From the NCBI GenBank assembly GCA_947630475.1, contig CANRHR010000011.1:1-64000 (forward strand): a DNA stretch of 64,000 nucleotides. The letters run 5' to 3'. The position numbers and the translations under genes were made by a program. Below are positions 1 through 64,000 of the stretch, in pieces. The DNA comes from an uncultured Clostridia bacterium. Its GTDB lineage: Bacteria; Bacillota; Clostridia; Lachnospirales; CAG-274. The notes beneath the pieces were generated by a model. The model worked only from the letters and a program-made list of their open reading frames with translations, was not told where the DNA came from and ran no database searches. Within the stretch, counting starts at the first letter, position 1. Each line of letters begins with the position of its first letter.

Positions 1-77
1 TGGGCATTTACGCCGCCTGCTTTGATGTTGGGGCGCAAGCGGAAAGAATAAGCAAATATAAAAAAGGTCTTGTTATA
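1..77 (+). repeat. 77-bp perfect direct repeat, copy 1
   Basis: Bases 1-77 match bases 3298-3374 without a mismatch. Both copies lie in the same position of the C-terminal domain of two glycosyltransferase genes. The repeat may extend leftward beyond the window. The copies flank the rfbD-like gene and most of the second glycosyltransferase. Confidence 0.95.
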
Positions 78-146
78 CCTGAAATAGATCCAAGGGTTGC
101 TTTGGATAATATATTAAACTTTGTAAATAAAAAAAATAAGGAGTAG
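1..146 (+). CDS. Glycosyltransferase, C-terminal end only (cut by window start)
   Basis: Only the last 47 codons are present, ending at TAG 144-146. The reading frame starts at base 3 (bases 1-2 finish an ATG codon). The peptide begins GIYAACFDVGAQAERISKYK, which is identical to the C-terminal part of the glycosyltransferase encoded at 1086-3458, so this is a paralogue of that gene. Identity is perfect at DNA level for 77 bases (1-77 against 3298-3374), after which the tails diverge. By family it is a GT4/GT1-type nucleotide-sugar domain with the conserved C-terminal segment. The following gene starts 7 bases later, so the two are almost surely co-transcribed. Confidence 0.8.
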   Translation, partial: GIYAACFDVGAQAERISKYKKGLVIPEIDPRVALDNILNFVNKKNKE

Positions 147-152
147 GTTTTA

Positions 153-1031
153 TTGAAATCATTTAACAACAGTAAAAAGGATTATAAAATACTCGTTACA
201 GGATGTAAAGGTCAACTCGGATATGATGTAGTAAAGGAATTAACAAAGAGGAAAATTAAATGTATAGGAGTTGACAAAGAGGAATTTGATATAACAGACA
301 GTACACAAACTGAAAAATTCATATGTGAGTATATGCCTGATGCAATAATCCACTGTTCAGCATACACAGCAGTTGACAGAGCCGAAGATGAAGAGGAGCT
401 TTGCACCGCAGTTAATCGTGATGGTACAAAAAATATTGCAAAAGTATGCAAAAAGATTGATGCAAAAATGATATATATAAGCACCGACTACGTTTTTCAC
501 GGAGATGGTGAAAAATTTTACTCTCCCGACGATCCGACAGCCCCTGTCAGTGTATATGGAAGAACCAAACTTGAAGGTGAAAAGGCTGTTCAAAGCATAT
601 TGGAAAAGTATTTTATTGTAAGAATATCTTGGGTATTTGGAAAAAACGGAAATAATTTTGTCAAAACAATGCTCCGACTTTCAAAAGACAGAGATGAAAT
701 CAATGTTGTATGTGATCAAATAGGTTCTCCTACATACACTGCGGATCTGGCTGTGCTTTTGTGTGATATGGTGATAAGTGATAAATATGGCATATACCAT
801 GCAACAAACGAGGGCGTGTGTTCATGGGCTGAGTTTGCACAAGAGATTATGCGTTTATCAGACAGCAATACTAAGATAAACCCTATTCCAACAGAACAGT
901 ATCCCACAAAGGCAAAAAGACCGCTAAATTCCAGGATGTCTAAAGATAAGCTTGAGGAGAACGGCTTTAAAAGACTTCCGCATTGGAAAGATGCCCTTGC
1001 CGCTTATCTTGAAGAGATAAGATATAGCTGA
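153..1031 (+). CDS. rfbD: dTDP-4-dehydrorhamnose reductase (RmlD/RfbD family)
   Basis: This 292-residue protein should catalyse the last step of dTDP-L-rhamnose synthesis, NAD(P)H-dependent reduction of the 4-keto sugar, in the cytoplasm. The N-terminal Rossmann motif is GCKGQLG (about residues 17-23), the family segment SAYTAVDRAEDE follows, and the SDR catalytic Tyr-Lys pair is in YGRTK after STDYVFHG. Length matches RfbD. The start is TTG 153, with an AAGGAG ribosome site about 9 bases upstream that overlaps the end of the previous gene. RmlA, RmlB and RmlC are not in this window, so the pathway must be completed elsewhere or the enzyme acts on a related keto sugar. It lies between two glycosyltransferases. 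Confidence 0.85.
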   Translation: MKSFNNSKKDYKILVTGCKGQLGYDVVKELTKRKIKCIGVDKEEFDITDSTQTEKFICEYMPDAIIHCSAYTAVDRAEDEEELCTAVNRDGTKNIAKVCKKIDAKMIYISTDYVFHGDGEKFYSPDDPTAPVSVYGRTKLEGEKAVQSILEKYFIVRISWVFGKNGNNFVKTMLRLSKDRDEINVVCDQIGSPTYTADLAVLLCDMVISDKYGIYHATNEGVCSWAEFAQEIMRLSDSNTKINPIPTEQYPTKAKRPLNSRMSKDKLEENGFKRLPHWKDALAAYLEEIRYS

Positions 1032-1085
1032 CCGAAAGTTTCGTAACAGCTGGAAAAATCGCTACGAAAGGTGATACAAACTATT

Positions 1086-3458
1086 ATGAATATTTTCAAA
1101 AAATTATTTAAAAAGAGCTTCAATGATGATTTCAAAAGCTGTATAGATCGTTCCATATGTCACAATGGAATAATCGAAATGTCCGGCTGGGTATTTAATA
1201 AAAAGTATGCATATGACACAGCCGTTGTTGTTGTGTCTTGTTTTTCTGAAAGAGAGGAAATACCGATAAAGCTTATAGAAAGAAATGATGTTGTACATCA
1301 TTATTCGCTTGCTCATGTTAAAAATTGCGGCTTTGATTTTATTTTAAAATACAAAGCCTGTGAAGATATTAATGTGTGTATTGAACTTAGGCACAAGAAC
1401 GGAACAGACAGACTTCCGCTGATTACGGCTCCCAAAAATTCATTAAATGTAAATGAATTTTATATAAGCAGATTAAATAATGGTTTGTGTGAATATAAAA
1501 AATTCAAGGCTAAATATGTTTCAAACGGCGCCGACATACCCAATGACATATTTAAGAATGAAATAGATATAATCGTACCTGTCTATAATGGATTTGATTT
1601 TTTGGAGAATCTGTTCAAGACTATCGAAAAAACAAAAATTCCCCACAGGATCATTGTCATAAATGACCACAGCAGTGATGAGAGGGTACTGCCCTTTCTT
1701 GTTAAGCACATAAAACAAAACCCTCACATAACATTCATAAATAATGAAGAAAACCTTGGCTTTGTACAGTCAGTAAATAAAGCTCTTGTACTAAGCGATA
1801 AAGATGTTGTACTTGTCAACACTGACGTTATACTTCCGGAGGGCTGGCTTGAAAGGCTGATACTTCCAATATACAAAGACAGAAATATTGCAAGCGTGAC
1901 GCCTTTTACAAACAGCGGAACTATATGCAGTTTTCCTGTGTTTTGTGAAAATAATGAAATATTTATGGGACTTGATGTAGACGAAGTTGATGCTGTGTTT
2001 AAAAAATTTGTGCCATCACATACCGTTGTGCCGACAGGGGTTGGATTTTGCATGGCTATGAACAGACAAGCAATAGACGATATCGGCATACTCAATGCGG
2101 AAGTTTTTTATAAAGGCTACGGAGAAGAAAACGACTGGTGCCAAAGAGCAATAAAGAAAGGATACAAAAACGTTCATGTTGAAAACCTCTTTGTCTACCA
2201 CAAACATGGAGCAAGCTTTCCTTCCGAGGACAAAAAAAGATACATTGAAAGAAACCTTGTACTTCTCAATCAAATGCATCCCAACTATGGCGCAGATGTT
2301 GAAAAGTATTGTAAAAGCGACCCCGTAAGAGTATACAGGGAATATGCCAAATATAAGATAACCTCAGCCTTAAGTGAAAAAAATATAATTGTTTTTGATC
2401 ATAACTGGGGCGGAGGAGCAAATTCGTACAGCAAAATGAGGATTAAGGATGAGCTTTCAAAGGGTTATGGTGTTTTAAAAATAATAAACGATACAAACAA
2501 AGGGCTTTATGCCGTTTATATATATAAAGATTCCGAAGCGGGTTTTACATTTAAAAATTTTGCCGAACTTGACGATTTTATGGCTGATATGAATTTTGAA
2601 AGTATCATAATAAACGAAGTAATATCCTTCGATGACGTTTATCCGGTGTTGGATTATATTACAGGATTGAAAGAAAAATATAAGGCAAGACTTGTTATGC
2701 TTGGGCATGATTATTACAGTATTTGTCCGTCTATATATCTTGTAGACAACGAAAATAGGCACTGCTTTAAGCCCAAAAAAGAAAAATGCGAACAATGCAT
2801 AGCTGAAAACAAAAATCGCTTCAATAACAGCTATGGCTCAATGTCAAAATGGCGCAGTAAGTGGGAGAGCTTTCTTCAGGAATGTGACGAGATAACTTTG
2901 TTTTCTCAAAACACAGAAAGTTATTTCAAATATTGGTATCCTGAGCTTAAAAATATAAAAATCGTACCTCACAAGGTAGACTATATAAAGCCTCTTGAAA
3001 GCTATCCCACAAGTAAAAAAGAAGTGAATGTGGGTGTGCTGGGCAATTTTATGCAGACAAAAGGCGCAGATGTAGTGCTTGAAATGCAAAAAATAATTGA
3101 AGAAGAAAATCTTCCAATGAAAATAACGATAATAGGCGAAAACCTTACAGGGCTTGATACGGGCAAAATGAATATAACAGGCAGATACAGCCTTGAGGAA
3201 CTTCCCGAGATACTTAAGAAAAACAAGATTGATATAATATTCATAGCTTCTGTTTGGCCCGAAACATTTTCCTATACTACGGAAGAAGCAATAAAAATGG
3301 GCATTTACGCCGCCTGCTTTGATGTTGGGGCGCAAGCGGAAAGAATAAGCAAATATAAAAAAGGTCTTGTTATATCTAAAATAAGTCCAAGAGCAGCTTT
3401 AGATGAAATTATTGAGTTTTTTCAAGATAAGAAAAAATTCAGTACATTGAAAGATTAA
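1086..3458 (+). CDS. Two-domain glycosyltransferase (GT2 + GT4-like)
   Basis: Predicted cytoplasmic enzyme of 790 residues that adds sugars to a surface glycan. A GT-A (GT2) domain lies around residues 155-390, with IDIIVPVYNGFDFLENLF at its start, a VNTDV metal-binding-type motif and GYGEENDWC as the acceptor/catalytic acid region. A GT-B-like domain occupies about 560-780, with the GNFMQTKGADVVLEM fold start and ETFSYTTEEAIKMG donor-binding end. The N-terminal 140 residues are not recognised. The start is uncertain: ATG 1086 has an AAAGGTG site with a 13-base spacer, while GTG 1071 is in frame but has no clear ribosome site. The C-terminus is a near copy of the gene cut at the window start. 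Donor and acceptor sugars cannot be read from the sequence. Confidence 0.8.
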   Translation: MNIFKKLFKKSFNDDFKSCIDRSICHNGIIEMSGWVFNKKYAYDTAVVVVSCFSEREEIPIKLIERNDVVHHYSLAHVKNCGFDFILKYKACEDINVCIELRHKNGTDRLPLITAPKNSLNVNEFYISRLNNGLCEYKKFKAKYVSNGADIPNDIFKNEIDIIVPVYNGFDFLENLFKTIEKTKIPHRIIVINDHSSDERVLPFLVKHIKQNPHITFINNEENLGFVQSVNKALVLSDKDVVLVNTDVILPEGWLERLILPIYKDRNIASVTPFTNSGTICSFPVFCENNEIFMGLDVDEVDAVFKKFVPSHTVVPTGVGFCMAMNRQAIDDIGILNAEVFYKGYGEENDWCQRAIKKGYKNVHVENLFVYHKHGASFPSEDKKRYIERNLVLLNQMHPNYGADVEKYCKSDPVRVYREYAKYKITSALSEKNIIVFDHNWGGGANSYSKMRIKDELSKGYGVLKIINDTNKGLYAVYIYKDSEAGFTFKNFAELDDFMADMNFESIIINEVISFDDVYPVLDYITGLKEKYKARLVMLGHDYYSICPSIYLVDNENRHCFKPKKEKCEQCIAENKNRFNNSYGSMSKWRSKWESFLQECDEITLFSQNTESYFKYWYPELKNIKIVPHKVDYIKPLESYPTSKKEVNVGVLGNFMQTKGADVVLEMQKIIEEENLPMKITIIGENLTGLDTGKMNITGRYSLEELPEILKKNKIDIIFIASVWPETFSYTTEEAIKMGIYAACFDVGAQAERISKYKKGLVISKISPRAALDEIIEFFQDKKKFSTLKD
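3298..3374 (+). repeat. 77-bp perfect direct repeat, copy 2
   Basis: Identical to bases 1-77. It encodes the GIYAACFDVGAQAERISKYK region of the glycosyltransferase at 1086-3458. Downstream of 3374 the two genes differ, which suggests gene conversion or duplication limited to the upstream side. Confidence 0.95.
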
Positions 3459-3507
3459 CAACAGGTTGAGTTTCAGAAGCGTATAATGAATCGGGGGTAA
3501 CGCAATT

Positions 3508-5898
3508 ATGGCAAAGCTTGATTTACGTTTTTGCGATGATATAGACTTTTATTCAGATGGAGATGTAGAAGATGAAATATTTTCTATAGTCAAATCGGGG
3601 ATCGACATTACACAGGATAAAAAAACTTATCCTTTTGCAGTTTTATATCACCTCTCCCCTGAGAGGGAAAACATATTAAACTGGTATCCTTTCAGAGATG
3701 GAGCGGCATGCCTTGAGATTGGAGCAGGCTGCGGAGCTATAACAGGAATGCTTTGCAAAAAAAATAAAAGCGTTGTATCTGTTGATATTTCTGAAAAAAG
3801 GTGTAGGATAAATTATGAAAGACATAAGGATAACAATAATCTTACAATAATTGCAGGCAACTTTCAAAACATAAAGTTTGAAAACAAGTTTGATTATATT
3901 GTCCTAAACGGAGTGTTTGAATACGCCTTAAGCTTTATTCACAACACACGAAAGCCTTATCACAAGTTTTTGGAGCTGACAAAAGGCTTGCTAAAGCCTA
4001 ACGGAAAGATACTTATAGCAATAGAAAACCGACTTGGACTAAAATATTTTAACGGTGCGCCTGAGGATCATACGGAAAACTTTTTTATGGGTATAAACGG
4101 ATATATCGATAATGACACTGTGCGTACGTTTTCAAAGGCTGAACTTTCAAAAATCATTGATGAAAGCGGCTTTTCAAGCCATAAATTTTATTATCCGTAT
4201 CCGGATTATAAGTTTCCTTCAGAGATATTTACCGATGAAACTGTAAATACTATGGATTATGGCAAACCATATATCAATTTTAATCCCAGATCATATGGTC
4301 TTTTTAGCGAGCAAATGGCCGCCATGGAATTTAAAAATGAGGAAATAGCAGATAAATTTTCCAATTCTTTTTTGGTTGAGATATCAAATGTTGAACCGGA
4401 AACCATATCGTATGTAAAAATAAATTCTTTGAGAAAGAAAAGCTTTAAGATACGTACTATTATTGACAGCAAGGCTGCTGCAGTGCGTAAAGAGGCTTTT
4501 GATAAAGATGCCGTTGAACACATACAAACAATGGCTGCAAACAGCATAAAATCTGCAGGAAAAATAAAGACTTTGCCTTTGGAACTGGGAGAAAACTTTG
4601 TAGAATGTAAGCTTTTGAATATGCCCACACTATCTCAAAAGCTTATTGAAATTGTGAATAATGGTGATAAGGAAATATTTGAAAGCACAATAAAAGATTT
4701 TTTTGATAAATACAGTGAAGGCTCTCAGTACAAAGATTTTTACAACAGCCGTTTCAAAGCAGTGTTTGGAGAAACAAAAATTAATAGGAAAATGGATTGT
4801 AAATGCGGACTTAACATTGACGTTATTTTTGATAATATATTTCCGAAAGATAACGGAATGTTTATAGCTGTGGACAACGAATGGGTGTTTGATTTTGACA
4901 TACCTGTAAAATATGTTTGGTGGCGATGTATAAACGAGTTTTATTATAAAACGCCCAATGCCGAAAATTTGATTTGCCAAAGTGATTTTCTAAAGCAGCT
5001 CGGTATAGATGATGAAATGAAAGAAATTTTTAGAAAATGGGAGCTTCATTTTACCCTTGAGTATGTTGGTGACAACTATCTCCTAAATTATGCTGTGGCT
5101 GTAAACAATATCTCTCTTAACGAGTTATATGACAACAAAGTAAAAGAAAAACAGATTCCCACATCTTGTTACTTAGACTTTGGCAACGGCTTTAATGAAT
5201 CGGATAAAATTTTTAATACAATAATCCTAGATGATAATGGGAATTTCGAACTTAGATTTAATATACCGCAGGGTGTAAAAGCTCTGAGGTGGGATATTGT
5301 TGAAAGGATGATTGTAAAATGCAAAATATCCGAAATGAGTTCCGATTCTTGCAATATCGTGTTCAAAGCAGATAATGCAAATGAAAATATAAGTGGATAT
5401 GACTATTTTTATACATTAGATCCTCACTATAGTATAGAAAATTATGGAAATAATCTAAAAATATCAGGTCATATGGAAATTCTCAGCAGGGATTACTTGG
5501 GTGTAAAACTTGATGAATATGTATGTAACAACCAAAAATCGAAAGAGCAGATAGCCAATCTCTTAAAATCTCAGGAGCAGTACCGTATGACGCTTGAACA
5601 AGCACACGAAAAATTACATGAAACCGAAAGTGAACTTAGCTTGTATAAAGCAGAAAATAAAATAAAAGAAACAAAGCTTAACGAAATAAGCGATATTTTA
5701 TCAATAGGGTATCGCTATCAGCGTCAAATGGAAGAAAAGCTTAAAAGACACGTAGAGGATTCTATTAAGCTTAAAAATGTTATGGAGGAATACAGAAAAA
5801 CGATTTCAATGTATGAAAGCGTGAGTCAATCAAGGGCTTGGAGATTTATTGACAAGCTTTGGAAAATTAAGCAAAAAATAAAAAATATTTTTAGGTAA
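3508..5898 (+). CDS. Class I SAM-dependent methyltransferase with C-terminal coiled coil
   Basis: A 796-residue protein. A Rossmann SAM-binding motif (CLEIGAGCGAITGML) lies near residues 68-82, followed by VVSVDIS (acidic ribose-binding residue) and LLKPNGKILIAIENRLG, typical of class I methyltransferases. Residues from about 270 to 640 are not recognised. Residues about 660-760 are Glu/Lys/Gln-rich with heptad character, hence a likely coiled coil. The C-terminus (RAWRFIDKLWKIKQKIKN) resembles basic tails of glycan-cluster enzymes. ATG 3508 is preceded by GGGGGT. The gene is 49 bases after the glycosyltransferase and 8 before the exporter permease. In ABC-exported O-antigens such coiled-coil methyltransferases can cap the chain and couple to Wzt; that role here is inference. 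Confidence 0.75.
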   Translation: MAKLDLRFCDDIDFYSDGDVEDEIFSIVKSGIDITQDKKTYPFAVLYHLSPERENILNWYPFRDGAACLEIGAGCGAITGMLCKKNKSVVSVDISEKRCRINYERHKDNNNLTIIAGNFQNIKFENKFDYIVLNGVFEYALSFIHNTRKPYHKFLELTKGLLKPNGKILIAIENRLGLKYFNGAPEDHTENFFMGINGYIDNDTVRTFSKAELSKIIDESGFSSHKFYYPYPDYKFPSEIFTDETVNTMDYGKPYINFNPRSYGLFSEQMAAMEFKNEEIADKFSNSFLVEISNVEPETISYVKINSLRKKSFKIRTIIDSKAAAVRKEAFDKDAVEHIQTMAANSIKSAGKIKTLPLELGENFVECKLLNMPTLSQKLIEIVNNGDKEIFESTIKDFFDKYSEGSQYKDFYNSRFKAVFGETKINRKMDCKCGLNIDVIFDNIFPKDNGMFIAVDNEWVFDFDIPVKYVWWRCINEFYYKTPNAENLICQSDFLKQLGIDDEMKEIFRKWELHFTLEYVGDNYLLNYAVAVNNISLNELYDNKVKEKQIPTSCYLDFGNGFNESDKIFNTIILDDNGNFELRFNIPQGVKALRWDIVERMIVKCKISEMSSDSCNIVFKADNANENISGYDYFYTLDPHYSIENYGNNLKISGHMEILSRDYLGVKLDEYVCNNQKSKEQIANLLKSQEQYRMTLEQAHEKLHETESELSLYKAENKIKETKLNEISDILSIGYRYQRQMEEKLKRHVEDSIKLKNVMEEYRKTISMYESVSQSRAWRFIDKLWKIKQKIKNIFR

Positions 5899-5906
5899 GG
5901 TACAAT

Positions 5907-7283
5907 ATGAATAAAAAAACAACATTAGTGCGCGTAATTGTTTATTTTGTCATATTTGCAATTTTGTTTTTTATGTTCAATATTGTGTATGACAATATAA
6001 AAACACAAAGATATTTTAAAATTGATTTTGAGAGCAAAAACGCAGGAGAAAAGCCTTTCGAATTGTTTTATACATTTTCCGACACAGAGGAATTTTCACA
6101 AGAAAAATCTTTTTGCGAAATGACCGGAGATAACAAATTTAAAACTGACGCCCAGCGTGAAGTAGATGATCAAATGTATAACAAATTTCGAGTTGATTTG
6201 GGGGATAATGAAAATGCTCAAATAAAGATAAGAAGTATTGAATATTGCTATAACAATAATGTTATGCGCATTTCTGCCGATAGGATCATGGAACTCGAAA
6301 TGAATGATCTTGAAGTTGAAGATGTTAATAAAGATGAGATCACGCTAAAATCCATTGGCAGGGATCCTTATATTGTTGTAAGCAAAATTGTTACTGAAAA
6401 AATACACAAAACAAACTATAAGCTTTCGGTAGCAATTTCTCTAATCGTCCTTGTATTCATTTATAAATTTGTTAAACTGAGAGGAATATATTCGGCACTT
6501 AGAGGGCTTTTTGATGAAAGAAAGCTTATTTTTAGGCTCTCTGTCAACGACTTTAAAACAAGGTTTGCCGGCTCATATTTCGGCATAGTGTGGGCGTATG
6601 TTCAGCCTATTTGCACAATTGTTGTATTTTGGTTTGTTTTTCAAGTGGGATTTAGAAATCCGGATGTTGGAAATGTACAATATATACTGTGGTTTATGAC
6701 AGGACTTATACCTTGGTTTTTCTTTTCCGAGGCATGGTCAAGTGCCACAAACGCCTTTATGGAATATTCATATCTTGTAAAAAAAGTTGTTTTTAAAATA
6801 AATATACTGCCAATAATAAAAATAATATCTGCATTTTTTATACACTTATTTTTCATATTGTTTATGATAGTTGTCTATATGTATTATAGGAGATTTCCTA
6901 ATGTATATTATTTACAGCTTATATATTATATGATCTGTATGGTAGCTCTTGTTGCTGCCTTAAGCTTCATAACTGCTCCGATAATAATATTTTTTAGGGA
7001 TCTAGGAAACATTATAGGCATTGTTCTCCAGTTTGGAATGTGGCTTACGCCCATAATGTGGAATATTGACACAATGGATATATCTGATAAGATTAAGCTT
7101 TTGTTTAAGCTTAATCCCATGTATTACATTGTTCAAGGTTATAGGGACTGTATGATATATAACAGGCTGTTTTATGAACACATTATACTGACTGTCTATT
7201 TTTGGATCGTAGTGATTGTACTCTCGGTTGTTGGCAGCTTTGTTTACAAAAGGCTCAAACTGCATTTTGCCGATGTTCTGTAG
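5907..7283 (+). CDS. wzm: ABC-2 type glycan exporter permease (Wzm/TagG-like) with extra N-terminal domain
   Basis: Membrane subunit of a polysaccharide ABC exporter. The C-terminal part (about residues 190-458) is a complete ABC-2 permease: the family motif FKTRFAGSYFGIVWAYVQP is followed by six hydrophobic segments. The N-terminal 190 residues are additional: a transmembrane helix at about 9-27, a hydrophilic stretch of about 140 residues (probably outside the membrane), and a second helix near 170-187. Usual Wzm proteins are about 260 residues, so this is unusually long. The ATPase partner follows 20 bases downstream. The substrate should be the lipid-linked glycan built by neighbouring transferases. 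Confidence 0.85.
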   Translation: MNKKTTLVRVIVYFVIFAILFFMFNIVYDNIKTQRYFKIDFESKNAGEKPFELFYTFSDTEEFSQEKSFCEMTGDNKFKTDAQREVDDQMYNKFRVDLGDNENAQIKIRSIEYCYNNNVMRISADRIMELEMNDLEVEDVNKDEITLKSIGRDPYIVVSKIVTEKIHKTNYKLSVAISLIVLVFIYKFVKLRGIYSALRGLFDERKLIFRLSVNDFKTRFAGSYFGIVWAYVQPICTIVVFWFVFQVGFRNPDVGNVQYILWFMTGLIPWFFFSEAWSSATNAFMEYSYLVKKVVFKINILPIIKIISAFFIHLFFILFMIVVYMYYRRFPNVYYLQLIYYMICMVALVAALSFITAPIIIFFRDLGNIIGIVLQFGMWLTPIMWNIDTMDISDKIKLLFKLNPMYYIVQGYRDCMIYNRLFYEHIILTVYFWIVVIVLSVVGSFVYKRLKLHFADVL

Positions 7284-7306
7284 CATATCTATAAGGAGAG
7301 GTTTTG

Positions 7307-8569
7307 ATGGATAACGAATATGCGCTTAAAATAAACAATGTAAGCAAGGTCTATAGGCTTTACAGCAAGCCTATAGACCGCCTAAAAGAAAGCCTTAATC
7401 CTATGAAAAAGGTGTATCATAAGCAATATTACGCCCTTAATAATGTAAGCTTTGATATAAAAAAAGGCGAGTGTGTAGGCGTTTTAGGTACAAACGGCGC
7501 AGGAAAATCAACAATATTGAAAATCATAACAGGCGTATTAAACCCCACTGAAGGTAATGTTGAGGTCAACGGCAAAATATCGGCGCTGTTGGAACTGGGC
7601 GCAGGTTTTAATTCCGAGTATACAGGCATCGAAAACATATATTTAAACGGTACTCTCCTTGGTTATACAAGGGAAGAAATTGATTCAAGGGTGAATGACA
7701 TTTTGGAATTTGCCGACATAGGAGATTTTGTGTATCAGCCTGTTAAAACTTATTCAAGCGGTATGTTTGTTCGTCTTGCTTTTGCTGTTGCAATCAATAT
7801 CGATCCAGAAATATTGATTGTTGATGAGGCGCTTTCGGTAGGTGATGTATTCTTTCAGACAAAATGTTATAAAAAATTTGACGACTTCAAAAAAAGTGGA
7901 AAAACTATACTTCTTGTTACTCACAGCCTTTCTTCGGTAAGCAAATACTGTGACAGAGTTATTGTGCTTGACAAAGGAAAAAAAGTTGATGAGGGCGAAA
8001 CATCGGAAATGATAGACTTGTATAAAAAAATACTTGTCAACCAACAAGAAGATGTTACGCAAAAGGAAAACAAAAATGTGCAGACAAATGAAATTGAGCA
8101 ATGGAAAAGCTTATTGTCATTAAATCCCAAAACTGACAGCTATGGCAATGGCAAGGCTGAAATTATAGATTTTGCTGTAATTGATAACAAAAACAGGATA
8201 GGAAGTTACGTTAAAAAAGGTGAATATTTTACAATAAAAATAAAAATAAGATTTAATGAAGAAATTGACGACCCAATAGCCGCATTTACCATTCTCAATC
8301 CACAGGGAACCGACATAACAGGAACAAACACTATGTATGAACATTGTCCAATCGGAAAGGTGAAAAAGGGAGATATAAAGACCGTCAGCTTTAGGCAGAA
8401 ACTTGATATCCAAGGAGGCGAGTATCTGATTAGTTTTGGCTGTACAGGGTTTGAAGAAGGAGAACTTGTGGTATACCATCGATTGTATAGGGCGGTAGAT
8501 ATAAGCATTATATCCGAAAAAAATACAGTTGGATTTTATGATATGAATTCTGATGTAACCATAGACTGA
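7307..8569 (+). CDS. wzt: ABC glycan exporter ATPase with C-terminal carbohydrate-binding domain (Wzt-like)
   Basis: ATPase of the exporter, 420 residues. Walker A GTNGAGKST (about residue 65), signature YSSGMFVRLA, Walker B ILIVDEAL and switch His in VTHSL are all present. Residues about 260-420 form the extra domain found in Wzt proteins that recognise the chain end (GGEYLISFGCTG segment, beta-rich). This domain implies export of a finished, end-modified chain and fits the methyltransferase two genes upstream. ATG 7307 is chosen over the in-frame TTG 7304 because AAGGAGAG ends 7 bases before it. Last gene of the + strand glycan operon. Confidence 0.88.
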   Translation: MDNEYALKINNVSKVYRLYSKPIDRLKESLNPMKKVYHKQYYALNNVSFDIKKGECVGVLGTNGAGKSTILKIITGVLNPTEGNVEVNGKISALLELGAGFNSEYTGIENIYLNGTLLGYTREEIDSRVNDILEFADIGDFVYQPVKTYSSGMFVRLAFAVAINIDPEILIVDEALSVGDVFFQTKCYKKFDDFKKSGKTILLVTHSLSSVSKYCDRVIVLDKGKKVDEGETSEMIDLYKKILVNQQEDVTQKENKNVQTNEIEQWKSLLSLNPKTDSYGNGKAEIIDFAVIDNKNRIGSYVKKGEYFTIKIKIRFNEEIDDPIAAFTILNPQGTDITGTNTMYEHCPIGKVKKGDIKTVSFRQKLDIQGGEYLISFGCTGFEEGELVVYHRLYRAVDISIISEKNTVGFYDMNSDVTID

Positions 8570-8713
8570 AAATAAGAAAAGTTAATGTTTTTCTGCCATT
8601 ATGCAAAAAACAATAATAACAGACATTTGGTGTATATCACTGCTATTTAATATATGTTTATAATATACTCATAAGCTGATATTTTAGGTTTATATTAACA
8701 TTATAAATTCCCC

Positions 8714-8742
8714 CTTACAAAATACTAAAATTGATTTATAAT
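8714..8742 (+). promoter_or_regulatory. Putative promoter of the propeller gene
   Basis: CTTACA (8714-8719), 17-base spacer, TATAAT (8737-8742). The -35 box matches the sigma-A consensus in four of six bases and the -10 box is perfect. It would start transcription about 25-30 bases before ATG 8776. Confidence 0.4.
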
Positions 8743-8775
8743 ATTGCAACCAAATTAAAAAAGGAGATATTTACA

Positions 8776-9813
8776 ATGAGCAAAAGCAAATTGATAGGTA
8801 TATGTTCTTTGATGAGCATAACAATAGGTCTTGTAATATTTTCAAATGTTATGTTAAGCAGTACCCCCCCCCATTTATATTTGTATGAATTTAATAATTC
8901 TGAAAATCTTGTTTTTATAAAAAGATTGGGCAACGGTGACGCAAAACTATATGGCAATAACAAAATAGCTACATCTGTCGGTGGAAAGTTTACAATGATC
9001 GATTTTAAACAAAATAAACAGATATGCTATGAAGATGTACCGGTCAATTGGTTGGACATTGATGAAAGCAGCAATTCAATACTATATGCCAATTTTAACA
9101 ATCAGGTAGGCGTACTTACCCTTGATGAAAATATGAACATAACTAAAAATGATGTTATTTTTTCCAATGATGAGCTTGCAATTGACCCATCTATTACTAA
9201 GGTTAACGATACATACTATATAACCCTTACATTTATCAAAGGTAATGTAAACAATTCAGACCCAAATACAGAAAATGGCAGCTATGTCATTAAACTTTTT
9301 ACATCGAAAAATCTTCATGATTTTAACTACATAGGAGATATTGTTTCCGAGCAAAAAAATTTAGAAGATGTAGTATCGCTTTATTCTGATGGAAAATTTT
9401 ATATTTTCTACGAAGAAGAAGAAATAGATAAGGGAAATTCAAAACTTAAAGTAACCTATTCTTCCGATAAGGGTATAAGTTGGTCAAAATCTGTTGTGCT
9501 TTGTGATCTTGATGCAGATAATGAAATAGGCAATGTGATTGAAGATAAAGATGGATTCACTATGTATTTCAGCAGTGATGTTCTGTGCAAAGGAAAATCA
9601 TATAATGGGGCATCTATATTTATGAGCCGTTTTGACAAAAATTTTGTCCCTATTTTTGCAAACAAACAAATTTCATATTATAATGGTGCCCTCCTCTATG
9701 ATGTTATTCCTACTGATGATGGTGGACTTTTCCTTTATACTCAAAAATATCTTACAGAATCAAACCTTGTGCTTTCTCATTTCATTCGATCAAAAGATGA
9801 TTTTATAGATTAA
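8776..9813 (+). CDS. Membrane-anchored/exported sialidase-like beta-propeller protein, possibly phase-variable
   Basis: A 345-residue protein of unknown role. An N-terminal hydrophobic segment (residues about 5-26, basic KSK before it) is a signal peptide or anchor. The rest is beta-rich, with an Asp-box-like motif YSSDKGISWS near residue 235, as in BNR/sialidase or glycosidase five-bladed propeller proteins. I do not see a complete catalytic set, so it could be a binding protein. ATG 8776 has a clear AAGGAGAT site, unlike the in-frame TTG 8731. A run of nine C (8864-8872) lies about codons 30-33, just after the signal. The current length keeps the frame open; loss or gain of one base would truncate the protein to about 30-40 residues. 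Confidence 0.65.
   Translation: MSKSKLIGICSLMSITIGLVIFSNVMLSSTPPHLYLYEFNNSENLVFIKRLGNGDAKLYGNNKIATSVGGKFTMIDFKQNKQICYEDVPVNWLDIDESSNSILYANFNNQVGVLTLDENMNITKNDVIFSNDELAIDPSITKVNDTYYITLTFIKGNVNNSDPNTENGSYVIKLFTSKNLHDFNYIGDIVSEQKNLEDVVSLYSDGKFYIFYEEEEIDKGNSKLKVTYSSDKGISWSKSVVLCDLDADNEIGNVIEDKDGFTMYFSSDVLCKGKSYNGASIFMSRFDKNFVPIFANKQISYYNGALLYDVIPTDDGGLFLYTQKYLTESNLVLSHFIRSKDDFID
8864..8872 (+). repeat. C9 homopolymer in coding sequence
   Basis: Nine consecutive C in the propeller gene immediately after the signal/anchor segment. It encodes Thr-Pro-Pro with CCC codons that are otherwise rare here. It is a candidate contingency tract. Confidence 0.9.
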
Positions 9814-10132
9814 AATATCAGCAAATTATGTAAGAGCTAAAAATTTACTGATAGAATCGATACTATCCTCTCTACTGAGAATCACTCAATAAAATAAAAA
9901 AAAGTAAGGTTCAACTTTTGTGTTATAGTTAAGTTGCCAAAAAAAACAAAAAGTAGAACCTTACCGATTATTCTGTCACAAATCGAATATTTTTGCCTAT
10001 GTATAATTAAATAATTTATTTCAGTTTAAATTCTATTTTTGACCATTTTTATCATATCATTTTATTTTACAAATTTTCATTATGTTTTGTATTTATAACT
10101 CACACTAAATTTGTATATTTACATTTATACTA
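9814..10132. other. Intergenic region with imperfect inverted repeat; possible insertion-sequence remnant
   Basis: No intact gene. GTAAGGTTCAACTTTTG (from 9904) is mirrored by CAAAAAGTAGAACCTTAC (ending near 9964), an imperfect inverted repeat of about 17 bases. An open stretch from TTG 9934 to TAA 10014 (26 codons, PKKTKSRTLPIILSQIEY) looks like the start of a protein that then breaks down. This may be the decayed end of a transposase gene, but I cannot identify the family. The remainder is AT-rich without visible signals. Confidence 0.3.
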
Positions 10133-11223
10133 CTATAATAACTTTTTCAAAATAGGTATTTTCCTTAAAATTCCCACTATAAAACAGCACAATACAAATA
10201 TATAAAAACAATAAACTAAAGACGTAAGCACTTTATTGATAAGTAAACCATACAATCTATCATAAACTGAAAAATTAATTTGAATATTCATCATTAACTC
10301 ATGAATCAAATATACCCCAAACGTAAGACTACCTAAATACTTAATGATCCTCTGTAAGTAATTGGAAATAGAAAATTTTTCTACAATTTTTTTTACAATC
10401 ACATAAACAAATATGCTATGAACACAGGTAAAATTAGCTAAAAAATACTCTGGATCAGTGTTTATAAATCCTCCTGCACTTTTAGCTATGTACCATTTCA
10501 TCACACAACATATAACTATACCGAGAATACTTCCCCCCCCCCCATTAATACTGCAAGTTTTTTTATATTTTTTATTTCAAGTCTATATTCTAAAAAATAA
10601 CCAAGTAGGGGCCAAAATACAACATTATTCAATAACCAATCAGGTCTTGCATATCCGTTAAGGGAATACTGTCCTTTAAAGACGATGTACTCCACAACAG
10701 GAAGTATACTTTGAAAAAATATAAATAATGCAATCATATATAAAAAATGTGTAGTTTTAAGATTCCTTGCTAAAACTCTCAAAAATGGCAGCGAAATTAA
10801 AAACGCAATATAAGCATATATATACCAATATGAGAAAAAATGACAGTTAGAATATAATGTCACAAAAAAATCTTTAAAATTCAATGACTTAGGAGCCGGT
10901 GTCCAAAAAAGATATATACGAAAGTAATTGATGAATGAAAACGTAACCAACACAATCAACATCCTCAATATTCGTTTTTTAAATATTGAAACAATAGATT
11001 CATCTTTCCCATCCTTAAGAAGCAATACTCCCGAAATAATAAAGAAGAGAGGCACAGCAAACTTGCATATCACTGAAAGCGCCATACATACCCAAAATCC
11101 AAGGCTATTATAGGCGCAATTTACAAAAATTAAAAACCCTCTTTCACCAGTATGATTAAAAATTACAAGCAATATAGCAATTATACGCATAATTTCCAAA
11201 TACAAAATATTTCTTTTTTCCAT
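10133..11223 (-). pseudogene. Acyltransferase 3 family membrane protein, split by a G11 tract (phase-OFF state)
   Basis: Two adjacent frames encode one acyltransferase. The N-terminal part (11223-10516, 235 aa) starts MEKRNILYLEIMRIIAILL and has the family His in FNHTGERG, then many membrane helices. It ends abruptly at GGGEVFSV just after a run of eleven G. The C-terminal part (down to 10133) continues in another frame, and the frame is open back to the G tract: GGG codons, then SILGIVICC, VMKWYIAKSAGG and three further helices. A tract of 12 or 9 G would join them into one protein of about 363 residues, the usual family length. Such enzymes acetylate or otherwise acylate surface sugars. An 11-base tract at the break implies reversible phase variation rather than decay. 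GGAGTGG precedes ATG 11223. Last gene of the heptose operon. Confidence 0.85.
10533..10543 (-). repeat. G11 homopolymer (C11 on + strand) at the acyltransferase frame break
   Basis: Eleven consecutive G on the coding strand, spanning the end of an ATG codon, three GGG codons and the first base of GAA in the upstream frame. Downstream family-like sequence is in the frame reached with 9 or 12 G. Confidence 0.95.
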
Positions 11224-11312
11224 TTTTCCACTCCTTATTACTCTATATAATCTCAGTGGTAATATAAAAGAGTTATAACCCTGCCGAAAAAGCCAAAAGG
11301 CTTAATCGACAT

Positions 11313-11645
11313 TCACAGCGATATAAACACGGCACCTATGGCTATTGCGGCGACACCGAGAATCTTGCAAAGGGTTATTTTTTCGGATAATACAAAATGA
11401 GAAAGAAGCATTGTCCAAATATATGTCATTGAAGTTAAAGGAAGAACGACACTGTAATCCAACACTCTGAGAATATATATGTTAATCAATGCGGCAACAA
11501 GATAAAAAAATCCACCCAAATAAATGAAAGGGCTTTTAATATAGCCGAGCAAGCCCTCCGCCGTTGATGTACGCTTCAGAAAAAGAGATGCTGCAGAGCC
11601 GATCATTGTCATTGCCATAAGGATAAGAAGCTTAAAGGGGGTCAT
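11313..11645 (-). CDS. Small EamA/DMT-type membrane transporter, subunit 2
   Basis: A 110-residue protein with four hydrophobic helices, half the size of normal EamA transporters and like SMR or ArnE/ArnF subunits. Motifs include SVVLPLTSMTYIWTMLLSHF and the typical C-terminal ILGVAAIAIGAVFI. Its ATG (11645) overlaps the stop of the upstream EamA gene (ATGA overlap), with AGGAGGTG as ribosome site, so the two are translationally coupled and probably form a heterodimer. In ArnEF the pair flips undecaprenyl-phosphate-linked sugar. A similar flippase role is inferred from the operon, with a DPM1-like GT2 as its first gene. Confidence 0.7.
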   Translation of the reverse strand: MTPFKLLILMAMTMIGSAASLFLKRTSTAEGLLGYIKSPFIYLGGFFYLVAALINIYILRVLDYSVVLPLTSMTYIWTMLLSHFVLSEKITLCKILGVAAIAIGAVFISL

Positions 11646-11983
11646 TGGCTGTCACCTCCTGCGATTAATATAACCCCAAGGGAGATTACAACAACGCCGA
11701 TCACCTTTGTTACGGTAACGGCTTCTTTAAGGATGACAGCGGCAAGCACTATGCTGAGCACATAATTTAAGCTCAACACCGGCTGGAGAACCGAAAGCCT
11801 GCCGAAACGATATGCAAATATCATCAAAAGCGCCCCAAGGCCATAGCAGAAAAAACCTGCCAAAAGAAAAGCATACCCATACTGAGATGACAGTTTCCAC
11901 AAAAGCTGCCCAACGCAGGCAAAAACAGACGAAATCGCCATTATGCTTATACCTTTTATATTTTTTTTGATCGAGTTGAACAT
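11642..11983 (-). CDS. Small EamA/DMT-type membrane transporter, subunit 1
   Basis: A 113-residue, four-helix protein of the EamA family (LSLNYVLSIVLAAVILKE and VIGVVVISLGVILIAGG are typical). ATG 11983 is chosen over an in-frame TTG 12 bases upstream because GGAGG ends five bases before the ATG. It overlaps the second EamA subunit by 4 bases. The pair resembles the heterodimeric ArnE/ArnF design, where each subunit has four helices. Substrate is unknown; a lipid-linked sugar or a polyprenyl-phosphate carrier is the most likely given the location. Confidence 0.7.
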   Translation of the reverse strand: MFNSIKKNIKGISIMAISSVFACVGQLLWKLSSQYGYAFLLAGFFCYGLGALLMIFAYRFGRLSVLQPVLSLNYVLSIVLAAVILKEAVTVTKVIGVVVISLGVILIAGGDSQ

Positions 11984-12058
11984 ATTTTCCTCCAAGGATC
12001 ATTTGCAAAGCAAAAGTGATATTAGGCTGCCAAAAAGCCTCTGTTTAATCGGTCAAGA

Positions 12059-12712
12059 TCAGCCGAAGAAATTATCTTCAAGCATCATACACCACAAGTG
12101 ATATATCGGCAGATGAAATTCTTGTATTTTATATGTTTCATTTTCCGGAACAATCACAGCCGCATCACAGAGAGGTGCAAGCTTTCCGCCGTCTTTTCCC
12201 GTCAAGCCGATAACTCGCAGTCCCATAGCTTTTGCGGTAACAGCTGCATTAAGTATGTTTTCGCTGTTTCCCGATGTTGTTATCCCAATAAAAACATCGT
12301 TCGGCTTTCCCATGCCAAGCACCTGCTGTGCATAAACGGCATCTGCCGCAGCGTCATTTGTGTAGGCGCTAATCAAAGCTGTACTGCAAGTTAAGGACAC
12401 GGCTGTGAGAGGGCTTTCTAAAATGCCGCTTAAATATTGCCCTCTTTTAGGATCTGTCTGCACAAGCTTTTGCTCAAGGCTTTTATCTATAGGACGTGGA
12501 AGTTTGAAACTTTTCATAAGCTCTCCGACAATATGCTCACTATCAGCGCAAGAACCGCCGTTGCCGGCGATGATAAGTTTGCCGCCATTAAGATAGCAAT
12601 CTTTCATGATAAGGTATGCATTTTCTATACCGTCGGATATTGTTTCAAGCTTATTATATCTTTTAATAAAATCGGCGATAAATTCGCTCTCTTTATTGTT
12701 TAATCTGCCCAT
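12059..12712 (-). CDS. gmhA: D-sedoheptulose-7-phosphate isomerase (GmhA)
   Basis: Should convert sedoheptulose 7-phosphate into D-glycero-D-manno-heptose 7-phosphate, the first step of NDP-heptose synthesis. It has a SIS domain with phosphate-binding GNGGSCADSEHIVGEL (about residues 50-65), TTSGNSENILNA, and the C-terminal QEFHLPIYHLWCMMLED with the Glu and His of the active site. The length (217) is slightly longer than E. coli GmhA. It directly follows the HddC-GmhB fusion with 2 bases between them. With HddA and HddC-GmhB the whole GDP-heptose route is present in one operon. Confidence 0.9.
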   Translation of the reverse strand: MGRLNNKESEFIADFIKRYNKLETISDGIENAYLIMKDCYLNGGKLIIAGNGGSCADSEHIVGELMKSFKLPRPIDKSLEQKLVQTDPKRGQYLSGILESPLTAVSLTCSTALISAYTNDAAADAVYAQQVLGMGKPNDVFIGITTSGNSENILNAAVTAKAMGLRVIGLTGKDGGKLAPLCDAAVIVPENETYKIQEFHLPIYHLWCMMLEDNFFG

Positions 12713-12714
12713 AT

Positions 12715-14022
12715 TTATTTTTCTCCCTTTTTTGATAAAAAATCCGAAATAAAGTCATATAATGTTGCTGCGGAAAAATCTTGCCCTAAGTTTTCATTCG
12801 AGCCTATAAGAGCAGTGCGGCAGCCTGCGGCTTTTCCCGCTTTTATGTCGTTTTCGCCGTCACCTGCCATAACTGAATTTTCAAGGCTGATGTTAAGCTC
12901 CTCTGCGGCTTTAAGCAGCATACCTGCTTTTGGCTTTCTACATTCACATTCAATCTTGTATTCGGGGCGTTCTCCCTCATATCCTTTGTGGGGGTGATGT
13001 GGGCAAAAATATATTCTGTCAAGATATGCTCCCTCAAACCCAAGCAAAGTCTCAAGCTTGTTGTGAATAGCATCAAGCTCGTCAAAAGTGACTTCTCCCC
13101 TTGCGATTACAGGCTGATTTGTGACAACAACTGCAAGATAACCTGAATCATTTATAAGCTTGATCGCTTTTGCCGCATCATCAATAAGTTCAAGGTCATC
13201 TATGTTTGTCAAAAACCCTACATACTTGTTTATTGTGCCATCTCTATCGAGGAATATTGCCTTTTGTGGATTGTCCATATTTTTGGCTGTTATTATCCCC
13301 TCTTCAAGATCTTTGCTAACTGCTGCATACCTTTCGGGAGTGCCCATATCTTTTATGTATTCGGGGCTGTCATAAGCAAACAATTTTCCGTTGCCTGCAA
13401 GGGGTTTGAGTATCTGCCGATCAAGGTCTACCTTCGGAGTGGGCGGCCTTTGGCTGAGAAGAGATGGTGAAAGAATGTGTATACCTGCGTTAACACGGTT
13501 TTTGTAAAATTTCGGTCTTGGCTCCTCTTTTGTAAGCCAATTTGTTACGCAGCAGCCTGCATCGGTTTCTATAAGGGCGCTGTCATAAGGGTGAGCGTTT
13601 GGATGGGTGAGTATAGAAGCAAGCCCTCCTTTTTGGCGATGAAAATCTATAAAGCGCCTAAAACTAATGTTAAAAAGAGAATCTGCATTGAGAAGCAAAA
13701 AATCTTCATCAAGCTTATCTTTTATTTCGTAAAGAGCACCTGCGTTTCCAAGCGGCTCTTTTTCAAAATAATATTCTATATTTACACCGAATGGCTGCCC
13801 TGTGGCGGGAGATATTCCCGAACCGTTGCCGAAATAATCTGTTATAACATTTCCCAAGTGGCTTACGGTAATGATAATATCCCTTATGCCCTGCTGTTTT
13901 AAATTGTTTATCTCACGTTCCAAAACAGGTATATTGCCTATGGATATCATAGGTTTTGGGATATCCGAAGCAATTTTGGATATTCTGCTGCCTTTGCCGC
14001 CTGCCATTATCACAGCTTTCAT
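12715..14022 (-). CDS. hddC-gmhB: Bifunctional heptose-1-phosphate guanylyltransferase / heptose bisphosphate phosphatase (HddC-GmhB fusion)
   Basis: A 435-residue fusion. Residues 1-235 are a nucleotidyltransferase (AVIMAGGKGSRISKIASDIP at the N-terminus, the KP of PKPM, LNADSLFN metal site) that by context transfers GMP to heptose 1-phosphate. Residues about 252-435 are a GmhB-type HAD phosphatase (FLDRDGTINKYVG with the nucleophile and acid Asp; CPHHP and CECRKPK, the GmhB zinc loop; GDGENDIKAG) that removes the 7-phosphate from heptose bisphosphate. GDP as the nucleotide is inferred from HddA and the neighbouring GDP-mannose dehydratase relative. The start codon lies just after the stop of the cupin gene, with GGAGG inside that gene. 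Confidence 0.88.
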   Translation of the reverse strand: MKAVIMAGGKGSRISKIASDIPKPMISIGNIPVLEREINNLKQQGIRDIIITVSHLGNVITDYFGNGSGISPATGQPFGVNIEYYFEKEPLGNAGALYEIKDKLDEDFLLLNADSLFNISFRRFIDFHRQKGGLASILTHPNAHPYDSALIETDAGCCVTNWLTKEEPRPKFYKNRVNAGIHILSPSLLSQRPPTPKVDLDRQILKPLAGNGKLFAYDSPEYIKDMGTPERYAAVSKDLEEGIITAKNMDNPQKAIFLDRDGTINKYVGFLTNIDDLELIDDAAKAIKLINDSGYLAVVVTNQPVIARGEVTFDELDAIHNKLETLLGFEGAYLDRIYFCPHHPHKGYEGERPEYKIECECRKPKAGMLLKAAEELNISLENSVMAGDGENDIKAGKAAGCRTALIGSNENLGQDFSAATLYDFISDFLSKKGEK

Positions 14023-14024
14023 GC

Positions 14025-14405
14025 CTATGCTTCCGCCTCCTCGTTTGGTGTATACATATCCATTGCACCGCCGTCAAGCTCCACCCCAAGGCTATACATA
14101 CTAACAAGCAGGCAGTCTTCCGGATAATCAAAATCATGTATAACACAAGGGGGTATCCTAAAAAAATCCCCTTGTGAAAAACGTTCCCTTTGCTCCTTGC
14201 CGTCTTTGCGTGCGGTCACAACACAACAGCCTTTCACAACATAAAATGCCTCGGTGTTAAGCCTGTGAAAGTGACCGCCTCTGAACACCCCTTTGTGAGA
14301 TGTAATCACGTTGACCTGAGAATATCCCCTGCGAACAAGCTGAGTAAGGTCACCTCTTTCATCGGAAAATGTAAAATCGGGTTTTAATTTTTCTATAAGT
14401 TCCAT
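14025..14405 (-). CDS. Single-domain cupin, putative nucleotide-sugar epimerase/isomerase (WxcM/FdtA-like)
   Basis: A 126-residue cupin. Metal/substrate His residues are in GGHFHRLNTEAFYVVKG and the second cupin motif is near GDFFRIPPCVIHDFDY. The DERGDLTQL opening is typical of sugar 3,4-ketoisomerases and RmlC-related cupins. It sits between a GDP-sugar 4,6-dehydratase and the guanylyltransferase fusion, so it likely epimerises or isomerises the GDP-4-keto-6-deoxy-heptose made by the dehydratase. Length is closer to FdtA/WxcM single domains than to RmlC (about 180). The exact reaction cannot be decided from sequence. Confidence 0.65.
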   Translation of the reverse strand: MELIEKLKPDFTFSDERGDLTQLVRRGYSQVNVITSHKGVFRGGHFHRLNTEAFYVVKGCCVVTARKDGKEQRERFSQGDFFRIPPCVIHDFDYPEDCLLVSMYSLGVELDGGAMDMYTPNEEAEA

Positions 14406-14420
14406 AAGACTAATCCCCCG

Positions 14421-15452
14421 TTATCTTGTCAAAAAGCTGCCTTTTTTAACTCTTTCTCTCCAGTAATTAAGAAGATCTTCCATTGTTTGCTCATAGGAAA
14501 TAACGGGTTTCCAGCCTGTATGCTGCATAAACTTGCGGCAGTCAGGCACTTGCAGATCGGCATCTATGGGACGCAGTCTGCTTGGATCTGTTACTATCTT
14601 GATCTCATCTTTTTTGGTCGACATAGAAATAAGTGTATTTAAAGTGTCGGCAACTTCACAAGTATACGTACCACCAATATTATAGTATTCTCCCGCTACG
14701 GGGTTGATTGTTACAAGCATATAATATGCCCTCACGGCGTCACGCACATCGGCATATGTTCTGAGAGATTTAAGGTTTCCCACCTTTACCTCGGGAGGGA
14801 TAAGCCCTGCTTCAATCATCGCTATTTGCTTTGCAAAGGTTGATTCATGGAATACATCGCCTCTTCTTGGCCCTGTGTGGGTGAACATACGGGTTGTCAT
14901 AACTGTCATTGAGTAAGCTTCTGCATAATACCTGCCAAGAAGATCCGTACCAACCTTTGATATGGCATAAGGTGATGCCGGATGGAATGAACATTCTTCG
15001 TGTATTCCGGTTTCGGGCTTTTTATCAGGAGGTATTTTACCAAACACCTCGGAAGAAGCGCACACATGAATCACAGGAGAATAAGAACTGTCATTTTCTT
15101 TTTCAAGCCTTATCGCCTCAAGCAGACGACAAGTGCCAAGGATATTTGTGTTGAGAGTGTCTATCGGCGCAGTAAAGCTTGTGAGGGGATAACTTTGAGC
15201 AGCCAAGTGAAAAACGTAATCGGGCTTTATGCTCTGTATAACTTTTATAAGGGATATTTCATCGTTAAGATCCGCATATTCAAAGAAAAGCCTGTCGCCA
15301 CTGTTAACCCTTTCAAGAAGATGCTCCACATTATCCAACGGGCTTCTCCACCTGCATACACCGTATATATCCCAATCGGTGTTTTCAAGCAGAAAATCAC
15401 AAAGGTGCGAACCTACCATCCCTGTTATTCCTGTTATCAATGCTTTTTTCAT
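14421..15452 (-). CDS. GDP-mannose 4,6-dehydratase family enzyme (likely acts on GDP-heptose)
   Basis: A 343-residue extended SDR. NAD-binding motif ITGITGMVGSHLCDFLL is at the N-terminus, FHLAAQSYPLTSF is the GMD-type loop, SSEVFGKIP contributes the catalytic Ser/Glu, YAISKVGTDLL has the catalytic Tyr-Lys, and THTGPRRGDVF is the family GDP-sugar signature. It should convert a GDP-sugar into its 4-keto-6-deoxy form. The operon makes GDP-D-glycero-D-manno-heptose rather than GDP-mannose, so a GDP-heptose 4,6-dehydratase, like DmhA or the Campylobacter heptose dehydratases, is the better guess. GDP-mannose remains possible. Downstream: cupin; upstream: HddA. Confidence 0.8.
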   Translation of the reverse strand: MKKALITGITGMVGSHLCDFLLENTDWDIYGVCRWRSPLDNVEHLLERVNSGDRLFFEYADLNDEISLIKVIQSIKPDYVFHLAAQSYPLTSFTAPIDTLNTNILGTCRLLEAIRLEKENDSSYSPVIHVCASSEVFGKIPPDKKPETGIHEECSFHPASPYAISKVGTDLLGRYYAEAYSMTVMTTRMFTHTGPRRGDVFHESTFAKQIAMIEAGLIPPEVKVGNLKSLRTYADVRDAVRAYYMLVTINPVAGEYYNIGGTYTCEVADTLNTLISMSTKKDEIKIVTDPSRLRPIDADLQVPDCRKFMQHTGWKPVISYEQTMEDLLNYWRERVKKGSFLTR

Positions 15453-16471
15453 TTTTTTACCTCCATATCATTTGCCTCTGACGGCTCATAATTTTCCGCT
15501 TGATAGTAAATGACTTTTGTTCCCATATTTTCAAATTCAAACGGAATCAAAAGATAATCTTTAAGCGCTTTCCTTACGGCAGATCGATTTTCCTTTTTGA
15601 CATAAAACAGTAAAAAACCGCCTCCACCTGCGCCAAGCAGCTTTCCGCCAATCGCACCTGCATCTTTCGCCTTTTGATAAATCATATCGATGGAATCATT
15701 GGATATTTTGCTTGTTATGCTGCGCTTAAGCTGCCAAGTGTAATCAAGAAGTTTGCCAAATTCGTCCAATGATGAATTTGAAACAAGTATCTTGTGGGCT
15801 TCGTCAACAAGCTGGTGAATCTCTTTAAGCTGAGACAGCCTGTCTTTTATGCTTTGCTCCTGCTTTTTTGCAATTTGGGAGGAAATACGAGAAAATCCCG
15901 TAAAAAACATCATAAGGTTATCGTTGAGCATTTGCTTGCGCTCGTGAGAGATAACGATAGGGCTGACGTTGTAGCCATCTGCATTAAAATCAATCCTGTT
16001 GAGCCCCCCCCACGCCGCTGCAATCTGATCTTGTATTCCGCCGCTTTCCGCACAGAGCACACGCTCAAGATATATTGCATCATCGGCAAGCTTTCTTTTG
16101 TCTACATATTTGCCCTTGAGAGCATAAAAAGCATTAAGCATACCCACGGCAAACGAACTGCTTGTGCCAAGCCCCGAACGTGCAGGAAGATCGGCTTCAT
16201 AATCTATCCTAAGTTCGTGCATATCCAAATAAAGCATAGCGTTTCTCACAGCAGGATGTTCTATTTCGTCTATTGTTTTAACTCTTTCAACTTTGCTATA
16301 AGTGATCTGATTTGTGTACTCAAAAAAACGTGGCAGATGTCCAACCGACACCATACAATATTTATCAAATGTTGTGGAGATAACACTTCCGCCGTGCTCT
16401 TTGTAATAGCCGGGGTAATCTGTGCCGCCGCCGAAAAATGACATACGAAACGGTGTTTGTGTAATTATCAT
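15449..16471 (-). CDS. hddA: D-glycero-D-manno-heptose 7-phosphate 1-kinase (HddA, GHMP family)
   Basis: A 340-residue GHMP kinase. Motif 1 is at the N-terminus (TPFRMSFFGGGTDYPGYY), the ATP loop is ADLPARSGLGTSSSFAVG (about residues 94-111), and motif 3 is GAIGGKLLGAGGGGFLLFY. It should phosphorylate C1 of heptose 7-phosphate before GmhB and HddC act. The conserved QDQIAAAWGGLNRID segment is encoded with TGG GGG GGG CTC, making a G8 run (16014-16021). Its 3' end overlaps the dehydratase start by 4 bases. A ribosome site (GGAGGAAAAA) precedes the ATG. Confidence 0.9.
   Translation of the reverse strand: MIITQTPFRMSFFGGGTDYPGYYKEHGGSVISTTFDKYCMVSVGHLPRFFEYTNQITYSKVERVKTIDEIEHPAVRNAMLYLDMHELRIDYEADLPARSGLGTSSSFAVGMLNAFYALKGKYVDKRKLADDAIYLERVLCAESGGIQDQIAAAWGGLNRIDFNADGYNVSPIVISHERKQMLNDNLMMFFTGFSRISSQIAKKQEQSIKDRLSQLKEIHQLVDEAHKILVSNSSLDEFGKLLDYTWQLKRSITSKISNDSIDMIYQKAKDAGAIGGKLLGAGGGGFLLFYVKKENRSAVRKALKDYLLIPFEFENMGTKVIYYQAENYEPSEANDMEVKK
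16014..16021 (-). repeat. G8 homopolymer (C8 on + strand) within hddA
   Basis: Eight G on the coding strand at the conserved WGG motif of HddA. The frame is currently intact. GGG codons are uncommon in this window, where GGC and GGA dominate, so the tract may be maintained. Confidence 0.9.
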
Positions 16472-16483
16472 TATTTTTCCTCC

Positions 16484-17368
16484 TTACAAGGTTAGCTTTA
16501 TTTGAGAAATGCCCAAAAGCTGTTTTATCTTTGTGTTATCCATAAGTGTAGATTTTGCCCTTTGGGCATCAAATATTCCTTCGCAGCTGTCTGTGTATAT
16601 GGGCACAACCAGTTCCCTGTCAACTCCCAGCTTGTCCGCTATCATAAGCCCCACATCATACTTTGACAAATCGTCATCGCCGCAGATGTTAAGTATCTTT
16701 GGCGCATCGCTGCCAAATTTCTCTATAACATCAACAAGCAGCCCTGCTGCTGTGTCAAAGCTCAAAGAGGAACGGTATGAATCGGCAAACATTTCCATTT
16801 TTTCGCCCTTTTTGAGGGTTTCCGCTATTTTGTCATAAAAATGCTTTTTAACTGGTGAAACAGACGGTGAAATAAGGAAAGGATATCTGACAACATTTCC
16901 GCCATAGCCTGTGATGATGCTTTCGGCAGTCATCTTTTGCCGTCCATATGTGTTGACAGGTGAAAGCTTATCCTCTTCCGAAAAATGGAAACCATTTATG
17001 CTGTTGCCGTACACGCTGTCGGTTGACGGATAAAAAATGCAGCTTACGTTTTCAAGCTTGTTTATAAGCCGTGACAGGCTTGTGATGTTTATATCCCATG
17101 CAAGACGCGGATCTTTCTCCACAAGATCGGGGTTGTGATATGCTGCCGTTATGATAAGCTTTATGTTGTCTATGCCAATCAAAGCTTGATAGAGCTTATC
17201 TGTCATTTCGGAACTTGAGATATCATAGCTTAGCCATTTTATGCGTGAGTCCTGTGTTACGGTTTCAATGTTTCTTGCGGTTGCGATGATGTCGTCATCG
17301 GTTTTTTCAATTATGTTTTTGAGAATGTATGAACCTAAAAATCCATTTGCGCCTATTACAAGATACAT
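16484..17368 (-). CDS. NAD(P)-dependent sugar reductase (RmlD/WcaG-like SDR)
   Basis: A 294-residue short-chain dehydrogenase of the extended type. The nucleotide loop is VIGANGFLGSYILKN at residues 3-17; catalytic residues are in STDSVYGN (Ser/Thr) and YGRQKMTAE (Tyr-Lys). It resembles RmlD reductases. In this operon it most likely reduces the C4 keto group of the GDP-4-keto-6-deoxy-heptose produced by the dehydratase and cupin, giving the final GDP-6-deoxy-heptose. It is the second gene of the operon, 4 bases after the GT2 gene and 12 before hddA. Confidence 0.7.
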   Translation of the reverse strand: MYLVIGANGFLGSYILKNIIEKTDDDIIATARNIETVTQDSRIKWLSYDISSSEMTDKLYQALIGIDNIKLIITAAYHNPDLVEKDPRLAWDINITSLSRLINKLENVSCIFYPSTDSVYGNSINGFHFSEEDKLSPVNTYGRQKMTAESIITGYGGNVVRYPFLISPSVSPVKKHFYDKIAETLKKGEKMEMFADSYRSSLSFDTAAGLLVDVIEKFGSDAPKILNICGDDDLSKYDVGLMIADKLGVDRELVVPIYTDSCEGIFDAQRAKSTLMDNTKIKQLLGISQIKLTL

Positions 17369-17372
17369 TATA

Positions 17373-18176
17373 TCATTTCTCCTTGAATTTATATTTGCTT
17401 TCGGGGTCGTAGTGGTTCAATATGGTGTGATAGAGTATGGAGAGCTGGTAAATATTGCCTTTTATGCCACCAATCTTACTTGGCACCTCGTTTGGAGGAT
17501 ATGCCCTTGTTACAGGTACTTCACAGGTTTTAAAACCAAGCCTGCATGCTCTGACAGGAAGATAATATATAAGCTCATAGCCCCAAAAAACATCACGAAA
17601 GGGAAGCACTCTTTCATCGATCATAAATTTTTTGGAATATGCCCTAAAGCCGTTGGTGGTGTCTGTAAGATGTTTTCTTGCACAAAATGTCATAACCGGC
17701 TCATTGATAAGCTTAAGTGCAAGCTGCCTTATAAGGGGAGTGTTTATGCCTTTTCCGCCTTTTATATATCGTGAACCTTGAATGTAGTCATAGCCTTCGT
17801 CAAGGCGAGAGATAAAAAGATCGATCGCCGATGTACCGTCTTTGTTGTTGCCGTCGACTGTTATAAAGCCGTCATATCCTTGTTCCATTGCCCAAGCGTA
17901 ACCCATACGAAGGTCGGTGGAATATCTGCCCTTTCCTTTCCTGACGAGTAAAGCACGGTGTCCCGATGATCTTAAAAATTCAGGGTCGGACGAGCCATCT
18001 GTTGAACCTGCATCACAAATAATAACATCGACCTTTTCAAAAAGTCCCTCTTTTTTCATTTGCTCTGTTTGCTTTAAATATCTCTCTCCCTCATTAAATA
18101 AAGGAATAAGAAGACAATACCTGTTCCTTTTTTCAAAAAATACTGTTTCTTCAAAATTGGGGATTGCTTTGTTCAT
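17373..18176 (-). CDS. GT2 family glycosyltransferase (DPM1-like)
   Basis: A 267-residue cytoplasmic or membrane-associated GT-A enzyme without transmembrane helices. The N-terminal fold YCLLIPLFNEGERYL leads to VDVIICDAGSTDGS, and the nucleotide-sugar metal site is ITVDGNNKDG. It resembles dolichol/polyprenyl-phosphate sugar transferases. It may load the heptose onto a polyprenyl phosphate that the EamA pair then flips; that is inference. CAAGGAGAG precedes ATG 18176. First gene of the operon, under the promoter at 18269-18297. Confidence 0.75.
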   Translation of the reverse strand: MNKAIPNFEETVFFEKRNRYCLLIPLFNEGERYLKQTEQMKKEGLFEKVDVIICDAGSTDGSSDPEFLRSSGHRALLVRKGKGRYSTDLRMGYAWAMEQGYDGFITVDGNNKDGTSAIDLFISRLDEGYDYIQGSRYIKGGKGINTPLIRQLALKLINEPVMTFCARKHLTDTTNGFRAYSKKFMIDERVLPFRDVFWGYELIYYLPVRACRLGFKTCEVPVTRAYPPNEVPSKIGGIKGNIYQLSILYHTILNHYDPESKYKFKEK

Positions 18177-18268
18177 CTTTGGCTCTCCTTGAAGTTTTTA
18201 TATGTTAATGCAGCTGTAAGTAAAACAAAGCTGCACTATGATCTTAAATGACAAAAGAATACATATTT

Positions 18269-18297
18269 ATTATACCAACAAATCATCAAAAAAACAA
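18269..18297 (-). promoter_or_regulatory. Putative promoter of the heptose operon
   Basis: On the - strand TTGTTT (18297-18292), 17-base spacer, TATAAT (18274-18269). The -10 box is perfect. It lies about 90 bases upstream of the first start codon (18176), leaving a leader of about 80 bases. Confidence 0.5.
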
Positions 18298-18352
18298 CAT
18301 AAATTTAAAATAAATTTAAAATAAATTTAAAAGGAGGTCAATACATCAGTAA

Positions 18353-18694
18353 TTACAAATCGGTTATATATACCTTGCCATTATCATAATAAACTTTTAA
18401 AGTAAATTTATCTTTTCTTTCTTTTATTTCAAAAAAATATTTATCATCCAAAGCTTCATCTATACTTACATAATTATTATAATGCTCAAGAAGAATCGAA
18501 TTATCATAAATATTATGAGTAACCATATCTTTTGTACTTTCACTGTCAAAAATAATATCATTAAATTTAGTCAGTACTCCATTGGAATATTTCCAAAAAC
18601 TAAAATCACTTGTTGAACCATACACTATCTGTATATTTGTAAAATTTCCTATACCTATTAAAAATTCATCGTCTGATAAATTTATAATTTTCAT
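18353..18694 (-). CDS. Hypothetical protein, possibly 5'-truncated
   Basis: A 113-residue hydrophilic, beta-rich protein that I do not recognise. No ribosome site precedes ATG 18694. The frame stays open 12 codons further upstream to a stop, and that stretch reads like protein (NLFKRDASFPVR), but contains no good start. Together with the broken coding-like stretch at 18968-19048 this suggests the remains of a longer gene. On the opposite strand a good GGAGG site near 18332 has no start codon after it. Confidence 0.35.
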   Translation of the reverse strand: MKIINLSDDEFLIGIGNFTNIQIVYGSTSDFSFWKYSNGVLTKFNDIIFDSESTKDMVTHNIYDNSILLEHYNNYVSIDEALDDKYFFEIKERKDKFTLKVYYDNGKVYITDL

Positions 18695-19055
18695 TCTAAC
18701 AGGGAAACTGGCATCACGTTTAAATAAATTTTATAAATAAAAGTTAAGGAAACAATGAATAAATATATTTAAAAAATTATTTTTTTAGTTTAATCAGTGT
18801 TTCCTTTTTAACTTAATTTAACCGACTCAGTAAGTCCCCTGCTTCTTAGGCGATGAGTGCTTATTTGTGTTTAATAGAAGTGAAAGTTCCGACTAAACAC
18901 AAGGTTTTGTAAAAACCGTCGGTTATGAGTACATAGCGTTAGCGGAGTACAAATATTCTTGACAAAATTATTCGGTTGGTAAATCTTCTATGATATAATC
19001 TCTGAAATTAAATCTTAACGTCAAATCATATTCTATGCCATTAATGATTCAGACA
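18695..19055. other. Intergenic region: dispersed structured repeat and gene remnant
   Basis: No intact gene. Holds one copy of the dispersed element (18819-18950). On the - strand, 19048-18968 is a coding-like stretch (GIEYDLTLRFNFRDYIIEDL, ending TAA) without a start, immediately downstream of the WG-repeat gene; it looks like the 3' end of a lost gene. Confidence 0.4.
18819..18950. repeat. Dispersed structured intergenic element, copy A
   Basis: Outer arms TAACCGAC (18819-18826) and GTCGGTTA (18918-18925) are perfect inverted repeats. Inside them TTGTGTTTA (18865-18873) pairs with TAAACACAA (18894-18902). The right side continues ATGAGTACATAGCGTTAGCG GAGTAC, which recurs inverted at 34.7 and 60.9 kb. 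The CAGTAAG..CCC..CTT..TAGG portion resembles the inverse of 23393-23424. Confidence 0.6.
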
Positions 19056-20381
19056 TCAACAATCTATAACTTTTATAATTCCCTTTTTATATTCTCCATC
19101 AATAATAACTTCAACAACAGCATAATCACCATGTAAAGAATATATATAGTCAAATGCAGGCTCCAAACGTTGGTTTCCATATAATCCCACATAGCCATAT
19201 TTTTTTATTGTCATCAAATCATCTTCATAAACATAGGCAGGAATTGCATCGTGCTTTATATCATATTCTAACGATTTAATAAAAAATTCTGATGAATATT
19301 CTAAAGTAAAATTCTTTCCTTTATCATCCATAATACAATATAACTCATTCGAAACAAAAGCCAAGCCATTCTTAAAATCACCAACATATATCATACGTCC
19401 TTCAGAAGCAGTATAAAAATGAAAATCAATAACTACATTCCCGTTAAAATCTATATATGCCCACGCATCCAAATGATCGTCGAAGTAATTATTTAATTTA
19501 ACAGCAGCTTTTCCTTCACTAAAATTATTAACATCATCGTATTTTAAATCAATACAAATACTGCCATTTCCATCAATAAATCCCCATTTGTTGTTTAATT
19601 TAACGGCAGCGTATCTTTCGTTAAAGTCTTTAACTTCTTCAAATTTATTTTCTATTATAAATTTACCCAATTTATTAACAAATCCCCATTTACCGTTTAA
19701 TTTAACAGCGGCATATCCTTCGTTAAAATTTTTAACTTCTTCAAATTTATTTTTTATTACAATTTTACCCGATTTATTAACAAATCCCCATTTACCATTT
19801 AATTTAACAGCAGCATATTCTTCATTAAAGACATTAACTTCTTCAAATTTATTTTTTATTACCATTTTGCCTAATCTATCGATAAATCCCCATTTATTAT
19901 TTAATTTAACAGCAGCATATCCCTCGCTAAACCTACCGATCGATTCAAAAGAAATATTTGCAATTATCTCACCTTTTTTATTAATAATATATGATTCATT
20001 ATCTTTATCGACTATAGCAATTCCATCATAAAATGAGCTTATTTCAGAATACTCAAACGGAATTATAATATTTTTATTTAAATCAATAAGCCCATGTTTT
20101 CCATTATTATCCTTAATTTCAATTAAATCTGTATCAGCAAAATAAAAATCTTCATACTTTCCCGGTTCAATAAACCACTCCCATTTCATCTCTTGATTTT
20201 TGGGATTTATTTTGTATTCATCTTTTATAGCTTCAGTTTTTTTATCTTCATTGTGAAAAGGCTGAGTTTTCACATCAGTCTTTTCACAAGCTGTAACAGT
20301 AAAAAAAATTAAGTATAAAGAAAACATTAAAACAAAAACTTTTTTAATATTGTTTATAGGTTTATTTTTTGTTAAATACAT
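19056..20381 (-). CDS. WG-repeat lipoprotein
   Basis: A 441-residue exported protein. The N-terminus has a basic region, a hydrophobic core (VFVLMFSLYLIFF) and a lipobox-like TVTAC, so it is likely a lipoprotein. The body consists of WG repeats (KWGFVN/KWGFID with following hydrophobic-turn units) and three to four of these are nearly identical. The function of WG repeats is unknown; they occur in surface and toxin-associated proteins. The start MYLTKNK (20381) is chosen because the upstream in-frame codons overlap the preceding gene and the signal peptide fits; the ribosome site is weak. The first 20 bases overlap the lysozyme-like gene, so the pair is probably co-expressed. Confidence 0.75.
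   Translation of the reverse strand: MYLTKNKPINNIKKVFVLMFSLYLIFFTVTACEKTDVKTQPFHNEDKKTEAIKDEYKINPKNQEMKWEWFIEPGKYEDFYFADTDLIEIKDNNGKHGLIDLNKNIIIPFEYSEISSFYDGIAIVDKDNESYIINKKGEIIANISFESIGRFSEGYAAVKLNNKWGFIDRLGKMVIKNKFEEVNVFNEEYAAVKLNGKWGFVNKSGKIVIKNKFEEVKNFNEGYAAVKLNGKWGFVNKLGKFIIENKFEEVKDFNERYAAVKLNNKWGFIDGNGSICIDLKYDDVNNFSEGKAAVKLNNYFDDHLDAWAYIDFNGNVVIDFHFYTASEGRMIYVGDFKNGLAFVSNELYCIMDDKGKNFTLEYSSEFFIKSLEYDIKHDAIPAYVYEDDLMTIKKYGYVGLYGNQRLEPAFDYIYSLHGDYAVVEVIIDGEYKKGIIKVIDC
19581..19988 (-). repeat. Four 102-bp tandem repeats in the WG-repeat gene
   Basis: The same sequence landmark (TCCCCATTT on the + strand) recurs at 19581, 19683, 19785 and 19887, spaced exactly 102 bases. Each unit encodes 34 residues around KLNGKWGFVNKxGK and NKFEEV. 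The high DNA similarity predicts copy-number change by recombination. Confidence 0.85.
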
Positions 20382-23208
20382 TTGCTTCTTTTGTTCTTCT
20401 GTCTTTGTATTCAAAATCAATACTTCCCCCTTTGCTATTAACAAACAGCTGAATTATTCGCTCATCAGAATAATTACCATTATTATTAATTATGTAGTCC
20501 CTTAATTCTCTTCTTGCTTTAGCACGTGATGCATATTTGCCGCCAGCATTAATTCCGGCCTCATAATTTGAATCATCAAATACAAATGGACCATTAGAAT
20601 AAAAATAACTAAATAAAGCATCATATTGATTTTGATTTAATGTTAGTTCTTTAACTGTGTTTCCTCCTCCTTTACCATTCATAAAATCATCTAAATTTTG
20701 GGTTATTCCTTTATAATCAGCTGCTTTTTTTATACTTTCATCTGCCTCTTTTTCGGTTAATTTGCGAATTACTACAGTTTCACCTTTTTCATTAACTCCG
20801 AAATATTTGTTATATGTTTCTAAATCATCTTCTTTAGTAAAATCATATCCATATCCTATTGTAATAGTTCCATTGTCATTCATTCTTGGAGTTAAAAATG
20901 GTTCGCCTTCAAGAAGTTTTATTAATTCTTTAGTTGAATTTTGGAATGTCGGTTTTTTAGGATTTCCTTTTAAAATGGAGTATTCATTATCAGAATTTCT
21001 GTAATACAAAGTTATACCGGTATATATATATGCTTTTTTTATATCTTCAATCTGCTCAGAAGTTAATATATCAGTAATTACATAATAACGAATAGCTTTT
21101 TTTTCACTTTCTGTTCCTATAAAATATTGGTTCAGCAATGATTTATACGGTGTCCTGAATGTATAAATATATCGTTCTTTCCCTTCATCATTTTTATATT
21201 CATAAATAGCATATCCTGTAATATCATTATATAATCCTTCTTTTCCATCATAAGAATAGTATTTCTTAAGCATCATGAATGCATCCTCTGTAGATAAAAA
21301 CTCATCTCCCGGAATATGGTATATATTATCTTCATTAATTCCAAAAGCATCTTTTAAAAGAAAATTATGAATAATTAAAGTACCGCTCGGCGTTTTTGCG
21401 GCCTGATATATCTCATATTTATTGTTTGCTTTTCCTTTAGCAATTTCTAAAACAGCAGTTGATTCAGAAGCGTTGCTTCGCATATTATAATTAGAAGCAT
21501 AAAATACAGCTTTTTTTGAGCCATATTGTAAAACAATAACTGTTCCATTATTATTACTGTCGTCATAATCTGCAATTTTCAGTTTATATTTATCACTTGA
21601 AAAAGATTTGTTATATCTTTCTATAAATGTTCTTATACAAACGTTTTTGATTTCAGGCTTAAAACATTCGTCAAGATTAATAGCATGAATCTCACTCTTG
21701 TTTTTAGATTGAACTTTGCCGAATAAATACTCTATAGGTTTCAATGCTTTAAACGATATCGGAGAAAGATTTTGCTTATAAATTTCCACATTATCAAGTC
21801 TGTTTACTATTTTATTTTTATTTAATAATGTGTTTGCTTTTATTCTATAGTTTTCACCATTATAGTTAACATAAATTTGATATAATCCTGTTTTTTCGTC
21901 ATATGTACCGCTGCATTTATCTTTTAACTCATCTAATGGAATATAAATTCCGTCAAGAGAATATAAAACTTTTGAAAATGTTATTTTTTCTCCGTTTATG
22001 TTATCAATGCTTACACTATTTGTTTCAATTATTTTACAGTTTTCATTAAAAATAATATCTTTGCATACATAAGCAGGTATTTTATCTATATTTCCTGTTA
22101 TTCTTGGCTTAAGCATAAGCTCTTCCATAGCACTATAAATACCGTCAATAAGCACATAAATCTCTTTATTAATGCAGAGTATAGGAATATTAACCGTTTC
22201 ACTTGAACCCAGAATTGAATTATATGATATAGTTGTATTAACAATATCATTATATTTGCTGTTCTCTTTATAAATACTTGATACAGCCGTATTATCTGTT
22301 TCTAATCGGGGAACAACTAAATCCAAACCTGCATCACTTCCCATAACGCTTCTTTTCATTTTCAGAATATTGTAAACAAATCCATAGCTGTAAAAAGGAA
22401 TATCATCTTTTTCCCAGCTCAGGTTGTCATTATCCAGCTTGTCATAAGCCTCTAAAACTTCTTCAAGAGAAACATAGACTTTATTTTTATACTGTACGCA
22501 TTTTTCCAAATAAACCTCTTTGTCATCAATTTTCAGCTTAACCATATAATCATTGTCTTCCTCGTCCTCTTCAAATACATCTTCCTCTGTATCAACAATT
22601 CTGTTCATAACAATAGGCATACTTCCTTTCCACGAAACAAAAAGCCTGTCCCCATATTCAAGTATACTTTGAAGTTCGGCAGATATATGATACTGTCCAT
22701 AAGGGATATGATGAGGATAATCGGAGAAAATCAATCCCATATCTTCGCCGTATACAGCAAAATCAGGCTGATAATTTCTCCTCTCGCTATAAATATCACT
22801 TTCAATTAAGCTTTTTGCTATTCTGTAAGAACCTGCATATATTGCATTGTTTTTATTGTACCATTGATTAGTTGTAAGGTCAATATTCTCAGAGTATTGA
22901 TTCTCACAGATTTGATACTTTGAGAATTGATATATATCCTTTCCTATTACCAAATATCTTTGTCCTCCCTCCTTTTGCAGCATTATCAGCGCATCTCCTA
23001 TACACAAGCTTCTGCTGATATATTCGGGCATTATCAAAACATCTTCATCAAGTATTATTTCATGCTTATAAAATACCAAAAGCGGATCTACAGAAGTTAC
23101 AACCCCATATACAATTTTCATAGGATTGGATCTTTCCACCATCATAGATGAAATTTCTTTTAAAGTTTCATAAAGCGCTCTTCCTCCGTTTACATATATT
23201 TCTGACAT
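20362..23208 (-). CDS. Chimeric protein: phage-tail-like N-terminus, stalk-type repeats, GH24-like lysozyme C-terminus
   Basis: A 948-residue protein. Residues about 25-110 (YGVVTSVDPLLV, then GDALIMLQKEGGQRYLVIG) resemble DUF2577/XkdS-type phage baseplate proteins. The middle contains short units such as KVYVSLEEVLEAYDKL and GIYIPLDELKDK, like copper-amine-oxidase-type stalk domains. Residues about 780-948 are a lysozyme domain: LLEGEPFLTPRMNDNG and TITIGYGYDF give the Glu, Asp and Thr expected for T4-type muramidases, and LTLNQNQYDALFSYFYSNG is the conserved fold core. No signal peptide is visible. The start is ATG 23208 with a strong AAGGAGG. Calls for the N-terminal and middle parts are pattern-based; the lysozyme call is firmer. 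No other phage genes are nearby. Confidence 0.7.
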   Translation of the reverse strand: MSEIYVNGGRALYETLKEISSMMVERSNPMKIVYGVVTSVDPLLVFYKHEIILDEDVLIMPEYISRSLCIGDALIMLQKEGGQRYLVIGKDIYQFSKYQICENQYSENIDLTTNQWYNKNNAIYAGSYRIAKSLIESDIYSERRNYQPDFAVYGEDMGLIFSDYPHHIPYGQYHISAELQSILEYGDRLFVSWKGSMPIVMNRIVDTEEDVFEEDEEDNDYMVKLKIDDKEVYLEKCVQYKNKVYVSLEEVLEAYDKLDNDNLSWEKDDIPFYSYGFVYNILKMKRSVMGSDAGLDLVVPRLETDNTAVSSIYKENSKYNDIVNTTISYNSILGSSETVNIPILCINKEIYVLIDGIYSAMEELMLKPRITGNIDKIPAYVCKDIIFNENCKIIETNSVSIDNINGEKITFSKVLYSLDGIYIPLDELKDKCSGTYDEKTGLYQIYVNYNGENYRIKANTLLNKNKIVNRLDNVEIYKQNLSPISFKALKPIEYLFGKVQSKNKSEIHAINLDECFKPEIKNVCIRTFIERYNKSFSSDKYKLKIADYDDSNNNGTVIVLQYGSKKAVFYASNYNMRSNASESTAVLEIAKGKANNKYEIYQAAKTPSGTLIIHNFLLKDAFGINEDNIYHIPGDEFLSTEDAFMMLKKYYSYDGKEGLYNDITGYAIYEYKNDEGKERYIYTFRTPYKSLLNQYFIGTESEKKAIRYYVITDILTSEQIEDIKKAYIYTGITLYYRNSDNEYSILKGNPKKPTFQNSTKELIKLLEGEPFLTPRMNDNGTITIGYGYDFTKEDDLETYNKYFGVNEKGETVVIRKLTEKEADESIKKAADYKGITQNLDDFMNGKGGGNTVKELTLNQNQYDALFSYFYSNGPFVFDDSNYEAGINAGGKYASRAKARRELRDYIINNNGNYSDERIIQLFVNSKGGSIDFEYKDRRTKEANVFNKK

Positions 23209-23284
23209 AAAAATTTCCTCCTTATTATTTGTTATAAAAATAATAAGACAAAAACTGTGTGTCATTCAATGTCATTATTCATAT

Positions 23285-23318
23285 AAAAAAGCTGTATGAA
23301 TAATCATACAGCTTTTTT
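23285..23318. terminator. Intrinsic terminator (bidirectional)
   Basis: AAAAAAGCTGTATGA, loop ATAA, TCATACAGCTTTTTT: perfect stem of 15 pairs including the A/T ends. It lies between the amidase gene and the chimeric lysozyme gene, both on the - strand, and so would isolate the latter from read-through. Confidence 0.85.
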
Positions 23319-23367
23319 ATAAATTTTCATCTATATATAGTATTTTATTAAAATTTTCAAAAAATGG

Positions 23368-23431
23368 TTTTAACCTACGTTTTCTGACTAAGTACTCTCT
23401 CCTAAAAGGCGGGGCTTACTGTCGGTTAAAA
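23368..23431. repeat. Dispersed structured intergenic element, copy B
   Basis: Outer arms TTTTAACC (23368-23375) and GGTTAAAA (23424-23431). The interior, read on the - strand, runs CAGTAAGCCCCGCCTTTTAG then GAGAGAGTACTTA, similar to the interior of copy A. Confidence 0.5.
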
Positions 23432-23597
23432 ACTGTAAAAAATTGTTAATATCAATTTTATAAAAACATATTTCATTTTTTATTATATCCTCCATAAAAA
23501 TATAGAAAGGATAGTATAAATTATCGCTGAAACTATTGGTTATAAAAATGAAACACAAATAATCATTAGCCCTATTTATTAATCCATTTTTATAATA

Positions 23598-25820
23598 TTA
23601 CCTGTTAGGATAAATCTCAAAAAGCTCTTTGCAGCCATCATATATAGCCTGAGCAGCCTTTTGCCTAAAGTTTCCGTCGCCAAGTTTAGCCGCTTCCTCA
23701 GGGTTTGAAAGGAATCCTATTTCACATAAAACTGCCGGAATATAGGTTTCTCTTATAACAAACAAATCTCCCGGCTTTACCTTTCTGTCAACAGTACCGA
23801 GATAGCTTAAAAGCTTTTCCTGCATTTTATTTGCAAGTATTTCGCTTGATAAACCTGATGGAGTTGATTTTCCGTTGTAATGGAATACTTCTGTTCCTTT
23901 TGCCTGGGTTGATTCAGCCGAATTAATATGTACAGATATAAATATATCTCCAACTTCGTCGGCAAGGTTAGTCCTGTCCCTAAAGCCCGGATTTACATCA
24001 CTTGTCCTTGTCGCATAAACTTTTATGCTTTCATCGCTGTCAAAAAGGGCAACAAGCCTATTAATTATATCAAGAGTAATATCCTTTTCATAATAACCAT
24101 TATTTATCGTTCCCGGAGCATCTCCTCCATGTCCGGCGTCAAGCACAACTATATTTTTATATTTTTCCTTTGGCAAAAGAGGTTTTATGTAAACAAAGCT
24201 GCTGTCAGCTGTTACATCATATGCCATAATTTTCTTTTCGGATATCGAAATTTTTGTTTTTCCATCTGAGGTTTCTACGGTATAGCTGTTTAAATACTCG
24301 TTATCTACATTAACCGTACCATTTTTCATAACAGATGAATAATCTCCGGGTAAAATTAAAGTATACTTTCTGTCAGTATAATTATCAATATGCTCAATAT
24401 CATAAGTATTTAACTTTATGCCTCCTGTAGGCAGAGATATTGTTTTTCCGTCATTAGTATTCAAAGCTGTTGGAGCGGAAACAACAGGAGTTTTATTTTC
24501 TTCAACAATATTTTCCCCTACTGTTATATTAAAAACATTATTTTCAGTTGATGTTTTATAGTTATATTCTGTATTTTTAAGGTTTAAAACAACTCTGACT
24601 GACGTATCTGAATACTGAGAATATGTTATTGTATCTATAAAATTGCCTGCTTTTATAACATCAACAGCCATATTTAATGATGAATAAGGAAAATCAGCAA
24701 TAATTTTTGTATTATCCGATGAACGTGACATATTAACTGGCGGATTTTTACTTACCGTTACAGAAACAATATCATTTCCGTTTTCATCCGAAGAAACGCC
24801 TATTTTACTGATTGAATTTTGTTCAAAAGAAATTATCAGGCTTGTTTTGTCATCAGAAAATTTAACATCAAACTGCGCTGAAGAATCAACCGTCATCACG
24901 ATTCTTGTAACCATATCCGGTGTTGTAAGGTATTGGGAAACAACTATTGATGAAACGCTTGGATAATTTACGCTGTAAGAAGACTGATTAAGCATATTTT
25001 CCGCATTTAAAATATCTATAGTAAGCTTATTGTCCTTTACGGGATAAACCTTTACATCACTCAAAGCCGAAGAAGCGCTTACAACAAAATTATTGCTGTT
25101 TCCTAAAGGAACGTGTATACCGGTAACAGAGGTTTTATTTTTTAATCCTGTTGAAATTAAATCATAAACATCTTCAACGGCTGTTTCGGATGTTGTTTCT
25201 GTGGTTGTTTCGGTAATTGCCTCGGTGGTTGCCTCCGGCAGCGGCTTAGCTGAAGCTTGTTGTGAAACTGTTTCCTGAACATCTACAGAAGCCGTTGTTG
25301 TTTCTGTTGTGTTTTCAGACGAACTTTCTGCAATAACAGGCTTTGGCTCATCGACAGTTGCCGTCCTGTTTGCTTTATCCCAGCCTACCTCAAGGCCTAC
25401 GGCTTCGCTTACAAATCTTAAAGGTATCATAGTTTTGTTGTTTATAATTTTAGGAGCCACACTCATATTTAAGGTTTTCCCTGCTACAACTGCAACTGTT
25501 TTATCTATATGCATAACAACAAAAATGTTATTGTATAAAATATCAACTTCCTGCTCTTTATTTTTCCATGCAACTCTTGCGCCAAGCTTTTCAAAAACTT
25601 CTCTCGCAGGCACAAGAGTATTTCCATTCATAATTACAGGAGGCATTGTCAAATTATTTAAAATTTCACCATTTACTTTAAGATAAACAGCCTCTTCAGT
25701 ATAAATATAAGTTTTTCCGTCATATTGCAATTTATATGTAACATAAGGCGCTGCTAATGTTTGTATTGTTATTATCAAAGTTAAAATAAAGGCTGATGCA
25801 ATAAATCTTAAAAATTTCAT
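23598..25820 (-). CDS. N-acetylmuramoyl-L-alanine amidase with stalk and AMIN domains
   Basis: A 740-residue secreted cell-wall hydrolase. A signal peptide covers about residues 1-25 (FIASAFILTLIITIQTLAAP). Residues about 30-160 are two copper-amine-oxidase-like stalk units (NTLVPAREVFEKLGARVAWK and KTMIPLRFVSEAVGLEVGWD). A Thr/Glu-rich linker follows (TTETTTASV and TEAITETTTETTSET). Several AMIN-type beta units lie between about 220 and 520. The C-terminal Amidase_3 domain has VVLDAGHGG, EKDITLDI, ISVHINSAE and ETYIPAVLCEIGFLSN, holding the zinc ligands and catalytic Glu. It should cut the amide bond between MurNAc and the stem peptide. ATG 25820 has GGAGG upstream; an in-frame TTG 12 bases earlier is less likely. 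Confidence 0.9.
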   Translation of the reverse strand: MKFLRFIASAFILTLIITIQTLAAPYVTYKLQYDGKTYIYTEEAVYLKVNGEILNNLTMPPVIMNGNTLVPAREVFEKLGARVAWKNKEQEVDILYNNIFVVMHIDKTVAVVAGKTLNMSVAPKIINNKTMIPLRFVSEAVGLEVGWDKANRTATVDEPKPVIAESSSENTTETTTASVDVQETVSQQASAKPLPEATTEAITETTTETTSETAVEDVYDLISTGLKNKTSVTGIHVPLGNSNNFVVSASSALSDVKVYPVKDNKLTIDILNAENMLNQSSYSVNYPSVSSIVVSQYLTTPDMVTRIVMTVDSSAQFDVKFSDDKTSLIISFEQNSISKIGVSSDENGNDIVSVTVSKNPPVNMSRSSDNTKIIADFPYSSLNMAVDVIKAGNFIDTITYSQYSDTSVRVVLNLKNTEYNYKTSTENNVFNITVGENIVEENKTPVVSAPTALNTNDGKTISLPTGGIKLNTYDIEHIDNYTDRKYTLILPGDYSSVMKNGTVNVDNEYLNSYTVETSDGKTKISISEKKIMAYDVTADSSFVYIKPLLPKEKYKNIVVLDAGHGGDAPGTINNGYYEKDITLDIINRLVALFDSDESIKVYATRTSDVNPGFRDRTNLADEVGDIFISVHINSAESTQAKGTEVFHYNGKSTPSGLSSEILANKMQEKLLSYLGTVDRKVKPGDLFVIRETYIPAVLCEIGFLSNPEEAAKLGDGNFRQKAAQAIYDGCKELFEIYPNR

Positions 25821-26143
25821 AATTTCCTCCAAAAAAATCTTTTATTTTACTTGGACAATACCAAATAAAATTATAAAACCTGCACAAATGTTTTACTTAG
25901 TCGATTAAAGAATATTATAACAAAATTTTTTATAAAAACATCTAATTTTTAAAAAATGAAATATATTTGTAACATACTTAATTTTACATTTTAATATTTA
26001 AATTTTTAATATATTTTATTGTGTTCTGCAAATAATTAAATTATCACCTATGCCGCGCATCGCATTGGTCGGCTTATACCGTCACTCACAGCCTAAAAGC
26101 CGAAGCTTGCTGATAAATTATTATAAAAATACGGAGGTATATT
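25821..26143. other. Intergenic region between amidase and a small Cys-rich gene
   Basis: AT-rich. A TATAAT-like box on the - strand near 25870-25875 could serve the amidase, but its -35 box is poor. Near the small gene, TCGGCTT (from 26070) and AAGCCGA (from 26097) form an inverted repeat with a loop of about 20 bases in the leader. Confidence 0.3.
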
Positions 26144-26302
26144 ATGAATATCAACTGTACCAACAGATGCAAATATCAAAAAGAAGGTAAATGCACTCTC
26201 GACAGTCTGCCAAATGATTATCACCTATATAAAATAAACAAAAAATCAGACTGTCCATATATAAGCCTTGAAATAGAAGATATATTAAACCAAAAAACAT
26301 AG
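26144..26302 (+). CDS. Small Cys-rich protein (52 aa)
   Basis: ATG 26144 has CGGAGGT six bases upstream. The protein begins MNINCTNRCKYQKEGKCTLD and has four Cys (positions 5, 9, 17, 37) with a CPYI segment near the end, matching a family of short clostridial proteins with C-x3-C and later Cys that probably bind a metal. Function is unknown. It is followed at once by a terminator, so it is a single-gene transcript. Confidence 0.7.
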   Translation: MNINCTNRCKYQKEGKCTLDSLPNDYHLYKINKKSDCPYISLEIEDILNQKT

Positions 26303-26331
26303 CGGCTCTCCAAAAGGATAAGCCGCTTTAA
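26301..26331. terminator. Intrinsic terminator after the small Cys-rich gene
   Basis: AGCGGCT (26301-26307) and AGCCGCT (26321-26327) pair, followed by TTTAAAATT on the + strand. On the - strand ATGTTTTTT follows the stem, so it can also end the aconitase transcript. Confidence 0.7.
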
Positions 26332-26352
26332 AATTATTCAAATTTTTAAAAA

Positions 26353-28641
26353 TTATTTTTCATCTCTGTAAAAATTAATTAAACAGCCAGCAAGAATAAT
26401 TTTTCTTTCATCGTCAGTCAATTCTGCCATTTCAAGTGTAAAGTCATTAATCGTATTATTTTTTACAACATAAGCTTTAAATTCCGAATTTTTATTTCTG
26501 ATTGCATCGGCAACATTCGGTATAAATACAAAATCATCAACCTCAAACGGAGGCTCTCCTTTAAAAATAAACGGAAGCATTCCCCAATTGATAAGATTTG
26601 AACGATACCTTTTTGTAGCATACTCTCCGGCAAAATTTGCCCAGCCGCCAAGCACTTTCTGACAGCTTGCCGCCTGCTCTCTTGCAGAACCATCACCCGG
26701 CTTTACGGCATAAATAACGCTGCCTATTCCTATCTTTGAAGCATCCGTATCAAATTTTGATTTAATTACATCAAAAACAGCGCTTAACTGTAAATCGGTT
26801 TCAAGCGGATTTTCTCCGTTGAGCCTTGCTTTTTCCGCAAGCTGAATATTTTTTGCTCTTTTAACGTATTCGGGATCCTTTCTTGAAAGTGTAAATTCGG
26901 CAAGCCCAAGAGGGTTTGATCTATAAGAGCTTGTTTCTCCGGATGGTATAAGCTCATCTGTTGTTGTAACGGGATCGGTTATCACAGAACATACCTTAAG
27001 CAAAAGATTATCCGTAAGCCTGCTCATTTGGGGCCAATCGGTAATATTGGGGCCAAATTTTAATTCTACATTAGGATCGGCTTTTCCAAATCCGTTATAA
27101 ACTCTATTGTCATATACCGTTTTATTAAAGAAATATTTAGGCTTTGTAAAATCGACATCAATATCTTGTGCAGAGCATAAAAATCCTTTGTTGAGTGCTG
27201 TTGCCGCTATGCTTCTTGCATCCATAAGAGCAACCGAAGCTATTTGTCCATTTCTCGGTTTGGAACCTTCCCTATTGGGGAAATTCCTTGTAGAATGTCT
27301 TATGCTTAAGCCATTGTTTGAAGGAACATCTCCGGCGCCAAAGCATGGGCCGCAAAACGCAGAGCGTATAGTTGCACCCGTAGCCATAAGAGCGGCAATA
27401 GAGCCGTTTTCAACCAAAGAAATAAATGTCGGCTGACTTGACGGATATATGCTTAAAGCAAAATCGTCCGCACCTATAGAATTTCCTCTTAAAATATCGG
27501 CTGCATCGCAAATATTATCATAAGTTCCGCCTGCACAGCCCGCAATAACCCCCTGATCAACATAAAGCTTTCCGTTTTTGATTTTATTTCTTAACGTAAA
27601 CTTAATTTTAGGATTGTCAATCTGCTTTTGCGCTCTTTTTTCAACCTCGGCAAGAATATCTTCAAGGTTTTCATTAAGATCGTCTATGGTATAAACATTG
27701 CTTGGATGGAAAGGCATAGCTATCATAGGCTTTACTTTAGACATATCCACGTAAACTATACCATCGTAGTAAGCGCAATTTCCCGGTTTGAGTTCTTTAA
27801 AATCCTCAGCTCTTTCATGAAGCTCATAATACTGCTTAACCGCCTCATCCGTTTCCCAAACGGAAGAAAGACAGGTTGTTTCGGTAGTCATAACATCTAT
27901 GCCGTTTCTGTATTCCACATTAAGATTTGAAATACCATCGCCTATAAATTCCATAACCTTATTTTTAACATAACCATTTTCAAAAACAGTGCCTATTATC
28001 GCAAGCGCAATATCTTGAGGACCTACGCCTTTATCCGGTTTTCCCGTAAGATAAACTCCTATAACCTCCGGGCGGTTCACATCATATGTTTTGCCCAAAA
28101 GCTGTTTTGCAAGCTCTCCGCCGCCCTCTCCGATGGCCATAGTACCCAATGCACCATATCTGGTATGACTGTCTGAGCCTAAGATCATCTTTGCGCAGCC
28201 GCTCATCATTTCCCTCATAAATTGATGTATAACAGCCTGATGCGCAGGAACATATATGCCGCCGTACTTTTTTGCCGCCGAAAGGCCAAACATATGGTCA
28301 TCTTCATTTATTGTTCCGCCTACTGCGCATAGAGAATTATGACAGTTTGTAAGAACATACGGAATAGGAAATTTTTCAAGCCCGGATGCTCTTGCCGTTT
28401 GAATTATTCCAACATATGTTATGTCATGAGAAGCCATAGCATCAAATTTAATTTTAAGCTTGTCCATATTTCCTGATGTATTGTGTTTTTCAAGAATAGA
28501 ATAAGCTATAGTATTTTTTAATGCTTCTTGTTTTGTAGTATTTATGCCATGCTGAGAAAGTTTTTTTAAAGCGTCCCCATCATCGGCTATAAGCTCGGTA
28601 TTATCTATAAGATAAGCGCCGCCTTTAAATAATTCAACCAT
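26353..28641 (-). CDS. Aconitase-family hydratase (YbhJ-like)
   Basis: A 762-residue enzyme of the aconitase superfamily with all domains in order. Iron-sulfur Cys are in ETTCLSSVW and [13 protein letters not shown] (CxxC), with the conserved [20 protein letters not shown] and GCAGGTYDN segments and the swivel domain containing [15 protein letters not shown]. It resembles E. coli YbhJ and clostridial homologues more than AcnA or AcnB, so the substrate may not be citrate. It stands alone, with its own promoter and AGGAGG ribosome site, divergent from recD2. Confidence 0.85.
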
Positions 28642-28694
28642 TTAAAGACCTCCTAAGTATTATAAATTTGCATTTCAAGCAGCAATTTGTTAAA

Positions 28695-28723
28695 ATTATA
28701 GCATATAAAATTCACATTTTCAA
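28695..28723 (-). promoter_or_regulatory. Promoter of the aconitase-family gene
   Basis: - strand TTGAAA (28723-28718), 17-base spacer, TATAAT (28700-28695), about 55 bases before the start codon. The match is five of six and six of six to sigma-A consensus. Confidence 0.65.
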
Positions 28724-28879
28724 TAAAATTATAAATTTTCAAACAGAAATATACATTACATGGAAATCAATTTTTAAAAAATCAGTTTTCAAAATTATTT
28801 TTGACTGTTTACTTGATTGTACATCTTTACTTAAGGTTATATATGAAAATTGATTTTCGTGCGCATAAAAGACGAACGC

Positions 28880-28908
28880 TTGCCTGTCAGTTAAAAAAAT
28901 GATATAAT
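28880..28908 (+). promoter_or_regulatory. Putative promoter of recD2
   Basis: TTGCCT (28880-28885), 17-base spacer, TATAAT (28903-28908) with an extended TGA before it. It would give a leader of about 120 bases. Confidence 0.5.
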
Positions 28909-29033
28909 AATATGTAAAAAATGCCGCTTATCTTAGCTGCTGACAAAATCAGCAATTCTTAAACAGTTAAAAATTGTCAAAAACTATAATAATCTGCGTC
29001 TTCAATATAGTTTTATGGAAAGTAGGAATTAAC

Positions 29034-31283
29034 ATGAGTTCTGAGGAACAAATAATAATAGAGGGATGCGTTGAGAATATAATTTTTCATAATCCCGAAA
29101 ACGGATACTGCGTTTTTTCAATTTCTGATGACAAGCTTGAAATAAACAAAGAAGAAATAGTATGTGTAGGATATATTCCGGATATAAACGAAGGTGAAAG
29201 CATAAAAATTTGCGCCGTATGCGTAGTTCATCCCTCCTATGGCAAGCAGCTCCAGGTTCAAAGCTACGAAAAAACGACCCCTAAAACAGAAAAAGGCATT
29301 GAAAAATATCTTGCCTCCGGCGTTATAAGAGGTATCGGTCCTGCGATAGCAAAAAAAATAACGGAAAAATTCGGAATTAAAACCCTTGATATAATGGAAA
29401 TGCATCCCGAAAGACTTGCCGATATTAAAGGCATAAGCAAAGAAAAGGCTATGCATATCGGCGAAATTTTTCACGAACAGGCGGAGCTTAGGCGTGCTAT
29501 GCTGTTTTTGCAGGATTATGGAATAAGTCCTTCTCTTTCTATGAAAATATATAAAAAATATAAAGATAATACGATTAAAACAGTTAAAAATAATCCATAT
29601 ACCTTGGCTGAAGAAGTTTTTGGCATAGGATTTAAAACCGCAGATGTCATAGCCGAAAAAGTAGGTATAGAAAAGTCTTCTCCTTTCAGAATAAAAGCAG
29701 GCATAAAATATACTCTTAATCAGGCAGGCATAAACGGAAACGTATATCTTCCGGAAGAAGAACTTATTGAAGAAGCTTCAAAAATATTGCTCATAGATAA
29801 AGAGTTTATTTCCAATTCTTTATCAGAGCTTCAGATTGAAAGACAGATTTGGGTTGAAAAAACACAGGACGGAAATATTGTATTTCTCAATTTTTACAAC
29901 TATGCCGAAACTTACAGCGCAAAAAAGCTCTTGGAATTATCTATGGCATATAAAGAGAATACAGAGTATGATGATGAAATAAGCGAAATAGAAAAACAAG
30001 AAGGAATAAAACTGGCTAAAGCTCAAAAAAAAGCTGTTAAAGAAGCTATGAACAACGGCGTTCTTGTTATAACAGGCGGCCCCGGAACAGGGAAAACAAC
30101 AACAATAAACAGCATAATAAGACTGCTTAAAAAAGAAGATAAGCAAATAGAGCTTGCCGCCCCAACGGGAAGAGCAGCAAAAAGAATGACCGAAACAACG
30201 GGCATGGAAGCTCAAACAATACATCGCCTTTTGGGCATTACATATATGGCTCAGGACAGCAAAAGGCAAAGCTTTGACAAAAACGAAGAAAATCCAATAG
30301 AAGCTGACGTTATAATAATAGATGAAAGCTCTATGGTAGATATTATGCTTATGCAGAGCCTTCTTAGAGCTATTGCAAACGGAACAAGGCTTATTTTGGT
30401 TGGAGATGCGGATCAGCTTCCCTCTGTCGGCGCCGGAAATGTTTTAAAGGATATTATAAACAGCGGCTGCATAAATGTTGTAAGGCTTAATGAAATTTTC
30501 CGTCAAGCTCGCCAAAGCGCAATAATAATGAATGCCCATCGTATAAATAAAGGAGAATATCCCATTTTAAACGAAAAAAACAGCGATTTCTTTTTTATGA
30601 AGAGATATAATCAATCAGAGCTTATAAATACAATTGTTGAGCTTTCCCTTACAAGGCTTCCAAAATTCCTTAAATGTTGCCAAAATAAAGATATCCAGGT
30701 TTTAACCCCTATGAGAAAATCACCTCTCGGCGTTGTTAATCTAAATAATATCCTTCAAACAAAGCTTAATCCAAAATCAAGTGACAAAAATGAAAAAGAA
30801 TACAGAGGGATTGTCTTCAGAGAAGGCGACAGAGTAATGCAGATAAAAAACAACTATAACATGGTATGGAAAAGCTTTGACGGCAGAAAATGGGATGAAG
30901 GAATAGGCGTATTTAACGGTGATGAGGGTTTTATAAAACGCATAGACGAAAGAAAAGAATATATTGAGGTTATTTATGATGACATAAAATCTGTAAGATA
31001 TGACTACAGTCAGCTGGATGAACTCGAATTAAGCTATGCCGTAACAATTCACAAGTCACAAGGAAGCGAATACAGAGCGGTTATTATTCCCATATTTAAC
31101 GGGCCTGATCTTCTTTTAAGCAGGAATTTACTCTATACGGCTGTCACAAGAGCAAAAGAGCTTGCTGTTATTGTCGGCATACCCGAAACTCTTTTTAAAA
31201 TGGTTGACAACAACAGGGAAATAAATCGATATACATACCTTAAAACGAGAATACAAAAATTATATGAATTTATGAAAGATTAA
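29034..31283 (+). CDS. recD2: ATP-dependent DNA helicase RecD2 (5'-3')
   Basis: A 749-residue SF1B helicase without RecBC partners, as usual in Firmicutes. The N-terminal OB-like domain (IEGCVENIIFHNPENGYCVF) is followed by helix-hairpin-helix repeats (RGIGPAIAKKI, FGIGFKTADVIAE). The helicase core has Walker A ITGGPGTGKTTTINS, Walker B VIIIDESSMVD, GDADQLPSVGAG, and the C-terminal VTIHKSQGSEYRAVIIP and TAVTRAKE. ATG 29034 gives the family N-terminus; 20 in-frame upstream codons from 28974 are not family-like. The ComF gene follows after 5 bases. Confidence 0.95.
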   Translation: MSSEEQIIIEGCVENIIFHNPENGYCVFSISDDKLEINKEEIVCVGYIPDINEGESIKICAVCVVHPSYGKQLQVQSYEKTTPKTEKGIEKYLASGVIRGIGPAIAKKITEKFGIKTLDIMEMHPERLADIKGISKEKAMHIGEIFHEQAELRRAMLFLQDYGISPSLSMKIYKKYKDNTIKTVKNNPYTLAEEVFGIGFKTADVIAEKVGIEKSSPFRIKAGIKYTLNQAGINGNVYLPEEELIEEASKILLIDKEFISNSLSELQIERQIWVEKTQDGNIVFLNFYNYAETYSAKKLLELSMAYKENTEYDDEISEIEKQEGIKLAKAQKKAVKEAMNNGVLVITGGPGTGKTTTINSIIRLLKKEDKQIELAAPTGRAAKRMTETTGMEAQTIHRLLGITYMAQDSKRQSFDKNEENPIEADVIIIDESSMVDIMLMQSLLRAIANGTRLILVGDADQLPSVGAGNVLKDIINSGCINVVRLNEIFRQARQSAIIMNAHRINKGEYPILNEKNSDFFFMKRYNQSELINTIVELSLTRLPKFLKCCQNKDIQVLTPMRKSPLGVVNLNNILQTKLNPKSSDKNEKEYRGIVFREGDRVMQIKNNYNMVWKSFDGRKWDEGIGVFNGDEGFIKRIDERKEYIEVIYDDIKSVRYDYSQLDELELSYAVTIHKSQGSEYRAVIIPIFNGPDLLLSRNLLYTAVTRAKELAVIVGIPETLFKMVDNNREINRYTYLKTRIQKLYEFMKD

Positions 31284-31288
31284 TTAAA

Positions 31289-31975
31289 ATGATAAAAAAA
31301 TTTGTAAATTTAATTTTAAGTCTTATTTATCCCGATAAATGCATTTTCTGCCAAGAGCTTATACCATTGGGCAAAAAAGACAGGCAAATATGCCAAAACT
31401 GCTGGGAAAAACTTGAGATTTATGAAGGAGGCAAAGAAGAAAACGATCATTTTGCTTTTGTGTTTGAATATAAAGATATTGTAAGAAATGCCATAAGAAG
31501 ATTTAAATTTAAATATCATCCCGAATACGCAAAAAGATTAGCCGATTTTATGGAGCTTAAGCTAAAAAGCTTAAATATTACTGATTATGATTATATTATT
31601 GCTGTTCCTATATTCCGCAGAAAAGAAAGAAAAAGAGGATATAATCAAGCGCAGCTTCTGGCTGATGAACTTAGCCTAAGGACGGGAATAAAAACAGTTA
31701 AAAAACAATTAATAAGAATAAAAAATACAAAACCTCAGTCAGAGCTTGATCACATTCAAAGAGCATCTAACGTTAAAAATGCATTTAAAATTTCAAACAA
31801 AGGATATTTTAAAGACAGTAAGATAATAATTATAGATGATATCTATACAACCGGCAGTACAGTTCAAAGCTGTATCGATGTATTAAAAAACGATGGCGCA
31901 AAGGACGTTTTTGTTTTTGCCTTAAGCAAATCAATATTTATACATGAAAAAGAAGACTTATCGGATATAATTTAA
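31289..31975 (+). CDS. comF: ComF family phosphoribosyltransferase-like protein
   Basis: A 228-residue protein with the ComF double-zinc-finger-like start (CIFCQELIPLG ... CQNCWEKL) and a PRTase domain carrying the PRPP loop IIIIDDIYTTGSTVQ near residues 185-199 and RRKERKRGYNQAQLLA. ComF acts in DNA uptake by competent cells, perhaps in single-strand DNA handling; whether this organism is competent is unknown. Only 5 bases separate it from recD2 and the ribosome site is weak, so translation may be coupled. Confidence 0.85.
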   Translation: MIKKFVNLILSLIYPDKCIFCQELIPLGKKDRQICQNCWEKLEIYEGGKEENDHFAFVFEYKDIVRNAIRRFKFKYHPEYAKRLADFMELKLKSLNITDYDYIIAVPIFRRKERKRGYNQAQLLADELSLRTGIKTVKKQLIRIKNTKPQSELDHIQRASNVKNAFKISNKGYFKDSKIIIIDDIYTTGSTVQSCIDVLKNDGAKDVFVFALSKSIFIHEKEDLSDII

Positions 31976-31989
31976 AGGAGAGATTAAAA

Positions 31990-32964
31990 TTGAAAGAAAT
32001 AAATATTTATGATATAGATGGCATAAAAATAGGAAATGCTCAGAATGAAGAAGCTGCCACAGGTATAACCGTTATAATATGTGAAAACGGCGCTCCTACA
32101 GGCATTGATGTAAGAGGCGGAGGTCCTGCTTCAAGAGAAAGCGAGCTTTTAAAGCCAGTTGCCGCCTGTGAAAAAATACACGCTGTGGTTTTAAGCGGAG
32201 GCAGCGCCTTTGGGCTTGATTGTTCGGGCGGTGTTATGCAATATTTGGAAGAAAAAAATATAGGCTTTGACACAGGCGCAGCTAAGGTTCCTCTTGTATG
32301 TCAATCCTGCATATACGATTTGGCAATAGGCTCTTCAAAAATTCGCCCCGACAAGGCTATGGCATATCAAGCCTGTTTAAATTCAGAAAAAAGAAATTAT
32401 AAAGACGGCTGCTTTGGAGCCGGAACAGGCGCAACCGTAGGAAAATTAAAAGGCCCTGATTTTATGCTGAAATCCGGAATAGGCTCATATGCCGTTGACT
32501 TGGACGGATTAAAAATAGGCGCTGTAATTTGTGTAAATGCTTTGGGCGATGTTTATGATACAGAAAACGGAAAAATAATAGCAGGACTTTTAAACGATGA
32601 CAAAAACGGTTTTTCATGCTCAACAAAACAAATGTACAAAGACTTTAGCGTTAAAGAAAATTTATTTACATCAAATACCACGATAGGAGCAGTTATCACA
32701 AATGCCGCTTTCGACAAAACTCAAATGAACAAAATCGCTGCAATGGCTCAAAACGGAATTGCAAGAGCTATAGCTCCTGTTCATACAACAGCCGATGGCG
32801 ACAGTATTTATGCCATGAGCACAGGCAATATCGGCGCCGATATAAACGTTGTGGGAACTTTAGCCGCCGATGTTGTTTCAAAGGCTGTTAAAAATGCCGT
32901 TTTATCAGCAGAATCCCGTTATGGAATAAAATCCGCCGGTGAAATTCTTAAAAATTTACACTGA
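31990..32964 (+). CDS. P1 family peptidase (DmpA/S58 type)
   Basis: A 324-residue Ntn-type aminopeptidase-like enzyme. It shows the family segments GITVIICENGAPTGIDVRGG, VVLSGGSAFGLD and FGAGTGATVGKL, plus the self-cleavage region around FTSNTTIGAVITNA, where a Thr would be the new N-terminal nucleophile. The C-terminal GDSIYAMSTGNI is also typical. The start is TTG 31990 with AAGGAGAG upstream. Substrate unknown. Likely co-transcribed with comF and the following fusion gene. Confidence 0.85.
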   Translation: MKEINIYDIDGIKIGNAQNEEAATGITVIICENGAPTGIDVRGGGPASRESELLKPVAACEKIHAVVLSGGSAFGLDCSGGVMQYLEEKNIGFDTGAAKVPLVCQSCIYDLAIGSSKIRPDKAMAYQACLNSEKRNYKDGCFGAGTGATVGKLKGPDFMLKSGIGSYAVDLDGLKIGAVICVNALGDVYDTENGKIIAGLLNDDKNGFSCSTKQMYKDFSVKENLFTSNTTIGAVITNAAFDKTQMNKIAAMAQNGIARAIAPVHTTADGDSIYAMSTGNIGADINVVGTLAADVVSKAVKNAVLSAESRYGIKSAGEILKNLH

Positions 32965-32985
32965 ATCTGATTAAAGGAGGCAACT

Positions 32986-34293
32986 ATGCGAACCTTAAAA
33001 ACATCTCTTGCCGTTTTAATTTGTCTTTTAATAAGCCAATTTATAATAAAAGACGGTAATCCCTACTACTCTGCCGTAGCCGCTGCACTTTGTATGCAGC
33101 CTAACCTTCAAAACAGCCTTAAAGAAGGGATTAACAGAGTAATAGGAACTGTTTTGGGCGGTGCCGCCGGAGTCGTTTTATTTTTTCTGACAAAATATTA
33201 CGGCATAGAATTTAAAAGCGCAGCTTATCTTATTCTAACTGCTATTCTTGTTATACCATTAATTTATACCTCTGTGTGGTTAAACAAAAAAACATCTACA
33301 AATATATCATGTATCGTTTTTTTAAGCATTGCTATTGTTCATGGAGATGAAAGCTCTGTTACAAATTTTGCTTTGTGGGCTGTTATAGAAACCATACTCG
33401 GTATATGCGTATCTCTTGCGGTAAACCATATTAAGCCTCCTGTAAGACCTAACAAAAAAAATCTTTTTGTTACTGATTTGGACGGAACATTATTAACATC
33501 CGAAAAATTTGTTACGGATAAATCAGCAAAAATATTAAATCATCTTATTAAAAACGGTTTGAATTTTACTGTAGCCACAGCCAGAACCCCTGCTACAGTA
33601 AGTTACATATTAAGAAACTTAAATCTAAATCTTCCCGTCATCTGTATGAATGGAAGCGCAATTTACAGCGTAAGCGAAAACAAATATATTTTTTATTACA
33701 CTCTAAATACAGAAATTTACGAAATAATAGTAAATATCATAAAACAAAATCATTCAAACTGCTTTGTATATGTAATAAAAAATAATAATCTTTATGTTTA
33801 TTATGATGAAATAAAAAACGCAGCGCAAAATGATTTTTATGAAGAAAGAAAAAATCTTATCCCTCTTAAAACATATGTAAAAGGAGAACCTGACAAAAAT
33901 GAAGATATTACATTTTTAATGCTTTTGGATAAAACAAGAGTTATAGATAAAATATACAACGATATAGTGCAGTCTGATATATACTCTGAAATTACACTTA
34001 CAAAATATACCGATATTTATAACCCGGAGCTTTATTCTTATCTTGAAATATACAATAAAAACGCATCCAAACAAAACGGAATAAAATATTTAAAAATCTA
34101 TTCAAACACAAAAAAGGTAATAGCATTCGGAGATAACTCAAATGATATACCTATGCTTGAAGAAGCTGATTTTTCTTTTGCCGTTGAAAATGCATCTCAA
34201 AAAGTTAAAAACAAAGCAGATAAAATTATAGGCTCAAACAACGAAGACAGTGTTGCCAAGGCAATTAAGAATTTTAAGGAAAGCAGCCTATAA
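32986..34293 (+). CDS. Fusion: FUSC/aromatic-acid-exporter-like membrane domain + Cof-type HAD phosphatase
   Basis: A 435-residue fusion. Residues 1-150 contain about four to five membrane segments of the aromatic acid exporter/FUSC type (SAVAAALCMQPNLQNSLKEG followed by NRVIGTVLGGAAGVVLFF are hallmark). From about residue 158 a complete Cof/YidA-type HAD domain follows: LFVTDLDGTLLTSEK (nucleophile Asp), TVATARTPATVSYIL, and IAFGDNSNDIPMLEEADFSFAVENAS. A cytoplasmic sugar-phosphate or nucleotide phosphatase is thus tied to the membrane. Clear AAAGGAGG before ATG. I see no frameshift between the parts. Confidence 0.8.
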   Translation: MRTLKTSLAVLICLLISQFIIKDGNPYYSAVAAALCMQPNLQNSLKEGINRVIGTVLGGAAGVVLFFLTKYYGIEFKSAAYLILTAILVIPLIYTSVWLNKKTSTNISCIVFLSIAIVHGDESSVTNFALWAVIETILGICVSLAVNHIKPPVRPNKKNLFVTDLDGTLLTSEKFVTDKSAKILNHLIKNGLNFTVATARTPATVSYILRNLNLNLPVICMNGSAIYSVSENKYIFYYTLNTEIYEIIVNIIKQNHSNCFVYVIKNNNLYVYYDEIKNAAQNDFYEERKNLIPLKTYVKGEPDKNEDITFLMLLDKTRVIDKIYNDIVQSDIYSEITLTKYTDIYNPELYSYLEIYNKNASKQNGIKYLKIYSNTKKVIAFGDNSNDIPMLEEADFSFAVENASQKVKNKADKIIGSNNEDSVAKAIKNFKESSL

Positions 34294-34310
34294 ATAAAAG
34301 GAGATAAATT

Positions 34311-34643
34311 ATGAAAAGAATTTTAATACTTATTTTTGCTGCTGTAATTGTCCTGATGCTTTTGCCTTTTATCGCTGTTAAAATTATAAACGGTGATGAG
34401 GGCTTTGCCTGTATACTTATTTTATTTTATTGCATAAATCCTCTGTTTATATTAATAATAAGCATTTATTCCGGATTGCATATAAGGCAGTTATGGTTTG
34501 TTCCTATAATTTGCTCTGTTATATTCTCAGTTACAGCTTTTTATACTGCCGCTGTAATACTTTTATATTCTGCTGTTTATTTAGCTTTGGGAATAATATT
34601 TATGTTTGTGAGCGCATTTATCAAAAAATTAATAAAAAAATGA
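34311..34643 (+). CDS. Small membrane protein
   Basis: A 110-residue hydrophobic protein with three or four membrane helices and a Lys-rich C-terminus (KKLIKK). I do not recognise a family. AAAGGAGAT precedes ATG 34311, 17 bases after the FUSC-HAD fusion, so it probably belongs to the same transcript. Confidence 0.6.
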   Translation: MKRILILIFAAVIVLMLLPFIAVKIINGDEGFACILILFYCINPLFILIISIYSGLHIRQLWFVPIICSVIFSVTAFYTAAVILLYSAVYLALGIIFMFVSAFIKKLIKK

Positions 34644-34698
34644 CACTTTATGATTACTTTATTTGCTCATCAATGTCATTTCTTAATAAAATAATTTG

Positions 34699-34765
34699 GC
34701 GGAGTCAATTCATACTCCGCCATGCTATGTACTCATAACCGACGGCTTCTGACGAAGTTAGTCGG
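34699..34765. repeat. Dispersed structured intergenic element, copy C, with hairpins
   Basis: GGCGGAGT (34699-34706) pairs with ACTCCGCC (34715-34722). The shared block ATGTACTCATAACCGAC follows (through 34743), then CCGAC (34739-34743) pairs with GTCGG (34761-34765), enclosing CTTC-TGAC-GAAG. It lies between two convergent genes and may double as a terminator, but no T-run follows either stem. Confidence 0.55.
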
Positions 34766-34806
34766 CAACCGATTGATTTTTAAAATTTTATAAAAAGATG
34801 ATTATT

Positions 34807-35865
34807 TTATTCCTCTCTAAGCTTAACAACTCTCGCTGCTTTTCTAAGCCTAATATCATTCATATCTGCATAATGAGCCTTTGTGGTATTAACATCCTTA
34901 TGCCCCAATACGGCGGCAACAAGATAAATATCGCCGGTTTCGTTATAAAGCTGAGTACCGTAAGTGCTTCTAAGCTTATGAGGAGAAATGTTTTTTAACG
35001 GAACTACTGTTTGAGTATATTTTTTAACTAAATTTTGAACTGCCCTTACCCCTATTCTTTTATTTTGAAGAGATAAAAATAAAGCTTTTTCGCTGCCTTT
35101 TTCAGGCTTAAGCTCCAGTCTTACAGATAAATAATCCTTAAGAGCCTGCTCAACTTCATCGCCAAAATATACAACAGCTTCGTTTCCTCCCTTTCTTATT
35201 ATTCTCACTGCATTTATATCAAAGCTTATATCATCTATATCTATGCCTACACATTCGGAAACACGCATTCCTGTGCCTGCCAAAAGAGATATTATAGCCA
35301 TATCTCTTTTTTGAGTGTGCTTATGAAATAATTTTTGGCTTTCGGTTAAATTATTGCCTGTTTCAACCTCATCCAAAAGCTTTGCCACCTCGTCAACTTC
35401 AAGCCTGATAATCTCCTTTTTATGTATCTTAGGCGTATCAACCAATTCAGCCGGATTTGATTTTATTTTTTCCTCCTGATAAAAATATTTTAAAAGTTTC
35501 CTTACGGATGAAAGCTTCCTTGCCTTGCCTTTTTCTTTGTTTATATGCTCGTTTTCACATTCAATATCGTAAACAGGATAATAAAAGCTTAAATATTCCA
35601 TATATTCTCTTATTATTGTTGCATTTATCAGCTCCAAATCTGATATTGTAATCTCGCTTATATCTTTTTTATGCATAAACTTTCTTTGCTCTGTTATAAG
35701 ATAATTAAAAAACAATCTTAAATCATAACAATATGCCAGCCTTGTTCTCGGCGCTGTATTCTGATTTATGGCAATAAAAAATTCATGGCAGAAATCAGGA
35801 AATTCCTTTAACATTTTTCTTATTTTAACAATTATTTCATTTTCTATTCTTTCGTTATATTTCAT
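34807..35865 (-). CDS. Tyrosine recombinase (XerC/XerD-like)
   Basis: A 352-residue integrase-family recombinase. The N-terminal SAM-like core-binding domain spans about residues 15-125. The catalytic domain has Arg in AGTGMRVSECVGID, His-x-x-Arg in HKLRSTYGTQLYNE, His in LGHKDVNTTKAHYA and the Tyr nucleophile in the same segment. No adjacent att-like sites or phage genes are visible, so a chromosomal or regulatory role is plausible. Its ATG overlaps the stop of the ttcA-like gene by 4 bases and GGAGGG is the ribosome site. Confidence 0.85.
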   Translation of the reverse strand: MKYNERIENEIIVKIRKMLKEFPDFCHEFFIAINQNTAPRTRLAYCYDLRLFFNYLITEQRKFMHKKDISEITISDLELINATIIREYMEYLSFYYPVYDIECENEHINKEKGKARKLSSVRKLLKYFYQEEKIKSNPAELVDTPKIHKKEIIRLEVDEVAKLLDEVETGNNLTESQKLFHKHTQKRDMAIISLLAGTGMRVSECVGIDIDDISFDINAVRIIRKGGNEAVVYFGDEVEQALKDYLSVRLELKPEKGSEKALFLSLQNKRIGVRAVQNLVKKYTQTVVPLKNISPHKLRSTYGTQLYNETGDIYLVAAVLGHKDVNTTKAHYADMNDIRLRKAARVVKLREE

Positions 35866-36599
35866 TTATTTCCCTCCTTATCAGACATTTGCCAGCCGAC
35901 AATTGAGGAACGCTTTATTGCGCCGAAAACTATAGTTTCAAAATTATCATAAACTTTTGCCTGCTGCTTAATAAAATTTTTGATAAATTCTCTTTTTGTA
36001 TTTCCATCGGCAGGGCATTTATTTTTTACAACATTTATTCCCTCCGTTTTTACAAACGCCTTTATATCCTTTTCCGGAACATATATAAGAGGTCTTATGG
36101 ATTTGATTTTTTTTCTGTCAAGATATGTCACGGGTGAAGCTGTATGTATTCTCCCTTCATAAAACATCGACATAAAAAATGTTTCTATAATATCATCTCT
36201 GTTATGTCCGAGAGCCACTTTATTGCAGTTAAGCTTTTGCGCCGCATCGTTTAATGCGCCCTTTCTCATTTTTGCGCACAATGAGCATGGGTTTTTCTCT
36301 TTTCTTGCCTCAAAGATTATTTCAGCTATATCTGTATCAACAACAGTATATCCAACTCCTATTTTATCACAAAGCTCTTTAACGCTGTCAAAATTCATAC
36401 CCTCAAAACCAAGTGATACCGTAATCGCTTCAATATCAAATTTTTTGGGATAAAATCCTTGAAGCGCCTTAAGGGCTGTCAAAAGAGCAAGGCTGTCTTT
36501 GCCGCCCGATATACCTACGGCAATACGATCTCCCTCTTCAATCATTGCATAATCCTCAACCGCCCTTCTTACAAAGCTTAAGATTCTTTGAAGCTTCAA
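35862..36599 (-). CDS. TtcA-like tRNA thiolation enzyme (PP-loop ATPase)
   Basis: A 245-residue adenylating enzyme with the PP-loop VGISGGKDSLALLTALKAL, a CxxC pair in NPCSLCAKMRKGAL and GHNRDDIIETFFMSMFYEG, as in the TtcA group of tRNA 2-thiocytidine enzymes. A further Cys (NKCPADGN) could hold the cluster or persulfide. The start is TTG 36599 with GGAGGG six bases upstream; earlier codons overlap the hydrogenase gene and are unlikely. It is the fourth gene of the hydrogenase operon. Confidence 0.8.
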   Translation of the reverse strand: MKLQRILSFVRRAVEDYAMIEEGDRIAVGISGGKDSLALLTALKALQGFYPKKFDIEAITVSLGFEGMNFDSVKELCDKIGVGYTVVDTDIAEIIFEARKEKNPCSLCAKMRKGALNDAAQKLNCNKVALGHNRDDIIETFFMSMFYEGRIHTASPVTYLDRKKIKSIRPLIYVPEKDIKAFVKTEGINVVKNKCPADGNTKREFIKNFIKQQAKVYDNFETIVFGAIKRSSIVGWQMSDKEGNK

Positions 36600-36631
36600 T
36601 TTTATCCCTCCAGTTTTTAATGGTAAGCTTA

Positions 36632-38089
36632 TCAATTTCTGTGCATATTAAATTCAGACATTTTCATTTCTTCAACATTATCTGAAATATTTTCTCTTTC
36701 AGCATTTGCATATTTATCAAAAATTTTTTGATTATATCTTAACTCCGTAGTTTTTGCAGGCCCGTTTATACAGCCCCCCTCACAGCTCATTCCCTCTATA
36801 AAGTCTTCGCTGAGTCTTCCGTTTTTAAGCAGCATAAGAGCTTTTTTACATTCTTCGATGCCGCTGCATTTAAGAATCTTAAGCTCCTGCTCAATACCCT
36901 TTTCTCTGAGAACCTCTTCAACAGAAGCTGATACTCCGCCGGATTTTGCAAAGCCTTTTCCGTATTTTGTAGCAAGCTCAGAAGAAGAGTCTGCATAATC
37001 GGCAAAATTAATATTCTTCACCTCAAGCATAGCCTTAAGCTCTTCAACAGTTAAAACCATATTGATTTCGCCTACATATTCGCTTACTGCTTCATATTTC
37101 TTTGCAATACACGGACCTATAAAAACAATAATCGCCTTCGGATCTCTCTTTCTTATATATCTTGCCGTTGCAACCATAGGCGAAACAGTTGTTGAAATAT
37201 TATCTGTAAGTGATGGATAATGTTTTCTAATAAGGCTTACAAAAGCAGGACAGCATGAGGTTGTTGTTTTTTTGCCAATCTTAAGATTTTCGGCAACCTC
37301 AAGAGCTTCTGTATAAGCTACGGCATCGGCGCCATATGCAACTTCTATGCAGTCCCTAAAACCAAGAGCCTTAATTCCTGCTTTAAGAACCGATGTTGTC
37401 GTATCCCCAAGCTGCCCTTGCACAGATGGAGCAAACATTGCATAAACATGATTATCCTCTTTTTTTAGCTCATAAATAACATTCGTAATCATAGACATAT
37501 CCGAAACAGCGCCAAATGGACAGCTTACAACACACTTTCCGCAATTTATGCACTTATTTTCATCAATAAACGCAAGATCGTTTTCATCTATTGTTATGGC
37601 ATCAACAGGGCAGGCTCTTCTGCATGGTCTTTCTGTATCGACAATAGCGCTGTATGGGCAGGCTTTTTCACACTGACCGCATTTTTTGCACTTATGAGGA
37701 TCAATATAAGCGCCCCTCGGAGTTTTTGTTATTGCGCCAAATCTGCAGGCTTTCATACATTTTTGAGCAAGACAGCTTTGACAATTGTCTGTAACGGTAA
37801 ATCTTGCTATAGGACAGCCCTCACAGGCTGAAGAAATAACATGGACAATCTGCGTACTGCCCTGCTCATGGTGAGAGGTTGACGGCAGCTTTCCCATAGA
37901 AAGTCTGACTCTTTGTCTTATAATTTCTCTTTCTCTGTAAACACAGCAGCGAAACTTAGGCTTTATTCCCTTAATCATCTCAAAAGGGATTTCATCAAAT
38001 TTTTCCATTATAGTTCCGTTAAATGCATATTCTGCTGTTTTCTTTAAAACCTCCATTTTAATTTGATTAATATCTGTTATTTTTTCCAT
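36632..38089 (-). CDS. Monomeric [FeFe] hydrogenase (ferredoxin-domain + H-cluster domain)
   Basis: A 485-residue protein. The N-terminal part holds several 4Fe-4S motifs (CQSCLAQKCMKAC; CKKCGQCEKACPYSA; CINCGKCVVSCPFGA). The H-cluster domain has L1 TTSCCPAF, L2 FIGPCIAKKYE and L3 GMSCEGGCINGPA, so all four cluster Cys and the proton-relay Cys are present. It should oxidise or produce H2 with ferredoxin, unlike the sensor paralogue upstream. ATG 38089 follows GAGGA; the in-frame TTG 38095 is less likely. Gene order (PAS/hydrogenase-like, PP2C phosphatase, hydrogenase) resembles the Hfs-type loci of anaerobic Firmicutes. Confidence 0.88.
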   Translation of the reverse strand: MEKITDINQIKMEVLKKTAEYAFNGTIMEKFDEIPFEMIKGIKPKFRCCVYREREIIRQRVRLSMGKLPSTSHHEQGSTQIVHVISSACEGCPIARFTVTDNCQSCLAQKCMKACRFGAITKTPRGAYIDPHKCKKCGQCEKACPYSAIVDTERPCRRACPVDAITIDENDLAFIDENKCINCGKCVVSCPFGAVSDMSMITNVIYELKKEDNHVYAMFAPSVQGQLGDTTTSVLKAGIKALGFRDCIEVAYGADAVAYTEALEVAENLKIGKKTTTSCCPAFVSLIRKHYPSLTDNISTTVSPMVATARYIRKRDPKAIIVFIGPCIAKKYEAVSEYVGEINMVLTVEELKAMLEVKNINFADYADSSSELATKYGKGFAKSGGVSASVEEVLREKGIEQELKILKCSGIEECKKALMLLKNGRLSEDFIEGMSCEGGCINGPAKTTELRYNQKIFDKYANAERENISDNVEEMKMSEFNMHRN

Positions 38090-38103
38090 AATCAATCCTC
38101 ATT

Positions 38104-39282
38104 TTAATAATATTTTCTTGTTACAACCTTTCCGGAACTTTCCATCAGCTTATAAAGCTCATCCAATATAAGCATTTTAATACTTAATTCATTTGCGACC
38201 TCCTTTTTTTGATGAGCAGGGTTAATTTTTCTTCCTATAAAAAGATTAAGATGAGTACATTCTTCAATTAAAATTTTTGCTATTTTTGAAGCTCCGTTTT
38301 CTGCATCGATCATTTTAAGGTTAAGCTTATCTGACGGAGCTTCATAATACTTTTTTATAATGCTTAACGCCTTTTTTAGCGTTATAACCCCCTCGGTAAC
38401 AAGATCTATGCCTTTTATCGAACCTATGGGCGGTATTTCAGGGTCGAGATAATCTATACTTGCTTCTATTTCCTGGCCAAGTATACGGCTTGCAATAGTT
38501 GCCGAACTTCCGCCGCATACTATTTTTGTTCCTTCATCACTCATAAAGTCATGAATAAGCCTTGAATCATCTCCCGGGTTTTGAGGAGGCCCCGAAAAGA
38601 GAGAAACAACCTTTCGCGGTATAATCTTTACAACGGCAATTGTAGTGTCATCACCGGGTCTGTCAACATAAAGCTCTCCGCATTTATCTGCTATACATTC
38701 TGCAAATCTCGATGAGCTTATCTCAGCTTTATAATTTTTGCGCATAAATTCAGCCGCATTATCCCAGCCCCAGCCAAGCTTAAGCAAAGCGCCTATGCCC
38801 GCATAAACAACTCCGTCGCTTATCAAAACAAGAGCGTCGTCAATTTCCACCTTAAATCTTGCTTCTTTAATTTTTTTGCCTGCAATTTCTCTTATTTTAT
38901 AATCTATATTAAGAAGCTTATTATCTCTTATAAAAATACAGCCGGGAGAATCAAATTCAACCAAATACGCTTCTCTGTCCGCTGTTACTTCAAGTATCGA
39001 AAATGTTGAATACGCTACCTTCCTAACGCTGCATACCGGAAGAGTATGAACTATTGTATCAACCGTATCCTCAATACTCGAGCCGTTTTCCATCATAGTT
39101 GAAATAATTTTGCTTGTAAGGGTGGAAAGAATATTCGCCTTTACGCCACTGCCAAGTCCGTCAGACAAAACGGCAATAAAACGTGATGCGTTTTTAACTA
39201 TGCTTACCCTGTCGCCGCAAAGCTCTTCTCCGTATTTTATAAGGCTTATATAAGCGGCATCGATATAAATTTTATCACTCAT
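38104..39282 (-). CDS. SpoIIE-type PP2C serine phosphatase in hydrogenase operon
   Basis: A 392-residue PPM phosphatase. Metal-binding motifs: SDGLGSGVKANILS (about residues 36-49), LISDGVVYAG and PGDDTTIAVVKI. The C-terminal 170 residues (IVCGGSSATIASRILGQE onward) are an additional domain that I do not identify. No membrane segment. It is 2 bases downstream of the PAS/hydrogenase-like gene and 14 before the hydrogenase, and is presumed to pass a redox or H2 signal through dephosphorylation of a partner not found in this window. Confidence 0.85.
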   Translation of the reverse strand: MSDKIYIDAAYISLIKYGEELCGDRVSIVKNASRFIAVLSDGLGSGVKANILSTLTSKIISTMMENGSSIEDTVDTIVHTLPVCSVRKVAYSTFSILEVTADREAYLVEFDSPGCIFIRDNKLLNIDYKIREIAGKKIKEARFKVEIDDALVLISDGVVYAGIGALLKLGWGWDNAAEFMRKNYKAEISSSRFAECIADKCGELYVDRPGDDTTIAVVKIIPRKVVSLFSGPPQNPGDDSRLIHDFMSDEGTKIVCGGSSATIASRILGQEIEASIDYLDPEIPPIGSIKGIDLVTEGVITLKKALSIIKKYYEAPSDKLNLKMIDAENGASKIAKILIEECTHLNLFIGRKINPAHQKKEVANELSIKMLILDELYKLMESSGKVVTRKYY

Positions 39283-39284
39283 TT

Positions 39285-40997
39285 TTAAAATCCCTCATCT
39301 TCAATAAGATTTTTAAGCTTATTCAGGGTAACCTTTGTTTCCGCCGTAGTTTCTCCCAAAAGGCTTGCTATCTCCTGAGCTACAAGCATTTGCTTTTCTA
39401 TAACCTTTTGAGCCATATTAACCGATTCAAGCTTTTTTTGATAATTTTTCTCTTTTAATGCCTCCGTCTGAGTAATATTGGTTATTATGGCAACAGCAAC
39501 ATTTTGCTTTTTTGAATATACGATTTTTTGGTTTGTAATTATTCCCAAATCGTCATATCTTACCAAAATATCCAAAAGATTCTTTCGCTGCTGAAAAACG
39601 CTTTCAAAGTTCTCAGTTGGTATAAAGTTTTTAAGAGGCTTGTTTAAAGCCTCATTTCTGGATACCTTAAACAGCCTTTGAGCGGCAACGTTAAACTCTT
39701 TTATTATCATGTTTTTATCAGCCGCAATAACTATATTAGGCGTAACGGAAAGAATAACGCTTGAAAGAGTCTGACTTATATCTGTCATATAAGCAAGACA
39801 CATATAAATATCGGCTTTTTTTTGATAAACAGCCACAGCTTTTTCTCTGCATGAGGAATATCCGCAGCTTCCGCAGTTAAGCTCCTGCTCAACGCTGTAT
39901 TTTCCTATATGGCGAAGAATTGCCTGTATCTCCTCCTCGGTAGGGATATTTCCGGAAACATCTTCTGAAATAAATTTTCTTGATATATTGCCGACAGGCT
40001 CATATTCCACAGCTTTTGCCTCAGAAGCATATTCAATCACACGCATCCTGTCTTTATACCACGCTTTATCCGAATCGGGATGATTTGAACAATTTATACA
40101 GCCTCCTCGGCAGGCATTTACCTCGGCAAATACATTTTTTACTTCCGATCTTTTAATTTCCTCCAAAAGAGTCCTGACCTCGTGAAGTCCGCTTACGCTG
40201 ACTGTCGTATATCTTCCTGCTTTCCCGTTTAGCCTGTATCCCTCAAGCATATAGCTCAGATCCATTAAAATTCCGTCTTTTATGGGATAAATTCTGGAAT
40301 ATGAAGATTCTCTGTTAAAAGGAATTTCTTTAAGTTTGTTTAAATTAATGCCTTTGTCCTCCATCATACGTATAAGATGCCCGAATGTTATGGCAGCATC
40401 TATATATTGATCCGAATTATCCGCCTCATTAATCAAAGAAAGGCAGGGACCTATAAATATAACCTTTATTTTTTTTCCGTATTTCTTTTTTGCAAGCTTT
40501 GCATGAATGAGCATAGGCGTAAGCACAGGAGCCAAAAATTCGACAAGCTCAGGGTAATACTTTGTTATAAGCATATTAATTGTAGGACAAGATGAAGTTA
40601 TAATATTTTCCCTTTTGCCATCGTTTATAATTTTATAATACTGCTGTGTGGCATAATATGCCCCTACGGATGTTTCTTCGGCGTAATCAAAGCCGATTTC
40701 CCTAAGAACCGCCGCCGCTTTAGGGTAGTCCGTTCCAAAAACTGATAAATAGCTTGAATCAAGGCTTACAAATGTTTTTGTATTTTCATCCTCAAGCCAA
40801 AGCTTTATTTTATCGGTATCGTTATATACCATTCTGGCGTCCTGCGGGCATACATCTACGCATCTTCCGCAAAGAATACATTCATTATCTATAATGCTTG
40901 CTTTGTCATTATTAAATTTTATGGATTTTACCATACAGGCTTTAAGGCACTTGTAACAGCTTTTGCAGTCATTTTGATTTACATTTATATATTTCAT
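39285..40997 (-). CDS. Hydrogenase-like sensor: ferredoxin, H-cluster-type domain, Fe-S motif, PAS
   Basis: A 570-residue protein. Two N-terminal 4Fe-4S motifs (CKSCYKCLKACMVKS; CILCGRCVDVCPQDA) precede an H-cluster-like domain with L1 TSSCPT, L2 FIGPCLS and L3 NACRGGCINC. The four cluster-ligand Cys are kept, but Ser replaces the Cys that relays protons in catalytic enzymes (TSCCP). A CGSCGYSSCREKA four-Cys motif follows, then a PAS domain (ITPNIVIAADKNMIIKEFN-type segment; about residues 420-525) and a short C-terminal helix. This points to a sensor rather than an efficient catalyst. Ribosome site GGGAGA. First gene of the operon. Confidence 0.85.
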   Translation of the reverse strand: MKYINVNQNDCKSCYKCLKACMVKSIKFNNDKASIIDNECILCGRCVDVCPQDARMVYNDTDKIKLWLEDENTKTFVSLDSSYLSVFGTDYPKAAAVLREIGFDYAEETSVGAYYATQQYYKIINDGKRENIITSSCPTINMLITKYYPELVEFLAPVLTPMLIHAKLAKKKYGKKIKVIFIGPCLSLINEADNSDQYIDAAITFGHLIRMMEDKGINLNKLKEIPFNRESSYSRIYPIKDGILMDLSYMLEGYRLNGKAGRYTTVSVSGLHEVRTLLEEIKRSEVKNVFAEVNACRGGCINCSNHPDSDKAWYKDRMRVIEYASEAKAVEYEPVGNISRKFISEDVSGNIPTEEEIQAILRHIGKYSVEQELNCGSCGYSSCREKAVAVYQKKADIYMCLAYMTDISQTLSSVILSVTPNIVIAADKNMIIKEFNVAAQRLFKVSRNEALNKPLKNFIPTENFESVFQQRKNLLDILVRYDDLGIITNQKIVYSKKQNVAVAIITNITQTEALKEKNYQKKLESVNMAQKVIEKQMLVAQEIASLLGETTAETKVTLNKLKNLIEDEGF

Positions 40998-41307
40998 TTA
41001 AAAATCTCCCGGCGAAAATTGTCACAATTAAATATCATTTTTTAACCGTATATCAACAAAAGGTATTTACTTAAAATATAATCTATAATATAATTATAGC
41101 ATTAGTCATTTTTTTGTCAATTTCTATATTTTAACAAAGTTTTCAACCGGCTATGCATCTCCGCCGCCTAAACCCAAGAGATCGAACGCTTGCCTGTTGT
41201 TTAAATTTCACAAAAAATTTACAATTAATTAAAATTATAGCTACAATCTTTTTTGTTTTTTTTGGTATTATATTAAATGCTATTAATTATGAATGGAGGT
41301 TGAGATT
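40998..41307. other. Intergenic region between divergent hydrogenase and ABC operons
   Basis: AT-rich. Contains the repeat CGAACGCTTGCCTGT (41183-41197), also found at 28873-28887, and a + strand promoter at 41218-41247. I could not pick a convincing promoter for the - strand operon. Confidence 0.35.
41218..41247 (+). promoter_or_regulatory. Putative promoter of the Gld-like ABC operon
   Basis: TTTACA (41218-41223), 18-base spacer, TACAAT (41242-41247). Each box matches the consensus in five of six positions. The start codon lies 60 bases downstream. Confidence 0.45.
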
Positions 41308-42378
41308 TTGATCGAAGTTTCAAACTTAACAAAAAAATTCGGACCTCATACTGCTGTGGATAATATATCTTTCAGCGTTGAGGAAGGAGAAATACTCGGT
41401 TTTTTAGGCCCTAACGGAGCAGGCAAAACCACAACTATGAACATTATGACGGGATATATATCCTCAAGCGAAGGCAGCGTTAAAATAAACGGTTACGATA
41501 TTCTGGAAAATCCCGAAACAGCCAAAAAACATATAGGCTATCTTCCCGATGTGCCCCCTATTTACGGCGACATGACTGTTATGGAATATCTTAACTTTGT
41601 CTGCGATATTAAAAAAGTTAAAAAAAGCGAACGTGAAAAAATGCTTAAAGAAATAATAGATATTGTAAAAATAGATGAAGTTAAAGGCAGACTTTCAAAA
41701 AACCTTTCAAAAGGCTATAAGCAAAGAGTCGGGCTTGCTCAGGCATTGGTAGGCTTTCCCGAGGTAATAATACTTGACGAGCCTACAAACGGGCTGGATC
41801 CAAAGCAGATTATTGAAATGCGTGATGTAATCAAAAAACTCAGCTCAAAGCATACGGTTATCCTAAGCTCTCACATTCTGTCAGAGGTAAGTGCTGTTTG
41901 CGACAGAGTTTTAATTATTTCAAAAGGCAAAATTGTAGCAAGCGATACACCCGAAAACCTTTCTGAAAGCCTTAATAAAGGCAATAAAATCTCTGCAAGG
42001 ATTAAAGGTAAAAAGCAGGAAATTTTAGATGCTTTAGATTCATTGGGCTTAACAAACGGCTTTGAGATAAATGATTCTCCTGAAAGCGGCTGTTTCGATA
42101 TTACTCTAAACACAAACAGAGAATTTGACATAAGAGAAGCTTTATTTAATAAAATGTCTGAAAGGAATCTTCCTATATTAGTCATGAAGCCAATTGGACT
42201 TACATTGGAAGAAATCTTTTTGAAAGTTACCGAAGGAAACGCTTCAGCTTCCGAAGAGCTTGGCATTAATATTAATAACGAATCTTCAGAAGTATACTCT
42301 GACATTAATGAAGAAAATAATCATCAATCAACCGATGCCGAAGCTCTGTTTGATGAAGAAGAGGAGGAAAAAGAATAA
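41308..42378 (+). CDS. ABC transporter ATPase (GldA-like)
   Basis: A 356-residue ATPase: Walker A LGPNGAGKTTTMN, signature LSKGYKQRVGLAQAL, Walker B VIILDEPTNGLDP, switch SSHILSE. The C-terminal 120 residues include a regulatory beta domain and an acidic tail (NNESSEVYSDINEENN, then EEEEEKE). TTG 41308 is chosen because the GGAGG site (41295-41299) lies eight bases upstream; the ATG at 41293 overlaps that site. The stop overlaps the permease start (TAATG). Family: ATPase partner of GldF/GldG-type exporters. Substrate unknown. Confidence 0.88.
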   Translation: MIEVSNLTKKFGPHTAVDNISFSVEEGEILGFLGPNGAGKTTTMNIMTGYISSSEGSVKINGYDILENPETAKKHIGYLPDVPPIYGDMTVMEYLNFVCDIKKVKKSEREKMLKEIIDIVKIDEVKGRLSKNLSKGYKQRVGLAQALVGFPEVIILDEPTNGLDPKQIIEMRDVIKKLSSKHTVILSSHILSEVSAVCDRVLIISKGKIVASDTPENLSESLNKGNKISARIKGKKQEILDALDSLGLTNGFEINDSPESGCFDITLNTNREFDIREALFNKMSERNLPILVMKPIGLTLEEIFLKVTEGNASASEELGININNESSEVYSDINEENNHQSTDAEALFDEEEEEKE

Positions 42379-43241
42379 TGGCGGCAATTTTTAAAAAAGA
42401 AATACGAACCTATTTTACCACTATGACAGGATATGTTTTTCTTGGCTTTTTTCTTTTGATAACCGGATTTTATTTCAGCATAAGCTGTGTTTTTGGAGGA
42501 AGCTCCAACTTTGTAAATGTTTTAAGCGCAACTCTTATTGCTCTTTTGGTGCTTATACCCGTTTTAACTATGCGCCTATTTTCAGAAGAAGCAAGACAGA
42601 AAACAGATCAGCTTTTATTTACCTCCCCTGTAAGCATACCTCAGATTGTTCTTGGTAAATTTTTTGCTTCTGCTTTGCTGTTTTTTATAGGTATTATGAT
42701 AACATCGGTTTATGCCGTTATATTATCCCGATTCGGTGAAGTTTCATTTGCACAAACCCTTACAGGAATAATCGGATATTTTCTTATGGGCTGCTGCTTT
42801 ATATCGGTTGGATTATTTGTTTCAGTTTTGACAAATAACCAGATTATTGCAGCCGTAGGAACGTTTGCGGCAATGTTTTTTATATTTATGATTGATTCCA
42901 TTGCTGCCCTTGTCCCTGCTTCAACCTCTGCCAATATTAAATTTATTGCGTTAATAATATTAATTATAGCTTTTTTAATTTATAATTCTACAAAAAACAT
43001 ATATGTCAGCCTTATATTTGCTGTTTTAAGCGCAGGCGCCGTTGCCATTATATATTTTATAAACTCTCTTGCCTTTGACGGCATTATAACAAAGGTTTTG
43101 GGCTGGTTTTCTGTGCTTTCCAGGTTTGATAACTTTAATATGGGTATATTTGATGTATCGGATATAATATATTATCTTACATTTTCGGCAGCATTTTTAT
43201 ATCTGAGCATTAACTCAATTGAAAAAAGAAGATGGCGTTAG
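42378..43241 (+). CDS. ABC-2 permease (GldF-like)
   Basis: A 287-residue membrane protein with six hydrophobic segments. The start FKKEIRTYFTTMTGYVFLG is typical of GldF/NosY-type permeases, and TMRLFSEEARQKTDQLLFTS is the conserved cytoplasmic loop. It partners the preceding ATPase with a one-base overlap. The next gene, encoding the large extracytoplasmic subunit, begins 12 bases later. Confidence 0.85.
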   Translation: MAAIFKKEIRTYFTTMTGYVFLGFFLLITGFYFSISCVFGGSSNFVNVLSATLIALLVLIPVLTMRLFSEEARQKTDQLLFTSPVSIPQIVLGKFFASALLFFIGIMITSVYAVILSRFGEVSFAQTLTGIIGYFLMGCCFISVGLFVSVLTNNQIIAAVGTFAAMFFIFMIDSIAALVPASTSANIKFIALIILIIAFLIYNSTKNIYVSLIFAVLSAGAVAIIYFINSLAFDGIITKVLGWFSVLSRFDNFNMGIFDVSDIIYYLTFSAAFLYLSINSIEKRRWR

Positions 43242-43253
43242 GAGGACATAAAA

Positions 43254-44693
43254 ATGAATAGGTTTATTTCTTCTTTTAAAAACAAAAGATTTAAATACGG
43301 TTCTTTTTCAGCAATAACAGCCGCCATAGTTATAGCGGTGCTTATTGTTATAAATCTCATTTTTTCACAACTGGGGCTTAAGCTCGATTTAACAAAAAAT
43401 AAGATGTATACCATATCCGACACCTCAAAGGAAATATTATCAAAGCTTGAACAGGATATAAATATTTATGCTCTTTATAAAACAGGTGAAGAAAACCAAA
43501 CTTTCTGTGAAATTTTAGAGCAATATCCGGCTGCATCTTCCAAAATCAAGCTTAATTATAAAGATCCTTATTTGTATCCTAACTTTACAAGCAAGTATGA
43601 TACAAACGGCGATGGAATAGGTCTTGGAAGCATTATAGTTGAAAGCGGAGATAAATTTAAAGTTATAAGTGCCGATGAGCTTGTAAGCTATGACTATAAT
43701 TATGATTCATACGAAAGTATGTCAACGCCTTCCATTCGCTCTATAGATATCGAGCCTAAAGTTACAAATGCAATAAGATTTGTTTCTATGGATTCTCTTC
43801 CCGGCATTTATTATGTAAACGGCCATGGTGAGGCGGATATTCCAAATAATATTAAAAATCAGCTGGAATCGGCAAATTATGAAATCAAAACCTTAGATTT
43901 ATTCAATCAGGAAAAAATTCCCGATGACTGCTCTGTATTGTTTATGACCGCTCCATCTGTGGATTACAGCCAAAGAGAAAGCGACATTGTTAAAGATTAT
44001 CTGGCAAATGACGGCAGAGCTGTTGTTATAAGCTATGCCGCAGCCAATCCAATACCAAACTTTCAAAGCATAATGAGCGCTTATGGAATAGTTTCTTCCG
44101 ATAACATAATATTGGAAGGCGATGCCTCTCATATGTTTCAGGGAATGCCTATATATGTGCTTGCAGGCATTGAAAGAACAGATGCTTCAGCCGAAGCATT
44201 AGACAGAAACGCAAGAGTTTTAACATATCCGGCATGGCCGTTAAAACAGGCTGAAACAAAAAACAGCATAACGATTGAGCCTATTTTAACAACATCAGAT
44301 AAATCATACAGCAAAAGAATGGATGCAACTTCTCCTAATTTTGAAAACGGAGATGAATTAGGGCCGTTTAATATAGGCGTTGCGGTAACAGACAGCTATT
44401 ATACAGATGAAAATCACACCTCCAAGCTTATTATTTTAAGCTCTGTGAGTTTTTTGGATGACAATGTGGATTCTCTTGTAAGCGGCGGAAACTCAGGCTT
44501 TATTGTAAGCTGTGTGAACTGGCTTAATGATGCTCAGGATAATGTTTACATTGCGCCTAAAAGCTTGGAAAGCGATACTGTTATTGTGGATTTCGCTTCT
44601 GGAATAATCATAATTTTAATATGCTGTGTTGTTATTCCCGTTGGATTTTTTGCCACAGGCATAACTGTATGGTTAAAAAGGAGAAATAAATAA
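43254..44693 (+). CDS. GldG-like ABC-associated protein
   Basis: A 479-residue protein with one N-terminal membrane helix (about residues 19-38, ITAAIVIAVLIVINLIF), a large domain outside the membrane and a C-terminal helix (IIIILICCVVIPVGFFATG). Segments LDLTKNKMYTISDTSKEIL and IYYVNGHGEADIP are the family marks of GldG/DUF4350-like subunits. AGGAGG precedes the ATG. It overlaps the DUF4340 gene by one base. Confidence 0.82.
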   Translation: MNRFISSFKNKRFKYGSFSAITAAIVIAVLIVINLIFSQLGLKLDLTKNKMYTISDTSKEILSKLEQDINIYALYKTGEENQTFCEILEQYPAASSKIKLNYKDPYLYPNFTSKYDTNGDGIGLGSIIVESGDKFKVISADELVSYDYNYDSYESMSTPSIRSIDIEPKVTNAIRFVSMDSLPGIYYVNGHGEADIPNNIKNQLESANYEIKTLDLFNQEKIPDDCSVLFMTAPSVDYSQRESDIVKDYLANDGRAVVISYAAANPIPNFQSIMSAYGIVSSDNIILEGDASHMFQGMPIYVLAGIERTDASAEALDRNARVLTYPAWPLKQAETKNSITIEPILTTSDKSYSKRMDATSPNFENGDELGPFNIGVAVTDSYYTDENHTSKLIILSSVSFLDDNVDSLVSGGNSGFIVSCVNWLNDAQDNVYIAPKSLESDTVIVDFASGIIIILICCVVIPVGFFATGITVWLKRRNK

Positions 44694-46159
44694 TGAATAC
44701 TCATATAAAAAAAATAGCTTTGGCTTTAGCCGTACTTATTTTTCTTATTATCTGCTATTTTATCGGTATGAGGTTTAATCTTCACAAACAGGAGAAGGAA
44801 AAAATCAATCAGCAGCAGCAAGAGGATTCTCTTTCACCTCAAACCGATTTGGTAGGCAGAGTATCTTCGGATATTATAAATGCTGTAATAACAAGACAAA
44901 ATGATACAATAGAGCTTGTTAAAAAAGATGAAGGCGAAGATATTGTTTGGTATTTAAAAGGCTATGAAAACACAAGCTTTAATCAAGAAAATATAGGAAT
45001 GCTTGCAAAAAGCCTTTCTACGCTTTATTCCGGAGAGAAAATAAAGGATATCTCGGCAGAAACCGCAAATATAGATGAACTTAAAGATTACGGCCTTGAC
45101 AATCCATCTACAACCGCCGTTATAAATTTTAACGATGGAAATCAGACAACAATTTATGTAGGAAATCCAACCTCCGATAAGCTTTACAGATATGCTATGG
45201 TTAAGGGCGGAGATGGCATTTATCTTATTGATGAAATAAACAATCAGCGTTATAACTATACCCTTAACGACTTAGTCGATAAAAGTATTCCGTCTATAAA
45301 GCCTGTGCAAATTTTATATGTTGATATAAAACAAAAAAACAAAGACGAAATTGAAATTGAATATCAGGATACTACACAAGGAAATGCGGCGGAGATGGCA
45401 TCTTACGGAATGCAGACGCTGACAATGAAAAAGCCTTTAGCCGAAGCGGCTGTTTATCCCAATAATCTCCAATCTACAATATTAAAAAATCTTTCATCCT
45501 TTGAGATTGAAAGCGTTGTGGAAACAGAGCCTAAAAGCCTGTCACCATATGGCTTAGATGATCCTTATATGGAAATAAAGCTTAAAGACAACGAAAATGA
45601 GCTTAAGCTTAAGCTTGGAAATTTAACAGATTCAGAACAGTCATATTACTGTATGGCCCAAGATAGAAATGTTGTATATACTATTTCCAAAGAGCTTATA
45701 GATCCGTTTGAAAACGCAAATATAATTGATTTTATAGAAAGATTTGTAGCTTTGGTATACAGAAAAGACGCCAAAGAAGTCGACCTTAAAGGTTTTGGAA
45801 ATGAATATAAAATCACATTTAAGGATAATCCCGAAGAAAAAAGCCAAGAAGAAGACGATAACAGAATCGGCGTTTTAAACGGAAAAGAACTTGATGGAGA
45901 TTCTTTTTCAAATCTTTATCAGGCTATAATAGGCATTACCTTTGACAGTCTTTCAAATACTCAGCAAATCGAAGGAGAGCCTTCCGTCAGTATTAAATTT
46001 GAGCTTATGGACTCAAGCGTAAAAGAAATTAACTATTACGAATATAATGCAAACAATAATTTTTATATTGTACAAATAGACGGAGATACAAGCAGACTTG
46101 TCAACAAGCAGAGCCTTAAAACAGTGTTTGATCTTGCCCAGAAATTATCTGAAAAATAA
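44693..46159 (+). CDS. DUF4340 domain protein, ABC-associated
   Basis: A 488-residue protein anchored by an N-terminal helix (IALALAVLIFLIICYFIG) with a large exported part. Repeated DUF4340-type units occur, each with a YGLD(N/D)P motif (near residues 138 and 297) and beta-strands such as TTIYVGNPTSDK and LKLGNLTDSE. This family accompanies GldG-type transporters in Firmicutes and cyanobacteria; function unknown. Last gene of the four-gene operon, followed by a strong terminator. Confidence 0.82.
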   Translation: MNTHIKKIALALAVLIFLIICYFIGMRFNLHKQEKEKINQQQQEDSLSPQTDLVGRVSSDIINAVITRQNDTIELVKKDEGEDIVWYLKGYENTSFNQENIGMLAKSLSTLYSGEKIKDISAETANIDELKDYGLDNPSTTAVINFNDGNQTTIYVGNPTSDKLYRYAMVKGGDGIYLIDEINNQRYNYTLNDLVDKSIPSIKPVQILYVDIKQKNKDEIEIEYQDTTQGNAAEMASYGMQTLTMKKPLAEAAVYPNNLQSTILKNLSSFEIESVVETEPKSLSPYGLDDPYMEIKLKDNENELKLKLGNLTDSEQSYYCMAQDRNVVYTISKELIDPFENANIIDFIERFVALVYRKDAKEVDLKGFGNEYKITFKDNPEEKSQEEDDNRIGVLNGKELDGDSFSNLYQAIIGITFDSLSNTQQIEGEPSVSIKFELMDSSVKEINYYEYNANNNFYIVQIDGDTSRLVNKQSLKTVFDLAQKLSEK

Positions 46160-46163
46160 AATC

Positions 46164-46209
46164 AAAAAAGCGCTTTCGCATATTTCTTAATGCGGCAGCG
46201 CCTTTTTTT
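46164..46209. terminator. Intrinsic terminator between convergent genes
   Basis: AAAAAAGCGCT..CGCAT (46164-46181) pairs with ATGCG..AGCGCCTTTTTT (46190-46208), with one mismatch pair and one bulge. It serves the DUF4340 operon on + and the small Cys-rich gene on -. Confidence 0.75.
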
Positions 46210-46223
46210 ACTGCATTTTTGTT

Positions 46224-46388
46224 TTATTTTGCCTCACAAATTCCGCAGTTGCCGTTAGACTGCATTAATAAAAGGAAAATAATAAGTATAATAATACTGC
46301 TGTCATTACCGCAGCCACAGCCAAAACCATTTGGCATAAGCAAAAGAATAAATAAAATCCAAATAAAACTATTGCCTCCAAAATTCAT
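46224..46388 (-). CDS. Small Cys/Gly-rich membrane protein (54 aa)
   Basis: The protein begins MNFGGNSFIWILFILLLMPN, then FGCGCGNDSS, a second hydrophobic stretch (IIILIIFLLLM) and ends NGNCGICEAK. It resembles short clostridial proteins with Cys-Gly-Cys turns between two hydrophobic segments (sometimes named high-cysteine chorion-like or YjcZ-like, and often spore-associated). Ribosome site GGAGG sits eight bases before ATG 46388; an ATG two codons earlier is too close to it. Function unknown. Confidence 0.7.
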   Translation of the reverse strand: MNFGGNSFIWILFILLLMPNGFGCGCGNDSSIIILIIFLLLMQSNGNCGICEAK

Positions 46389-46681
46389 AAACATTACCTC
46401 CATGATAATAAATTTTGTTTACAGTTATAATCTATGCTTTTAATAAAAAAAATTGACTAAAATATAAAAAAACAATAAAAAAGACAAGTTGTTAAACTTT
46501 TTTAGCAGAATACAAATAACTTTTTTTATAAAAATTTGTCGTTTTCGTTTTATCATACATATATTTAAAATTCAACCCTGTTATTAAACAATAAAAAATG
46601 GTATAATAGCTTAGTTGATAAAATTAACAGAAATATTACTAAGCTTTAACAAAAGAATTGCATATAAACAGGAGTATTTTT
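46389..46681. other. AT-rich intergenic region
   Basis: No gene seen. A TATAAT (from 46602) lies about 75 bases before the radical SAM gene and could be its -10 box, but no clear -35 box stands 17 bases upstream. Confidence 0.25.
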
Positions 46682-48424
46682 ATGAAAATTATTTTAACAG
46701 CTATAAACGCAAAATATATTCATTCCTCTCTTGCTATCAGAAGTATAGGAGCTTTTTGTGAAGATTTTAAAGATAACATTATTTTAAAGGAGTTTAGCAT
46801 TAATAATGACGAAACATATATAATTAGCCAACTTTATGAATTAAATGCAGATGTTATATGTTTTTCCTGTTATATATGGAATATAGCTTTAATAAAAAGA
46901 CTCATTCCCATTATAAAAAAACTCATAAAAAATGTTAAAATAGTTTTGGGCGGGCCTGAGGTAAGCTATGAATATGAAGATACTTTAAAAAAATTTGCCG
47001 ATATAATAATAATCGGAGAAGGCGAAAAGACTTTTTATGAACTTACCGATTATTTTTTAAACGGAGGCAATTTAAAAAACATAGACGGAATAGTATTTAA
47101 AACGGAAAACGGAGAAATTATTAAAACAAACCAAAGAAAAGCTTTAAATCTTGATGAAATCCCGTTTGCATACAAAAACGGCTTAGATGAACTTAAAAAT
47201 AAAATTATATATTATGAAGCCTCGAGAGGCTGCCCTTACAACTGCCAATACTGCCTAAGCTCAACAGAAAAAGGAGTCAGATTTTTATCACAAGAAAGGG
47301 TTATAAAAGATTTGAGCTTCTTTATAGAAAAAAAAGTTAAACAAGTTAAATTTGTTGACAGAACCTTTAATGCAAACAAAAAATTTGCCCTCTGTATATG
47401 GAATTTTTTAATTGAAAATGATAACGGAATAACTAATTTTCACTTTGAAATTTCCGCTGATATTTTAACCGATGATATGATATATACCTTAAAAAAAGCC
47501 CGTAAAGGACTTTTTCAGCTTGAAATTGGTATTCAGTCAACAAATTATAATACTTTAAGCGCTGTAAAAAGAAAAACAAATCTTGATAAGTTATTCGGCA
47601 GAATTAAAGAAATTAAAAAATACGGAAATATTCACCAGCATTTAGATCTGATAGCAGGACTGCCCGATGAAAGCTACCAAAGCTTCAAAAAATCATTTAA
47701 TGATGTGTTTAGTTTATATCCGGAAAATCTTCAGCTTGGTTTTCTTAAGCTCTTAAAGGGATCCGGACTTAGGGAAAATGCCGATAAATACGGAATTGTC
47801 TACAGAGATGAACCTCCATATGAGTTGCTTTACACAAAAGATATAAGCTTTTGTGAAATATTAAGGCTGAAACGTATGGAAGAAATGATTGAAAATTACT
47901 ATAATTGCAGCAAATGCTTATATACAATTAGGTTTTCCGAAAAATATTTCGAATCAAGCTTTGATTTTTTTGAAAAACTTTCTTTATATTGGGAAAAAAC
48001 AGGCGCTCATAATATAAGCCACAGTAAAATGGAGCTATATAAAATAATGTATAACTTTTTATGTACTGCCGTTAAAGATAAAAATAAGCTCAGAAATGTT
48101 TTAAGATTTGATATTTTAATGAACGACAATCTAAAAAACCTTCCCGAATGGCTTGAATATACTCCCAATGAAGAAATCAAAAAAAAGCAGCATGAATTTT
48201 TCAGCAATGAATCTATGTTAAATAAATTTATGCCGGAGTTAAAAAAATACAGTACAAAACAGCTTATAAGAATATGTTCTCTTCAAAAATTTGATTTTGA
48301 CTTTACGGCTTGGATTAAAAATGGGTTTGAAGAATTAAAAGAAAACAGTGTTTTTATATTATTTAAATACAGCAGCGCAGGATTTAACGGCGCAGCTCAA
48401 TGCTTTGACATAAACGAGGCTTGA
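46682..48424 (+). CDS. B12-binding radical SAM protein (DUF4080 type)
   Basis: A 580-residue protein. The N-terminal cobalamin-binding-like domain includes VICFSCYIWNIALIKRL and IVLGGPEVSYEYE. The radical SAM core has EASRGCPYNCQYCLSS with the CxxxCxxC cluster motif around residue 190, followed by FVDRTFN and IGIQSTN. A C-terminal DUF4080-like domain covers about 380-580. Substrate unknown; the family belongs to the BchE/MiaB-related B12 radical SAM group. ATG 46682 with AGGAGT upstream is preferred over an in-frame TTG at 46658. Confidence 0.85.
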   Translation: MKIILTAINAKYIHSSLAIRSIGAFCEDFKDNIILKEFSINNDETYIISQLYELNADVICFSCYIWNIALIKRLIPIIKKLIKNVKIVLGGPEVSYEYEDTLKKFADIIIIGEGEKTFYELTDYFLNGGNLKNIDGIVFKTENGEIIKTNQRKALNLDEIPFAYKNGLDELKNKIIYYEASRGCPYNCQYCLSSTEKGVRFLSQERVIKDLSFFIEKKVKQVKFVDRTFNANKKFALCIWNFLIENDNGITNFHFEISADILTDDMIYTLKKARKGLFQLEIGIQSTNYNTLSAVKRKTNLDKLFGRIKEIKKYGNIHQHLDLIAGLPDESYQSFKKSFNDVFSLYPENLQLGFLKLLKGSGLRENADKYGIVYRDEPPYELLYTKDISFCEILRLKRMEEMIENYYNCSKCLYTIRFSEKYFESSFDFFEKLSLYWEKTGAHNISHSKMELYKIMYNFLCTAVKDKNKLRNVLRFDILMNDNLKNLPEWLEYTPNEEIKKKQHEFFSNESMLNKFMPELKKYSTKQLIRICSLQKFDFDFTAWIKNGFEELKENSVFILFKYSSAGFNGAAQCFDINEA

Positions 48425-48463
48425 GCCAAATACGACAAACAATAACCGCAAGGAGTTGAAAAT

Positions 48464-49105
48464 ATGACAACAAAACAAAGAGTTGAATCCATAATGAAGC
48501 TTTTGGATGAATATTATCCAACAGAAGATAAATGCTATCTTAATTACGAAAAGGATTATGAGCTTCTTATAGCAACAATATTAAGCGCTCAATGCACAGA
48601 TGACAGGGTCAATATTGTTACAAAAGATTTATTTAAAAAATATACTTCCCTTGAAGCCTTTGCAAATGCATCGCTTGATGAACTTTCAAATGATATACGT
48701 TCGACGGGTTTTTACCGAAATAAAGCAAAAAATATCATCTCAGCCTGCAATACCTTATTAAATGATTATAATTCGATATTGCCCAAAGATGTTGACGAGC
48801 TTATAAAGCTTGCGGGAGTAGGAAGAAAGACAGCAAATGTCATAAGAAGTCATATTTTTAATTTGCCCAGCATTGTAGTGGATACTCATGTTAAAAGAAT
48901 ATCAAAAAAACTTGGGCTAACCAAAAGCGATGATCCTGTAAAAATTGAATTTGAACTTATGAAAATCCTTCCTACAGAGCATTGGATAAGATACAATACC
49001 CAAATTATCGCACACGGAAGAACTTTATGCAAAGCAAGAAAAACTGATTGTGAAAATTGCTTTCTGGCAAATGTCTGCCAAAGCAATTTATCGGAAAAGC
49101 TTTAA
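48464..49105 (+). CDS. nth: Endonuclease III
   Basis: A 213-residue DNA glycosylase/AP lyase of base-excision repair. The HhH motif with catalytic Lys is LAGVGRKTANVI, the catalytic Asp is in VDTHVKRISKKLG, and the C-terminal 4Fe-4S motif is CKARKTDCENCFLANVC (C-x6-C-x2-C-x5-C). The length equals E. coli Nth. AAGGAG precedes the ATG. 39 bases after the radical SAM gene. Confidence 0.95.
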   Translation: MTTKQRVESIMKLLDEYYPTEDKCYLNYEKDYELLIATILSAQCTDDRVNIVTKDLFKKYTSLEAFANASLDELSNDIRSTGFYRNKAKNIISACNTLLNDYNSILPKDVDELIKLAGVGRKTANVIRSHIFNLPSIVVDTHVKRISKKLGLTKSDDPVKIEFELMKILPTEHWIRYNTQIIAHGRTLCKARKTDCENCFLANVCQSNLSEKL

Positions 49106-49121
49106 TTTACGAGGTATTATC

Positions 49122-49351
49122 ATGCTGAAAAAATAAACATAATTTTGAATATAATCATGGGTACAGACATTGGCATTTTTATCGGACATGGAATATATGT
49201 TTTCCAAGATTTTAAAATACATCCGAATTTATATGCAGCATGGTCTGTCCCATGGTACACAGGTATTTTGATTTATGGCATAATAACGGCTGCTGTTCTT
49301 ATCGCAGTTATTATTATAAAGCTTATCATTCGGCTGAAATTAAGGCAATAA
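49122..49351 (+). pseudogene. Small membrane protein with a probable one-base deletion near the start
   Basis: The ATG at 49122 has a GAGGT ribosome site, but reads MLKK then stop. The downstream frame (ATG 49157 to 49351) encodes IGIFIGHGIYVFQDF and a C-terminal helix. Adding one A to the A6 run at 49128-49133 would join them as MLKKINIILNIIMGTDIG, a normal N-terminal helix. Either the gene is shifted, the run varies, or translation begins at ATG 49157 (64 aa) without a clear ribosome site. Family: short two-helix clostridial membrane protein, unknown role. Confidence 0.55.
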
Positions 49352-49359
49352 AATTTTAT

Positions 49360-50163
49360 TCAGCGATAATCTGCAAGCTTTACAAATTCAGGTTTTCTTT
49401 TCCTGAAAAGAGTTATATATTTAAAACCGGCTCTTTCAAGCATATCATATGCCACGTCAAAATGATCCGCTATATCTTTTGTATTATGAGAATCAGAACC
49501 TACCGTTATAATTTCTCCTCCCAAATCTTTATATCTCTTTAAAATTTCATACTGAGGATAGGTTTGATCAATATTATATCTATAACCGGACGTATTTATT
49601 TCAATTCCTCTTTCCGTTTCAATAAGAAGTTTTAATATGTTATCAATAATATCCTTATAGTCCAAATAATGAAGAGAATTATCGTCATATATTCCATATC
49701 TGCTTATAAAATCAATATGACCGTATACATTAAAATTTTTTATTGTTTTTATATTTTTAAGCATCTGTTCAAAATAAATATTATAACTTTCACTTTTTGT
49801 CTTTCCTTTAAAAAAATCATCAAAATATAAATCTAATCCACATACCCCATGAGATGAGCCTATCACAAAATCAAACGGATAAGCAGCCGAAAATTTATCG
49901 ATTTTATCCGAAATAGTATTTTCAAGACCTATTTCTATGCCTAAAATAATGTTAATTTTATTTGAATATTTTTCTTTTAAAGCGTTAAAAGTAATAATAT
50001 AATTTTCACAATCAGGCTCATCATAATACTCGCAAAAATCAACATGATCGGTAATCGCTATTTCCTTTAAGCCCTTATTTGCAGCCGAAAGAATCATATC
50101 TTCCATAGATGAACGGGCGTCGCTAGAAAAATTTGTATGAATATGATAATCCGCAATAAACAT
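49360..50163 (-). CDS. hisJ: PHP-domain histidinol-phosphatase (HisJ-like)
   Basis: A 267-residue metal-dependent phosphatase. Motifs: DYHIHTNFSSDAR at the N-terminus (metal His residues), EIAITDHVDF, LGIEIGLE, FVIGSSHGV, YGHIDFISR and TVGSDSHNT, the complete PHP set. By family it would hydrolyse histidinol phosphate, although other phosphoesters are possible because no his genes are near. AAAGGAGTG precedes the ATG. Its 3' end nearly meets the small membrane gene on the other strand. Confidence 0.8.
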   Translation of the reverse strand: MFIADYHIHTNFSSDARSSMEDMILSAANKGLKEIAITDHVDFCEYYDEPDCENYIITFNALKEKYSNKINIILGIEIGLENTISDKIDKFSAAYPFDFVIGSSHGVCGLDLYFDDFFKGKTKSESYNIYFEQMLKNIKTIKNFNVYGHIDFISRYGIYDDNSLHYLDYKDIIDNILKLLIETERGIEINTSGYRYNIDQTYPQYEILKRYKDLGGEIITVGSDSHNTKDIADHFDVAYDMLERAGFKYITLFRKRKPEFVKLADYR

Positions 50164-50275
50164 ATAAACACTCCTTTAAAAAATTTATATAAAACTGATA
50201 ATACACCGAAAATTCAAGTTTGTTAATTATTATATCACTTTTTTCTATTTTTTTCAAAAGTTATGTTGTTTAGAC

Positions 50276-50305
50276 TTGCTTAGACAAAATTAGGTATGAT
50301 ATAAT
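50276..50305 (+). promoter_or_regulatory. Promoter of the Na/Pi cotransporter gene
   Basis: TTGCTT (50276-50281), 18-base spacer, TATAAT (50300-50305), preceded by an extended TG (TGATATAAT). Confidence 0.6.
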
Positions 50306-50375
50306 AAAGTTGATTTTGTTTACATGGAATGACGATTGATTCATTAATTGATTTTTCTTTGTCATCAAAGTCAAG

Positions 50376-50516
50376 GATACTCTTACTACGGCTTCGCTGC
50401 ACACCAATAACCGAAGGCTTTTAACAAAGCTTTGCGTTCAGTGGGAGCTAAACTATTATTGAACGCAAAAGTATGTACCCCCTGTTTATAGAACATAAAA
50501 CATACTTGTCGGTTAT
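50376..50516 (+). repeat. Structured leader element, copy D of the dispersed family
   Basis: Outer arms ATAACCGA (50407-50414) and TCGGTTAT (50509-50516) enclose two hairpins: TTTGCGTTCA (50431-50440) with TGAACGCAAA (50460-50469), and AAGTATGT (50469-50476) with ACATACTT (50500-50507). The fold resembles a three-way junction. The left flank TACTC..GGCTTCGCTGC resembles copies C and E. Confidence 0.6.
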
Positions 50517-50559
50517 ATAAAGATAAGCTTTCAGTGTACTTAATTAAGGAGGATAACAA

Positions 50560-52263
50560 ATGAATTATGTTGGCATAGCTACTGCCTTTGCCGGCGGGCT
50601 TGGATTGTTTATTTACGGTATGCATGTTATGGCGCTGGGCCTTCAGAAAGCTGCAGGAGCCAAAATGAAAAAAATATTGGAAATACTTACAAAAAACAAA
50701 CTCTTGGGCGTCATTCTCGGTGCTGCTGTTACTGCCATTATTCAATCAAGCTCCGCCACCACTGTAATGGTAGTAGGCTTTGTTAATGCCGGACTGATGA
50801 ATCTTTCTCAGGTTGTAGGGATAATTATGGGGGCAAATATAGGCACAACCGTCACAGGCTGGCTTGTATCAAGTATTTCTTGGGCAGGCTTTCTTAAGCC
50901 GACAACAATAGCGCCTATTGCAGTAGCTTTCGGGGCGGCGCTCGTTCTCCTTACCAAAAAAAATTCTCTAAAACAAATAGGAGAAATAATAGTAGGCTTT
51001 GGTCTTTTATTTATAGGTATAGAAATGATGTCTGAGGGTGTTGAGCCTCTAAGCACAATACCCGCATTTGAAAATATGTTCCGTTCTTTTGGAAGAAATC
51101 CTATCTTAGGTGTTTTGGTTGGCGCATTTGTTACCGCAATTATACAATCAAGCTCCGCTTCTGTCGGTATTTTGCAGTCGCTCTCTCTTTCCGGAATAGT
51201 TTCTTGGAATTCTGCAATATACATTATCATGGGTCAGAATATCGGTACTTGCGCCACTGCTATGCTCTCGAGCATAGGCGCATCAAAAAACGCAAGAGGA
51301 GCCGCATATATCCATCTTTTATTCAATGTTCTGGGAAGTGTATTTTTCAGCATTTTGGCTGCTTTGTTTTTTACGTTTATAAATCCTGAGCTTGGTTATG
51401 AAAAAATATCAATTGTAGAAATAAGTGCCATACACACAGCTTTTAATATAGCAAATACAGCTATAATGTATCCTTTCAGTGATATTTTGGTTAAAATCGC
51501 TCAAAGGCTTACCTCAAGAGGAGAAAAGAGCGTTGACGATAATGATATGATGCAAATAGGTCTTGATGATCGTATTCTTGAAACACCCGGCATAGCGATT
51601 CAAAATTGTGTAAAGCAAATCATTCACCTTGGTTATATGGCTCTTGAAAATTTAAAGCTTTCCATAGAATGTCTTTTGGAAAATGACGAAGAAAAAGCCG
51701 AAACCGTTATGGCAAGAGAAAAACGCATAGATACTATGCAGCAGGTTTTGACGCAGTATATGATTAAAATATGTAACGCCGATATAAGCGAAAAACAAAA
51801 CAAAACAATTACATCGCTTTTCCATACGGTAAACGACCTTGAAAGAATAGGTGATCACTGTGAAAACTTGGTTGAATTAAGCGGCTTTATGGAAGATGAA
51901 CAGCTTAATTTTTCAAACACCGCCCAAAAGGAAATAACCGAAATGGGCAGCTTTACTGTTGATTGTGTATTAAACGCAGTGAAAGCTCTTGAAGAAAGCG
52001 ACAAAAATTATGCATTTGATGCAATAAAAGATGAAGCTGTTGTTGACGATATGGAAAAGGAATTAAGATCACTTCACATAAAAAGGCTCCAAAAAAATGA
52101 ATGTGATGCAACGGCAAGCGTTGTCTTTCTTGATGTTTTAACAAATCTTGAAAGAGTTTCCGATCATGCGTTAAATGTTGCTCAGGGTGTAATTTCACGC
52201 ATTGAAAACAAAACTATAGCGCAAATAAAAGACGAGTTTTCCTCAAAGGCGCTAAACAGTTAA
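50560..52263 (+). CDS. Na/Pi cotransporter with PhoU domain
   Basis: A 567-residue membrane transporter. Two inverted repeat halves show the family QSSSATT (about residue 64) and QSSSASVG (about residue 195) motifs, each followed by GxNIGT. Residues about 345-560 form a PhoU-like helical domain (DLERIGDHCENLVELS and LERVSDHALNVAQG). It should import phosphate with sodium. AAGGAGG precedes ATG 50560. Single-gene unit with its own promoter and structured leader. Confidence 0.9.
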   Translation: MNYVGIATAFAGGLGLFIYGMHVMALGLQKAAGAKMKKILEILTKNKLLGVILGAAVTAIIQSSSATTVMVVGFVNAGLMNLSQVVGIIMGANIGTTVTGWLVSSISWAGFLKPTTIAPIAVAFGAALVLLTKKNSLKQIGEIIVGFGLLFIGIEMMSEGVEPLSTIPAFENMFRSFGRNPILGVLVGAFVTAIIQSSSASVGILQSLSLSGIVSWNSAIYIIMGQNIGTCATAMLSSIGASKNARGAAYIHLLFNVLGSVFFSILAALFFTFINPELGYEKISIVEISAIHTAFNIANTAIMYPFSDILVKIAQRLTSRGEKSVDDNDMMQIGLDDRILETPGIAIQNCVKQIIHLGYMALENLKLSIECLLENDEEKAETVMAREKRIDTMQQVLTQYMIKICNADISEKQNKTITSLFHTVNDLERIGDHCENLVELSGFMEDEQLNFSNTAQKEITEMGSFTVDCVLNAVKALEESDKNYAFDAIKDEAVVDDMEKELRSLHIKRLQKNECDATASVVFLDVLTNLERVSDHALNVAQGVISRIENKTIAQIKDEFSSKALNS

Positions 52264-52394
52264 AATTATCTAAAGCATAAAATAATGTGAAATTTTTTAT
52301 CCCTAATTGAATTTGGTAAAAATATACAAAAAAATATTTTTTTATCATTCAAAAAACGTTAGTTTGTATTAAGGACTTATTTTTCAAGCTATGT

Positions 52395-52400
52395 TATAAT
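52395..52400 (+). promoter_or_regulatory. Extended -10 promoter before pgk
   Basis: TATAAT (52395-52400) with TG at 52392-52393 makes an extended -10 box. The -35 region (GGACTT) is poor. It gives a leader of about 130 bases before the pgk start. Confidence 0.45.
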
Positions 52401-52537
52401 GTTATCAATGTAGTATTTGCTTTCCTGCATTGGTATTTTATGTGCTTTTTAATTTTTATTGGTATTATCAGCTTCGCTGACTTAAATGCCAAAAAAATTT
52501 TATTGTTAAATTTTAAACCCGAAAGGAGAAAGTTTAA

Positions 52538-53728
52538 ATGTTAAGCAAAAAATCAGTTGATGATTTACAGGTAAAGGGAAAAAGAGTTTTGGTAAGATGT
52601 GATTTTAACGTTCCTTTAAAAGATGGCGTAATCACGGATGAAAACAGAATTGTCGCTGCTCTTCCTACTATTAAAAAATTGATATCCGATGGTGGAAGGG
52701 TTATTTTGTGCTCTCATTTAGGCAAGCCTAAAGAGCCTTCTGATGATTTTTCTCTTGCGCCTGTCGCAAAAAGATTATCCGAAAAGCTTGGTAAGGAGGT
52801 CGTTTTTGCCGCTGATGACACTGTTGTGGGAGAAAATGCAAAGGCTGCCGTTGAAAAAATGAACGACGGCGATGTTGTCCTTCTTCAAAACACTCGCTTC
52901 AGAAAAGAAGAAACAAAAAATATCGATACTTTCAGTCAAGAGCTTGCAAGTCTTTGCGATGTTTATGTAAATGACGCTTTCGGCTCTTCTCACAGAGCTC
53001 ACTGCTCAACTGTCGGCGTTACAAAATTTGTAAACGAATCCGCTGTGGGCTATCTTATGGATAAAGAAATCACTTATCTCGGCAATGCGGTAAACAATCC
53101 CGTAAGACCTTTTGTAGCCATACTCGGAGGAGCAAAGGTATCCGATAAAATTAATGTTATAAATAATCTGCTTGATAAGGTAGATACACTTATAATCGGC
53201 GGAGGTATGGCATATACTTTCTTAAAATCAAAAGGCTATGAGGTTGGAGAATCAATCCTTGAAGCCGATAAGGTAGATTATGCAGGCGAAATGATTAAAA
53301 AAGCCGAAGAAAAGGGAGTTAAATTTTTACTTCCGATAGATGTTGTTGTTGGAAAAGAGTTTAGCAATGACACAGAGCATAAAACAGTTGATATAGATAA
53401 GATTCCTTCTGATTGGCAAGGATTTGATATCGGCGAAAAAACAAGACAGTTGTTTGCAAACGCTTTAAAAGATGCAAAAACAGTTGTTTGGAACGGACCT
53501 ATGGGAGTTTTTGAGTTTCCGATTTTTGCAAAAGGTACTATTGCAATAGCCGAAACTTTGGCAAATATCGACGCAACAACAATAATCGGAGGCGGCGACT
53601 CTGCAGCGGCTGTTAATCAAAACGGCTATGGAGATAAAATGAGCCACATATCAACAGGCGGCGGAGCTTCTCTCGAATTTCTTGAGGGCAAAGATCTTCC
53701 GGGTGTCGTAGCTGTTGATGATAAGTAA
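52538..53728 (+). CDS. pgk: Phosphoglycerate kinase
   Basis: A 396-residue glycolytic enzyme converting 1,3-bisphosphoglycerate and ADP into 3-phosphoglycerate and ATP. Hallmarks: [44 protein letters not shown], and [11 protein letters not shown] with [11 protein letters not shown] at the nucleotide site. AAAGGAGAAAG precedes ATG 52538. First of four glycolytic genes in a row. Confidence 0.97.
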
Positions 53729-53752
53729 TATTTTGATAAAGAGGTGTTAACT

Positions 53753-54502
53753 ATGAGGAAAAAATTAATTGCCGGAAACTGGAAAATGAATAAAACTCCA
53801 AGCGAAGCCATGGAGCTTGTTGAACTGCTTAAAAACAAAGTTAAAGACAGTGAAAATGATGTTGTATTTTGCGTGCCGTTTATCGACTTGGATATAGTAT
53901 GTGATATACTTAAAGAAACAGATATTCATGTTGGCGCTCAAAATATGTACTTTGAGGACAAAGGCGCATATACCGGAGAAATTTCCGCAGATATGATTAA
54001 AAATGTAGGCGCAGACTATGTTATTATAGGCCATTCCGAAAGAAGAGCTTATTTTGCAGAAACAGACGAAACAGTAAATCTTAAGGTTAAAAAGGCAATC
54101 GAAAAAGAGCTTAATCCTATCGTTTGCGTTGGGGAAAGTCTCGAACAAAAGGAAACAAAAATCGGCCTTGATTTTGTAAGGATACAGGTTAAATGTGCAT
54201 TTAAGGATATAAGCCCTGAGGATGCTTTAAAGGTTACAATTGCTTATGAGCCGATTTGGGCTATAGGAACCGGCAGAACAGCTTCTAACGAAGATGCTCA
54301 GGCATTCTGCAAGGCTATAAGAGATACCATAGCTGAAATTTATGATTCATCAACGGCTGAAAATATCAGGATTCTCTACGGCGGAAGCGTTAAATCCACC
54401 AATGCAAAGGGTCTTTTTGCAATGCCCGATATAGATGGAGCTTTAGTAGGCGGCGCAAGCTTAAACGAGGATTTTGAAAAAATTGTAAATTACAATAAAT
54501 AA
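53753..54502 (+). CDS. tpiA: Triosephosphate isomerase
   Basis: A 249-residue TIM barrel. The N-terminal AGNWKMNKT (catalytic Asn-Lys), IGHSERRAYF (catalytic His), AYEPIWAIGTGRTA (catalytic Glu and mobile loop) and LYGGSVK are present. ATG 53753 is chosen because GAGGTG lies just upstream; an in-frame GTG at 53744 overlaps that site. 24 bases after pgk. Confidence 0.97.
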   Translation: MRKKLIAGNWKMNKTPSEAMELVELLKNKVKDSENDVVFCVPFIDLDIVCDILKETDIHVGAQNMYFEDKGAYTGEISADMIKNVGADYVIIGHSERRAYFAETDETVNLKVKKAIEKELNPIVCVGESLEQKETKIGLDFVRIQVKCAFKDISPEDALKVTIAYEPIWAIGTGRTASNEDAQAFCKAIRDTIAEIYDSSTAENIRILYGGSVKSTNAKGLFAMPDIDGALVGGASLNEDFEKIVNYNK

Positions 54503-54560
54503 TTATTAACCGAATTTTAAATTTATTCGCTTGGTTCGGCAAGGCTAAGGAGATTTAAAA

Positions 54561-56102
54561 ATGGATAGGAAAACAACTATTTTAATGATTTTAGACGGTT
54601 TCGGTATAAATGATAAAACCGAGGGCAATGCGATAAAGCTGGCAAACACTCCAAATATTGACGATATAATAAATACATATCCTTGTGTTAAGGGATATGC
54701 AAGTGGTCTTGCAGTTGGGCTTCCAGATGGACAGATGGGAAATTCCGAAGTCGGTCATCTTAATATTGGCGCCGGAAGAATAGTTTATCAGGAGCTTACA
54801 AGAATCACAAAAGCTATTGCCGATGGTGATTTTTTTGAAAATAAAGCTCTTCTTTCAGCCATAGAAAACTGCAAAAAAAACAATTCTTCTCTGCATTTGA
54901 TGGGGCTTTTGTCAACAGGCGGCGTTCACAGTCATATAGATCATCTTTACGGGCTTATTAGGCTTGCTAAAATGAACGGTATTAATAAAGTCTATCTTCA
55001 TGCATTTTTAGACGGAAGAGATACCCCTCCTACTTCCGGCAAGGGATTTCTTGCAGACGCTCAGGCCGAGATGGAAAAAATAGGAGTAGGAAAAATCGCC
55101 TCCGTTTCGGGAAGATATTATGCTATGGATAGAGATAAACGTTGGGACAGACTTGAAAAAGCTTATAACGCCCTTGTATTTGCGCAGGGAAATAAAGCAC
55201 AAAGCGCTCAGGATTGTATCGATGCTTCATATGCTGCCAATGTTAATGATGAATTTGTTATCCCCACCGTTATTACAGAAAACGGTCAGCCTGTAGCAAC
55301 CGTTAAAGAAAACGATTCGATTATTTTCTTTAATTTTAGGCCTGACAGAGCAAGAGAAATTACAAGGGCTTTCTGTGATGAGGTTTTTGAAGGCTTTGAA
55401 AGAAAAAACGGTTTCTTTAAGGTTAAATATGTTTGTTTTACAGATTATGATTCAACAATTAAAAATAAAGAAGTTGCTTTTGTTAAAGAAAAGTTGACAA
55501 ATACTCTTGGCGAATATATAGCTGCTCAGGGTTTAACTCAGCTTAGGCTTGCCGAAACAGAAAAATATGCTCATGTAACATTCTTTTTTAACGGCGGCAT
55601 AGAAGAGCCAAATAAAAACGAAAAGAGGATCCTTATACCCTCTCCAAAGGTTGCAACTTACGATCTTCAGCCTGAAATGAGCGCTGTTGAAGTAACCGAT
55701 AAGCTTATTGAAAATATTCTTTCAAAAGAAAACGATCTTATAATTATAAATTATGCCAATCCCGATATGGTTGGACACACAGGGGTAATTTCGGCAGCTG
55801 TTAAGGCTATAGAAACTATTGATAAATGTCTTGGCCGAGTTATGCAGGCTGTTAAAGAAACAGATGCACAAATGTTTTTGTGTGCAGACCACGGAAACAG
55901 TGATCAGCTTATTGATTATGAAACCGGCGAACCCCTTACCGCTCATACCACCAATCCTGTTCCTTTTGTACTTATAAACTGCAAAAAAGCAAAAGGACTC
56001 AAAGAGGACGGAAGGCTTGCGGATATAGCCCCTACTCTTCTTGATATGATGGGGTTAGAGCAGCCAAAAGAAATGACCGGCGTTTCTCTTTTGATTAAAT
56101 AA
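54561..56102 (+). CDS. gpmI: 2,3-bisphosphoglycerate-independent phosphoglycerate mutase
   Basis: A 513-residue alkaline-phosphatase superfamily mutase. LMILDGFGIN gives the first metal Asp, MGNSEVGHLNIG the phosphoserine nucleophile, LDGRDTPPTSG and NYANPDMVGHTG are conserved, and LCADHGNSDQL ends the metal site. It interconverts 3- and 2-phosphoglycerate. AAGGAGAT precedes ATG 54561. Confidence 0.97.
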   Translation: MDRKTTILMILDGFGINDKTEGNAIKLANTPNIDDIINTYPCVKGYASGLAVGLPDGQMGNSEVGHLNIGAGRIVYQELTRITKAIADGDFFENKALLSAIENCKKNNSSLHLMGLLSTGGVHSHIDHLYGLIRLAKMNGINKVYLHAFLDGRDTPPTSGKGFLADAQAEMEKIGVGKIASVSGRYYAMDRDKRWDRLEKAYNALVFAQGNKAQSAQDCIDASYAANVNDEFVIPTVITENGQPVATVKENDSIIFFNFRPDRAREITRAFCDEVFEGFERKNGFFKVKYVCFTDYDSTIKNKEVAFVKEKLTNTLGEYIAAQGLTQLRLAETEKYAHVTFFFNGGIEEPNKNEKRILIPSPKVATYDLQPEMSAVEVTDKLIENILSKENDLIIINYANPDMVGHTGVISAAVKAIETIDKCLGRVMQAVKETDAQMFLCADHGNSDQLIDYETGEPLTAHTTNPVPFVLINCKKAKGLKEDGRLADIAPTLLDMMGLEQPKEMTGVSLLIK

Positions 56103-56262
56103 TTATAAAATAAATTTTAAGAAAGCACTGATTTCGTTTGGTCTTAAAATTTATATAAGCGTATTTGTGTTTTCATGATAATAAAATCCTGTGAGAATAT
56201 CTTACGGATGTTATTATATGCAGATAATAATTCTGCCGAAAGTGCATCAAATAAAAAATTGA

Positions 56263-57615
<1,353 letters not shown>

Positions 57616-57632
57616 TAAAACCAAAAACATCT

Positions 57633-57662
57633 CCGACACTGTTTTTACAGTGTCGGTTTTTT
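57633..57662 (+). terminator. Intrinsic terminator of eno
   Basis: CCGACACTG (57633-57641), loop TTTTTA, CAGTGTCGG (57648-57656), then six T. A perfect nine-pair stem. Confidence 0.92.
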
Positions 57663-57667
57663 ACACA

Positions 57668-57705
57668 AAAATAAAACGTGCCGAATTTACGACACGTTTT
57701 ATTTT
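57668..57705 (-). terminator. Intrinsic terminator of the YtrA-like ABC operon
   Basis: AAAATAAAACGTG (57668-57680) and CACGTTTTATTTT (57693-57705) are a perfect 13-base inverted repeat. On the - strand the stem ends in A/T pairs, placing it right after the permease stop at 57711. Confidence 0.75.
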
Positions 57706-57710
57706 AATTT

Positions 57711-58457
57711 TTATTCCAAATTTAATTTTTTCTCAATAATATAATTTGTAACAACAAAATATACCGCAATCATAATTATGCTGATTAAACTTCCAATTAA
57801 ATAAAAATTTATCATAGAAGCCCAACTTCCGTTTAATAAGTTATTTAAAATAATTACATTTAATCTGTCTACCGTTAAAGTTTTTACAGAATAAATTCCA
57901 AAAAATGCTGCAACAGATAAAGATTTCTTATGAACATTGGCAAGCTGTCCTATAGCCATAGATGTATAGAGCATTAAAATATTTTCCAGAATTTTTGTTG
58001 CGGCATATAATACAGATGAAGCTATAATATTAAAATAATCCGGTTTAATATCGTTGAATAATTTTAAAAAACCTAAAACCATTCCTTGCTCATATACAAG
58101 TATAAATATTGATAAAAGACTTACGACAAAGCTTGCAGCTGTCCAAATAAAAGCGGAAATAAGCTTTGCGGCAATGTTTTTCCATGCTTTAAGAGGAAGA
58201 GTATTCATAAGATAGCCTTCCTCACAAAGAAGATTTTTATAAAATCTTTGTATTATAATTATAAGCGTTGCCACCGAAACAGCTGTCAAAAACATAATAA
58301 ACAATACAAACAAAGGTACATTTGCTGAAAAAAATTTCCTTTCGGGGCCTAATGAAATTTTTGTAATAAATGACAAAACAATTAAAACCGCATACATAGG
58401 AAACAATATTCTTCCCATTGCTTTCATATCATATTTTAACAGCTTTCCTATAAACAT
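57711..58457 (-). CDS. ABC-2 type permease of YtrA-like operon
   Basis: A 248-residue membrane protein with about six hydrophobic segments and a short Asn/Lys/Glu tail. The N-terminal FIGKLLKYDMKAMGRILFPM is typical of permeases in GntR-YtrB-type operons. It overlaps the ATPase gene by 10 bases. Substrate unknown; such systems respond to cell-wall antibiotics in Bacillus. Confidence 0.8.
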   Translation of the reverse strand: MFIGKLLKYDMKAMGRILFPMYAVLIVLSFITKISLGPERKFFSANVPLFVLFIMFLTAVSVATLIIIIQRFYKNLLCEEGYLMNTLPLKAWKNIAAKLISAFIWTAASFVVSLLSIFILVYEQGMVLGFLKLFNDIKPDYFNIIASSVLYAATKILENILMLYTSMAIGQLANVHKKSLSVAAFFGIYSVKTLTVDRLNVIILNNLLNGSWASMINFYLIGSLISIIMIAVYFVVTNYIIEKKLNLE

Positions 58458-59155
58458 TTAAACACCTCCCTAAAATAATTGTCAACACTGCTGCCGTTTT
58501 CCTGACGTATTTCATCAACAGTTTTATGAAGCTTTATCTCACCGTTTTGTATAAAAACAGCTTCATCCAAAACTTTTTCTATATCGCTTATAAGATGAGT
58601 GGAAATAACAACAGAAGCATTTTCATTATAATTTGAAATTATTGTATTTAGTATATAATCTCTTGCTGCGGGATCGACTCCGGCAATAGGTTCATCGAGA
58701 AAATAAATCTGCGCCTCTCTGCTCATAACCAAAATAAGCTGTACCTTTTCTTTTGTACCCTTTGACATAGTTTTAAGCCTGTTTTCAGGAGATATATCAA
58801 GCCTTGCCAACATATCCAATGCCTTTTGGGCATTAAAATCATCATAAAAGTCAGAAAAAAAGTTTAAAATATCTTTCACTTTCATCCACGAATTTAGATA
58901 TGTTTTGTCGGGAAGATATGATACTATTTTTTTTGTTTCTGCACTTGGAGCTAATCCATTTATAAGAATTTCACCATCCGTCTTTGTCAGCAGAGCATTT
59001 GCAAGCTTTATCAGGGTTGTTTTTCCGCTTCCGTTTGGGCCCAGAAGACCAACTATTTTGCCTCTTTCAATATTAAGATTTATACCGTTTAATGCCGTTT
59101 TTGCTCCGAAACGTTTTGTTAAATTTTTACAGCATAATATTTCTGTACTCATCAT
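58448..59155 (-). CDS. ABC transporter ATPase (YtrB-like)
   Basis: A 235-residue ATPase: Walker A LLGPNGSGKTTLIKL, signature MSKGTKEKVQLILVM, Walker B IYFLDEPIAGVDP, switch STHLISD. LSYLPDKTYLN-type segment (residues about 75-85) matches the YtrB/YxlF group. It sits directly after the GntR regulator gene and overlaps the permease. Confidence 0.88.
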   Translation of the reverse strand: MMSTEILCCKNLTKRFGAKTALNGINLNIERGKIVGLLGPNGSGKTTLIKLANALLTKTDGEILINGLAPSAETKKIVSYLPDKTYLNSWMKVKDILNFFSDFYDDFNAQKALDMLARLDISPENRLKTMSKGTKEKVQLILVMSREAQIYFLDEPIAGVDPAARDYILNTIISNYNENASVVISTHLISDIEKVLDEAVFIQNGEIKLHKTVDEIRQENGSSVDNYFREVFKCL

Positions 59156-59524
59156 TTAACTCCTCCCCTCAATAATTGATTGAATTATATTAAAAGTTTC
59201 CTCTTTATTAAAGCCTATAGAACTCATTTTTTCAAAAAAATCATTTACAAAACTTTGAGCAATATTATTTTTCATTGATTTTATCATTTGTGAATCCTCC
59301 GTTATATATTTTCCCACTGACCTTTGAGAAAATATTAATCCGCATCTTTCAAGCTCTTGAAGAGCCTTTTGCACAGTATTGGGATTAACTCCGGCATCTG
59401 ACGCTATTTCTCTTATTGAAGGCAGTTTATCCCCTGCTTTATAAATACCGGAAATTATCATAATTTTAATATGATTCATTATTTGAATATAAATCGGCAC
59501 ATCATCAGAAAAATTCCACCCCAT
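59156..59524 (-). CDS. GntR family regulator (YtrA subfamily)
   Basis: A 122-residue regulator with a winged-helix DNA-binding domain (YIQIMNHIKIMIISGIYKAG, LPSIREIASDAGVNPNTVQK, ALQELERCGLI) and only a short C-terminal helix pair, as in YtrA, which lacks a large effector domain. It should repress its own ABC operon. A perfect palindrome TAGTTAACTA (59563-59572) lies within the spacer of the predicted promoter and could be its operator. AAGGAGGTG precedes the ATG. Confidence 0.87.
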   Translation of the reverse strand: MGWNFSDDVPIYIQIMNHIKIMIISGIYKAGDKLPSIREIASDAGVNPNTVQKALQELERCGLIFSQRSVGKYITEDSQMIKSMKNNIAQSFVNDFFEKMSSIGFNKEETFNIIQSIIEGRS

Positions 59525-59556
59525 ATTTTCACCTCCTTATTTGTATTGGTGTATTA

Positions 59557-59586
59557 GTTATATAGTTAACTATTGACAGTATACAA
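59557..59586 (-). promoter_or_regulatory. Promoter and candidate operator of the YtrA-like operon
   Basis: - strand TTGTAT (59586-59581), 18-base spacer, TATAAC (59562-59557). The palindrome TAGTTAACTA at 59563-59572 occupies the spacer next to the -10 box, well placed for repression by the GntR protein. Confidence 0.5.
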
Positions 59587-59621
59587 TATTTCATAATTTA
59601 TGTCAATATATTTTTAAAAAC

Positions 59622-59667
59622 AATTTAAAAAGTGCTGAAATTACTCTTAAAGCCAACTTCAACACTT
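59622..59667 (-). terminator. Putative terminator of the FabG-like gene
   Basis: On the - strand AAGTGTTGAA (59667-59658) pairs with TTCAGCACTT (59639-59630) with one mismatch, followed by TTTAAATTG. The loop is 18 bases. Confidence 0.45.
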
Positions 59668-59735
59668 CTAATATTTTTAATATTTATCGGTTATATTCGA
59701 AAAATTCAATAAAAAATTTCCTTTACTTAATATTT

Positions 59736-60482
59736 TTAATTCATCGCCCCATCAAGCGTCACAACCTGCCCTGTAATGTATGATGCATCATCGCAAGCCA
59801 AAAACATTACTGTTTTTGCTATCTCATCAGGCTCCGCAAACCTCATCATAGGTATTTTATCTATAAGTTCAGCCTTGTCCTCCGATGACAAAATATCATT
59901 CATCTGCGTATTAACAGCGCCACAGGCAACAGCATTTACTCTGATTCCTGATGGCGCAAGCTCTTTTGCCAACGCTTTTGTAAAAAGATTTAAAGCCCCC
60001 TTTGATGCCGAATATACAACTTCACAAGATGCCCCCACATTTCCCCACATTGAAGAAATATTTATAATACAGCCTTTCTTTTTCTTTATCATATCGGAAA
60101 GCACCAAATGAGAGCAGTTCATTGCTCCGTTTATATTTATATCCATTATTCTTTTAATTTCTTCATGGTGCATATCGGTAAAAAGCCCGATATGAGAAAT
60201 GCCGGCATTATTTATTAAAATATCTATATCTCCTAAATTGTTTTTTATTTGCTTTATCATATTTTCACACTGCTTATAATCCGATACATCGCCTATAAGA
60301 CCCATAGCATTTGGGTTTTCGGCTTTTATTTCGCCAAGCGTTTTTGCAAGCTCCTGCCTTGAGCTTGAAGCATTTATCGCTAATTTTGCCCTGCTGCGGG
60401 CAAAGTTTAAGGCAATAGCTCTGCCTATCCCTCTTGATGAGCCGGTTACAAACACTACTTTATTTTCAAAATTATAAATCAT
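59736..60482 (-). CDS. SDR family oxidoreductase (FabG-like 3-oxoacyl-ACP reductase)
   Basis: A 248-residue classical SDR: VFVTGSSRGIGRAIALNFA (cofactor loop), NNAGIS, INISSMWGNVG (catalytic Ser) and YSASKGALNLFTKALAKEL (Tyr-Lys), then GQVVTLDGAMN at the end. It may be FabG of fatty-acid synthesis or another ketoreductase; no fab genes are adjacent. ATG 60482 has AGGGGA upstream; the in-frame ATG at 60551 would add 23 residues that are not SDR-like. Confidence 0.85.
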   Translation of the reverse strand: MIYNFENKVVFVTGSSRGIGRAIALNFARSRAKLAINASSSRQELAKTLGEIKAENPNAMGLIGDVSDYKQCENMIKQIKNNLGDIDILINNAGISHIGLFTDMHHEEIKRIMDININGAMNCSHLVLSDMIKKKKGCIINISSMWGNVGASCEVVYSASKGALNLFTKALAKELAPSGIRVNAVACGAVNTQMNDILSSEDKAELIDKIPMMRFAEPDEIAKTVMFLACDDASYITGQVVTLDGAMN

Positions 60483-60640
60483 ATTAATCCCCTTTTGATT
60501 TGTATTTTTTATATCAAAATAACAGCCTTTAAGTTTTTGCTCAAACTTCATGTTACAGTATACAGCCTTTTTTTATTTATTACAAGCTTTATATTTTATA
60601 AAAAACTTCAGACTTTCAATAAACCTAAATTTGGTTGAGT

Positions 60641-60757
60641 TTATAAGTTTTTAAGAGCGTCGCAGACATCAAATCCGCAGGCGGAAATCGCATTTTCGCC
60701 GAGGAAAAAGGCGAGTTTCAAGGCTTTTAAAGCCGCCGGAATGAGCCTTTTGTTCAT
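60641..60757 (-). other. Possible 38-codon peptide or repeat-element coding stretch
   Basis: ATG at 60757 to TAA at 60641 encodes MNKRLIPAALKALKLAFFLG then ENAISACGFDVCDALKNL. No ribosome site. The composition is unlike neighbours, and I think it is more likely a mobile or repeat element remnant than a gene. Confidence 0.25.
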
Positions 60758-60861
60758 CTGTTTAACTTCGAAAAAGTCCGAATGGACTTTTTCGACAGTC
60801 AAAAGTTTATTTTATAAAAAACTTGCAATTATCTTGTATTTTTGATATAGTCAATGATATT

Positions 60862-60897
60862 CGTACTTCGCTTACGCTGCGTACTCATAACCAATGG
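60862..60897 (+). repeat. Dispersed intergenic element, copy E (partial)
   Basis: CGTACTTCGCTTACGCTGCG then TACTCATAACC, closely matching the inverse of copy A's right part and copy C. The inverted partner GGTTA-type arm is not seen, so it appears partial. Confidence 0.5.
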
Positions 60898-60940
60898 TAC
60901 TTACTTATTATTTAAAAACTTTTATGAAAGGATTAAATTA

Positions 60941-62515
60941 ATGTCAAGTTTACTTTTTGAAGAAATGAATTTATCGGAAGAAATTTTAAAAGCAGTAAAA
61001 GATATGGGATTTGAAGAAGCAACACCTATTCAATCTCAGGCAATAACCAGAATAATGGAAGGAAAAGACATAATAGGTCAATCTCAGACGGGAACAGGAA
61101 AAACAGCCGCTTTCGGAATCCCCTGTCTTGAAATGATCGATCCTAATGACAGAAATCTTCAGGCTGTTATTCTTTCGCCCACAAGAGAGCTTGCCATACA
61201 AATATGTGAAGAATTTAGAAAGCTGCTTAAATATAAAGATAATATAAAAGCGCTGCCCATTTATGGCGGTCAGCCCATAGAAAGGCAAATTTTCGCTCTT
61301 AAAAAGGGTATTCAGGTTGTTATAGGCACTCCCGGAAGAATTATGGATCATATGAGAAGAAGAACCCTTAAAATGGAAAATGTAAAGCTTGTTGTTTTGG
61401 ACGAAGCAGATGAAATGCTTGATATGGGTTTTAGAGATGATATAGAGCTTATATTATCCAAAATGCCGGAAGAACGTCAAACAGTTCTTTTTTCAGCCAC
61501 TATGCCGGATGAAATTATCGAGCTTACCCAAAAATATCAAAATAATCCCGAACATATAAAAACGGCAAAAAAAGAACTTACAGTTCCAAGTATAGAACAG
61601 ACCTATTTTGAAATAAAAGAACGCACAAAACTTGAAGCCGTTTCAAGAATTATAGATATGTACAATCCCTCTTTGTCAATTATTTTTTGCAATACAAAAA
61701 AGAGAGTTGATGATTTGGTTGAACAGCTTCAGGGCAGAGGATATTTTGCGGAAGGTCTTCATGGCGATTTAAAACAGATCCAGAGAGATACTGTTATGAA
61801 AAAATTCAGAAACAGAACTATAGAAATTTTAGCCGCTACAGATGTTGCGGCAAGAGGAATAGACGTTGATGATGTTGATCTTGTTATAAACTATGACCTC
61901 CCGCAGGATGAAGAATATTATGTTCACAGAATAGGAAGAACAGGCCGTGCCGGAAAAACAGGCAAGGCTTTTAGCTTTGTTGTGGGCCGTGAAATTTATA
62001 AGCTTCGTGATATTATGAAGTTTACAAAATCTAAAATACACCTTGGAAGACTTCCTTCTCTCTCCGATATTGAAGAAGCAAAAACAGAAATATTTATAGA
62101 GAAGGTTAAAAATGTAATTGAAGAAAATCATTTGTCAAAATATATCAATCTGGTTGAAAGAATGATGGATGAAGATATTTCATCGATTGATATAGCGGCT
62201 GCGCTTCTCAAAATGAATCTCTTTGATGAATCTTCACAAGATATTGATTTTGAAGATGATTTTTCTGACAGCGAAAAGATGATCAGGCTTTTTATAAATA
62301 TAGGAAAAAAGAAAAAAGTTAGGGCAAAAGATATAGTTGGGGCTATAGCAGGTGAAACAGGCGTACCCGGAAAGGCGCTTGGAAATATTGATATATATGA
62401 AGAATTTTGTTTTGTAGATGTTCCTAAAAAATATGCAAAGGATGTTATCAGAGGAATGAAAGGAAAAAAGATTAAAAACAATAAAGTTAATATCGAGCGT
62501 GCAAAAAATAACTAA
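60941..62515 (+). CDS. deaD: DEAD-box ATP-dependent RNA helicase with DbpA-type RNA-binding domain
   Basis: A 524-residue helicase: Q motif with FEEATPIQSQAI, Walker A SQTGTGKTAAFG, PTRELAIQ, DEADEMLDMGF, SAT in LFSATMPDE, and HRIGRTGRAGKTG. A C-terminal domain (about 450-515, RLFINIGKKKKVRAKDIVG) matches the DbpA RNA-binding fold that guides helicases to ribosomal RNA. It likely unwinds structured RNA in ribosome assembly or in the cold. ATG 60941 with AAAGGA upstream is the family start; 29 in-frame upstream codons are unlikely. Confidence 0.93.
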   Translation: MSSLLFEEMNLSEEILKAVKDMGFEEATPIQSQAITRIMEGKDIIGQSQTGTGKTAAFGIPCLEMIDPNDRNLQAVILSPTRELAIQICEEFRKLLKYKDNIKALPIYGGQPIERQIFALKKGIQVVIGTPGRIMDHMRRRTLKMENVKLVVLDEADEMLDMGFRDDIELILSKMPEERQTVLFSATMPDEIIELTQKYQNNPEHIKTAKKELTVPSIEQTYFEIKERTKLEAVSRIIDMYNPSLSIIFCNTKKRVDDLVEQLQGRGYFAEGLHGDLKQIQRDTVMKKFRNRTIEILAATDVAARGIDVDDVDLVINYDLPQDEEYYVHRIGRTGRAGKTGKAFSFVVGREIYKLRDIMKFTKSKIHLGRLPSLSDIEEAKTEIFIEKVKNVIEENHLSKYINLVERMMDEDISSIDIAAALLKMNLFDESSQDIDFEDDFSDSEKMIRLFINIGKKKKVRAKDIVGAIAGETGVPGKALGNIDIYEEFCFVDVPKKYAKDVIRGMKGKKIKNNKVNIERAKNN

Positions 62516-62812
62516 TTTTACAAAATAATAAGTTTTTTAATTTTTTTCAAAAACATGCCTTTTATTATTATCTTTACAGTCATTAATCCTATATATGCCA
62601 AAACCGAATACTTTACAAATTATAATGCTTAGTATATAATAAATATTATGGTAATCTATTGCTTCGATTTCAATTTCTCTATAGCTTATATATTTTTGTA
62701 ACGGCAATTAAGCTTTCTTAGGCCTTATATTTAAGCCGATAGTATTTTCAAATAATATTTGCGAAAATATACAAATTATGTATTTTAATACAAAAATAAG
62801 GAGAAAATACAA
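62516..62812. other. Intergenic region with a promoter
   Basis: AT-rich. Holds the promoter at 62612-62640 and a leader of about 165 bases before the next gene. No terminator for the helicase was convincing. Confidence 0.4.
62612..62640 (+). promoter_or_regulatory. Promoter of the DUF7309-like gene
   Basis: TTTACA (62612-62617), 17-base spacer, TATAAT (62635-62640). A very good sigma-A match. Confidence 0.6.
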
Positions 62813-64000
62813 ATGATTTCTAAACTTTATGAACTTGCATTTAAATACAAACAAACAGAATTATGGAAAGTCTTATCCGATATGCAAATATTCGCAATAA
62901 GGCTTTCCGATGGCAGGATCGGATATATAAATATTACGGGAGAAAGCGGAGAGTATTGTTCTCTTGGGTTATACTTGGAAGATGAAGGCTATGAAAGCTT
63001 TCGCAATTTTTTTGAATTAAAAGCATATGGCGCCCGTTCCCCATTTGAATACAATGAAAATTTTTTAAAACAAAATTGTATTCAGTGCGCATTTGAAGAT
63101 AAAGATATGCTCTCTGATGATGAAATTAAAGCTGTTAAGGATTTTGCAAATAAAAATAACATTAAACTTTCCGGCAAAAATGCATATCCTCAATTTATAA
63201 AATATAAACCATATTATTATCCATGGAAACTGCAAACGGATGAAGAAATTCGTAACCTGTGCGAGGCATTATCTGCAGCCATAGAGCTTTCTGAACTTTT
63301 AAAGGATAAAAAGCCACGAGAGCTTGGTATAAAGAATATAGGCAAAAGGACAAAGGAAGTACCGATATTAGAGCTTAAAAACGGTATCTATGCCATTTCA
63401 AAAACAAAGGTACCTGCTCCTATACCCGAAAAATTTCCTGTTCCGCAATACTGTAATGACATAAATATAGCAAAATTAAAAAAACTGCCCAAAAAAGGAA
63501 TATGGGAATGTTGTATTTTAAGAATGCCCTCTCCTTTCCAAGAAAAAGAAGACGATGTACCTGTTTTTCCTGTAATACTGATGGCTATAGATTCTTTAAC
63601 AAATTATTCTTTGGCTTCTTTTATGCCAAATTATGAAGAAAATCCCGAAAATCTTTTAAATTCATTTATAGATAATTTGCTTTTATCGGGTATGTGTCCA
63701 AAAAAATTTAAAGTGCGCGATAAACGTACATATTTTCTTATAAAAATGCTCTGTGATAAGCTTAATATTCCTTTATCGATAGAAGATGAGCTGCCATGCT
63801 TGGAAGATGCAGAAATGGATCTTTGGGACCGCATAAATTCAACCGATGAAGAAAAAATTAAAAGCTTTGAAGAAGCTATCAACAAAATGGTTGAGCTTAA
63901 TGACAAGCAGCTTAATGAATTGCCGGAAGCTATATTTAAAGAATATGAAACTGTACTGGAAACAGGTATGCTTCCAAAAGACGTTGAAGAAAAAACAAGG
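62813..64000 (+). CDS. DUF7309/DUF6930-like protein, N-terminal part (cut by window end)
   Basis: The frame is open from ATG 62813 to the last base (396 codons) and continues outside. It begins MISKLYELAFKYKQTELWKV and has FAIRLSDGRIGYINITG, YPQFIKYKPYYYPWKLQTDE and IWECCILRMPSPFQ, which I recall from clostridial proteins annotated DUF7309 with DUF6930. Role unknown; some relatives end in a SEC-C-type zinc motif, which would lie beyond this window. AAGGAG lies eight bases before the ATG. No signal peptide or membrane segment. Confidence 0.75.
   Translation, partial: MISKLYELAFKYKQTELWKVLSDMQIFAIRLSDGRIGYINITGESGEYCSLGLYLEDEGYESFRNFFELKAYGARSPFEYNENFLKQNCIQCAFEDKDMLSDDEIKAVKDFANKNNIKLSGKNAYPQFIKYKPYYYPWKLQTDEEIRNLCEALSAAIELSELLKDKKPRELGIKNIGKRTKEVPILELKNGIYAISKTKVPAPIPEKFPVPQYCNDINIAKLKKLPKKGIWECCILRMPSPFQEKEDDVPVFPVILMAIDSLTNYSLASFMPNYEENPENLLNSFIDNLLLSGMCPKKFKVRDKRTYFLIKMLCDKLNIPLSIEDELPCLEDAEMDLWDRINSTDEEKIKSFEEAINKMVELNDKQLNELPEAIFKEYETVLETGMLPKDVEEKTR

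Follow-up and report, generated by a model that had tools for sequence, protein, structure and literature searches.

A run of eleven guanines splits an acyltransferase gene in a surface-glycan operon of an uncultured Clostridia bacterium: a probable slipped-strand switch

The window analysed here, a stretch of 64,000 nucleotides with a GC content of 34.5%, carries an acyltransferase gene whose reading frame changes at a run of eleven guanines. The question is whether this run marks a gene that was lost, a gene that was miscounted or a gene that is switched. The preliminary description of this DNA proposed the last, and the parts of the gene are as follows.

10516..11223, minus strand: AT3 acyltransferase, N-terminal part (PF01757 positions 2-209, R13-X10-H24, RILR)
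10533..10543, minus strand: G11 homopolymer, proposed slippage switch (run count, simulated lengths)
10133..10532, minus strand: AT3 acyltransferase, C-terminal part, in the other frame (about 136 open codons, PF01757 positions 249-324)

The gene is read on the minus strand from 11223 to 10133, and the run is exactly 11 G, which appears as C11 on the plus strand. The N-terminal half was described as stopping just past the run, and it does: the ORF that starts with ATG at 11223 ends at 10516, encoding 235 aa that finish in LMGGGEVFSV and a stop. The second frame is open through the run, as was also claimed, with 147 codons from stop to stop, 136 of them past the run, and an end at 10133; the chance of this frame staying open for 136 codons is about 3e-4. 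In simulated run lengths, the predicted normal-length protein was obtained with 9 G (362 aa) or 12 G (363 aa), and again with 15 G (364 aa), while all the other lengths from 7 to 14 gave truncation at 234-247 aa. A change of one unit in the run thus toggles an otherwise intact frame. The 123-aa ORF from the GTG at 10504 was rejected as a separate gene, since its start lies inside the continuing frame, and it represents a reading fragment.

The proposed identity of the product was confirmed with PF01757 (Acyl_transf_3), which is matched by both halves. The N-terminal part covers positions 2-209 (E 2e-21) and alone scores 76.6 bits, the curated cut-off being 31 bits; the C-terminal part covers positions 249-324 (E 4e-5), so a single domain is split by the run. 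The translation of the N-terminal part includes R13-X10-H24 and RILR, corresponding to R-X10-H and RXXR, the N-terminal motifs of AT3 enzymes. A predicted transmembrane segment begins at the run, and the truncated 235-aa form is without the last helices. The corresponding positions in homologues are taken by ordinary residues, small or hydrophobic, and no G run is present there. A two-piece enzyme made by internal restart appears less likely, as the ATG and GTG codons near the run in the C-terminal frame have no close Shine-Dalgarno sequence by eye. Consensus scans for promoters and terminators in the surroundings of the gene matched no more often than in shuffled sequences.

The neighbourhood of the gene indicates its possible substrate.

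11313..11995, minus strand: two small EamA-type (ArnE/ArnF-sized) membrane proteins, directly upstream of the acyltransferase gene and in the same orientation
12059..18176, minus strand: upstream genes of the glycan operon, from GmhA-like to GT2
8731..9813, plus strand: secreted GH43/beta-propeller-like protein, with its signal-peptide end encoded by C9; in frame (ON)
8864..8872, plus strand: C9 homopolymer at the signal-peptide end of the 8731..9813 gene, second candidate switch in the window
5907..8569, plus strand: ABC-2 permease and Wzt-type ATPase (glycan export), given as context

The acyltransferase gene closes a series of genes on one strand that runs from 18176 to 10133, and for this reason its frameshift should not silence the other genes; the 8731..9813 gene converges on it from the other side. 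The genes in 12059..18176 encode a GmhA-like SIS isomerase, an HddC-like NTP transferase fused to a HAD phosphatase, a cupin, a GDP-mannose-4,6-dehydratase-like protein, a GHMP (HddA-like) kinase, an RmlD-like protein and a GT2. This set is that of a GDP-D-glycero-D-manno-heptose type pathway, which serves S-layer glycans and capsules. The operon suggests that the acylated molecule is a GDP-heptose-type surface glycan, probably of the S-layer or cell-wall type.

OafA/Oac-type AT3 proteins (PF01757) are O-acyltransferases of surface polysaccharides. The enzyme of the window resembles them in its family, in its N-terminal R-X10-H and RXXR and in its multi-helix membrane topology, but differs by the lack of an SGNH extension and has no close homologue (best 30%). 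Against the contigs of GTDB genomes only a 28% match was found, in a planctomycete MAG, with no near homologue; IMG/VR viral contigs and a PDB sequence search gave no match. Homologues within the family, at 25-30% identity, have no G run of at least 7, and the run is therefore lineage-specific.

Runs of this kind are far more frequent in the host genome (2.18 Mb, 99.6% complete) than composition predicts. The 64-kb window has 7 G8 windows, with 0.34 expected. Genome-wide, 13 G/C runs of at least 9 (lengths 9-11) were counted, and about 1.4 are expected from first-order (dinucleotide) statistics. The spectrum of short runs, counted on 185 kb only, falls from 258 of length 4 to 48 of length 5, 5 of length 6 and none of length 7, while the whole genome holds 1, 6, 5 and 2 runs of lengths 8, 9, 10 and 11. 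A/T runs of at least 9 are depleted about sevenfold (about 71 observed, about 508 expected). An enriched, bimodal distribution of long G runs together with depleted A/T runs fits neither a general tolerance of homopolymers nor the typical homopolymer sequencing error. GGG makes up only 8.2% of the glycine codons, so the G11 run is not the by-product of a glycine stretch. It is not a chance run.

These counts also bear on a miscount in the assembly, by which the true run would be 9 or 12 and the gene intact and invariable. Short-read assemblers often err on G runs longer than 9, and in some relatives (G033) the G runs at the ends of contigs are probably artefacts. The run studied here, however, is interior to a 69-kb contig. 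Errors of this kind do not produce an excess of G runs together with a shortage of A/T runs. A tract of 9 or 12 G would also remain hypermutable, so that the assembled state would change and the switch would not. We give a miscount a very small probability.

The 13 runs are distributed as follows.

MaoC gene, in an FkbH/ACP/MBOAT/AlgX-like acylation cluster: G10, ON
DltD/AlgX-like protein: G10, ON
DltD-like paralogue, 37% identical to the G10 copy, with the run at a different position: G9, OFF
Secreted beta-propeller-like protein: C9 at 8864, ON
799-aa membrane protein: C9, ON
Three secreted Cu_amine_oxidN1 (stalk-domain) proteins: C10, C9 and G9, all OFF
Acyltransferase of the window: G11, OFF as assembled
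Four intergenic runs: upstream of fliE, an SLH protein, a stalk protein and a kinase

Nine runs are coding (4 ON and 5 OFF as assembled) and four are intergenic, and the coding ones lie nearly all in surface-related genes, for surface-glycan acylation, secreted-protein signal peptides and a membrane protein. In its sequence the genome thereby shows the pattern of a multi-locus phasome, for which at least ten simple-sequence-repeat loci with a bias to surface or modification genes are required, and the loci are candidate switches. Glycan acylation is affected at three separate loci of this one genome. In all three Cu_amine_oxidN1 proteins the run is within the signal peptide, which is in a different frame from the body. 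The label DltD/AlgX-like comes from operon context and appearance, both proteins being without a Pfam match. They belong to a Dlt-like operon (L025:1769-8760, G000:C1) that also encodes an AMP ligase fused to a nitroreductase, an ACP and an MBOAT protein; with one member ON and the other OFF by their G runs, the pair is a possible alternative-subunit switch.

The four intergenic runs (L027:7366-7375 in G000:C3, L026:7270-7280, L028:6993-7001 and L029:7060-7069) are found in predicted RNA hairpins. The run between flgC and fliE is paired over nearly its whole length with an arm rich in C (z -5.4, 0 of 200 shuffles), and the hairpin upstream of the SLH protein has z -2.5. Such hairpins could be attenuators tuned by run length. 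An origin of the intergenic runs from a repeat element was rejected, as the fliE hairpin is single copy and has no Rfam match.

Comparison of paralogues showed that runs are kept while their length changes. Two tandem stalk-protein genes with 43% protein identity (83/195) share the site of the run, which is C10 in one and C9 in the other, with identical immediate flanks. At this divergence neutral runs would have eroded, which argues for selection on the run. The same pair bears on transcriptional slippage or ribosomal frameshifting, by which a genetically fixed gene would yield a small and steady share of complete enzyme. RNA polymerase can stutter on long homopolymers, and work on this is cited in PMC9187656; some full-length protein, in a small amount, could be contributed by transcriptional slippage. 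No stimulatory stem-loop is seen at G11 (fold z 0.4), and the different run lengths in the DNA of identically flanked paralogues indicate that length changes do occur at the DNA level. As the explanation of the locus, it is the least probable of the alternatives weighed here.

In genome G002, from another genus of the family, four tandem heparinase-II/III-like genes carry G9, G10, G9 and G10 at the same GGGYFDR site, two of them ON and two OFF. A stretch of 8 kb in this genome (L075:5751-13726, G002:C31) has six G-run genes, among them near-identical tandem heparinase-II/III-like genes that are in mixed ON and OFF states.

The recurrence extends to the acyltransferases themselves. Among 26 PF01757 genes in nine family genomes, four have runs of at least 9, at four different positions: the gene of the window (G000, OFF), two in G003 (one OFF, one ON) and one in G005 (OFF). 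Three AT3 genes in two other genera have thus acquired runs independently, and two of them are frameshifted. At a density of 63 runs per about 21 Mb, about 0.1 run-bearing genes would be expected, a figure that serves as a guide and not as a P value, given that the nine genomes were picked partly for having runs.

These observations weigh on a fixed pseudogene, in which a chance or expanded run broke the gene once and decay has followed. The assembled frame is indeed broken, and a single allele is known, the scans of family genomes, GTDB and IMG/VR having returned no second one. Against this, the C-terminal half is open for 136 codons and still matches PF01757 249-324, the genome has 13 such runs concentrated in surface genes, and runs survive the divergence of paralogues and arise independently in other AT3 genes. 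A pseudogene is the least unlikely of the alternatives, but is still improbable.

The phase variation by slippage that the preliminary description put forward is supported by the enrichment of G runs, the undecayed C-terminal half, the independent recurrence in AT3 genes and the retention of runs with changed length in paralogues. We consider it quite probable, judging from the sequence, that the locus is phase-variable by slipped-strand mispairing, that the step it controls is the acylation of a heptose-type surface glycan, and that it belongs to a multi-locus phasome. The gene would encode an integral-membrane AT3 O-acyltransferase at the end of a heptose-type surface-glycan operon, with its reading frame set by the G run. 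In living cells, replication slippage would add or remove guanines; a length divisible by three would yield the complete multi-helix enzyme (ON), and any other length, including the assembled G11, a truncated and presumably inactive protein without the last helices (OFF). OFF describes the assembly, whose run length may be off by one, and not necessarily most cells. Cells would then differ stochastically and reversibly in the acyl group on the glycan, and the acyltransferase gene would belong to a phasome that comprises 13 G runs across the genome.

Loss of mismatch repair as the cause of instability was rejected, because MutS and MutL are intact in this genome. For the same reason switching may be slower than in Campylobacter and Helicobacter. 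Neisseria shows phase variation despite proficient mismatch repair, and Campylobacter jejuni is without the canonical mismatch-repair system. The latter has poly-G contingency genes such as Cj1295 (PMC3068675), and a phasome has been described for its genus (PMC6321876). The two share an AT-rich genome, a large number of loci and the placing of poly-G tracts in genes that modify glycans; C. jejuni is, however, a Gram-negative epsilonproteobacterium, whereas the clostridial genome has MutS and MutL and a glycan probably of the S-layer or cell-wall type.

The nearest proven Gram-positive case is that of the pilins of Bifidobacterium breve UCC2003, in which slippage in the sortase-pilus G-tracts of bbr_0113 and bbr_1889 was proven experimentally to restore the frame, and lengths vary in vivo (PMC9187656). 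This is also a Gram-positive gut anaerobe, and its G run splits a 5' signal-peptide part from the body (PMC9187656). It differs in that pilin genes at two loci of a member of the Actinobacteria are concerned, while the clostridial genome has an acyltransferase and 13 runs, known here from sequence alone.

The mechanism of poly-G slippage is known, and the setting is new. A literature search of partial coverage found no description of a multi-locus poly-G phasome in Clostridia. Nearly all documented cases of repeat-based phase variation at multiple loci come from pathogens and host-restricted Gram-negatives, and a 2025 review treats its apparent restriction to pathogens as an open question, maybe due to database bias (PMC11868660). 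A genome of clostridial type, judged by its gene content, with 13 poly-G loci, and more in sister genera, makes this question testable from existing metagenome reads. If the switch is real, phages, diet and host immunity would meet several surface types within a single strain of this anaerobe.

A broader reading, which we hold as tentative and rather doubtful, is that the whole clostridial-type family may use poly-G slippage for surface diversification. Its targets would include glycan acylation, stalk-domain signal-peptide switches, and heparinase-like and DNA-methyltransferase genes. There might also be a non-coding variant, in which the G run supplies one arm of a hairpin in the RNA ahead of fliE and of the genes for an S-layer protein, a stalk protein and a kinase, and its length tunes transcription or translation.

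Other runs were noted in related genomes. In G033 (C23 and C87), and perhaps also in G027 and G010, long G runs are very numerous close to the ends of contigs; those of G033 are probably assembly artefacts, and contig-end runs are a warning for poly-G surveys. Phage-type C5-cytosine DNA methyltransferases have G8-G10 runs (L111:3001-3009, L149:2156, L176:3463 and L180:2685) at or close to a shared linker; some of these runs keep the frame and that of L111 breaks it, and phage methylation is possibly phase-variable through them. An HsdS-like type I restriction specificity gene (L081:3001-3009, G002:C22) is apparently split by C9 into two frames and is a candidate phasevarion.
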